Below are positions 1 through 35,277 of a DNA stretch of 35,277 bases, piece by piece. The translations under genes and the position numbers were made by a program. Location of the stretch: the IMG/VR virus record IMGVR_UViG_3300035698_000910, positions 1-35,277 of that record. One strand, written 5' to 3'. Origin of the DNA: a virus. The notes under the pieces are model-generated. The model ran no database searches. It saw only the letters and a list, made by a program, of their open reading frames with translations, and was not told the DNA's origin. The number at the start of each line of letters is the position of its first letter. Position 1 is the stretch's first letter.

Positions 1-2
1 AC

Positions 3-155
3 AGGAAGTTCGGTAAGACTGGTATGTATAAAACATACTATAGTCAGAAGACTGGGAGATTACTTGAAAGATCTTGGGATGATGAGTTGTACAAAGATAA
101 AACAGTTGGTGGGAAAGCACCAGTTAATAAAGTCTTTACACCTATCAGACCATAA
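3..155 (+). CDS. C-terminal fragment of an unrecognised protein, cut by the window edge
   Basis: The third frame is open from the first bases of the window to a TAA at 153-155 and gives 50 residues rich in Lys, Tyr and Gly (contains KTGMYKTYYSQKTGRLLE, ends FTPIRP). This composition looks like a real protein end. The overlapping frame that stays open to 288 gives a less protein-like translation, so I prefer this one. The start lies upstream of the window. I do not recognise the family. A terminator follows about 130 bases later, so it is probably the last gene of its transcript. Confidence 0.5.
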   Translation, partial: RKFGKTGMYKTYYSQKTGRLLERSWDDELYKDKTVGGKAPVNKVFTPIRP

Positions 156-286
156 GAAACTCTATGAGGCTACGAGTGAAATCAAACTTGCTTCAAAATG
201 TAGAAGTATCTGCAGAGTACTATTGGGTAGCTTAAGTGCCCTGATACTGTATGACTACTACAACAGAGATAACTGTAAATCCGATT

Positions 287-308
287 AAGCCCCGTAAGGG
301 CTTTTAAA
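287..308 (+). terminator. Rho-independent terminator
   Basis: A perfect six-pair stem, AAGCCC (287-292) with GGGCTT (298-303), has a five-base loop and is followed by a short, A-interrupted T tract (TTAAATT). It closes the transcript coming from the left edge and separates it from the tRNA and small-gene region. The weak T tract keeps confidence moderate. Confidence 0.6.
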
Positions 309-443
309 TTAATCTAATTTAGTCCGTCGGAATCGCTACCTTAGGACTGAGTAGGCTTGGGATCGATAACCCCCTGTTGACTTGTAGGCACAGTTCAAAT
401 GCTTACTTATATAACCATATATAATTGAAAATTATTTCTGCAG

Positions 444-474
444 TGGACGAACGATGTTCACAAAGTGGTATAAT
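444..474 (+). promoter_or_regulatory. Sigma70-like promoter with extended -10
   Basis: TATAAT at 469-474 is preceded by TGG, matching the TGnTATAAT extended -10 consensus. A poor -35 (TGGACG, 444-449) lies 19 bases upstream. An extended -10 can work with a weak -35. It would transcribe the tRNA-like sequence and the small genes after 744. Called from consensus only. Confidence 0.45.
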
Positions 475-512
475 AGAACTAGGAACTCAGAGACTAGTAA
501 ATGGTAATCAAT

Positions 513-584
513 GGGATTGATAGCATCAATTGGTAGAGCGACCCTTGTCAAGGGTAGGTTGAGGTTCAAGTCCTCGAAGTCCCC
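513..584 (+). tRNA. tRNA-Asp (GTC), atypical
   Basis: Anticodon arm: GACCC (540-544), loop TTGTCAA (545-551), GGGTA (552-556), giving anticodon GTC (547-549) for Asp. T-arm: TGAGG, loop TTCAAGT, CCTCG (560-576). The acceptor strands GGGATTG (513-519) and AAGTCCC (577-583) pair at six of seven positions. The D-loop has the usual AATTGGTA. Oddities: a mismatch in the D-stem, a G-A at the base of the anticodon stem, only three bases in the variable region, and no encoded CCA. It is either a degenerate phage tRNA, or indels have altered it; a C8 run follows immediately. Confidence 0.6.
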
Positions 585-628
585 CCCCGCCTGAGCAGAC
601 GCGGTGAAAAGGCTCAACAAAGCGAGAC

Positions 629-657
629 CCCGAAACATAGATTAATTACCTATGGGG
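629..657 (+). other. RNA hairpin downstream of the tRNA
   Basis: CATAG (636-640) pairs with CTATG (650-654) across a nine-base AT-rich loop. CCC (629-631) can extend the helix with GGG (655-657), leaving GAAA as a bulge. There is no T tract, so it is not a standard terminator. It may be an RNA processing or stability element between the tRNA and the lipoprotein mRNA; its function is unknown. Confidence 0.35.
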
Positions 658-743
658 CTGATAACAGACTGGAATATATGCTGTAACATGGTAGAGTTTG
701 ACTCTCTAATGAACGCACCAAATTTATAACTAAGGAGAACCTT

Positions 744-893
744 ATGATAAAGAAAATATTAGTGACAGCATTAATGCTAAGTAGTGTGGCCTGTTCAACG
801 GTCTCCGATATAAAGAAAGAACACACAAGAGTTGATCTTGAAGTGAAAATTCATCTATTCAAAAATAAAAAGAAAGATGAACAAACATATTAA
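744..893 (+). CDS. Small lipoprotein (49 aa)
   Basis: The 49-residue product begins with a Lys-containing n-region (MIKKILVTALML), a short hydrophobic core and a lipobox ending SSVAC with Cys17, so it should be processed by signal peptidase II and lipidated. The mature part is about 33 residues, highly charged and Lys-rich. AGGAGA lies at 733-738, six bases before ATG. The next gene starts inside its 3' end. Candidate roles for tiny phage lipoproteins are an Rz1-like outer-membrane spanin or a receptor-masking superinfection-exclusion protein such as T5 Llp. It lacks the Pro-rich character common in Rz1, no lysis genes are visible nearby, and I cannot choose between them. Confidence 0.75.
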   Translation: MIKKILVTALMLSSVACSTVSDIKKEHTRVDLEVKIHLFKNKKKDEQTY

Positions 894-1075
894 CGAACAA
901 TTCCCTAAAGTCCCGTTGTCGGAAGGAATGGCAATGTGGGCTAAAACTGATGACAAATTATGTGAAATATGGTTGTATTCACCTGACTCATCTGAAGATT
1001 TAGACAATTGGGGGTCATGAACTAGCTCACTGTGTTTATGGATCATGGCACGAAGCAGAACCTGGGGTAAATTAA
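877..1075 (+). pseudogene. Frameshifted HExxH metallopeptidase-like gene
   Basis: From ATG 877 the frame encodes 47 residues (MNKHINEQFPKVPLSEGM and on) and stops at 1018-1020. In the next frame the sequence continues GHELAHCVYGSWHEAEPGVN to a TAA at 1073-1075. GHELAHC..GSWH carries the zinc-binding HExxH motif plus a downstream His, and resembles the short phage metallopeptidase-like proteins with a GHExxHC..G..H pattern. Removing one G from the G5 run at 1010-1014 joins the halves as DLDNWGHELAH, giving about 65 residues. The start overlaps the lipoprotein gene, so the two may be coupled. Sequencing error, programmed +1 shift and true mutation are all possible. Substrate unknown. Confidence 0.65.
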
Positions 1076-1077
1076 CA

Positions 1078-1215
1078 ATGATAAAGAAATACATTGTAGA
1101 AATAGAAAGCGATTATACAGAAATGGACTCGTTTCATCAAGAGCTACAAATGGCGATTGACTCTGTAGACAGAGAAGGTGAACTAAAGATCGTTGAGATA
1201 CACGAGCCAAGCTAG
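1078..1215 (+). CDS. Hypothetical protein (45 aa)
   Basis: ATG lies two bases after the metallopeptidase stop. The product begins MIKKYIVEIES and ends LKIVEIHEPS, with a predicted strand-helix-strand order (hydrophobic strand, amphipathic helix around residues 16-30, strand). It is acidic and has no signal peptide or Cys pairs. There is no strong ribosome-binding site (GGGGTAAATTAACA precedes it), so translation may depend on coupling to the upstream gene. I do not recognise the family. Confidence 0.5.
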   Translation: MIKKYIVEIESDYTEMDSFHQELQMAIDSVDREGELKIVEIHEPS

Positions 1216-1226
1216 GAGAATAGAAC

Positions 1227-1448
1227 ATGCTTGTCAAGAAGATTGACTTCCAAGTGGAGATTATAAATGCCAAAGGCGAACCTAAGGAAGTATCTTCTGA
1301 CAAGTTCTACGAAGTGGTATTGAAGAGAAATACTAAAGCAGCGGACATACCCAAACTGTTTGAGCAGATGAAACTACTGCGTGAAGGCGCAACTATCGAT
1401 GGAAAAGACTTCCACCTGATAGGAATGACGGTTAGGAGGCTACCATGA
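1227..1448 (+). CDS. Hypothetical protein (73 aa)
   Basis: A 73-residue soluble protein with AGGAG at 1214-1218, eight bases before ATG. It has alternating charged and hydrophobic stretches (FQVEIINAKGEPKEV; FYEVVLKRNT; LFEQMKLLREG) that suggest a small alpha/beta fold, and no catalytic motif. Its stop overlaps the DNA polymerase start by four bases (ATGA), so the two are probably translationally coupled and it may belong to the early or replication transcript. Function unknown. Confidence 0.7.
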   Translation: MLVKKIDFQVEIINAKGEPKEVSSDKFYEVVLKRNTKAADIPKLFEQMKLLREGATIDGKDFHLIGMTVRRLP

Positions 1449-3493
1449 GGTTAGACAAAATCATGCTGGCCATGTATCCGACGACTGTGCGCAACAGGGA
1501 CACTCTCTGGTCATGTGACATAGAAGCGACTGGCCTCCTTGAGCATCTTAATGAACAAGGCGAAGACGCCAGACTCCATAACTTTGGGGCAAAGCAGGGC
1601 AAGACGGAGATTCTCTTCTCTGCAGCCCATAACAGCCTTGACCACAGGGCATGCCCAGACATCAGACCGCTCAGCGAATTGCAAGAGTGGCTCAGTGAGG
1701 GGCACTCTCTGATAATGCACAACGGTGTGGGCTATGATGGCGAAGCTCTGAAATTCTTTGGCTACGATGTTTCAAAGAACTACATAATAGATACACTGTA
1801 TCTTGCTTGGTACTTAGAACCTAGACGTGTACGTCATGGACTAGGAGGCTATGGTGAAGAATTTGGTGTACCGAAACCAGTAGTAATGGACTGGATAAAC
1901 GGCCCACAAGAAGAATACAACAGACGTGTAATGCAAGATTGTCGTATTCAAGAAAGATTGTGGACTAAGCTATGGGGTATGTTAAACAACATTTATGGTA
2001 ATGATATAGAGTCATGGAGACTTATAGATTACCTAATGATAAAAGCCAAACACCTAACTGTCGCTCAACGAACTCGTTGGAAGTTAGACATAGCGGGTGC
2101 TGAAGAATTATCCGAAGAATTACATATAGATAAGGACATTAGACATAAAGAGCTAACAGCTGTAATGCCTAAAGTGCCTGTCTATAAAGAAAAGAAAAGA
2201 TGTGCTAAGCCATTCAAAGGTAATGGGACTCTGTCTAGCCACGGAAGTAAGTGGGTAATGTTTTGCTTACAATATGGATTGGATTTTAATGACCTTGAAG
2301 AGTATAATTACCTGTCTGGAAGTGAAGATGGGAATCCGAATGCACACGGTCAAATAAAAAAATGGTTATTTAGCTTAGGCTGGCAACCAGAAACTTGGGT
2401 ATTTAAAACTGATTATGATGAAAACGGTAAACGAACTGAAAGAAAGATTCCGCAAATCAATGTCAAGAACTCAGGCGGTATGCTTGATCCTGATATCGAG
2501 CGTATGCTTGAAGATTACCCAGATCTCAAATATCTTAAAGGCCTTGGTATTGTTAATCATCGTATTTCCATTGTTGATGGTTGGCTTAGGGATCATATTG
2601 ATGGCTACCTTATTGCTGGATGTAGTGGATTAACTAACACACTGAGGCTTAAACACAGAGGTGTAGTAAATGTACCTTCTGATAGAGTATCTTATGGTGC
2701 AAGACTTAGAGCACTACTGATAGTTGATGAGTATTTCGTATTACTGGGAAGTGATTTAAGTTCTCTGGAAGATAGATGTAAACATCACTATCAAATACCA
2801 TTAGACCCAGCATATGTTCAAGAGCAATCAGCAGATGATTTCGACCCTCATCTATTGATAGCTACCTTGGCAGGCCTAGTAACAGAAGGTGAAGTGGTAG
2901 AATTCAAACTAGGTTTGGACGAAGATAAATTCCCTCTAGGGAAGATAACTGCTGCCCTGTTTAAACACATCAAGAAGGAAGTCAGACCGAAAGGCAAGGC
3001 TACTAACTACGGGTGTCAATACGGTGCTGGTGCTAAGGCTATTAGTCGTAGTGCTAAAGTGTCGTTCCAAGTTGCAGAGTTATTGCATCAGGCTTACTGG
3101 GAGGCAAATTGGAGTATAAAGGAAATTGCAGCTGCTACTGAAGTAGCAACGGCAAACGGTGAGAAATGGCAGAGGAATCCTGTTAACGGAATATGGTACT
3201 GGCTCAAGCATGAGAAAGATAGATTCTCTACTTTATGTCAAGGTACAGGTTCATTTGTTTTCGACATGTGGACTGAACAAGTGTTTCAAATATGTCAGGA
3301 ACGATGGGGCAAAGATCCTATGCTGACTGGACAATTTCATGACGAATTTATACTTAAATGTAAAGCCGAACATGAAGAACTCTGGACAGAGATAGTAATG
3401 ACAGCAATGTCAAGAACAAACGAAATATTAGGTATGCGTAGAGAGATGGGCTGTGATATTCAGTTCCACACAAACTATGCAGGAATACATTAA
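1445..3493 (+). CDS. Family A (T7-type) DNA polymerase with 3'-5' exonuclease domain
   Basis: The 682-residue protein replicates the phage genome. The N-terminal exonuclease domain shows Exo I DIEATG (D25, E27), Exo II HNGVGYD (D98) and Exo III YNRRVMQD (Y158, D165), all acidic ligands present, so proofreading should be active. The polymerase domain has motif A GSDLSSLEDR (D437), motif B RPKGKATNYGCQYG (R514, K518, Y522) and motif C HDE (D633, E634). Y522 is at the position of T7 Tyr526, which in T7 polymerase weakens discrimination against dideoxynucleotides. Length is close to T7 gp5 (704). The first roughly 100 codons look more GC-rich than the rest. No primase or helicase is in the window, so those probably lie elsewhere. 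Confidence 0.97.
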   Translation: MRLDKIMLAMYPTTVRNRDTLWSCDIEATGLLEHLNEQGEDARLHNFGAKQGKTEILFSAAHNSLDHRACPDIRPLSELQEWLSEGHSLIMHNGVGYDGEALKFFGYDVSKNYIIDTLYLAWYLEPRRVRHGLGGYGEEFGVPKPVVMDWINGPQEEYNRRVMQDCRIQERLWTKLWGMLNNIYGNDIESWRLIDYLMIKAKHLTVAQRTRWKLDIAGAEELSEELHIDKDIRHKELTAVMPKVPVYKEKKRCAKPFKGNGTLSSHGSKWVMFCLQYGLDFNDLEEYNYLSGSEDGNPNAHGQIKKWLFSLGWQPETWVFKTDYDENGKRTERKIPQINVKNSGGMLDPDIERMLEDYPDLKYLKGLGIVNHRISIVDGWLRDHIDGYLIAGCSGLTNTLRLKHRGVVNVPSDRVSYGARLRALLIVDEYFVLLGSDLSSLEDRCKHHYQIPLDPAYVQEQSADDFDPHLLIATLAGLVTEGEVVEFKLGLDEDKFPLGKITAALFKHIKKEVRPKGKATNYGCQYGAGAKAISRSAKVSFQVAELLHQAYWEANWSIKEIAAATEVATANGEKWQRNPVNGIWYWLKHEKDRFSTLCQGTGSFVFDMWTEQVFQICQERWGKDPMLTGQFHDEFILKCKAEHEELWTEIVMTAMSRTNEILGMRREMGCDIQFHTNYAGIH

Positions 3494-3557
3494 TCTTATA
3501 ATTACGTAAGAGAAACTCAAAAATTAATGGGCTAACAAGGCCCCAATGGAGAACAAC

Positions 3558-4367
3558 ATGTTTGCAAAAGCAACAAAGACAGGTAACGGTGGCGGCGGTG
3601 GCGTCGAGATGGTATCAACAATTCTAAGCCCAGGATCATACCCTGCTAGATTAGTACAAATTGTTGATCTAGGAATGCAACCGGGATCTACAATGTATCC
3701 TGAACCTAAACTTAAAATGGAGATGCGTTTTGAGTTATTAGATGAGTTCATGCACGACAAAGAAGGTAAAGAACTGGATAACAAACCTCGCTGGTTTAGT
3801 TACGAACTGACTTACAATGCAGATGGATATATGGGCGATCGCTCTAACATCTACAAAGTCTTCGATGCATTAGGTGGATTTGAAAAGCCATTGCCAGAAC
3901 TTGTTGGTACACCCTGTAATGTAGCTATTGCAAAAGGTCTCAAACAAGACGGCAAAACCGAAAAGAATAAGATTACTGGTGTGTCTGCCATGCGTGATAA
4001 GGATGCAGAGAAAGCTGTTGAGTTACAAAACCCAACTCTATATTTCTCTCTGATGACTCCCGACATGGAAGTGTGGAAGAAGTTATCTAGTAAAGGTCAG
4101 TACTCTCAACAAGCTAAAATTAAGGCTAGCTTAGAGTTACACCTTACACCATTAGCAGCGTTAATTGGAGCAGAAACTAGTGATGCGAAAGACGAAAGTG
4201 AGCCAAGCGGTGATGATGATACTGATGGAAAGACAGCAGATGATAAGTCAGCCGAAACCCCGACAGAAACTGAAACCCCAGAAGCTGAAAAGCCAGAAGC
4301 AGAAAGCAATGAAAGAGCTGTAAGTGAAGGCGGTAAAACAACAGATGAAGTAGATCCATTCGAGTAG
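3558..4367 (+). CDS. Probable single-stranded DNA-binding protein
   Basis: I take ATG 3558 because GGAGA (3548-3552) sits five bases upstream; an in-frame ATG at 3546 has no clear site of its own. The product is 269 residues. The N-terminus has a Gly run, followed by a beta-rich region (residues about 15-150) with the SPGSYPARLVQI strand typical of phage DNA-binding OB-fold-like proteins. The last about 70 residues are disordered and very acidic (Asp/Glu/Thr/Pro), ending DEVDPFE. An acidic tail with a terminal aromatic is how T7 gp2.5 and bacterial SSB recruit polymerase and other partners. Position between polymerase and nucleases fits. It could instead be an unrelated replication accessory protein. 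Confidence 0.6.
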   Translation: MFAKATKTGNGGGGGVEMVSTILSPGSYPARLVQIVDLGMQPGSTMYPEPKLKMEMRFELLDEFMHDKEGKELDNKPRWFSYELTYNADGYMGDRSNIYKVFDALGGFEKPLPELVGTPCNVAIAKGLKQDGKTEKNKITGVSAMRDKDAEKAVELQNPTLYFSLMTPDMEVWKKLSSKGQYSQQAKIKASLELHLTPLAALIGAETSDAKDESEPSGDDDTDGKTADDKSAETPTETETPEAEKPEAESNERAVSEGGKTTDEVDPFE

Positions 4368-4375
4368 GGTAAATT

Positions 4376-4939
4376 ATGATTTTAGCAAGAGAACTTCTGA
4401 AAGAACTACGTGCTAAGAACATTCCAGCTTGTGTTGCGGGCGGTTACGTCCGTGACATGGTCTTAGGCAGACCGCCTAAAGATATGGATGTTGTAGTATT
4501 TGGTGATCACATGGTGACAAAGAACATTGACTATATGGATGCGAGTAGTATCCTAGACAATGTTGTCCATCGAGTAGAGAATGGTGTATTACACTACGAA
4601 GACGGTGCGGATTATCCTGTCAATGTGATTGAACATTTATTCGCAGGGACATACAAAGGTATGAAAGTTGATATGATCTTCTACAAAGAGAGATACTTCT
4701 CAGGTGCTGCTGTAGTAGATTCCTTTGATATGAATATCAACCAAGGGTACATAACCATGAAAGATATGGTGGTACCTGATGTGACTACACTAAGCCTACA
4801 CAATCTTGCCAGATGTACTGAGCAAAGAATTGTGAAAGGTTTTAATATGATAATGGACCATTATCGTAAGAACCATGAAATGGAATTGCCAGGCGGTAGT
4901 CCAAATCCACCTTGGAGAACACCTAATGTCAAACCGTGA
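4376..4939 (+). CDS. Nucleotidyltransferase, poly(A) polymerase/CCA-adding head domain only
   Basis: The 187-residue protein has the class II Pol-beta-superfamily signature: AGGYVRDMVLG (G22, G23, R26, D27), KDMDVVV (D36, D38), and a third acidic residue in KVDMIF (D99). These coordinate two metals and position the incoming nucleotide in CCA-adding enzymes and poly(A) polymerases. Such enzymes usually exceed 350 residues and have C-terminal neck, body and tail domains that grip tRNA. Here the protein stops soon after the head domain, so substrate choice must differ or come from a partner. Its 3' end overlaps the exonuclease start. The substrate (tRNA 3' end, mRNA or a small nucleotide) is unknown. 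Confidence 0.8.
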   Translation: MILARELLKELRAKNIPACVAGGYVRDMVLGRPPKDMDVVVFGDHMVTKNIDYMDASSILDNVVHRVENGVLHYEDGADYPVNVIEHLFAGTYKGMKVDMIFYKERYFSGAAVVDSFDMNINQGYITMKDMVVPDVTTLSLHNLARCTEQRIVKGFNMIMDHYRKNHEMELPGGSPNPPWRTPNVKP

Positions 4940-5939
4940 AGCACCAGAAAGCTTTGAAACATTATTGATAGATATGGACTTACTAGTATTCTCTAGTTGT
5001 GCAGCTATTGAGTATGGCAAAGAGCCCAAAGATGTAAATTTCAACCAGATAGCAAATAACATCGACTCTCGTATTATGAACATAAGACGTAGACTGGGTG
5101 CTAAGAATGTTATTGGTCTGCTATCAGGTAAAAAGAATTACAGATTTGTAGTTCAGCCTGATTATAAAGCAAACAGAAAAGATGCATGGATTCCGTACAA
5201 CTTAGCAAATGCTAAAGCTTATGCTGAGAATCAATACGAGTGTATTCTGACTGATGGTTTGGAAGCAGATGATTGGTGTGGTATCTTAGGTGGTAGTGAT
5301 GAAGTTGTCACAGCGACTATAGATAAAGATATTCCAACAGTTAGTGGATGGCATTACAAATGGGAAACTCAGCACGCAGGTGAAAAGTTATTCCATGTGT
5401 CAGGCCAAGGCGATCTTGAATGTAAGATTAACGCTAAGAAGAAGAAGAAAATTGTCGGCAACGGTAATAGATTTTTCTGGTGGCAGCTGTTGACAGGTGA
5501 TCCTACAGATGGGATCATGGGTTGTGGTGCTACAGTAAGCAAGCAGTATAAGACTGGCAAGAAAGCTGGTCAACAATACTATAGCCGTGAAGGTGTCGGT
5601 GCTGTAGAGGCATACGAATTACTAGAAGGCGCTATAACTCCTGCTAGATGCTTGAACATCATAATCCAGCAGTATAAGAAGCAATTCGGAAAGCAATGGG
5701 AATACCAACTGCTAATGAATGGCCGCTGCTTGTGGATGACTCGAAAGATTGTAGATGAAAATGTTATAGAGCTATGGCACTGGTTGACATTGCTAGAGAC
5801 TGAAGCTGACATCAAAGAATTTATCGAAACCTCAGGCACTAAAGCTACTGTGGAAAAGGTAACAAATATGAGAATCCGCAGAATGGCTGATTCTTGGTTT
5901 AATATCCTTGAACAAAAGATAGTGAAAATGGAAGGCTAA
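4926..5939 (+). CDS. FEN-type 5'-3' exonuclease (T7 gp6-like role)
   Basis: I chose ATG 4926 because GGAGA ends seven bases upstream (4914-4918). The frame stays open further upstream but only inside the previous gene. The 337-residue product has the metal-binding acidic set of the FEN/5' nuclease family: LLIDMD (D16, D18), GLEADD (E113, D115, D116), TIDKD (D133, D135) and GDPTDGI (D192, D195), followed by a helix-hairpin-helix-like region. In T7, the matching enzyme removes RNA primers and degrades DNA from 5' ends for replication and recombination. It overlaps the nucleotidyltransferase gene by 14 bases and is two bases before the HNH gene. Confidence 0.9.
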   Translation: MSNREAPESFETLLIDMDLLVFSSCAAIEYGKEPKDVNFNQIANNIDSRIMNIRRRLGAKNVIGLLSGKKNYRFVVQPDYKANRKDAWIPYNLANAKAYAENQYECILTDGLEADDWCGILGGSDEVVTATIDKDIPTVSGWHYKWETQHAGEKLFHVSGQGDLECKINAKKKKKIVGNGNRFFWWQLLTGDPTDGIMGCGATVSKQYKTGKKAGQQYYSREGVGAVEAYELLEGAITPARCLNIIIQQYKKQFGKQWEYQLLMNGRCLWMTRKIVDENVIELWHWLTLLETEADIKEFIETSGTKATVEKVTNMRIRRMADSWFNILEQKIVKMEG

Positions 5940-5941
5940 AT

Positions 5942-6472
5942 ATGAGTTATGGGTGGTGTAAGACTGATAAAGCGTTTGCTAAATGGCTTCAAGGAGCCGT
6001 GAGGAAAACGTTCTCAAAACACCCTGCTCGCCTAGCTCTGATAGAGAAAAATAGATATCAAGCGCTGAATAGGAACACTGGCCGGCGCTGTTATCATATC
6101 GACTGCGAGAAATGCAAGAAGCCTATACCTCAGGGTAAAGGTGGTGGTACAATAGAGGTAAACCATAAGAATACTGTGGGTGGATTTAGTGAACTTGATG
6201 AAGAAAAGTTTAAGACATTCGCTGCAAATTTACTCTTGGTTGGCGAGGATGATTTGGAGCTATTATGTAAACCATGTCACGACATAATCACTTATAGTGA
6301 GAGGTCAGGTATGAGTATCGAGGAGTCAGAAATTGAAAAGAAGATTATCAAGTTCATGAAACACCCCGCGAAGATACAGATAGCAAAAATGAAACAAGCA
6401 GGATTCGTGCCAGAGGCTCTAGCAGCCAAAAGGCGTTTACAGATAAGAAAACATCTGAGAAGCAAATTATAA
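5942..6472 (+). CDS. HNH nuclease with zinc-binding Cys pairs
   Basis: The 176-residue protein has CEKC (C55, C58), a catalytic-type His in IEVNHKNT (H75), and LLCKPCHDIIT (C109, C112, H113). This is the zinc-bound HNH arrangement with two CxxC knuckles. The C-terminal tail is Lys/Arg-rich and helical, suited to DNA contact. It sits two bases after the exonuclease gene and in the replication block, so a role in recombination or branched-DNA processing, comparable to the T7 gp3 position, is plausible. A free-standing homing endonuclease is the alternative. The exact substrate cannot be read from the sequence. Confidence 0.85.
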   Translation: MSYGWCKTDKAFAKWLQGAVRKTFSKHPARLALIEKNRYQALNRNTGRRCYHIDCEKCKKPIPQGKGGGTIEVNHKNTVGGFSELDEEKFKTFAANLLLVGEDDLELLCKPCHDIITYSERSGMSIEESEIEKKIIKFMKHPAKIQIAKMKQAGFVPEALAAKRRLQIRKHLRSKL

Positions 6473-6489
6473 CTCATTAGGAGAACCCA

Positions 6490-6987
6490 ATGAACTTAGA
6501 AAACGTACTAAAAAGCGGTGGCGTAATGCGCTACCATGCAACACCTGATATCCCATTACAAAGTAATGCTGAACATCAGTGGCGTGTAGGAATATTACTC
6601 CAACACTTTTATCCAGTGTTAAATGAATATGTGATGTTTGCAGCATTAACACATGACTGTGCTGAGATGATGACTGGTGATACACCATCATTTGCTAAGC
6701 AACAAGAACCAGTGTTGAAAATGCTATTGGATAAGATGGAAAAAGAAGTGGAAGTGGAGTGGGGAATTTTAGCCAGTCTAAGTACCGCTGAAAAGAAAGC
6801 AATAAAGTATTGTGATGTAATAGAAGGCTTATTATATTGTCACAACGAAGTGATGAAGGGTAATAAACTAGCCTTACCAGTATTCGATAACTGGGTGAAC
6901 TATTATGAGTCACTCAAAGATGGAAGCTACGAAAGTCATAACCAATTCGTTAAGTATAAAGTTCAAGAGGTGAGAAATGTCCGCTAA
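6490..6987 (+). CDS. HD-domain phosphohydrolase, YfbR-like 5'-nucleotidase
   Basis: The 165-residue protein has the HD-superfamily metal ligands in order: AEHQWRV (H29), LTHDCAEMMTGD (H55, D56) and KYCDVIEG (D109). The length and the ExxTGD-type segment after HD fit YfbR-like deoxyribonucleoside 5'-monophosphatases. It has AGGAGA seven bases before ATG and sits among nucleotide metabolism genes. In phages such enzymes tune dNMP pools or remove specific nucleotides. The nucleotide preference cannot be read. Its 3' end overlaps the ligase start by 11 bases. Confidence 0.82.
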   Translation: MNLENVLKSGGVMRYHATPDIPLQSNAEHQWRVGILLQHFYPVLNEYVMFAALTHDCAEMMTGDTPSFAKQQEPVLKMLLDKMEKEVEVEWGILASLSTAEKKAIKYCDVIEGLLYCHNEVMKGNKLALPVFDNWVNYYESLKDGSYESHNQFVKYKVQEVRNVR

Positions 6988-7882
6988 TCTATTCGGCCAA
7001 CCACAAAAAGCTCTTCATCTACATATAGAAGAAGATAAGAAAGCACCTAAGCATACAGGTAAAATATTTGCAGTCATGGAGAAGTACGATGGCTGGTTTA
7101 TGTATATCGATTGTATACAAGGTGAATGGCAAGGTATTAGAAGCAAGACAGGTAGACCGTTGCCTAGTATGGCTAAATACTCAGGGTTGTTTGAAGAGCT
7201 TGATTATCCAGCAGTGGATTGCAGGCTAATATTCGAAGCCGTGATACCTCAGCATGGAGCACCTCGCGGATACATGGAGTTCAAAGATTGTAATGGTAAA
7301 TTTAACCAAAAGAATCATACACTTCAGGATGTGCATTTAAAAGTACATGATGTAATAATAGCAGGCCGTGACCCAACATTCGAACAGCGAAGAGCAATAT
7401 TGCACAAGCTAATGAACAGATGGTCTTATGCGGATACTGAATGGTTACACATGGTTCCGGTACTAAACAGATCTAGCGACAAAGCAGAGTGGATGAGTAT
7501 ATATAACCTAATCACTGAAGATCGTGGTGAAGGTATAATACTCAAAAACATCGCTGGTAAATACGAAGCAAATAAACGTAATTTCAACCTGATGAAGATC
7601 AAATGCGAACTAACTTTAGACTTGCTGGTAGTAGGAATAGAAGAAGGCGGAGGCAAGTACATTGGAACCCTAGGCAACCTAGTGGTGAAGGACTCGAACG
7701 GAGTGCTAAACAATGTATCGGGAATGTCGGACACACAGAGAGATCTGTGGTACAAGAACCCCGAGCTGATCATGAACAAAGTAGTTGAAGTGAAAGCCAT
7801 GAAACGTTATGATGACGGTAGGCTTAGTGAGGGTAGATTTAAAGCAGAACGCTTTGACAAAACAGAGAAGGGAATTGACTAA
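6977..7882 (+). CDS. ATP-dependent DNA ligase
   Basis: The 301-residue protein seals nicks in DNA. The nucleotidyltransferase motifs are clear: motif I EKYDGW with adenylated Lys36, IRSKTGRPLP downstream (motif Ia-like), motif III LIFEAV (E87), motif IV EGIILKN (E185) and motif V LMKIK (K207, K209). The C-terminus from about residue 212 (LLVVGIEEGGGKYIG..) is the OB fold, ending GRFKAERFDK. Size matches compact phage ligases such as T7's (359). A patch at about 7590-7800, covering the OB-fold start, looks more GC-rich than its surroundings. RBS GAGGTGAG precedes ATG, and the stop overlaps the next start (TAATG). Confidence 0.93.
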   Translation: MSANLFGQPQKALHLHIEEDKKAPKHTGKIFAVMEKYDGWFMYIDCIQGEWQGIRSKTGRPLPSMAKYSGLFEELDYPAVDCRLIFEAVIPQHGAPRGYMEFKDCNGKFNQKNHTLQDVHLKVHDVIIAGRDPTFEQRRAILHKLMNRWSYADTEWLHMVPVLNRSSDKAEWMSIYNLITEDRGEGIILKNIAGKYEANKRNFNLMKIKCELTLDLLVVGIEEGGGKYIGTLGNLVVKDSNGVLNNVSGMSDTQRDLWYKNPELIMNKVVEVKAMKRYDDGRLSEGRFKAERFDKTEKGID

Positions 7883-8094
7883 TGAATGTATCAATAAAGT
7901 GGGCGAAGAAAAGAATAGTAGAATTGGCTGAAAGATTGGGTGTAACATACTGGACTATTCAAATAGAAATAAGACCTAACTCGGAAGTGGAGTATAGAGC
8001 CTATATCGAAAATCAGGAGCCAAGTAGATCCTTTGGATACGGTAAATCACCATTCAAGGCAGTGGAAGCATTAAGGAAAATTCATGCAGCTTGA
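7882..8094 (+). CDS. Hypothetical protein (70 aa)
   Basis: A 70-residue protein starts at the ATG overlapping the ligase stop and ends inside the next gene, so it is coupled to both. It opens with a basic helix (KWAKKRIVELAERLG), has a beta segment with conserved-looking aromatics (YWTIQIEIRP; YRAYIE), and ends GKSPFKAVEALRKIHAA. The pattern suggests a small alpha/beta protein with no enzyme motif. Placement between ligase and kinase suggests an accessory role in DNA or nucleotide metabolism. I do not recognise the family. Confidence 0.7.
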   Translation: MNVSIKWAKKRIVELAERLGVTYWTIQIEIRPNSEVEYRAYIENQEPSRSFGYGKSPFKAVEALRKIHAA

Positions 8095-8680
8095 TTCAGT
8101 AGCGATATTACTTAATGGGCCACCTGGGATAGGGAAAGATGCTTTAGCAGACATAATTGCTAAGGCCTCTGACGTAACCAAGATGGAATACAAAGCTGGC
8201 CTACGTACAGCAACTGCACAGCGTTATAGTGTCAATCAAGAGCAAGCAGATTTATTGTTTGCTCATAGGAAGCAGAAAGAGATCCCTCACTACGCTTTCG
8301 GTAATATATCGCCACGTGACGCCTTAATTGAAACTGATACCTACCTGAAAGAGACTCATGGTCGTTCTATGGTAGGTGAATGGGCTGCACAAGCGGTGAG
8401 AGCAGCAAGAGTAAATAAAGGATGCAAAAACTTTATATTCTCTGATTCTGGTTTCTTACCTGAAGCACAGATGGTAGCTGATGAAGTGGACTTTTTAATA
8501 ATAGTGCAATTGATTCACGAAGATTTCAATTTTGATAGCGATTCAAGAGATTACGTGTATATCAGTGGTGTAAACTCAACAACAGTAAAATACCATGCTA
8601 GACGTGGTACAGAAGAGGAAGACGCAAAAGCTGTCTTATCTCTAGTAAGCGATATCCTATGGGAGAATCGAAATAAATAA
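8084..8680 (+). CDS. P-loop kinase, deoxynucleoside monophosphate kinase-like
   Basis: The 198-residue protein has a Walker A motif LLNGPPGIGKDALAD (K18) near the N-terminus, a helix-rich middle with ISPRDALIETDTYLK, and a strand FIFSDSGFLPEAQ around residues 115-128 that fits the phage dNMP kinase fold (as in T4 gp1), where an Asp follows a hydrophobic strand. Such enzymes phosphorylate dNMPs to dNDPs. This fits a block with an HD nucleotidase and ribonucleotide reductase. The substrate is not provable from the motif. It overlaps the previous gene by 11 bases. Confidence 0.68.
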   Translation: MQLDSVAILLNGPPGIGKDALADIIAKASDVTKMEYKAGLRTATAQRYSVNQEQADLLFAHRKQKEIPHYAFGNISPRDALIETDTYLKETHGRSMVGEWAAQAVRAARVNKGCKNFIFSDSGFLPEAQMVADEVDFLIIVQLIHEDFNFDSDSRDYVYISGVNSTTVKYHARRGTEEEDAKAVLSLVSDILWENRNK

Positions 8681-8693
8681 TAGGAATTAAAGG

Positions 8694-10454
8694 ATGAGAA
8701 TTAGTTACGAAAGAGATTCATTAATCTCAGAGCAGGCGATGAAGCTGTTACAAGACTACTACATGCAACCAGAAGACAAAAGTCCTCAAGATGCGTTTGC
8801 TCGTACTGCTCGTTTCTTTGCTTCAGATGCCAAACACGCACAGAGAATTTATGATGCTGTAAGTAAGCAGTATTTCATGTTCGCAAGCCCGATACTATCA
8901 AATAGCAACGAAGGGAAAGGTTTACCTATCTCTTGTTTCTTGTCATATGTACCGGACACTGTGGAAGGTTTAATAGGCCACGAAGCGGAAACTAAATGGC
9001 TGTCAATATTTGGTGGTGGAGTAGGTGGACACTGGAGTTCTGTAAGAGCTGTGAGTGACAAATCACCTGGGCCAATACCATTTATGCACTCTATAGATGG
9101 GTCAATGACTGCGTTTAAGCAGGGCACAACTAGGAAGGGAGCTTACGCTGCCTACCTTGATGCTAGCCACCCTGATATTCAGGAATTCTTACAAATAAGA
9201 GTACCTACAGGTGGTGATATAAATCGTAAATGTCTGAACATACATAACGGTGTTAACTTTTCTGATGACTTCATGGAAGCAGTAATGCTTGATGATGAGT
9301 GGGATTTAATTTGCCCTTCGAAAGGGGCTGTGTTAGAGACTGTATCTGCTAGATCTATATGGGAAAGCTCAATGACTACGCGTCATCGTACTGGTGAACC
9401 GTATATGAACTTCATAGATACAGCCAATAGATACTTACACCCAGCTCAGAAAGCATTAGGCTTAAAGATTAATGGATCAAATCTGTGTAACGAAATTCAC
9501 TTAGTGACAAGCGAAGAGCGTACTGCTGTTTGTTGCTTATCTTCTTTGAATCTTGAGAAGTACGATGAGTGGAAAGATATTGGCTTAGTGGCTGATCTGG
9601 TGGAATTCTTAGATAATGTGTTAGATCACTTTATTGCCCGTGCTCCAGATGTTATTAGTAGAGCGAGATATGCAGCAATGAGGTCTCGTGATATAGGTAT
9701 TGGTGCAATGGGTTGGCATGGTCTTCTAATGAAGTCCTCTATCCCGTTTGAAAGCGAAGAGGCTATTGCCTTGACGGATACCATATTCTCTAACATCAAC
9801 AAGCAAGGTAAAGATGCTTCTAAAGCTCTAGCCTACTTGCGTGGAGCTTGTCCTGATGCAGTTGAGACTGGCTACGGTGATAGGAACCTACATATATTTG
9901 CAATAGCTCCGAATGCTAATAGCTCTATATTATGTAATGCAACAGCATCAATTGAGCCTATCAAGAGTAATGCTTATGCTCATAGAACTAGACATAATAC
10001 ACATCAGAATGTGAACCCTATACTAATGGATGTACTAAGAGACAAAGCGCCTATGGCTACTTTGACTATGCTTGGTATGACAGTAGAACAATGGGTGAAC
10101 AAACAGCTTGAAATGGTGGTTAGAGACGACGGTAGTGTAAAGACTCTTAGTTGTCTAAATGACCATGAAAAGGAAGTGTTCAGAACATTCCGTGAAATGA
10201 ATATGGTATGGGTAGTAAAACAAGCTGGTGTAAGGCAGAAGCATCTATGTCAGGGACAAAGTGTAAACTTAGATTTCCCTGCTGAGTGTGAGAAGTCTTA
10301 CTTCAATCACGTGCATTTGCTTGCATGGGAGCTTGGCTTGAAAGGACTTTACTATGTCCGTACTGGGTCAGTTGGTAAAGCTGATAAGGTATCAGACAAG
10401 ATTTTAAGAGAAGCCCTTGGTGACTCGGAGGACTGTTTGGCATGTCACAGCTAA
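8694..10454 (+). CDS. nrdA: Ribonucleotide reductase class Ia, large subunit
   Basis: The 586-residue protein reduces ribonucleotides to deoxyribonucleotides. The active site NLCNEI gives N263, C265 (thiyl radical) and E267. The substrate-reducing disulfide pair is C81 (LPISCFLS) and C280 or C281 (AVCCLSS). The C-terminus DCLACHS carries the swinging CxxC (C581, C584) that re-reduces the active site. E. coli NrdA has 761 residues with an N-terminal ATP cone. This protein starts close to the catalytic domain and has no room for one, so dATP feedback inhibition through the cone should be absent (inference). Start: ATG 8694 with AAAGG just upstream. The 3' end overlaps the split endonuclease gene by 13 bases. 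Confidence 0.96.
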   Translation: MRISYERDSLISEQAMKLLQDYYMQPEDKSPQDAFARTARFFASDAKHAQRIYDAVSKQYFMFASPILSNSNEGKGLPISCFLSYVPDTVEGLIGHEAETKWLSIFGGGVGGHWSSVRAVSDKSPGPIPFMHSIDGSMTAFKQGTTRKGAYAAYLDASHPDIQEFLQIRVPTGGDINRKCLNIHNGVNFSDDFMEAVMLDDEWDLICPSKGAVLETVSARSIWESSMTTRHRTGEPYMNFIDTANRYLHPAQKALGLKINGSNLCNEIHLVTSEERTAVCCLSSLNLEKYDEWKDIGLVADLVEFLDNVLDHFIARAPDVISRARYAAMRSRDIGIGAMGWHGLLMKSSIPFESEEAIALTDTIFSNINKQGKDASKALAYLRGACPDAVETGYGDRNLHIFAIAPNANSSILCNATASIEPIKSNAYAHRTRHNTHQNVNPILMDVLRDKAPMATLTMLGMTVEQWVNKQLEMVVRDDGSVKTLSCLNDHEKEVFRTFREMNMVWVVKQAGVRQKHLCQGQSVNLDFPAECEKSYFNHVHLLAWELGLKGLYYVRTGSVGKADKVSDKILREALGDSEDCLACHS

Positions 10455-10615
10455 TTTGCACGACTTGCGGTAGGCATGCTTCACCATCCAGCTTCTGGAT
10501 AAAGTTTCAGAACCGTGCATTGAAGTGGCGTGAATGTAAACTATGTGGAAACCATAGAACAAAAACAAAAACGAGAGGCTCCGTAAGTACGGAGTCACTA
10601 ATGCTAAGTTTGTGA
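10442..10615 (+). CDS. N-terminal part of split endonuclease VII-like gene (zinc knuckle)
   Basis: The 57-residue frame begins inside the nrdA 3' end and has two Cys pairs, ICTTCG and CKLCG, like the N-terminal zinc element of phage endonuclease VII-family HNH proteins. The last residues after about 44 (RGSVSTESLMLSL) look out of frame. In the frame of the next gene, the same DNA reads RLRKYGVTNAKFVSMML, which is the usual KYG-type link between the two halves of this family. The switch point is close to two A5 runs at 10561-10571. A missing base there, or a -1 shift on the A run, would join the halves. Confidence 0.6.
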   Translation: MSQLICTTCGRHASPSSFWIKFQNRALKWRECKLCGNHRTKTKTRGSVSTESLMLSL

Positions 10616-10845
10616 GCATGATGCTAAAGCAAGAGTTTGCTTGTGTCCTATGTGAGGAAGACTTTGAAGAAAGTAGACACACACATATCGATCATTGTCA
10701 CGAAACTGATAGAGTCAGAGGAATCCTATGTCACTATTGTAATACAGCTTTAGGTCTTTTTAAAGAGAAACCTGAGTTAATGAAAAGAGCTGCAAGTTAC
10801 ATAGAGTTCTACAAGGAGAAAAAGCATGCCACAGTTAAAAAGTAA
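10612..10845 (+). CDS. Endonuclease VII-like HNH domain (C-terminal part of split gene)
   Basis: The protein, 77 residues from GTG 10612 (ATG 10618 and 10621 are alternatives), contains CVLCEED, THIDHCHETDRVRGILC and HYCNTALG. This is the endonuclease VII family pattern CxxC ... DHCH.T..VRG.LC..CN..LG, with the catalytic His in DHCH. T4 endonuclease VII resolves branched DNA; family members in phages are also site-specific or homing-like nucleases. The frame is open upstream of the GTG and encodes the family's linker (KYGVT), so this is probably the second half of one gene starting at 10442. The GTG overlaps the upstream stop (GTGA), so separate coupled translation is also possible. It overlaps nrdB by 20 bases. 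Confidence 0.8.
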   Translation: MSMMLKQEFACVLCEEDFEESRHTHIDHCHETDRVRGILCHYCNTALGLFKEKPELMKRAASYIEFYKEKKHATVKK

Positions 10846-11788
10846 GTTACTAGTACAAGCTGCTACATACAAGCCCTTCAATTATGAGTGGGCTGTTCAA
10901 GCCGCAATTGATCATGAAAAGATACATTGGCACGAAGAAGAAGTTGAGCTTGGCGATGATGTGGCTCAGTGGAAGGATGGAAGCCTGACTGATAGGGAGA
11001 AGAATTTCGTAACTCAAATATTGAAATTGTTCACTCAGACAGATGCTCAGGTGGCAGGAAACTATTGTGACCTATTCATCCCGACATTCAAGAACAACGA
11101 AGTACGCCAAATGTTATTGGCATTCGCTTCACGTGAAGGTATACATCAAAGAGCGTATGCATTACTTAATGATACATTAGGTTTGCCTGACTCTATATAC
11201 TCAGAATTTCTAGAATACGAAGCTATGGCTGGTAAGATGGAAATGATGCAGGATAATGATGTATCGACGTTAGAAGGTATTGGTAAAGCATTAGCTCAAA
11301 CAGTATGTAATGAAGGGATGAGCCTATTTAGTTCATTCGTGATGTTACTAAACTTCCAGCGCTTCGGTAAAATGAAGGGTATGTGTAAGATTGCTGAATG
11401 GTCACTACGAGATGAGACAGAGCATGTTGAGGGCATGGCAAAATTGTTTAAAACTTTTTGCAATGAGAATCCTCAAGTGTTGACTGACGAATTCAAACGT
11501 GGGATTTACCAAATGTACCGTGATGCTGTTGATCTGGAAGATAAATTTATCGACCTAGCTGCAGAGAAAGGTATGCCAGAAGGGTTAACTGTTGCTGAGA
11601 TGAAACAATACATTCGTTTCATAGCTAACAGGCGTCTAAACATGATCGGTCTTAAGGATAACTTTGAGAATGCTACGAACCCCTTCCCTTGGTTGGATTG
11701 GATTCTAGGCGAAGGTCACACTAATTTCTTTGAGCAGCGTGTAACAGATTATTCTGTTGGCGGACTTAAAGGTGAGTGGGTCTACTAA
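10826..11788 (+). CDS. nrdB: Ribonucleotide reductase class Ia, small subunit
   Basis: The 320-residue protein houses the diiron-tyrosyl radical cofactor used by the large subunit. Ligands line up as D73 (QTDAQ), E104 and H107 (SREGIHQRAY), E163 (CNEGMS), and E197 with H200 (RDETEH). Tyr111, four residues after H107, is in the position of the radical Tyr122 of E. coli NrdB, so this is the tyrosyl-radical type. The C-terminus is short and ends KGEWVY; an aromatic tail is what docks on NrdA. AAGGAGA precedes ATG 10826. It is separated from nrdA only by the endonuclease VII-like gene. Confidence 0.96.
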   Translation: MPQLKSKLLVQAATYKPFNYEWAVQAAIDHEKIHWHEEEVELGDDVAQWKDGSLTDREKNFVTQILKLFTQTDAQVAGNYCDLFIPTFKNNEVRQMLLAFASREGIHQRAYALLNDTLGLPDSIYSEFLEYEAMAGKMEMMQDNDVSTLEGIGKALAQTVCNEGMSLFSSFVMLLNFQRFGKMKGMCKIAEWSLRDETEHVEGMAKLFKTFCNENPQVLTDEFKRGIYQMYRDAVDLEDKFIDLAAEKGMPEGLTVAEMKQYIRFIANRRLNMIGLKDNFENATNPFPWLDWILGEGHTNFFEQRVTDYSVGGLKGEWVY

Positions 11789-11789
11789 T

Positions 11790-13802
11790 ATGGCGATCCC
11801 TGTAGACGAATTGTATGACGGCTTTCTAGTAAATTCTCTGATTCAGAACTATGGGGATTTACTTAAAGTATCAAGATCTCGAGGTATAAATAAGACCTTA
11901 CCTATCCTAAGACAGTATATATCTGACAACGAATGGGTAAGGGATCAGTACTTCGAGTTAATTAAATCAGAACAAGAAGGTCAAAACATCTTAGAGCATA
12001 ATGTACTCAATACTATTATTGAAGCGCAATTGCATTCTTTCACCAGTGGTGAGAAGAAGAATAATAAGATGTACTCCGATGAAATCAAGAAGATAATTAC
12101 TGAAGGCGACTCTGAAAAGAATGCTGATGGTAGTGTCCGAGTGAGTAAGGAGAAGGGCGAGAGAGCTTCATTAGCACAACTAATACTGGATGAGCCACTA
12201 CAAGTGGACTACAGTAAAGTGACTAATGAGGATGCTGATGAAGTGAGGGAAATACTTATGAATCCAGTGGATGGATTCGAGAGATTCAGTAAATGGTGCT
12301 TTGAGATTCAAATGAGTTTCAAGTTTCAGCATCAAGATTTCCACTCTGAGATATTCAGATTTTGTCAAGAGATAATAGCGGGAACAATTGATAGAGGTAT
12401 TGTAACGATACCACCGAGGCATTCTAAGACTCAGATACTATCGATATTCTTACCGTTATATTCTTTTTGTTGTAATCCAACAAGCCATAACATTATCACA
12501 AGCTATGCAGATGATGTGGTATCTGAATCAAGTGGCTATATTCGTCAGATAATGACTGATAACTTGTTTCAGAAGATATTCCCAGCTGTTCAGATAGATC
12601 CTAACAAAAGGTCATTAGAACGTTGGGGTACTACCAAAGCGGGCGTAATGCACGCAGTCCCTACTGGTGGTAAGATGACTGGGAAGGGTGCCGGTTTACT
12701 ATCGGAAAAATATGCTGGTGTGTTTGTAGTAGATGATGCTATAAAACCCAAGGATGCCTACTCCAATACGATAAGACAAGAAATAAACGACCGTTTCGAT
12801 AATACGTTTATGTCTCGATTAGCAAATGACGGTGTAGTGCAGGATCAGCAGGGTAACCTAATAAATTGTCCTAGGACACCAATGGTTATCATAATGCAGA
12901 GAGTGCATGATGAAGATTTAGTTGGACACATCCTTAGGGGTGGTAGTTCAGATAAATACCTGTGGTTGAACATCCCAGGAATAATCGACAAGGAGTGTGG
13001 TACCGAGAAATGGTATGCGAAGCTTATACAGAAACAAGCGTACACTCATGCAATCCCTTATTTATACGACTTAGGTCGTGGTGAAGGATTGTCTGCTTTG
13101 TGGCCAAGTCGAAAAAGTTTAGACACTCTTTTAAGTATGAAAGAGTCTACTCCGTATACGTTCAACTCACAATATCTAGGCGATCCTACTGCTAAAGGTG
13201 TGGGCTTGGTAAGTGACGAGTGGTGGGTAGAATACGATGTATTAGATAAAGGTAATATCAAGCGAACTTTCATGACGGCTGATACAGCGTCTACAAAAAA
13301 AGATTATTCTGATTACTCTATAGTTTGTCTATGGGGAATCACAAGGGATAATAAGTTGATCTTAATAGATTTAATCCTCGGGAAGTGGGAAACACCAGAG
13401 TTGAGACTTGAGCTAATCAAGTTCTGGAAGAAACACACGGATAATTTTGATGTCAACTACCCTATGCTATTGCCAACGGCACTACATATGGAAGATAAAT
13501 CTTCTGGACAGTTCTTAAACCAACAGTTCGCAAGAGATGGCTTGATCAGAATTATGCCAATTCCCAAAGATAAATCTGCAGGAGATAAAGTAGCAAGATT
13601 CCTTAATACAGTGCCTTACTGGGCACAAGAAAGAATATTAATGCCAGCAGAACATAAACATAGAGCTCATATAATGCGCGAAGTTTTGAATATAACGGGA
13701 TTAGGCAGTGGTACGGGACACGATGATTTCATCGACAACGTATCAGATGCTGTAGTCGTTGCATTCAGTGCAGCTTCCGCGAATTACGATGATTGGCTAT
13801 AA
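11790..13802 (+). CDS. terL: Terminase large subunit
   Basis: The 670-residue protein is the packaging motor ATPase and nuclease. Walker A-like IPPRHSKTQ (K213) and Walker B GVFVVDDA (D315, D316) form the N-terminal ATPase. The C-terminal nuclease has TADTA (D498) on its first strand and GHDDFIDNVSDA (D645, D646) near the end. The first about 190 residues precede the ATPase core as an unusually long, charged extension. I start at ATG 11790, just after the nrdB stop; a frame extension to a TTG at 11757 lies within nrdB and has no support. No small terminase is recognisable in the window; it may be elsewhere or divergent. Confidence 0.95.
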   Translation: MAIPVDELYDGFLVNSLIQNYGDLLKVSRSRGINKTLPILRQYISDNEWVRDQYFELIKSEQEGQNILEHNVLNTIIEAQLHSFTSGEKKNNKMYSDEIKKIITEGDSEKNADGSVRVSKEKGERASLAQLILDEPLQVDYSKVTNEDADEVREILMNPVDGFERFSKWCFEIQMSFKFQHQDFHSEIFRFCQEIIAGTIDRGIVTIPPRHSKTQILSIFLPLYSFCCNPTSHNIITSYADDVVSESSGYIRQIMTDNLFQKIFPAVQIDPNKRSLERWGTTKAGVMHAVPTGGKMTGKGAGLLSEKYAGVFVVDDAIKPKDAYSNTIRQEINDRFDNTFMSRLANDGVVQDQQGNLINCPRTPMVIIMQRVHDEDLVGHILRGGSSDKYLWLNIPGIIDKECGTEKWYAKLIQKQAYTHAIPYLYDLGRGEGLSALWPSRKSLDTLLSMKESTPYTFNSQYLGDPTAKGVGLVSDEWWVEYDVLDKGNIKRTFMTADTASTKKDYSDYSIVCLWGITRDNKLILIDLILGKWETPELRLELIKFWKKHTDNFDVNYPMLLPTALHMEDKSSGQFLNQQFARDGLIRIMPIPKDKSAGDKVARFLNTVPYWAQERILMPAEHKHRAHIMREVLNITGLGSGTGHDDFIDNVSDAVVVAFSAASANYDDWL

Positions 13803-13812
13803 TTGGAGAATA

Positions 13813-14001
13813 ATGATAATGGCAATTAAAACAAGACTAGACAAGCGTTCCGAAGGGAACGGTGAACTAGTAATTGTTGACTCACTAAGTGGTGATGTAA
13901 TAGCCAAGATAGCTGCAGTCAGTAATAAAATAGAGCTTGAAATCACCACGATTGAAGGCTTGCACATCGAGAAACCAAACGGTTACTCAAGCAAACGTTA
14001 G
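13813..14001 (+). CDS. Small hypothetical protein between terminase and portal (62 aa)
   Basis: GGAG at 13805-13808 serves either ATG 13813 or in-frame ATG 13819 (60 residues, MAIKTRLDKRSE); spacing cannot decide. The body is beta-rich (ELVIVDSLSGDVIAKIAAV, then IELEITTIEGLHIEKPNG). The order of three short strands followed by a I.I.KP tail weakly recalls CsrA-family RNA-binding proteins, which some phages carry, but the LTRK start and the RxE motif of CsrA are not clear here. I would treat it as unknown. It lies nine bases before the portal gene in the packaging block. Confidence 0.65.
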   Translation: MIMAIKTRLDKRSEGNGELVIVDSLSGDVIAKIAAVSNKIELEITTIEGLHIEKPNGYSSKR

Positions 14002-14010
14002 GAGGCTCAG

Positions 14011-15309
14011 ATGTCCAATTCCTACCAAGAACGAGTATCAAAGTTTAAGGATGGTTTAGAGAATGTAATGACAGGTCTAGGTGGAGAGAATGATAAAAGC
14101 TCCCACAACAGATGGTATAACACCGGACGTAACCAAGACCACCCCCAGTTAACAGCGAGATTCCGCGAAGACTGGATTGCACAAAAGATCTGTACAATCA
14201 TGCCCCAAGATATGACTCGCGAATGGAGAATGATTAACACCCCTGAAGGCATTGCTGCTGACAAGGAATTTAACGTTCGAGGGATGTTCCGTGAGGCTCA
14301 GAAATGGGCAAGAGTATATGGCACTTCGTGTATACTACTCGACCTTAAAGGTACAGGTGACATATCTAAACCTCTAAACTTCAGGAAATTGAAGCCAGGA
14401 TGCATAAGATCATTACAGGTAGTTGACCGAACACGTCTATTCCCTGTGGGTGAAGTGGATTACAATCCGTTGAGTCCTAATTACGGTAACCCAGAACAAT
14501 ATATACTAGGTGGAAGCTCTCAGAGAATTCATTCAAGTAGAATATTAAGATTCGAAGGTACCGAGTTAACTAGATATGAGCAATGGCGTAACCAATGGTA
14601 CTCTGATTCTGTATTAATACCTTTGACTACTACTATGGATAACTTCCATGTAGCAGCACAGTCAGCAGCGGCTCTTACACAAGAAGCAAGTGTTGACGTA
14701 GTGACAATTGAAGGTCTGCAAAATCTACTAACAAACCCGTCTGGTGAAGCGGCTATAATGAAACGCTTCCGTATGATGAAGACTATGAAGTCTGCTCATA
14801 ATATAATTCTACTAGATAGTACAGAAGAATATAATACTAAGACACTCTCTTTGAGTGGTGTTAAAGATCTTATTTGGGAGTACTTGAGAGTAGTAGCAGC
14901 GGCAGTAGGTGTACCTGCAACAAGGTTCTTATCAGCAAGTCCAGACGGCATGAACGCAACTGGTGAGTCAGACTTAAACAACTATATTGATATGCTGAAA
15001 GGCGAACAAATAGCTAAGTTTGATCCTAGAGTCTTGGTGATAGATAAAATACTACAAGCTCACTTTGGTATCCCACCATGGGAATATGAGTGGAATTGTA
15101 TATTCCCTGAATCAGCAATACAGGCTAATGAAAGAGAGAAGACCCAGTCTGAAACTCTTCAAAACTATGTTGATGCATTAGTACTAAGTCCAGCTGAAGT
15201 AAGAGCAATCTTAGTTTCCAGACAGACTTATAAGGGAGTGGATTTAAGCGGACCTCCGCCAACCCCACCACCTGAAAATAAACCCACCGGAGATTCAAAT
15301 GCAAAGTAA
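14011..15309 (+). CDS. Portal protein (DUF1073 family)
   Basis: The 432-residue protein should form the dodecameric ring through which DNA enters and leaves the head. It matches the DUF1073 portal pattern: an early N-terminal NRWYNTGRNQDHPQLT segment, WIAQKICTIMPQDMTREWR, WARVYGTSCILLD, LQVVDRTRLFP, then IHSSRILRFEGTEL, and in the C-terminal half GVPATRFLSASPDGMNATGE, which is characteristic. The C-terminus is Pro-rich (PPPTPPPENKP). AGGAGG precedes ATG 14011. It follows the terminase and overlaps the protease-scaffold gene by 11 bases, the usual order in this head module. Confidence 0.93.
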   Translation: MSNSYQERVSKFKDGLENVMTGLGGENDKSSHNRWYNTGRNQDHPQLTARFREDWIAQKICTIMPQDMTREWRMINTPEGIAADKEFNVRGMFREAQKWARVYGTSCILLDLKGTGDISKPLNFRKLKPGCIRSLQVVDRTRLFPVGEVDYNPLSPNYGNPEQYILGGSSQRIHSSRILRFEGTELTRYEQWRNQWYSDSVLIPLTTTMDNFHVAAQSAAALTQEASVDVVTIEGLQNLLTNPSGEAAIMKRFRMMKTMKSAHNIILLDSTEEYNTKTLSLSGVKDLIWEYLRVVAAAVGVPATRFLSASPDGMNATGESDLNNYIDMLKGEQIAKFDPRVLVIDKILQAHFGIPPWEYEWNCIFPESAIQANEREKTQSETLQNYVDALVLSPAEVRAILVSRQTYKGVDLSGPPPTPPPENKPTGDSNAK

Positions 15310-16396
15310 AAGTGCATTAGTAAACTTCTGTGATGAAGCTGAAACAATCGCTCTGAACGACTTTGCTTTAGATTTACCTACACAGCGTAAATTTAAAGAC
15401 ACTGGTCAGATGGTTGCACCTGCTACAATTGCTAGAACTGGTATTATGGAATACACAGCTAAGCAATGTGGTGCTTTATTCGCAGACAGAGATCCTAACT
15501 CAGTGATACGTGTTATGACAGAGGCAACGGATCTGTTTGATGCAGATTCAATTGCATCTTATCATTCAGCGCCTATCACTATTGGACATCCCAATGAAGA
15601 TGTGACAGCTGATAACTCTAAAGAGTTACAAAGAGGTCACTTAGATGGTGTACCATTCGCTGATGAAGCCAATGGAATGCTAGCCGCTCAAATCGTATTA
15701 AGCGATAGTGAAGCTGTCGATACAGTAAAATCAGGTACTTCACAACTGTCTTCAGGGCATGCCTGTATTTTAGTAATGGCCGATGCCGATGCTGATTACG
15801 ATGCTAAGAAGACTATGATACGTGCCAACCATGTCGCTATTGTAGCCCGTGGGCGTGCTGGTTCTGCTGAAATTGCTGATGAAGAGACTGTGACTGTTGA
15901 AGTAAAACTTGCAGACGCTGAGTCTAAGCTTACTGTTAAAGATGAAGAAATTTCTGCTTTGACTGCTAAGCTAGATGCCTCGACAGAAGCGGTAGCATTA
16001 GGTAAGACTAATCTTGCCGACGCTGAAGCTAAGTTTAAAGATACGGTAGAGAGTACTGTACGAGCTAAACTTGATTTCTTAGCCCTAGCCTCAAAGTTGA
16101 CCGATACTGATTTAGTTGGTATGGAAGAACTTGAAGCTAAACTCCTAATCTTGAAAGATAGTTTAGGTAAAGACTTCTCTGATAAAGACAAAGTCTATGT
16201 TGATGCTCGCTTCGATGCCCATCTTGATTCCGTCAATGACGCTAAAGAAGAAGATGAAGAAGATGAGAGCAACTCAATTGCCGCTGTGTTAGCGCGTGAC
16301 GCCATGGACAAAGCAAATATGGATGATAAGAAATTACCACCCAAAAATCAAACTGCTCGTGATAAATCAATCGCCCGCAACTCAAAATCTAAATAG
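15299..16396 (+). CDS. DUF2213 prohead protease with fused scaffold region
   Basis: The 365-residue protein has a DUF2213 N-terminal domain (residues about 30-200) with APITIGHP, LSSGHACI and IRANHVAIVARGRAG, which match the His and Ser positions of prohead proteases. From about residue 205 the chain becomes a long coiled coil (KLADAESKLTVKDEEISALT and on) and then an acidic, disordered C-terminus rich in Asp/Glu and Lys. That layout is a maturation protease and scaffold in one polypeptide, with the helical part templating capsid assembly and then being cleaved. CGGAGA lies five bases before ATG. It overlaps the portal gene. Confidence 0.85.
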   Translation: MQSKSALVNFCDEAETIALNDFALDLPTQRKFKDTGQMVAPATIARTGIMEYTAKQCGALFADRDPNSVIRVMTEATDLFDADSIASYHSAPITIGHPNEDVTADNSKELQRGHLDGVPFADEANGMLAAQIVLSDSEAVDTVKSGTSQLSSGHACILVMADADADYDAKKTMIRANHVAIVARGRAGSAEIADEETVTVEVKLADAESKLTVKDEEISALTAKLDASTEAVALGKTNLADAEAKFKDTVESTVRAKLDFLALASKLTDTDLVGMEELEAKLLILKDSLGKDFSDKDKVYVDARFDAHLDSVNDAKEEDEEDESNSIAAVLARDAMDKANMDDKKLPPKNQTARDKSIARNSKSK

Positions 16397-16408
16397 GAAA
16401 TAAACAAT

Positions 16409-16903
16409 ATGCCTGTTCAAACTTCATATTCTCAATATACTCGCGATGCAGTAGTAGGTGCTCTCTACGGAATCACTCTAACTAACTCTGTTCGCATGAC
16501 TGGTGTCAATGCTGGCGCAGCCGAAATAGGCTTTGGTGTAGCAGTAAAGAACATTGCTGGTCTAGGCAATGATCGTCAAATTGAACTTGGTGGTTTACCA
16601 CTAGTTTCTGGTATCTCTATCCGCCAAATCAACAAGCAAATGCAAGTTGTACCTGGAACTGGGGCAATATCTTACGCCATTGGCGAAGCTGTTGGCGTCC
16701 TAAAAGACGGTTATATTAATGTATTACTTCAGGCTGGTGCTGCTGCTGTGAAAGGGGCTCCTGTATTTGTTAACGCAACTACTGGTACTTTCTCTGCTGA
16801 TACAACTGGTTCTCACGTGTCTTCAACCAACGTGACCTTCGAATCGACTGGCGTAGCTGGCGATATCGTAGTTGTTAGTATCACTCGCTCATTGCAAGCT
16901 TAA
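16409..16903 (+). CDS. Capsid decoration/structural cement protein
   Basis: The 164-residue protein lies directly before the major capsid gene. It is rich in Gly, Ala, Val and Ser with many short beta strands (GYINVLLQAGAAAVKGAPVF; GDIVVVSITRSLQA). This composition and position match the DUF2190-like cement or decoration proteins of DUF1073/DUF2213/DUF2184 head modules, which clamp capsomers on the outside. No enzyme motif is present. Function is inferred from position and composition. Confidence 0.65.
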   Translation: MPVQTSYSQYTRDAVVGALYGITLTNSVRMTGVNAGAAEIGFGVAVKNIAGLGNDRQIELGGLPLVSGISIRQINKQMQVVPGTGAISYAIGEAVGVLKDGYINVLLQAGAAAVKGAPVFVNATTGTFSADTTGSHVSSTNVTFESTGVAGDIVVVSITRSLQA

Positions 16904-16917
16904 GAAAGGAAATAAAT

Positions 16918-17964
16918 ATGTTACGTTTAGTTAAATTCACCGATGAAGCTGGTGTTGAACAAGAAGTAGAATTACGCGCTGATGTTGCTCGTTTAGTAGA
17001 TGCGTCTGCTACAATGAACGACTCTGACGGTCTGTTCTTTCAACGCCAACTAGAAGTAATTGAAGCATCTACTTATGATGTTCTTTATGCTGACCTTGAA
17101 GCACGTGATTGCTTCATTACAAATACCTATGGCGGTGCTGGTGCACAGCAGTTGACGTATCGTTCATACGATCGTGTAGGTAAAGCTCAGGTAATTAATG
17201 CTCGCGCAATTGATTTACCTAAGTCTGATATCTCTGGTAAAGAATATTCAATAGGCGTAGTGTCTGTTGGTGTTGCTTATGACTACGATATCGATGAAGT
17301 TGCTGCTGCTCAAATGACTGGTATGCCTCTTGAAGCTCGTAAAGCAATGGCTGCACGTCGTGGCTACGAAGAGTTTATTAACCACACAAGTTGGTTCGGT
17401 GATAACAATTCTGACCTTAATGGTTTCTTCTCTCCAGAGAATGCTGTTGCTCGTACTAAAGTTACAACTGGTGTAGGTGGTTTCACTTGGGATCTTAAGA
17501 CTCCAGATGAGATCCTTGCGGATCTAAATGAAGCATGTTCAAGCATGTTCGCTGGTACTAAGAAGATTCACCGTCCTGCTGAGCTATGGTTGCCAGTAGC
17601 ACAGTGGAACTACATCCGTAGTACTCCTCGTTCTAATGTATCTGATACAACTATCTTAGCATACTTCCTTGCTAACAGTGAGTTCATCACTGATAAAGGT
17701 CAAGTCAAGATGTTGAACATCCTTGAAGAAGTAGTTGCTGAAACTGCTGGCGATGCTGGTACTACTATCACTGATGGTGTATTCGTTATCGTAAACCATA
17801 AGACTCCTGAAGGTCAAGAGACTGTTCGTATCCGCGAAACTCTTCCTCTACAGTTCTTGCCTGTGCAATTGCATGGTCTAGTTTACGAAGTACCTGGCCG
17901 TGGCCGTTTTGCTGGTGTTGAGGTTACTTATCCTCGCGCGATGGATATATACTTTGGGATATAG
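16918..17964 (+). CDS. Major capsid protein (DUF2184 family)
   Basis: The 348-residue protein fits the DUF2184 HK97-fold capsid family: FFQRQLEVIEASTYDVLYAD near residues 40-60, then GKEYSIGVVSVGVAYDYDID, EARKAMAARRGYEEFIN, NDLNGFF-like loop and a C-terminal LVYEVPGRGRFAGVEVTYPR. AAGGAAATAA precedes ATG. The gene uses a narrower codon set (many GCT, GGT, CGT, GTT) than its neighbours, typical of a very highly expressed protein. A strong terminator follows. It is preceded by the decoration gene. Confidence 0.92.
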   Translation: MLRLVKFTDEAGVEQEVELRADVARLVDASATMNDSDGLFFQRQLEVIEASTYDVLYADLEARDCFITNTYGGAGAQQLTYRSYDRVGKAQVINARAIDLPKSDISGKEYSIGVVSVGVAYDYDIDEVAAAQMTGMPLEARKAMAARRGYEEFINHTSWFGDNNSDLNGFFSPENAVARTKVTTGVGGFTWDLKTPDEILADLNEACSSMFAGTKKIHRPAELWLPVAQWNYIRSTPRSNVSDTTILAYFLANSEFITDKGQVKMLNILEEVVAETAGDAGTTITDGVFVIVNHKTPEGQETVRIRETLPLQFLPVQLHGLVYEVPGRGRFAGVEVTYPRAMDIYFGI

Positions 17965-17981
17965 TTGTATCTAGAAGTTGT

Positions 17982-18005
17982 GGGATCGTTTGATCCCTTT
18001 TTTTT
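17982..18005 (+). terminator. Strong Rho-independent terminator after the capsid gene
   Basis: GGGATC (17982-17987) pairs perfectly with GATCCC (17992-17997) across a GTTT loop, followed directly by eight T (17998-18005). It is the clearest terminator in the window. It would lower transcription into the connector and tail genes relative to the capsid gene. I see no good promoter immediately after it, so readthrough or antitermination probably feeds the tail genes. Confidence 0.9.
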
Positions 18006-18022
18006 AAATTAGGAGAATACCA

Positions 18023-18508
18023 ATGCGTTTACGCAACAAAATGAAGGCCCCAATCAAGTTTGTAATCCGGAAAAATCTGGGTGAGCAGACTGATACAGTA
18101 AATCTTGACGGTGTAGTAATCGGAAAGAAACCAGCTTTGCCAAAACTTATGACAATCCACGTAGGCCAAGGTGCTGAAGTAGAGATTGAAGATAAATATT
18201 GGGCACAGGTATGGAACTCCAAAGGGAAGACTGTAGTTGAATTCGATGAAGTGGAAGAAGAGCATCTTAGCCTTAAGAACTCTGACAACAAACCTCTTAA
18301 ACTATTGAAGCGAGAAGCTACGAAGACTCGTACTGTCTTCACTTATCGTGATATGGTCAAAGATGGGCTTCTTGAAATCACTGAGAAACCTAAGCCACTG
18401 CTCTCTGAAGCAGCCATGGTTAAGGAAATCACTGCAGCCTTAGGCGTAGAGTTTAAGCCGAAAGACACAGAGCAACTGATCGAAATGTACGACAAAGTAA
18501 TAGGTTAA
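18023..18508 (+). CDS. Hypothetical protein, head-tail region (161 aa)
   Basis: AGGAGA lies six bases before ATG. The 161-residue product starts with a basic stretch (MRLRNKMKAPIKFVIRKN), has a beta-rich middle (TIHVGQGAEVEIEDKYWAQV) and a more acidic helical end with LLSEAAMVKEITAALGVEFK. It sits between the major capsid gene and a DUF4054 connector gene, a position often occupied by a head or connector accessory protein. I do not recognise the family. It is the first gene after the strong terminator. Confidence 0.7.
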   Translation: MRLRNKMKAPIKFVIRKNLGEQTDTVNLDGVVIGKKPALPKLMTIHVGQGAEVEIEDKYWAQVWNSKGKTVVEFDEVEEEHLSLKNSDNKPLKLLKREATKTRTVFTYRDMVKDGLLEITEKPKPLLSEAAMVKEITAALGVEFKPKDTEQLIEMYDKVIG

Positions 18509-18513
18509 TTACT

Positions 18514-18879
18514 ATGGTGATATATGCAACTTGGATAGTACGCTATCCTCAGTTTGCTGTCACTCCAGAAGCGATCTTTGATATGTTCCAGAGCGATGCA
18601 AACATCGAGATGGGAGTTGCTGAAGATCGTTGGTACGATACATATGATGTAGCGCAGTCAGCTTTGATTGCGCACTTTGTTACTATGTATAATGGCTATT
18701 CTCTTGGTGATGATACACCATTACAGCCTATACGTACTAAAGAAGTGGATGATGTTATGGTTGAATTCGCAGTCTCGAGGGACTTGCAGAACAACCTCGA
18801 CCCATATCAAGCTACTTCTTATGGACAGCAGTATCTGAAATGGCGCAGACAATCATTTGCTGGAGCTAGAATAGCATGA
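18514..18879 (+). CDS. Head-tail connector (DUF4054-like)
   Basis: The 121-residue helical protein matches the DUF4054 pattern: an early RYPQFA segment, IFDMFQSDANIEMG, a Trp-containing DRWYDTYDVAQSALIAHFVTM helix, and a C-terminal YGQQYLKWRR. Family members are small adaptors that dock on the portal (gp6/gp15-like). Gene order (capsid, connector, closure, terminator, sheath) supports this. The stop overlaps the next start by four bases. Confidence 0.8.
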   Translation: MVIYATWIVRYPQFAVTPEAIFDMFQSDANIEMGVAEDRWYDTYDVAQSALIAHFVTMYNGYSLGDDTPLQPIRTKEVDDVMVEFAVSRDLQNNLDPYQATSYGQQYLKWRRQSFAGARIA

Positions 18880-19253
18880 TAAATATGAGACAAGCTTTCG
18901 GTAGGGAAACCACAACCACTGTCTTGCTTCATAGATATCTAGAAGGTAGCTGGAACAGTGACAACGAGTGGATACCTGATGGGTACACCACGGCTGTACC
19001 GATTGAAGCGACACCCATACCAGTAGGTGAAAGAAATACTGGCACTCACGGAGAGAATCTAAGCCCTGATAAAACGGGTGAAAGAAAACCTTCGTCAATG
19101 AAGTTTACTTCTAGAACAGAACTAAATGTAAACGATGTAGTAGAATACAGAAGTGAGAATTTCAAGATAACTAGAAAAGGCGACTATAACGCTGCTGGTT
19201 TCTTTGCTGCTGTAGGTATATCACATCAGAACTTTACACCTGGGGAAGTCTAA
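18876..19253 (+). CDS. Head closure/neck protein
   Basis: The 125-residue protein has an extended, beta-rich pattern with TSRTELNVNDVVEYRSENFK and ITRKGDYNAAGFFAAVGI, similar to small barrel-shaped head-closure (stopper) proteins that sit under the connector ring. Its start overlaps the DUF4054 gene (ATGA) and its stop is immediately followed by the next ATG. Function is inferred from the order and the barrel-like pattern. Confidence 0.65.
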   Translation: MINMRQAFGRETTTTVLLHRYLEGSWNSDNEWIPDGYTTAVPIEATPIPVGERNTGTHGENLSPDKTGERKPSSMKFTSRTELNVNDVVEYRSENFKITRKGDYNAAGFFAAVGISHQNFTPGEV

Positions 19254-19780
19254 TGAACGATCCAGATGTTTTAAAGATGCAAAAATTAGTAGACTTGGCT
19301 TTGGGTAGAGAAAAATATACTTATCCGATGCAATTGAATGCTCCTAAACCACCTAAACCCTTTGCTAGTGTAATGAAATTATCAGAGCATAATCCGGGAC
19401 AGGATAGAGTGAAGACTACTGAAGAAGGTAATGTACTAACTACCACAACTGAGGGTATACGTATAATAACTTTTAAAGTGTTGTTCACTGAAGGCGATGA
19501 AGAGCAATCAAGATTACAAGCCAGTTTTAGAAGACAGGTAATACTGGACTTTATGGTATCAGAAGATTTAGCAGTGTTGGAACATTCTCCAGCTGATAAT
19601 GAGAACTTAACGCTAGAAACAAATTGGGAATTACGTGATGGCATACTAGTAAAATGTATGGTAAGGCGCACGTATACCCACGATGAAACAATTATAGAGC
19701 ATGCTACCACCCCAGGTGAAGTAACCGAAGCTGGTAAAAGCACTCTAGAATTGTTAATGACTGTAGATACTACAGAATAA
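19253..19780 (+). CDS. Probable tail terminator/neck protein
   Basis: The 175-residue protein follows head closure and precedes the sheath, where the tail terminator lies in this module. It contains SRLQASFRRQVILDFMVSED and a later NWELRDGILVKCMVRRTYTHD, which resembles the LIC_12616-type neck/tail terminator family. Tail terminators cap the tube and join it to the neck. The C-terminus (TPGEVTEAGKSTLELLMTV) is beta-like. Identity rests on position and this resemblance. Confidence 0.6.
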   Translation: MNDPDVLKMQKLVDLALGREKYTYPMQLNAPKPPKPFASVMKLSEHNPGQDRVKTTEEGNVLTTTTEGIRIITFKVLFTEGDEEQSRLQASFRRQVILDFMVSEDLAVLEHSPADNENLTLETNWELRDGILVKCMVRRTYTHDETIIEHATTPGEVTEAGKSTLELLMTVDTTE

Positions 19781-19796
19781 CTTAAGGAATTAAAAA

Positions 19797-21215
19797 ATGA
19801 CTCTTCCTATCTCTGAGGCAGTAAATGTTACTATTTCTTTATCACCTACCGCTGTTGCGTTAGCTGGTTTTGGCAACTTATTAATGTTGACTGATGAAAC
19901 TTCAGCCAATATCGAGACACATGAGCGTTACCGCTTATATTCAAGCCTTGCCTCTGTCTTAGTTGACTGGGCTCCTACAACTGAAGTATATAAAGCTGCT
20001 GAAGCCTATTACTCTCAAAGTGCTCAAGAATTCTCTGTAGGGCTAGTGTCAAGCGCTGCCTCATCTGGTGAATTACGTGGCGGGCCTATCGCTACATTAG
20101 GTACATTGCAAGCTATTACTGCTGGCGCTATGACCATATCTGTAGATGGTACACCACAGAACTTAACAGCAATTGATTTCTCAGCTGCTGCTGATTTAGA
20201 TGCGGTTGCCGCAGCATTGACTGCGAAGTTGACTGCTGCTACATGTACCTATGACGCAGTTAGCCTGACGTTCAAGGTAGCATCTGATGCAACTGGTGTA
20301 GCGTCTGCTGTTGCTTATCCTAGTAATGATGTGACTCTTGTCGCTGAAGGCATGGGTCTGATTATCGGTGCTAAGATCATTGCTGGTCGTAAAGCTGAAA
20401 CTGCTTTAGAGGGTATTGCTGAAGTCGCTAAGGTGACTGACTCTTACTACGGTATTGTAACTCATAAGAAATGGCGTGATAATGGTTCAGCTACTGATCT
20501 AGCTGGTTATGCTGAAGGTGCATCCAAGATGTTCTTCAACACTTCTAATGATCCTCGTGCTTTAACTACTGATGAAAGTCACGTAATTGCACTTATGAAA
20601 GCTGCTACGTACGACCGTACTTTATCTAACTATAGCTCAAGCCCTGCTGAATATCCTGGTGCTGCTGTAGCTGGACGTGGCTTCATTGTTAACTTCGAAG
20701 GTACTAATACTACTATTACTTTGAACCTTAAGCAACTTGGTGGTGTTACTGCTGAAGACTTAAGCTCAAACGAGAAGGCTAACCTTGAGTCTCATAATGG
20801 TAATGCTGTTGCTATTATCGCTGATGTTGGAGTTTACTCTGATTCTCGTATGGCTAGTGCACAATGGTTTGATACTATTCACGGTACCGATTGGTTGAAG
20901 AACCGTATCGAGACTGATGTGTTTAACGTGTTGTTTCAATCTGCTACTAAGATCCCTTACACTGATGCTGGTGTTACTATCTTACGTCAGGCAGTTGAAG
21001 CTGGTTTACGTCAAGGCGTAACCAATGGTCTAATCGCTCCTGGCGAAACTCCTTCAGGCACATTCTTGCCTCTTGGTTATTCCATTAAAGCAGTTCCGGT
21101 TTCTCAGTCTAGCGCAGCTAACAAGAGCAATCGTATTTATAGTGGTCTAAGCTTTGAAGCAGTAGGTAGTGGAGCAATTCACAAAGCAGTAGTAACTGGC
21201 GTGTTCAACGGTTAA
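19797..21215 (+). CDS. Contractile tail sheath protein (DUF3383 family)
   Basis: The 472-residue protein opens MTLPISEAVNVTISLSPTA, the usual start of DUF3383 sheath proteins, followed by FGNLLMLTDE and an inserted beta domain (residues about 95-200). The C-terminal half has the sheath core pattern NGNAVAIIADVGVYSDSRMA, WLKNRIETDVFNVLFQS, DAGVTILRQAVEAGLRQGV and IYSGLSFEAVGSGAIHKAVV. It contracts around the tube during infection. AAGGAA precedes ATG. Its presence defines the virion as contractile-tailed. Confidence 0.94.
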   Translation: MTLPISEAVNVTISLSPTAVALAGFGNLLMLTDETSANIETHERYRLYSSLASVLVDWAPTTEVYKAAEAYYSQSAQEFSVGLVSSAASSGELRGGPIATLGTLQAITAGAMTISVDGTPQNLTAIDFSAAADLDAVAAALTAKLTAATCTYDAVSLTFKVASDATGVASAVAYPSNDVTLVAEGMGLIIGAKIIAGRKAETALEGIAEVAKVTDSYYGIVTHKKWRDNGSATDLAGYAEGASKMFFNTSNDPRALTTDESHVIALMKAATYDRTLSNYSSSPAEYPGAAVAGRGFIVNFEGTNTTITLNLKQLGGVTAEDLSSNEKANLESHNGNAVAIIADVGVYSDSRMASAQWFDTIHGTDWLKNRIETDVFNVLFQSATKIPYTDAGVTILRQAVEAGLRQGVTNGLIAPGETPSGTFLPLGYSIKAVPVSQSSAANKSNRIYSGLSFEAVGSGAIHKAVVTGVFNG

Positions 21216-21226
21216 GGAATAAGTAA

Positions 21227-21682
21227 ATGAAACAGTATAGTTTTTATAATGTCGATCTATTGATTGATGGAGTAACCATCGATGGTTACTCAGATAGCGC
21301 TGCTATCATCACAGCATCTCGTTCTGCGCTTCAACACGCTAAAGTAATGGATGCTCGCGGTAAGATGGTTGCCGTAACTTCTGCAGATAAATCTGGTACT
21401 ATTACCTTTGATATCCTACAGACTTCTGATAGTAACGCATTCATGCAAGTGCTTGCACTCACAAGCCATGAGTCTGGTACTTCAGGCGGTTCAGATACTT
21501 TCTTACCTATCCAAGCTCTTATCAATGATAAGATGGGTACTACAGTTGTAACTGGTGTTAATGGTTTCATCACCATGCAACCTGGTGTTGTCCGTGGTAC
21601 AGGTGTTGCAACAAACACTTGGGTAATGGAATTCGAACAACTTTGGTTGGTTCGTGGTACTTATAGTACTGTTGGTCTTTAA
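21227..21682 (+). CDS. Tail tube protein (DUF3277 family)
   Basis: The 151-residue beta-rich protein begins QYSFYNVDLLIDGVTIDGYS and contains ADKSGTITFDILQTSDSN and a C-terminal WVMEFEQLWLVRGTYST, matching DUF3277 tube proteins that follow DUF3383 sheaths. It polymerises into the inner tube through which DNA and any tape-measure protein pass. AAGGAATAAGTAA precedes ATG. Codon use resembles the capsid and sheath genes, as expected for a high-copy protein. Confidence 0.9.
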   Translation: MKQYSFYNVDLLIDGVTIDGYSDSAAIITASRSALQHAKVMDARGKMVAVTSADKSGTITFDILQTSDSNAFMQVLALTSHESGTSGGSDTFLPIQALINDKMGTTVVTGVNGFITMQPGVVRGTGVATNTWVMEFEQLWLVRGTYSTVGL

Positions 21683-21695
21683 TAGGAGAAGTTAG

Positions 21696-22076
21696 ATGGC
21701 ATGCAAAGATATGAATGGGGTTGTCGATGATAAGCCCATATATGTTAAGCAATGGTCAGCTACAAGAAGCTTAGAGAACCTTAGCAAATCACTGGAGACG
21801 TTTGGGGCTAAACTAGCCCCCTTCGTCGAAGGTAATTTCCTCATGGGTGACATAATAGCTTTGCTAAATAGCGACCCTGCAAAGACAGTTCCTCTAATTA
21901 AGGAGTTTGTTTCTTGCGCTCGGCTTGACGGGCAGGAAGTTCAGGTACCCACCTTTGATAAGTTCTACAACGGAGAATTGATGCTTGTGTTTAAAGTATT
22001 CTCATTCGTGTGTGGAGTTCAGTATAAAGATTTTTTCGAGCAAGGGCAAAGTCTTCTAGACAACCACCCAGAGTAG
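21696..22076 (+). CDS. Tail assembly chaperone, short form (gpG-like)
   Basis: The 126-residue zero-frame product of the chaperone locus, between the tube and tape measure genes. It is mainly helical, with a Cys-containing C-terminal part (FSFVCGVQYKDFFEQGQSLL). AGGAGA lies seven bases before ATG. In lambda and many tailed phages, the short form and a frameshifted long form together hold the tape measure protein while tail tube polymerises. The slip site lies 13 codons before the stop. Confidence 0.85.
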   Translation: MACKDMNGVVDDKPIYVKQWSATRSLENLSKSLETFGAKLAPFVEGNFLMGDIIALLNSDPAKTVPLIKEFVSCARLDGQEVQVPTFDKFYNGELMLVFKVFSFVCGVQYKDFFEQGQSLLDNHPE

Positions 22077-22306
22077 AATCTGAAGATGAAGATGAAGAGT
22101 TTGATCCTCTAGAGTTCAAACCAAAACCTTTAGGCGAACTATTTCCAAGTATCAATTTTTATTTATGCAGACCAATTATTGAAGAACCCAGATTGTGTGA
22201 TATGAGCCAACTTCAAGATGGGACTTATAGTATATATGATCTATTTATGTTCCATGAGTTGTTAGACTTGGGGGCACATTTGAAACAACGTCACAGCAAG
22301 GGTTAG
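21696..22306 (+). CDS. Tail assembly chaperone, -1 frameshift fusion (gpGT-like)
   Basis: If the ribosome slips -1 on T TTT TTC at 22031-22037, the product reads on past the short form's stop to the TAG at 22304-22306. It gives about 203 residues: 114 from the first frame and 89 from the second. The extension has a very acidic linker (VESEDEDEEFDPLEF), then LGELFPSINFYLCRPII and a helical end LFMFHELLDLGAHLKQRHSK. It has no start of its own near the beginning, and its stop is followed by the tape measure ATG. This is the conserved G/GT arrangement. Confidence 0.85.
22031..22037 (+). promoter_or_regulatory. Slippery heptamer T TTT TTC for -1 frameshift
   Basis: In the frame of the short chaperone, codons read GAT TTT TTC GAG. 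The heptamer fits X XXY YYZ with both Phe tRNAs able to re-pair after slipping one base. The downstream sequence in the new frame is open for about 90 codons. No pseudoknot was worked out. Confidence 0.85.
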
Positions 22307-22308
22307 AT

Positions 22309-25300
22309 ATGAAAAACAAAGGTACTTTAAGTTTAAATAGAGAGACTAAAGAAAAGAAAGTTGAACCAAAGAAGGCAAGACTGCCCGATTGGATTGACAA
22401 ACCGTCTCGAGGATTTAGCAGCAAAGATGCTGTTAAGCCTGAGAAGAATACAGAAAGAGATCTGACCGGAGGTGATCGTTCAAGATTCTTCGGTGTAGAT
22501 GAAGATGGAGAAGAACTGAACCCACTGGGTTGGCAGGGTAACTCCATCATAGATACTATAGCAGCTACAACAACTCCTGAGCAAGTGGCCGCTGGCCGTA
22601 TATCTGCTGGAGGGGGGCAAGCAGCTAATGCCTTTATATCTAATGCTAACGAAGCTAAGAAGCTATTGGCATCAGGTATCAATCCAATGTCACTGAAGGA
22701 TAGTTATATACCATCTGAGAAGTTGGCATACATGTCAGCTCACAGTGGATTGGACATAGGTAAAGTATCTAGAGAAGTATCTGCTGGTATGCATGCAGAT
22801 AGTCACGAGATGGACTCTTATGACACAGTGGGACTTAGGCCAAAAGAGCCTGAAGATAAGTACGAGAACGACCACAATAGGAATATGCGTAATGCAGCTT
22901 TTGCGGGTGTAGATGAGAAGCAAGTCCACACCCCTGAAGAACAGATGTTAGCTACCTTTGGCGCTCTGACAATATCAAAAGATAGAGGTAAACAACAAGT
23001 AGACGCTCCTGACTCGGTGTCAATAGGTACTGAAGAACATGCTATACGTAAGTTCGACCTCAAGGTGCAAAGATCTACTTCAGCACTAGAGAAGATTGCT
23101 AATCTGTATCTACCTAAGGCTCTAAGAGGTAGGACTAATCTGGAGAAATCGGATAAGTATAAGAGTGGCACGCCTGAACAAAACCAAGGTAGATTACTTC
23201 GTAACGAAATAATAACTGCACTCGGTAAGATTCTACCAACCACTATTGCAGATACAGGTAAACTAATGGCTGAGAAGCCTGATGGTAAAACACCTTGGTC
23301 ACAAGCATTACCCTCACCAGCACGATTGGGCAAGTTGGTATCTAAGTCTACTGCCAGTCTGTTGGAAGATCCTGTTATAAACAAAGAGAACAGACCTACA
23401 GTAAATGCTAATATAAAGACTATTAAGAGTCTGTTCAACCCGAGTAATGAGGGTGGATTATCCAGAACCAGAAACTCAGATGTGTATGCTGCTAAGTATA
23501 TGTCAGACGAGTTAGCTGCAAGTGGTATGGATGAAAGGCATACTGTACTAAGTCAAGATGCTGATCGTGATCAAGGACATGAATTCAGGGTAACAACTGA
23601 TATACGTGAAGCCATGAGTGAAGGCATGCAGATGCTTGGTATGAATGCTACGGATCTTAAAGACCCTGAGCAGGCAAAGTTACTGAAGACAACCATAGAT
23701 AAAGGTTTGGACAGTGATGCTGCTATGTATGCTAGTGCTAAGGTTACATCTAAGACAGATGCAACCGAGGACATCGATAGAGAGATATCGAAGCAGTTAT
23801 ATAAACAGGAATCAGAAAATAGGTCTACCCTAGCTGCAAGAGAGCAAGAACAGATAATGACTCAGTCAGCTATAAATGCTGAGATGGCTACTAAGCCAGA
23901 AGTGATTAGTCGCAATAGGAAAATAACTGGTTTAAATTCGGATACTATAGACACGAGATTTAATATTGGTAAATCCTACAGCGAGAAGATAACACCTGAA
24001 ACTTCTATGTTCAAGCCTAAGCAAGGTAAAATAGTTTTAGACGAGGCATCTCAGGACAGACGGGATCAGGAGGCTGAGAAGAAAGCCAAGAAGAGACCTA
24101 AGGTAGAGCCTCCAGTCATAGGCGAGCAGATCCATAAGACTCAGAAAAAGAAAGCTGAGCCTGAGCAAGTGGGAACATCTGGTAATACTCCTGAAGAGGC
24201 TCTTGCTAAGTTCAAGAAAGATAATCCCAACATCAGTGGATTTGTAAGTGATGGTAAGGATGAGGTTGGTAAGATAGATGAAGTACAGCATGCTGTATGG
24301 CAGAAAGCCCGTAGAGGCAAACTGACGTCATCTCAAGTCCCTAGTATGGACGGCACAGGTAAACCTGGAGACTCTGATAGGACTATTGCTGGTGTAATAA
24401 AGCAAGGAATAGGTGCTGATACTGGTAAAGAGTTTAAAGGGAATGCTTGGACAGAATCTGGTAACATACTGGAACCCAGAGCTTTAGATTGGTATAAGCG
24501 TACGAAAGATTCTACCACATTTGAAACTGGTATGATCAAGAATAGTGCTCTACCTGGCCAAGCAACTACTCCAGATGCGATTGCAAAAGATGGGAAACGT
24601 ATTGTAGAAGTGAAAAGTAGAGAGTCATTGATTGACCCTACCAACTATCATTCTTCAGAAGCTAAAGCACTGCGTAAATATAATATGCAGATGCAACATC
24701 AGATGCATGTATCTGGCCTTAAAGAAGCTGACTTAGTTCAAGTAAGACGTGGTATCAATACTAACGAACTGTTTGAAGAAGGTGGGCCTGACTCCTCCAA
24801 CTTCCGAGCTGATACCTTCAAGCGTGACGATGAAATAATTAATCGCATGGCTCCGGTATGGGATACGGTAGGTAAAAGCGCGGATAAGATAAGTAAGCTC
24901 AAGCCTAAAGAGCAAGAAAATCTAGCTAAGGCTGTAGAAGAAGGTAACATAGCTTCATTCGAGAAACTTGCTAAGAAGCATGGTCTGACTGAAGTGAGTG
25001 GCTCTGTAGCAGCTGGAATGAAGGCTCCTAAGAAGGGTGGCTCTGGTGGAGGTGGTAATGATATCATCGATACTTGGGGTAGCGCGACTGGGCCAACAAC
25101 AGCTGGCAGTCTTATTAAGTCAGGGTTAGCACGTTCTAGGGGAGGGAGAGCAATAAATGCTGCCACTGCTGTAGCAGGCGCTGCTTGGAAAGGCGCTAGA
25201 GATTTAAACAATGCTAACTTAAAGCTTGGTTTTAGCGCTGCCTCAGCTGGTATGGATACAAGAACCTTTGTAGAACAAAGAGGGGATGTTGCATCCTCAC

Positions 25301-26103
25301 AATACCTATCAGCAGGGCAAGCTGCTCAGGACATTAATTCACTTGGGTTAGCTAAAGGTGGTCTAGGTCTAGGATTTACTGAAGGTGCTGAAAGAATAGT
25401 TGAGGGCTCACGAGGCTTATTGAACTTTCAAGACATAGCAAGTTACGACCCTAAGAATGGCGGGGCTGCTAAACTGCTACAGAAGCTCCAAGACGAAGGG
25501 GCAGCTAGGAACTACTCCAAGGCCCAGATGTCAGCTATAGCTCAACAGACTGGTCTGAACTCTGCGGTAGCTTCTGAGGAGCAAGAGCAAGGGCAGTTAG
25601 AGTTGAATGACGCTTGGGTCAATATGGACAAGAACATTGCTGAACTAACTATATCTGCGGGAACTACGATGGGTCCTGATATAGCTACGATAGGTACCAT
25701 ACTAAACAATGGTCTAGGAGAATTTGGTCTAGACTATAGGAAAGGTGAAACCCCTGAGAACGCTGGTCAAGCAAGTATGAAGCGTATGCAAGAAAAGGGA
25801 TTTGTTGGTGGTGTTTGGGATGAACTCAAAGACATACCCAGAGCTGCAGCCTTCAGTATGGGCTTATCAGATAACGGTAATCGTTATTCTGGCTTGATGA
25901 TAGATGGTGATGAGCCTGAATATAGTCCTGAAGAGTACAAGAAGATGCAAGATCCTACCTATATGGTAAATCAATCGGGCGTAAATAGTACTCAGAAAGT
26001 GACTATAGAAGTCAAAGGTGAGATAGGTGTTGAGGGAAGGTTGGCTCAGAAAATAGCAGTTATGCCTGAAGACGAATCAGATGGCAGACTAAATAAAAAA
26101 TAA
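22309..26103 (+). CDS. Tape measure protein with an embedded PD-(D/E)XK nuclease domain
   Basis: The 1264-residue protein is by far the largest here and follows the chaperone pair, so it is the tape measure protein. Residues 1-650 are charged and mostly helical or disordered, with few hydrophobic stretches. Residues about 655-815 carry a YqaJ/lambda-exonuclease-like nuclease: W664 and RRGKLTSSQ (668-676), GNILEPRALDWY with E722, TTPDAIA with D756, IVEVKSR with E767 and K769, and YNMQMQHQMHVSG (791-803). A GGSGGGG linker (910-916) leads to an Ala/Gly-rich helical C-terminus (RAINAATAVAGAAWKG) that ends in a beta segment VTIEVKGEIGVEGRL, typical of tape measure ends. No lysozyme or peptidase motif is seen. 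No convincing membrane span is visible. Confidence 0.85.
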   Translation: MKNKGTLSLNRETKEKKVEPKKARLPDWIDKPSRGFSSKDAVKPEKNTERDLTGGDRSRFFGVDEDGEELNPLGWQGNSIIDTIAATTTPEQVAAGRISAGGGQAANAFISNANEAKKLLASGINPMSLKDSYIPSEKLAYMSAHSGLDIGKVSREVSAGMHADSHEMDSYDTVGLRPKEPEDKYENDHNRNMRNAAFAGVDEKQVHTPEEQMLATFGALTISKDRGKQQVDAPDSVSIGTEEHAIRKFDLKVQRSTSALEKIANLYLPKALRGRTNLEKSDKYKSGTPEQNQGRLLRNEIITALGKILPTTIADTGKLMAEKPDGKTPWSQALPSPARLGKLVSKSTASLLEDPVINKENRPTVNANIKTIKSLFNPSNEGGLSRTRNSDVYAAKYMSDELAASGMDERHTVLSQDADRDQGHEFRVTTDIREAMSEGMQMLGMNATDLKDPEQAKLLKTTIDKGLDSDAAMYASAKVTSKTDATEDIDREISKQLYKQESENRSTLAAREQEQIMTQSAINAEMATKPEVISRNRKITGLNSDTIDTRFNIGKSYSEKITPETSMFKPKQGKIVLDEASQDRRDQEAEKKAKKRPKVEPPVIGEQIHKTQKKKAEPEQVGTSGNTPEEALAKFKKDNPNISGFVSDGKDEVGKIDEVQHAVWQKARRGKLTSSQVPSMDGTGKPGDSDRTIAGVIKQGIGADTGKEFKGNAWTESGNILEPRALDWYKRTKDSTTFETGMIKNSALPGQATTPDAIAKDGKRIVEVKSRESLIDPTNYHSSEAKALRKYNMQMQHQMHVSGLKEADLVQVRRGINTNELFEEGGPDSSNFRADTFKRDDEIINRMAPVWDTVGKSADKISKLKPKEQENLAKAVEEGNIASFEKLAKKHGLTEVSGSVAAGMKAPKKGGSGGGGNDIIDTWGSATGPTTAGSLIKSGLARSRGGRAINAATAVAGAAWKGARDLNNANLKLGFSAASAGMDTRTFVEQRGDVASSQYLSAGQAAQDINSLGLAKGGLGLGFTEGAERIVEGSRGLLNFQDIASYDPKNGGAAKLLQKLQDEGAARNYSKAQMSAIAQQTGLNSAVASEEQEQGQLELNDAWVNMDKNIAELTISAGTTMGPDIATIGTILNNGLGEFGLDYRKGETPENAGQASMKRMQEKGFVGGVWDELKDIPRAAAFSMGLSDNGNRYSGLMIDGDEPEYSPEEYKKMQDPTYMVNQSGVNSTQKVTIEVKGEIGVEGRLAQKIAVMPEDESDGRLNKK
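24280..24753 (+). other. YqaJ-like PD-(D/E)XK nuclease domain inside the tape measure gene
   Basis: This is the DNA for residues about 658-815 of the tape measure protein. All expected catalytic positions of the lambda-exonuclease/YqaJ fold are present and spaced normally: early Arg/Ser motif (RRGKLTSS), Glu722 in G-N-I-L-E-P-R-A, Asp756 in TPDA, E767-V-K769, and a Gln-rich helix YNMQMQHQM. The reading frame is continuous into and out of the domain. In known enzymes of this fold these residues bind Mg2+ and cut DNA, usually as a 5'-3' exonuclease toroid. The domain call is made by eye from the motifs. Confidence 0.82.
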
Positions 26104-26112
26104 GAGGAATTT

Positions 26113-27165
26113 ATGTATAAGCGTTTTATAAGACTTGAAGCGACTGACTTCGAAACTGGTGATGCTATATTCACTACCGAAGAGCATAGAGTATCTTTCG
26201 AATTGGATATTGGTCTGACTCAAGGTATTGCAAGAGGCAAGGTAACAATATATAATTTAGCACCCGATGAATCTAAGAAGCTAACTCGAGGTGACCTGAA
26301 ACCAGGTAGCTCGGGTAAGGCTGATAGTAACAAAGAGCTAAAGAAGGTTAGGATAAGATTATACACAGGTTACGTGGATGAGATTAGAGATGAAGGATTA
26401 GATCCTCAACTTATACTAGAGGGGTTTGTAATGAGCGCCACTGTGTTGAAGAGGATACCTGAAAACTTAACCTTCCTATATGTCATTGCCTTCGGGAGTA
26501 ACTTACTTATTAATAAGTTTGAAGCTTTCGATACTCCAGGAAAAGACTCTGAAGATCCTAAGATGACGTTGAGACAAGTCATAACAAAAATATGTGTGGG
26601 TGCTGGTTACCTAGAAGGTGCAATAGACTTCAAGTCTGTACCCGACGTATTAATGGATCAAGAGTTGATAGGTAAATCTTTCAACAATCCTGATAAGGGT
26701 ATGTTTAAAGCACTGAATGAGTTGGGTGAAATTTATACGTTCACTTGGGGTGTAAGAGCTAACGGTGTAGGTATATATCCGCTGTTGAAAGATAGTGCTA
26801 TAGACTCTACAGAGTATAACTACCTTCAGGAGAACGGGGAAAGGCGTAAGATAAATCCAGTTAGGGTTAAAGGACAACCTATAGCTGGTATATCCACTCT
26901 AGAAATAGAGCATGTGCTTGATTCCTCTTTGTTTCCAGGAGTCGTATTGGATGTTAATGAGTTAGAAGATATAATTGACTATACTCATTTAGATAGATCA
27001 ATATTTTTCTCTGATGATGTTGCACTATATGCAGCCCGAAAATTCTATATGATAAAAAGGGTAGTACATAGGGGTGACACCCATGGAGCTAATTGGACTT
27101 CGACGTTAGCGTGCGGGCTACCTTCGTCAGGTATAACAGGAAATGAGGAGATAGGCGATGGCTAA
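26113..27165 (+). CDS. Baseplate hub protein (gp27-like)
   Basis: The 350-residue protein starts with a beta domain containing LTQGIARGKVTIYNLAPDES, the pattern at the beginning of many hub proteins (RVTIYNL), followed by a second barrel with ILEGFVMSATVLKRIPENLT and LRQVITKICVGAGYLEG. It ends with FYMIKRVVHRGDTHGANWTS, also common in hub proteins of this module. It should form the trimeric or hexameric platform between the tube end and the spike. AGAGGAA lies six bases before ATG. It overlaps the next gene by eight bases. Confidence 0.78.
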   Translation: MYKRFIRLEATDFETGDAIFTTEEHRVSFELDIGLTQGIARGKVTIYNLAPDESKKLTRGDLKPGSSGKADSNKELKKVRIRLYTGYVDEIRDEGLDPQLILEGFVMSATVLKRIPENLTFLYVIAFGSNLLINKFEAFDTPGKDSEDPKMTLRQVITKICVGAGYLEGAIDFKSVPDVLMDQELIGKSFNNPDKGMFKALNELGEIYTFTWGVRANGVGIYPLLKDSAIDSTEYNYLQENGERRKINPVRVKGQPIAGISTLEIEHVLDSSLFPGVVLDVNELEDIIDYTHLDRSIFFSDDVALYAARKFYMIKRVVHRGDTHGANWTSTLACGLPSSGITGNEEIGDG

Positions 27166-27808
27166 ATTAAATGAATGTTTGATAGCTTGGGAAGATGATG
27201 ATAAGAACTGGCATGCAATGGCTTTTGATGGTGTAAGAGTTGAATCTCATGCTGGGGAAAATATAGTTACTTCATACCCTGTATCTAAAGGATTTAAAGT
27301 GAGCGAGCATACTATAAGACAGAATGCTAAAATTACTTTAGAGACTGTTACTTCTAATATAAGTATGCCTGTGGCAACTATACGACAAAGTTACGAAGCT
27401 GCTATTAAAGGGTTAACAAGTAGGGCAAGGTCACTTGGACTAGCTGACTCTGCTACCACTCTTGATAGGGTTGAACGTTGGGGAAGATTGGCTTACGAGT
27501 CTACATCGACTGAAGGGCCAGTCTCCCTACAAAAAGTAAACTCAACCTTCGATAAGATAAAGGAGTTAACTAGAACTGGAACTCTGGTACATGTGCTATC
27601 AATAAGAGGTTCGTATTTTAATTGCGTGATAAGGAGTTATAATACAGCGTCAGAGGTTTCTAATTCTTATAGCATGTTCGCAACACTACAGCTGGAAGAA
27701 TTGGTGACAATAAGGAATGTCCCTACTGGTACTATATTGACTGCACCTATAGATACCGATGGTGAGTCAGTCTACGAAGATTTAAACCCATTGGAGTTGC
27801 TAGCATAA
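27158..27808 (+). CDS. Baseplate protein, Dit-like
   Basis: The 216-residue protein contains KGFKVSEHTIRQNAKITLET, a linker, then TLDRVERWGRLAY, STFDKIKELTRTGTLVHVLS and IRGSYFNCVIRSYN, ending in LEELVTIRN. This resembles small distal-tail/Dit-like baseplate proteins of myophages that bind the tube end. AGGCG precedes ATG. Its stop overlaps the next start (TAATG). Function inferred from order and this pattern. Confidence 0.65.
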   Translation: MAKLNECLIAWEDDDKNWHAMAFDGVRVESHAGENIVTSYPVSKGFKVSEHTIRQNAKITLETVTSNISMPVATIRQSYEAAIKGLTSRARSLGLADSATTLDRVERWGRLAYESTSTEGPVSLQKVNSTFDKIKELTRTGTLVHVLSIRGSYFNCVIRSYNTASEVSNSYSMFATLQLEELVTIRNVPTGTILTAPIDTDGESVYEDLNPLELLA

Positions 27809-28158
27809 TGGCTACTAAAGAAGAGTTCCTATTGGAATCCCACAAGCAAATATCATTCAACGAGAAGTATGGAGTAGCTTTTGTATATGAAGATATTGAC
27901 TATACAGTCGGTAAAGTAATATATAATGAAGTAGCAGATGCTTTAGTTATGTCATTTAAGTGGAGTAGTGGTGATGAGGTGGAGGAAGCCCACGGTATAG
28001 TTATACAGACTGGTGTAAATATGATACAGCAGCTGTCAACCAAACTACCCTCACTAGTAGCAGTCAACAAGAACAAACGTGGTCAGAATATAACTGACAT
28101 AGAAGACCTAGCTTTATATATTATAGTTAACTTCGATACTTACTTTAAGGGAGGCTAA
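27808..28158 (+). CDS. Small baseplate protein (116 aa)
   Basis: A 116-residue protein between the Dit-like and spike genes, with an N-terminal FLLESHKQISFNEKYGVAFV segment, a beta-rich middle and NITDIEDLALYIIVNFDTYF at the end. Position matches the small plug or hub-adaptor proteins of simple contractile baseplates. No catalytic motif. AGGAGA-like site is absent; translation probably depends on coupling to the upstream stop. I do not firmly recognise the family. Confidence 0.6.
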   Translation: MATKEEFLLESHKQISFNEKYGVAFVYEDIDYTVGKVIYNEVADALVMSFKWSSGDEVEEAHGIVIQTGVNMIQQLSTKLPSLVAVNKNKRGQNITDIEDLALYIIVNFDTYFKGG

Positions 28159-28159
28159 A

Positions 28160-29104
28160 ATGCCACATGAAATGAATACAAGTATGGTAGGGGAGATAGT
28201 GGAATTCTTCCCAGAAACACAAACAGCCACAATCAATCTACACATGCAGAGTATTGTTTCAACAGAGAAATCTAATTATAACTCAGTCGAGTTATCAAAT
28301 CTGATTGATGTGGTATGTATATTCCCTAAGGTGGGTAACTTCAGTATAACTACACCTGTGCAGGTGGGTGATCAATGTCTAGTATTCTTTATGGGTAGAG
28401 GTATTGAGCACTGGTTATACAGAAACGAAAAGAGGTATTCAGTTGAAGATGGGCGACCAGAACCAGCATCTAGATACAGATTTAATGTAGATGATGCTAT
28501 AGCATTGGTAGGGGTGAGCAGTATGCTAGACCCTATAAAGGTGTTCTCTCCGGATTATTTAGAGATAAGAAACTCAGATGACACACAGAGAGTAACATTA
28601 AAACCTACTGGTGAGATAGAAATAAACACATCAGACTTCGACGAAAGCGAGACGCCAAAGATACTTTCAAGGTCACAGATAGTTATGACTAAGGAAGGAG
28701 TGGCTACTCACGATACTATTAAGTATGATGGTGCGGAGGCTGTGGAATCCTCTTCAACGACGACGATGGATAATCTTGGTAACATGACTCTAGATAGTCT
28801 TGTAAGTGGTACAAATCAAACTATTCAAATAAATGTCGCCAAGGATATTATATCCACAACTGGTAGCAGTGTACTTACTATGAAACACGATGGGACAGTT
28901 AATCTGGACTGTAGTGTGGCTTTGAATGTATCAACACCACTAGCAACATTCGACACCGATGTAAGAGTCGATGGTAATGTTACTATAGGTGGGGATATGT
29001 CTACAGATAGTAAAGGGTCTTACAACGATCATGTGCATCCGAAAGGAAGCTACATTGATGCTGAAAGTAGACCACTCAAATCAGGCGACTCTGGAGCAAT
29101 ATAG
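28160..29104 (+). CDS. Baseplate central spike (gp138/gpV-like)
   Basis: The 314-residue protein has an OB-fold N-terminus (TATINLHMQ; TPVQVGDQCLVFFMGRGIEHW) as in gp138/gpV-type spike proteins, a middle with repeated short beta strands suited to a triple-stranded beta-helix, and a C-terminal VDGNVTIGGDMSTD followed by DHVHPKGSYI. The HxH in DHVHP is the kind of motif that binds an iron ion at the tip of known phage spikes. The tip pierces the outer membrane. GGGAGG precedes ATG. Confidence 0.85.
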   Translation: MPHEMNTSMVGEIVEFFPETQTATINLHMQSIVSTEKSNYNSVELSNLIDVVCIFPKVGNFSITTPVQVGDQCLVFFMGRGIEHWLYRNEKRYSVEDGRPEPASRYRFNVDDAIALVGVSSMLDPIKVFSPDYLEIRNSDDTQRVTLKPTGEIEINTSDFDESETPKILSRSQIVMTKEGVATHDTIKYDGAEAVESSSTTTMDNLGNMTLDSLVSGTNQTIQINVAKDIISTTGSSVLTMKHDGTVNLDCSVALNVSTPLATFDTDVRVDGNVTIGGDMSTDSKGSYNDHVHPKGSYIDAESRPLKSGDSGAI

Positions 29105-29473
29105 ATGTCAAATTTAAAATTAGATTCTACCCACGATATAATAATAGGTCGTGGAGCTACTAGAGTTGATGGCGATAGCGATGAGTTCATCGTACAACAA
29201 GTGAAGTCTAGATTGCTATTTATGCTAGGTACATGGGAACTTGATGAGTCATTAGGATTACCTTGGAGTGGCGAATTACTGGTAAAGGATGCTGATAGTG
29301 CTCTATACCAAAGTCTAGTAAGACAGACAATACTCGATACAAAGGGTGTTGCACTAGTTGGATCGTTAGACTTTAATGTGGTAGGTAGAGAGATGATTAT
29401 AAGCTTTACCGCCACCACTGAGAATGGTGTAACAATACAATCGGAGGCCTCGAATGTCGGGAGTTACCAATAG
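29105..29473 (+). CDS. Baseplate wedge protein (gp25/gpW-like)
   Basis: The 122-residue protein matches the small gp25/DUF2634 wedge family: DIIIGRGATRVDGDSDEFIVQQ, VKSRLLFMLGTWELDESLGLPW, and a late LDFNVVGREMIISF. Such proteins join the baseplate wedge to the sheath. GGAG lies nine bases before ATG. It overlaps the gpJ-like gene by 20 bases. Confidence 0.85.
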   Translation: MSNLKLDSTHDIIIGRGATRVDGDSDEFIVQQVKSRLLFMLGTWELDESLGLPWSGELLVKDADSALYQSLVRQTILDTKGVALVGSLDFNVVGREMIISFTATTENGVTIQSEASNVGSYQ

Positions 29474-30596
29474 CGGGTTTGAGGCTATTACTAGGGATGA
29501 ACTAGTAGTCCTCTTGAACGCAAGAATGAAGAACGAATTCGGGGAGATATTTGATGTCTCACCTGAAAGCCCTGATGGGCAAATGATAGGTATAATGGCA
29601 GACTTCATGGCAACCCAATGGATAATGGCTACTGATGTTTTCAATAGTTATAATCCCGCCGTAACAGCTGGAATACCCTTGGACAATGCAGTAAGACTGA
29701 ATGGTATAACACGGACTATAGATAAGCCTACAAGTGTATTGGTAAGCCTGTCAGCATCTAATAATGCTTTTGACGGAACTATTATACCAGCAGGGTCAAT
29801 AGTCGGAACCATAGACGGTCTTGAGTTTACAACTAATACTACGGTGACACTGCCAAGTGATGTAAACGTTACAAGCTTGACTCTAGGTGCTATTACTATA
29901 GGGCCCAACGAAATTACTGAGATAATTACAGTGATACCTGGATGGGATGAAGTTGAAAATACTGTAGCTGGTACGACAGGGGTTGTCAGAGAAACAGATA
30001 CTCAGTTGAGAGCTAGACGTGAACGTTCAGTTGTTAGAACTGGGTCTGATACTCAGGAGGCAATTGCTTCCGCCATAGGTGAATTAGATATACTATCTGT
30101 ATTGGTAGTGGATAATGATACCAATGGGGTTGTTGATGGAATACCTGCTAACTCGTTCCATACTATAGTAGATGGTGCTACAGACATTGAGGTGGCCACA
30201 CAGATACTATTGGTGAAGCCTATTGGTATACCATCCTTTGGTGGGGTTACTGTAGTGTTAAAAGACTCCCAAGGTGTAGATAAGAATATAAGTTTCTCTA
30301 GACCTACGGACACACCTATAAAGGTAGAAGTGACCATAACTAAAGGGGTGAATGCTCCGACTGATGGTGACAACTTAGTAGGGTTGGCTGTGAAGGGATT
30401 CATTGATGCTTTCAATATGGGTGATGATGTTACATGGTCTAGGCTTTTTACACCTGCTAACTCCATACCTAATATCGATGCTACTAATATACGCATAGCT
30501 TTTGAAGCAAATGCATTTGGTGAGGTATCCTTAGAGGTAGGTACTACAGAGAAAGTAAGTCTTTCTATTGCAAACATTACCATAATAGAGGTTTAA
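29454..30596 (+). CDS. Baseplate J-like wedge protein
   Basis: The 380-residue protein fits the gpJ/baseplate J family: ITRDELVVLLNARMKNEFG, SPESPDGQMIGIMADFM, IPLDNAVRLNGITR, IIPAGSIVGTIDGLEFTTN, GWDEVENTVAGTTGVVRETD followed by RARRERSV, then the helical SDTQEAIASAIGELDILSV. The C-terminal part VEVTITKGVNAPTDG and WSRLFTPANSIPNI ends the usual fold. Six wedges of this family form the baseplate. GGAGG precedes ATG, which lies inside the gp25-like gene. Confidence 0.92.
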   Translation: MSGVTNSGFEAITRDELVVLLNARMKNEFGEIFDVSPESPDGQMIGIMADFMATQWIMATDVFNSYNPAVTAGIPLDNAVRLNGITRTIDKPTSVLVSLSASNNAFDGTIIPAGSIVGTIDGLEFTTNTTVTLPSDVNVTSLTLGAITIGPNEITEIITVIPGWDEVENTVAGTTGVVRETDTQLRARRERSVVRTGSDTQEAIASAIGELDILSVLVVDNDTNGVVDGIPANSFHTIVDGATDIEVATQILLVKPIGIPSFGGVTVVLKDSQGVDKNISFSRPTDTPIKVEVTITKGVNAPTDGDNLVGLAVKGFIDAFNMGDDVTWSRLFTPANSIPNIDATNIRIAFEANAFGEVSLEVGTTEKVSLSIANITIIEV

Positions 30597-30597
30597 A

Positions 30598-31209
30598 ATG
30601 GCTATTCAAAGACCACTAACTAAACTACCACTATTGTTGGTACCTGAATATAGGGACTCTACTAACTTCAAACTATATCTATCGATATTCGGAGAGCAAC
30701 AAGAAGAGATTCATATTGCTCTTGAAGACTCTAAGACTAAGAGGTATTTAGCCAATGCGGAAGGTTCGCAACTAGATACCATTGGTTATATTGTGGGTTT
30801 AGAGAGAGGTATATTCCCTACTATAAATGCAGAGTACTTTGGATTCTTCCTTTCAATAGGTGGCGAAACTTTCGGTACTACCAGTGATGCAAATCAGGGT
30901 GGTATCTTTAGGTCTTTGACAGACATAGAAATTAAGTATGTACTACTAGATGACGAAAGTTACAGAAGACATATTGAGGCTAAGATTGTAAAGAATCACA
31001 AGAGGCTGACTGTTGAAAACATAATAGCTATAGTCCAGAAGATATCAAATGAAAATGAGGTACATATAACGGAAGGTGATAAAACCTTCTTAGTGCATAT
31101 ACCTAAATTCCTTGATGGGGATCAGAAGCTACTGCTATCTGAAGAAGGACTTATACCGAAACCATTAGGTGTAGAAATAACATTTTCAGATCTATCTGGA
31201 ATATTCTAA
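30598..31209 (+). CDS. Baseplate/tail protein (DUF2612 family, gpI-like position)
   Basis: The 203-residue protein begins TKLPLLLVPEYRDSTNFKL and contains LANAEGSQLDTIGYIVGLER and DDESYRRHIEAKIVKNHKRL with TVENIIAIVQKI, the DUF2612 pattern. These proteins follow baseplate J and connect the wedge to fibres, as P2 gpI does. The start is one base after the J stop. Confidence 0.85.
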   Translation: MAIQRPLTKLPLLLVPEYRDSTNFKLYLSIFGEQQEEIHIALEDSKTKRYLANAEGSQLDTIGYIVGLERGIFPTINAEYFGFFLSIGGETFGTTSDANQGGIFRSLTDIEIKYVLLDDESYRRHIEAKIVKNHKRLTVENIIAIVQKISNENEVHITEGDKTFLVHIPKFLDGDQKLLLSEEGLIPKPLGVEITFSDLSGIF

Positions 31210-31224
31210 TAATTAGGACAGACA

Positions 31225-31713
31225 ATGGCACAAAGAAAATTTCCCTCTTGGGCAACCACCTATTCAGCAGATATAGGCAATGGTGATGAAAACATAACTG
31301 ATCCTGGTGCTGCTAAGCAAGCTACTGGGTGGCTAATAGAGAAACCTCTATTACAATCTTTTAACTGGCTGCTAAACCTTATAGGCCACTTCATAAAGTC
31401 TAATAACACTGTACAAGGGATTGCCACTGCTATCGAATTAGAAGCAGGGCAGAGAGTCAGAGTAGATAACACTATAGCTATTGCTACTGTATTACTACCT
31501 GCAGATCCTTTTGATGGTCAATGGGTTGAGATAGGTACTCAAGGTCCAGTATCTGTATTCGCTGTCACTGTAAGTGGTAACGGTAGAGATATAATGGTGC
31601 CCGCAGATCAATCGACAGTGATAGACATAAACAACATAGTGCTAAAGTTCCATTGGAATGAAGCAACTACTATGTGGTTGATAGACCAAACATCCACAGG
31701 AGGAGAGTTATGA
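31225..31713 (+). CDS. Fibre-attachment/tail fibre-associated protein (162 aa)
   Basis: The 162-residue protein starts RKFPSWATTYSADIGNG and has KQATGWLIEKPLLQSFNWLL, the P.W...GW....P...FNWLLN pattern seen at the N-termini of fibre and fibre-adaptor proteins, followed by a beta-rich body. AGGACA lies upstream of ATG. Its stop overlaps the next start (ATGA). It probably bridges baseplate and fibre; the exact role is unknown. Confidence 0.65.
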   Translation: MAQRKFPSWATTYSADIGNGDENITDPGAAKQATGWLIEKPLLQSFNWLLNLIGHFIKSNNTVQGIATAIELEAGQRVRVDNTIAIATVLLPADPFDGQWVEIGTQGPVSVFAVTVSGNGRDIMVPADQSTVIDINNIVLKFHWNEATTMWLIDQTSTGGEL

Positions 31714-32435
31714 GTAATATAAGCGACTTCTTCAGCGAGAGTGTTGGTGGCGGAAGCTTTACCAGTATAACTGGTGGCGGAGCAATAGAGAATGATTGGT
31801 ACTTCATAGAAGATAACCTGACATATACTCTACCGGCTGTAACAGCTGAAGCAGCAACCGTTGTAATTATGGGTGCTGTAGGTACATCACCTACACTGTT
31901 AACATTAGGATTGGACGTTATAAAGCTGGACGGTGTTACTCAAGATGATGAGGTGACCTTTACAGAACAAGCGTTGATTATTCTAGCGAGTAGTCAAGCA
32001 GGTGGTAATCACTGGGATATGGTCGAAGTAATGATCAATGCTAATGCTGCTACAATTGGGTTGGATCAAGTAGATAATACTACGGATTTAAACAAGCCTG
32101 TATCAACAGCAACTCTAGCGGCACTAAGTGCTCTTGGGGCTGAAGCAACAACAGTGATACCACAAACTGGTGGTGGCACTCTGACTACATTGCGAGTGAA
32201 TGAGCTGCAAGATGGTGGATCATATTTCTTACCAGATGCTAACACTGTGTTGGTCAATCAGATAATAGAAATAACCCTACCAGACGAATTCAAAGAATTT
32301 GAACCTGTGGTTACGATTTCTAGTAGCGATACCATAAGCTTTTCAGATGGTACAGATACAAGTATAACATTTGATGCTAAGCAAAGCACTTATATTTCGT
32401 TAACGTCAGACGGCGTATCGAATTGGAGATTGTAA
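31710..32435 (+). CDS. Tail fibre protein (241 aa)
   Basis: I use ATG 31710 because AGGAGGAG sits just upstream and the longer frame lies inside the previous gene. The 241-residue product has a Gly/Ser-rich beginning, a beta-rich first half, then GLDQVDNTTDLNKPVST, a repeat element widespread in tail fibres, and a C-terminal beta domain (FSDGTDTSITFDAKQSTYIS) that ends SNWRL. This is a short fibre or fibre segment that carries the receptor-binding protein. It is directly followed by the Asp-box gene. Confidence 0.78.
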   Translation: MSNISDFFSESVGGGSFTSITGGGAIENDWYFIEDNLTYTLPAVTAEAATVVIMGAVGTSPTLLTLGLDVIKLDGVTQDDEVTFTEQALIILASSQAGGNHWDMVEVMINANAATIGLDQVDNTTDLNKPVSTATLAALSALGAEATTVIPQTGGGTLTTLRVNELQDGGSYFLPDANTVLVNQIIEITLPDEFKEFEPVVTISSSDTISFSDGTDTSITFDAKQSTYISLTSDGVSNWRL

Positions 32436-33773
32436 ATGACAATTAAATTATCAGGATTAAGTGGCGGTGGTAGCGGCGAGATAGGTGATGTAATACTTAC
32501 CGAAAGGACATTGCAGGAGAACGGTAATAGATTATTACCTTTGGATGGCAGTAAGCTTGATGAGGGGACTTACCCCATACTGGCAGCCAACTTTGAGACC
32601 GCCAAGAGAGTAGACCCTGAGTTATCATTTGGATTTGATGGATATTCTAACCATAGAGGTATGGCTGTAAATGCTGCTGGTACTATCGGTTGGTCAATGG
32701 AAACAGGTAATGGGCCAAACGACGTATTTAAGATAACGTTTGCGGAACAGAGGAGGGAAGTTGTATATACAGCCACAGCAGGATCACAAGTAGCTGGACC
32801 TTCCATATGCTGCAGTGACGATGGTACTAAGATATATGGATTGGTAATTACCAGCAATGGTGGTGTATATGTAATAAGGTCTGTCAATAGTGGTGTGAGC
32901 TGGAATGAAGTATTTATACATAGCAATGGTGGCACTGTAACAACACAATCAATTTCAGCCAGCTCTCAATTCGCTAGAATAGAGTGTGATTCAATTGGGG
33001 ATAACGTAGTTGTGTATTCAGGTGCGGCAAATGATTACGATTTTACAGATGTTAGGAGGTCTGTTGATAGCGGTGCAAACTTTGCTCAAGCAGCCTCTAC
33101 TAAAGCATTAGCAAACCCAGAGCAAACAGGCCACACAGTTATAAGTAGAGATTTGAGTACTATTGTTACTTCTCTTAATAATGAGAGATTTTGGATATCA
33201 AGGGATGACCAAGTATTTCAAGATAGGGATAGTTCATATTTCGATCCAAATACAGGTCTGACGCCTGGGTCAACAGGTACCCAATCCTTTGCTATAAACA
33301 ATGACGGCTCTAGAATATTATCTTGGAACATGAGTGATACTGAAGGTACTACTAAAGTATTCTACTCTGATGACGATGGACTAAGCTGGACATTAGAATT
33401 AATCCAAATGGATAAACTCAATCTAAACTACAATGTCCCTACGATGCATATCGACCCTGACGACGTAAATATATGGTATCTGATAACCGCTGGCGTATTA
33501 CGGAAAGGTACTATAATACTTTGGAGGTACAACCTATTGACTGGGGTGTTAGAACAACTAGGTGTAACCTATAATGGTAATCAGAATGCTATTGGGACCC
33601 AAGCAACTAGGTATGGTTCGGTAATAAGAAAGACAGGAACCACTGTAGTAATAGCCCTAGCAGACCCAGTATCACTGGGGGGATTTGCGGTACTTGTAAC
33701 TGAAGATGGTAAATTCTTAACTGAATCAGATGATGATGGATTACCATACAAAATAATTGCAGACCCTGCTTAG
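32436..33773 (+). CDS. Receptor-binding tail protein with Asp-box beta-propeller (sialidase-like)
   Basis: The 445-residue protein begins with a Gly-rich hinge (MTIKLSGLSGGGSGEIGD), then NRLLPLDGSKLDEGTYPIL, similar to the tail collar pattern. Residues about 70-445 contain at least three Asp-box motifs S-x-(D/N)-x-G-x-x-(W/F): SVNSGVSW (149-156), SVDSGANF (209-216) and SDDDGLSW (311-318), along with repeated SDDGTKIYG- and NDGSRIL-type blade strands. Asp boxes mark beta-propeller blades in sialidases and many carbohydrate-binding propellers. I see no complete sialidase Arg triad, so binding is more likely than cleavage. A second, related gene lies downstream at 34248. Confidence 0.78.
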   Translation: MTIKLSGLSGGGSGEIGDVILTERTLQENGNRLLPLDGSKLDEGTYPILAANFETAKRVDPELSFGFDGYSNHRGMAVNAAGTIGWSMETGNGPNDVFKITFAEQRREVVYTATAGSQVAGPSICCSDDGTKIYGLVITSNGGVYVIRSVNSGVSWNEVFIHSNGGTVTTQSISASSQFARIECDSIGDNVVVYSGAANDYDFTDVRRSVDSGANFAQAASTKALANPEQTGHTVISRDLSTIVTSLNNERFWISRDDQVFQDRDSSYFDPNTGLTPGSTGTQSFAINNDGSRILSWNMSDTEGTTKVFYSDDDGLSWTLELIQMDKLNLNYNVPTMHIDPDDVNIWYLITAGVLRKGTIILWRYNLLTGVLEQLGVTYNGNQNAIGTQATRYGSVIRKTGTTVVIALADPVSLGGFAVLVTEDGKFLTESDDDGLPYKIIADPA

Positions 33774-33782
33774 GAGTAGATT

Positions 33783-34238
33783 ATGAAAAAATTAATATTA
33801 TTACCATACTTTGCTGTTGGTAGTGGGATACCTATACCTAAAGGTGTTATAAGTAGTTCAATGGAATTATTCCAAATTGAAGATACTAAATACTGGAAGT
33901 GTGTAGGACCCGAAGAACTGGAAACTGGATTACATAACTACTCAGATGATTACAAGATAATCACAGTTGAAAAGGTTGTGTATGAAACATTGAAATGGCT
34001 TCGCGAAGAATTAGGTGAAGATAACGAGAGTGCGTGTAGACTATACGCCCTTGACTCTTCAAACACTGGTTACAGAGAAGTTCAAGTATTCATGGATATG
34101 GTGCGAGATAGAATAGGTGACAATATTATTGTTACAGATTTATCGTACAAGTTTGGTATATTGCTTATTGAATCCGTAGGTATAATTGATGCTGTTAAAG
34201 CTGATGCTATGATGGCTCTTGGCAATCACAAAAGATAG
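33783..34238 (+). CDS. Hypothetical protein between two Asp-box genes (151 aa)
   Basis: The 151-residue protein starts MKKLILLPYFAVGSGIPIPK but the hydrophobic stretch is short and interrupted by Pro, so a signal peptide is doubtful. The remainder is mixed alpha/beta with WLREELGEDNESACRLYALD and VQVFMDMVRDRIGDNIIVTD. AGGAG lies seven bases before ATG. Position between two receptor-binding genes suggests a fibre assembly chaperone or fibre tip accessory. I do not recognise the family. Confidence 0.65.
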   Translation: MKKLILLPYFAVGSGIPIPKGVISSSMELFQIEDTKYWKCVGPEELETGLHNYSDDYKIITVEKVVYETLKWLREELGEDNESACRLYALDSSNTGYREVQVFMDMVRDRIGDNIIVTDLSYKFGILLIESVGIIDAVKADAMMALGNHKR

Positions 34239-34247
34239 GAGAGTCAA

Positions 34248-35277
34248 ATGGCTATAACAGTACCTAACATTAGGCTTACTTCAAATGCGGATATAAAAGC
34301 CGCCTATGAAGGTAACGCCAATACCAACGCATTTACTGATGCTGAGAAAAGCACAAATTGTAACTAACACTAACTCGGTTGGATCACTTCAAGAGATTGA
34401 TAGTGCTAAGGCCGATGGCTACACAGCCACAGCTTTCGAAAGAGTTGTTATGGACAATAGTGCAGCTACGGCAACATTAAACCTACCCGCTAGCCCTAGT
34501 ATATGTAGTAGTGACGATGGTACAAAGATATACGGAGTGACATGGAACTCAGCTGGGGGAAGTGTCAGTTACTAGATCTATAGATAGTGGGGACAATTGG
34601 GACGAGACTGCCATAAACAGCTACGGCTCTTCGACTGACCAACAAGAAGTAACAGATACGCAAACTTGGGGTAAGATTGCATGTGACCCGACAGGGTTAA
34701 TGTGGTAATGTATAACTGCCATAATGGGTATACTTTCACAGATGTGTGGAGGTCTAACGATAGTGGTGCTAATTGGAGTGAAGTATTAGCCTCTAGGTAT
34801 AATACTAGTGCTGCTGTATATAGCCAAGGATTTACTGCTATTAGTAGAGACCTAACTACCATAGTGTCTAATCATTATGGTGCAAATAGGTTCCTAGTAT
34901 CAGTTAATGATGGGGGTATTTATTAATAGAACAGCAACCTACTTCTCCTCAAATGGTGTGGAGGCTATGCCCACAGGTGCGAGCGTCAACATTATTATAA
35001 GTGATTCTGGTAGCAGGATTATGGTTTACCATACTACAAACAATAGATCTTTCGTACACTACACAGATGATCTGGGATTAACTTGGATAGAACATCAGAT
35101 AGTTGGTATATCCTTAACTACTGCAGGATTTATTGATCCCGATGACGATGATATATGGTACTTTATAAGAACTGTAGGGTATCTACGGTAGGTACGTATA
35201 GGTATAATCTCAGTACTGAGACGGTGACGTACTTTGGGGGCTGCAAGTGGTGGGCTTGGGAACAAGAAATTAGATAA
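34248..35277 (+). pseudogene. Second Asp-box tail protein, broken by frameshifts and running off the window
   Basis: AGGAG precedes ATG 34248. The N-terminus reads ITVPNIRLTSNADIKAAYEG and TNAFTDAEK, typical of tail fibres. The frame then changes near 34347-34350 (A4), 34555-34559 (G5), 34697-34700, 34912-34916 (G5) and 35187-35188. Followed across frames, the translation aligns without gaps to the 32436-33773 protein: SSDDGTKIYG, SIDSGDNW, RSNDSGANW, SRDLTTIV, NIIISDSGSRIMVY, and IDPDDDDIWY against its IDPDDVNIWY. The Asp boxes are preserved. The TAA at 35275 is probably not the true end, since dropping a G from 35236-35240 gives YFGAASGGLGNKKL and an open frame. It is either a decayed copy or an intact gene with homopolymer errors. 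Confidence 0.75.

Follow-up and report, generated by a model that had tools for sequence, protein, structure and literature searches.

A lambda-exonuclease-like nuclease domain embedded in the tape measure protein of Chaseviridae-type phages

Tape measure proteins (TMPs) of tailed phages are regarded as rulers and membrane pores, and cell-wall enzymes are their usual passengers. An earlier note on a viral contig (IMG/VR record IMGVR_UViG_3300035698_000910; 35,277 nucleotides, all of which were analysed and are called the window here) proposed that a TMP gene of this phage carries a nuclease. Two questions are raised by the locus, namely whether a genuine nuclease domain is fused to a genuine TMP, and what an enzyme acting on DNA might do as part of a phage tail.

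The tape measure gene and its nuclease domain

As the earlier note had described, a single frame runs uninterrupted through positions 24280-24753, where the nuclease had been placed. The coordinates of this gene, its parts and its neighbours are collected in Table 1. PHROG matches in the window give the order sheath, tube, chaperone, TMP and hub, which puts the gene at the tape measure position, and its homologue in Escherichia phage 4HA13 is annotated as a tape measure protein. A slippery heptamer is located where an open -1 frame overlaps the end of the chaperone gene. A programmed -1 frameshift probably extends the tail chaperone up to the start of the TMP, to judge from these letters, in the G/GT arrangement of lambda; the slippery site and the extension frame thus mark the downstream gene independently as a tape measure. 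Small ORFs occur at the position matching the -1 frame in several relatives. A hydropathy scan of the window TMP revealed no clear hydrophobic membrane segment (top 19-residue hydropathy 0.91); such segments are frequent in tape measures but do not define all of them.

Table 1. Features of the tape measure locus, in positions of the window
Feature	Position	Strand	Basis
Tail sheath	19797..21215	+	phrog_205, E=7e-110
Probable tail tube protein	21227..21682	+	phrog_280 'virion structural protein'; gene at the same place named tail tube in 4HA13
Tail assembly chaperone, G-like product	21696..22076	+	phrog_11820
Open -1 frame, putative GT-like chaperone extension	22028..22306	+	Stops two bases short of the TMP start codon
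Slippery heptamer T TTT TTC	22031..22037	+	Phase correct for -1 frameshifting
Tape measure protein gene	22309..26103	+	Single ATG frame, 1264 aa; gene order; annotated 4HA13 homologue
Lambda-exonuclease/YqaJ-type nuclease domain, residues ~658-866	24280..24906	+	Profile, AF2 model, structure matches
Codon R668, counterpart of lambda exonuclease R28	24310..24312	+	Invariant in 11 rows
Codon E722, counterpart of lambda exonuclease E85	24472..24474	+	Alignment, invariance
Codon D756, counterpart of lambda exonuclease D119	24574..24576	+	Alignment, invariance
Codons E767-V-K769, counterparts of lambda exonuclease E129 and K131	24607..24615	+	Alignment, invariance
Gly/Ser-rich linker GGSGGGG (910-916)	25036..25056	+	Gly-rich run at about the corresponding position in 9/10 proteins compared
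C-terminal core (about 917-1114)	25057..25650	+	Homologous between two subfamilies, hhalign prob 97.7, E=1.4e-12
Baseplate hub	26113..27165	+	phrog_196, E=5e-23

The identity of the domain is supported by several kinds of comparison. Residues 664-804 match the Pfam family YqaJ (PF09588) with E=1.7e-13 (51.5 bits, cut-off 22), and among PHROGs phrog_149, 'exonuclease', is matched over residues 660-1113 (E=2.8e-98); the RecE-like phrog_434 is matched too. A profile of 12 relatives retrieved LHK-Exo (3syy; E=2e-25) and lambda exonuclease (1avq; E=8e-10) from the PDB. The AlphaFold2 model of residues 640-880 (mean pLDDT 85.2, pTM 0.84) adopts the lambda-exonuclease fold, with LHK-Exo, 3k93 and lambda exonuclease as its top Foldseek matches in the PDB; VIA-align gave Z 17.9 for lambda exonuclease (6m9k; rmsd 3.4, 200 aligned) and Z 17.6 for LHK-Exo (3syy). 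The fold that the earlier note had read from motif order was thereby borne out. The start that it had assigned to the domain also holds, but its end at 24753 falls short, since the LHK-Exo alignment extends to about residue 866, that is, to about 24906.

The motifs themselves lie where they had been reported, including the RRGKLTSS region (668-675) with the invariant R668, E722 in GNILEPRA, D756 in TTPDAIA, the E767-V-K769 triplet, the YNMQMQHQM segment with the helix motif Q794/Q796/M799, and the linker. R668 stands at +4 from an invariant Trp, matching the lambda exonuclease alignment. The catalytic residues of lambda exonuclease are E85, D119, E129 and K131, and R28 is the Arg of its 5'-phosphate pocket. 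Enzymes of this type form toroidal trimers and digest DNA in the 5'-3' direction starting at duplex ends. Profile, fold and conservation together strongly support the assignment of the domain to the lambda-exonuclease/YqaJ-type PD-(D/E)XK nucleases, with the catalytic set intact. The gene is a Chaseviridae-type TMP gene that carries a complete lambda-exonuclease-like domain.

A separately translated nuclease was considered. In the window TMP, the stretch around residues 540-672 holds no internal start preceded by a good ribosome-binding site; the sole candidates among codons 540-671, ATG 567 and GTG 621, both have weak ribosome-binding matches and were rejected. It follows that the nuclease would be produced only within the full tape measure protein.

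Conservation and origin of the fusion

PF09588 was found once per genome, always in the TMP gene, in all 17 records searched, which represent 16 distinct Chaseviridae-type genomes; the match exceeds the curated cut-off in 16 of the 17. Those TMP relatives whose family label was read belong to Chaseviridae, while the positions of two marks of this family, the T7-like RNA polymerase and the long terminal repeats, fall outside the 35 kb contig. Relatives of the Nefertitivirinae type come from phages of Aeromonas, Shewanella and Vibrio, and those of the Cleopatravirinae type, reached via Erwinia phage Y2, from phages of Escherichia, Erwinia, Pantoea, Proteus and Pectobacterium. Environmental relatives share 44-59% identity within the domain. 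The presence of the fusion throughout the Chaseviridae genomes tested indicates a family-wide feature rather than an oddity of a single contig. No prophage with a similar tape measure was detected in scans of genome contigs, which are sensitive to close relatives only. One BFVD entry, A0A6G5Y7G0, comprises 1230 aa.

Could the fusion be an artefact of assembly or annotation, in which frames were joined or a gene was mis-called? The TMP gene is indeed interrupted by frameshifts in two records, pAh6-C and Spp001. Nevertheless, the window and all other relatives with complete genes, which come from many laboratories and from metagenomes, show the fusion without a break, and these relatives refute the explanation, whose probability we put close to nil. 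The split gene occupies 1501-4634 in pAh6-C and 1702-5162 in Spp001 (coordinates of the compared stretches); the frameshifts fall at different places in the two and may reflect sequencing error or a real loss.

In an alignment of 12 rows taken from both subfamilies, the columns without any change are W664, R668, G718, E722, G741, D756, E767, K769, Q794, Q796, M799 and G879, and those within the domain are mainly nuclease motifs. The proposed catalytic residues E722, D756, E767 and K769, whose conservation in homologues the earlier note had made a test of its claim, are invariant in 11-12 rows. In two fairly close pairs of Aeromonas phages the domain is 89-90% identical, against 67-73% for the N- and C-terminal parts. 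Values of dN/dS are 0.046 for the domain, 0.10 for the N part and 0.19 for the C part, rough figures from the single pair in which every part could be measured, with synonymous sites near saturation. The compared sequences indicate that the domain is the slowest-evolving part of the TMP in both close pairs and that its active site is under selection.

These data bear on a non-catalytic use, in which the domain binds a DNA end or shapes the tail without cutting. Such a use would suit a domain that sits inside a structural protein, and a tail lumen of about 4 nm seems too small for the usual enzyme trimer. It is nevertheless quite improbable: all four residues named above are kept in both subfamilies, the chance of their falling among the near-invariant columns being about 4e-5, and the measured pairs show stronger constraint on the domain than on the rest of the protein.

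The two subfamilies differ in the rest of the protein. No homology is detectable between their N-terminal TMP parts, whereas the C-terminal core is shared. A first tree of the domain, with long-branch rows included, rejected a single clade (p-AU 0.006); two independent captures of the domain were considered on this ground, and the support was gone once the long-branch rows were removed (p 0.43). The domain may have been captured once or twice. The best match of the Y2 domain outside Chaseviridae is a stand-alone gene of Vibrio phage L1. More generally, where the domain has close relatives outside this family, these are recombination genes that stand alone and frequently neighbour annealing proteins or helicases. 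The Y2 protein, gp76 (39951-43670), combines two enzymes on one tape measure, the YqaJ-type nuclease at about 462-600 and, at 1086-1160, a lytic transglycosylase of the SLT type; its YqaJ domain was missed by the whole-protein Pfam scan and found with the domain alone and by genome search. An SLT domain was present in one of the five TMPs scanned, the Cleopatravirinae protein of Y2, and a Pfam scan of the window TMP found no lytic transglycosylase.

Probable carriage in the virion and possible roles at genome entry

In purified virions of 4HA13 the TMP homologue was detected by mass spectrometry and ranked second after the major capsid protein among the abundant proteins (PMC9699118). Altogether, 15 proteins were identified there at ≥50% coverage. 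Through this homologue, the TMP is supported as a virion component. The size of the protein was compared with that of Felix O1, which has a 113 nm tail and a TMP of 742 aa (0.152 nm per residue), and in whose genome a search found no YqaJ domain. With a tail of 116.5 nm and a TMP of 1204 aa in 4HA13, TMP length is proportional to tail length only if about 430 of the 1204 residues have no part in measuring, which is roughly the nuclease plus the SLT-type domain of Cleopatravirinae (SLT being seen in Y2). This comparison fits a nuclease that rides on the ruler as a passenger, although it is not proof.

The tail tube of myophages has an internal diameter of about 4 nm, and the tape measure probably helps to form a conduit through the inner membrane (PMC9022992). 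In lambda, injection brings the tape measure gpH into association with inner-membrane proteins (PMC13190303). A Chaseviridae genome is linear and ends in direct terminal repeats of about 3 kb (PMC12842549). The contig itself lacks the genome ends and the early region.

With this background, our tentative first choice, held with somewhat less than even confidence, is that the packaged, TMP-tethered 5'-3' exonuclease enters with the genome and trims the phage's own linear ends, and perhaps others. Several extended copies of the TMP would lie in the tail tube, and since a folded lambda-exonuclease trimer would be too big for its lumen, the domain would have to travel unfolded or in single file. 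Upon tail contraction the tape measure would exit first and reach the inner membrane, and on the cytoplasmic side of that membrane the nuclease domain may fold or refold and, as a double-strand exonuclease, attack free DNA ends at the site of entry. The most likely substrate, deduced from the terminal repeats, would be the phage's own termini. Resection within the repeats would expose complementary 3' tails by which the genome could circularise or recombine, and the resected ends would be poor substrates for RecBCD. Entry of the TMP into the cytoplasm and a nuclease role there are inferred steps, and the TMP's apparent want of a transmembrane helix counts against such entry.

Searches for the ERF and RecT families, the only annealing families searched, gave no match in 8 genomes, and the layout of stand-alone recombination exonucleases, with an annealing gene as neighbour, is not seen here, the domain being fused into the tape measure gene. 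In the end-trimming scheme, the strand-annealing partner would be a single-strand-binding protein rather than RecT/Erf. A protein encoded at 3546-4367 of the window (phrog_862/6599) has an OB-like predicted core and an acidic tail ending in DPFE, and a protein of this kind is conserved in each of the 10 Chaseviridae-type genomes tested. The structure model has low confidence (pLDDT 54.8), and the best match, PrgE at Z 7.6, is only suggestive. The product is likely a single-strand-binding protein, and it could serve as the annealing partner of the nuclease.

The window phage also encodes a separate exonuclease (phrog_107), a counterpoint to end trimming by the TMP. Moreover, unassembled TMP in the infected cell could act instead of delivered protein. 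The latter leads to a different explanation, in which the pool of TMP before assembly works on concatemers and recombination intermediates as a late recombination enzyme, and carriage in the virion is a by-product. This would agree with the stand-alone recombination genes that form the outside relatives and with genomes that hold no second YqaJ domain. We consider it unlikely, as the nuclease would be made only within the tape measure, the late timing fits packaging better than recombination, and a separate exonuclease is available.

It is likewise improbable, in our judgement, that the delivered nuclease is aimed at host DNA at breaks, at plasmids or at the DNA of other phages, for nucleotide supply or exclusion. 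That explanation draws on the same domain and virion evidence as end trimming, and the phage invests in nucleotide metabolism with a ribonucleotide reductase pair. Yet the enzyme requires a free end, of which an intact host chromosome offers few; a handful of copies per virion would contribute little to bulk degradation, and discrimination between self and non-self is not evident in the sequence.

The sequence is equally compatible with trimming of the phage's own ends, with delivery against host or rival DNA and with late recombination; among these readings, trimming keeps our preference. Its most far-reaching form is that a whole lytic phage family injects an exonuclease built into the TMP as the first enzyme on the incoming genome, which resects the phage's own terminal repeats at the entry site, circularises the DNA and hides the ends from RecBCD. 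We regard this form as rather doubtful; if true, the processing of genome ends by a tail component would be a new step of infection. With a conserved nuclease in its TMP, the tail would take an active part in what becomes of the genome on entry. Such a nuclease would suggest a testable explanation for the survival of these linear genomes in the face of end-directed host nucleases and for their circularisation, and would demonstrate the carriage of an enzyme through a tube of about 4 nm as part of the ruler.

Relation to known systems

The domain shares with lambda exonuclease/YqaJ enzymes (PF09588; 3syy, 1avq) a common fold, the E-D-ExK set, the Arg of the 5'-phosphate pocket and the Q-x-Q helix motif. 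Whereas enzymes of the lambda Exo type are encoded by stand-alone genes of ~200-350 aa products beside an annealing protein, the window nuclease is embedded in a tail protein of 1264 aa. TMPs with embedded cell-wall hydrolases, such as the SLT domain of Y2 gp76, likewise carry an enzyme as a tape measure module; those hydrolases attack peptidoglycan, whereas the Chaseviridae nuclease would, by its family, attack DNA, and Y2 has both. The injection-system effectors Tme and Sle1 similarly rely on a TMP scaffold that loads and ejects a functional domain, but they are cargo of bacterial nanomachines for which no nuclease domain is mentioned (PMC13277306), while the window protein is the tape measure of a lytic phage itself. 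SNIPE, too, is a nuclease that works during injection at the contact between tape measure and inner membrane; it is, however, a GIY-YIG enzyme of host defence found in association with the tape measure (PMC13190303), whereas here the phage itself would bring the nuclease.

The earlier note knew of no described system of this kind. This stands for the literature in so far as no paper describing a nuclease in a tape measure protein was found in open-access full text, a coverage that excludes the original phiEcoM-GJ1 and Y2 papers, and the fusion is not mentioned in the Chaseviridae profile (PMC12842549) or in a review section. It does not stand for databases. Pfam and PHROGs already detect the domain, and copies are labelled 'YqaJ viral recombinase domain-containing protein' in UniProt (pAh6-C) and 'exonuclease' in RefSeq (ZPAH14). 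Over roughly a hundred phage records the gene is named inconsistently, as hypothetical, tail fiber, exonuclease, endonuclease, tail tube initiator or tape measure. Both the enzyme family and the carrier are known, and their combination appears to be undescribed and fixed across a phage family.

Several other genes of the window were noted. A 445-aa protein without a PHROG match is encoded downstream of the baseplate genes (32436-33773). The large and small subunits of ribonucleotide reductase are encoded at 8694-10454 and 10826-11788, and these genes are not annotated in the compared parts of the Y2 and 4HA13 records. Between the polymerase and ligase genes lie a small protein with a weak match to a poly(A)-polymerase head (4376-4939) and a YfbR-like 5'-deoxynucleotidase with an HD domain (6490-6987).
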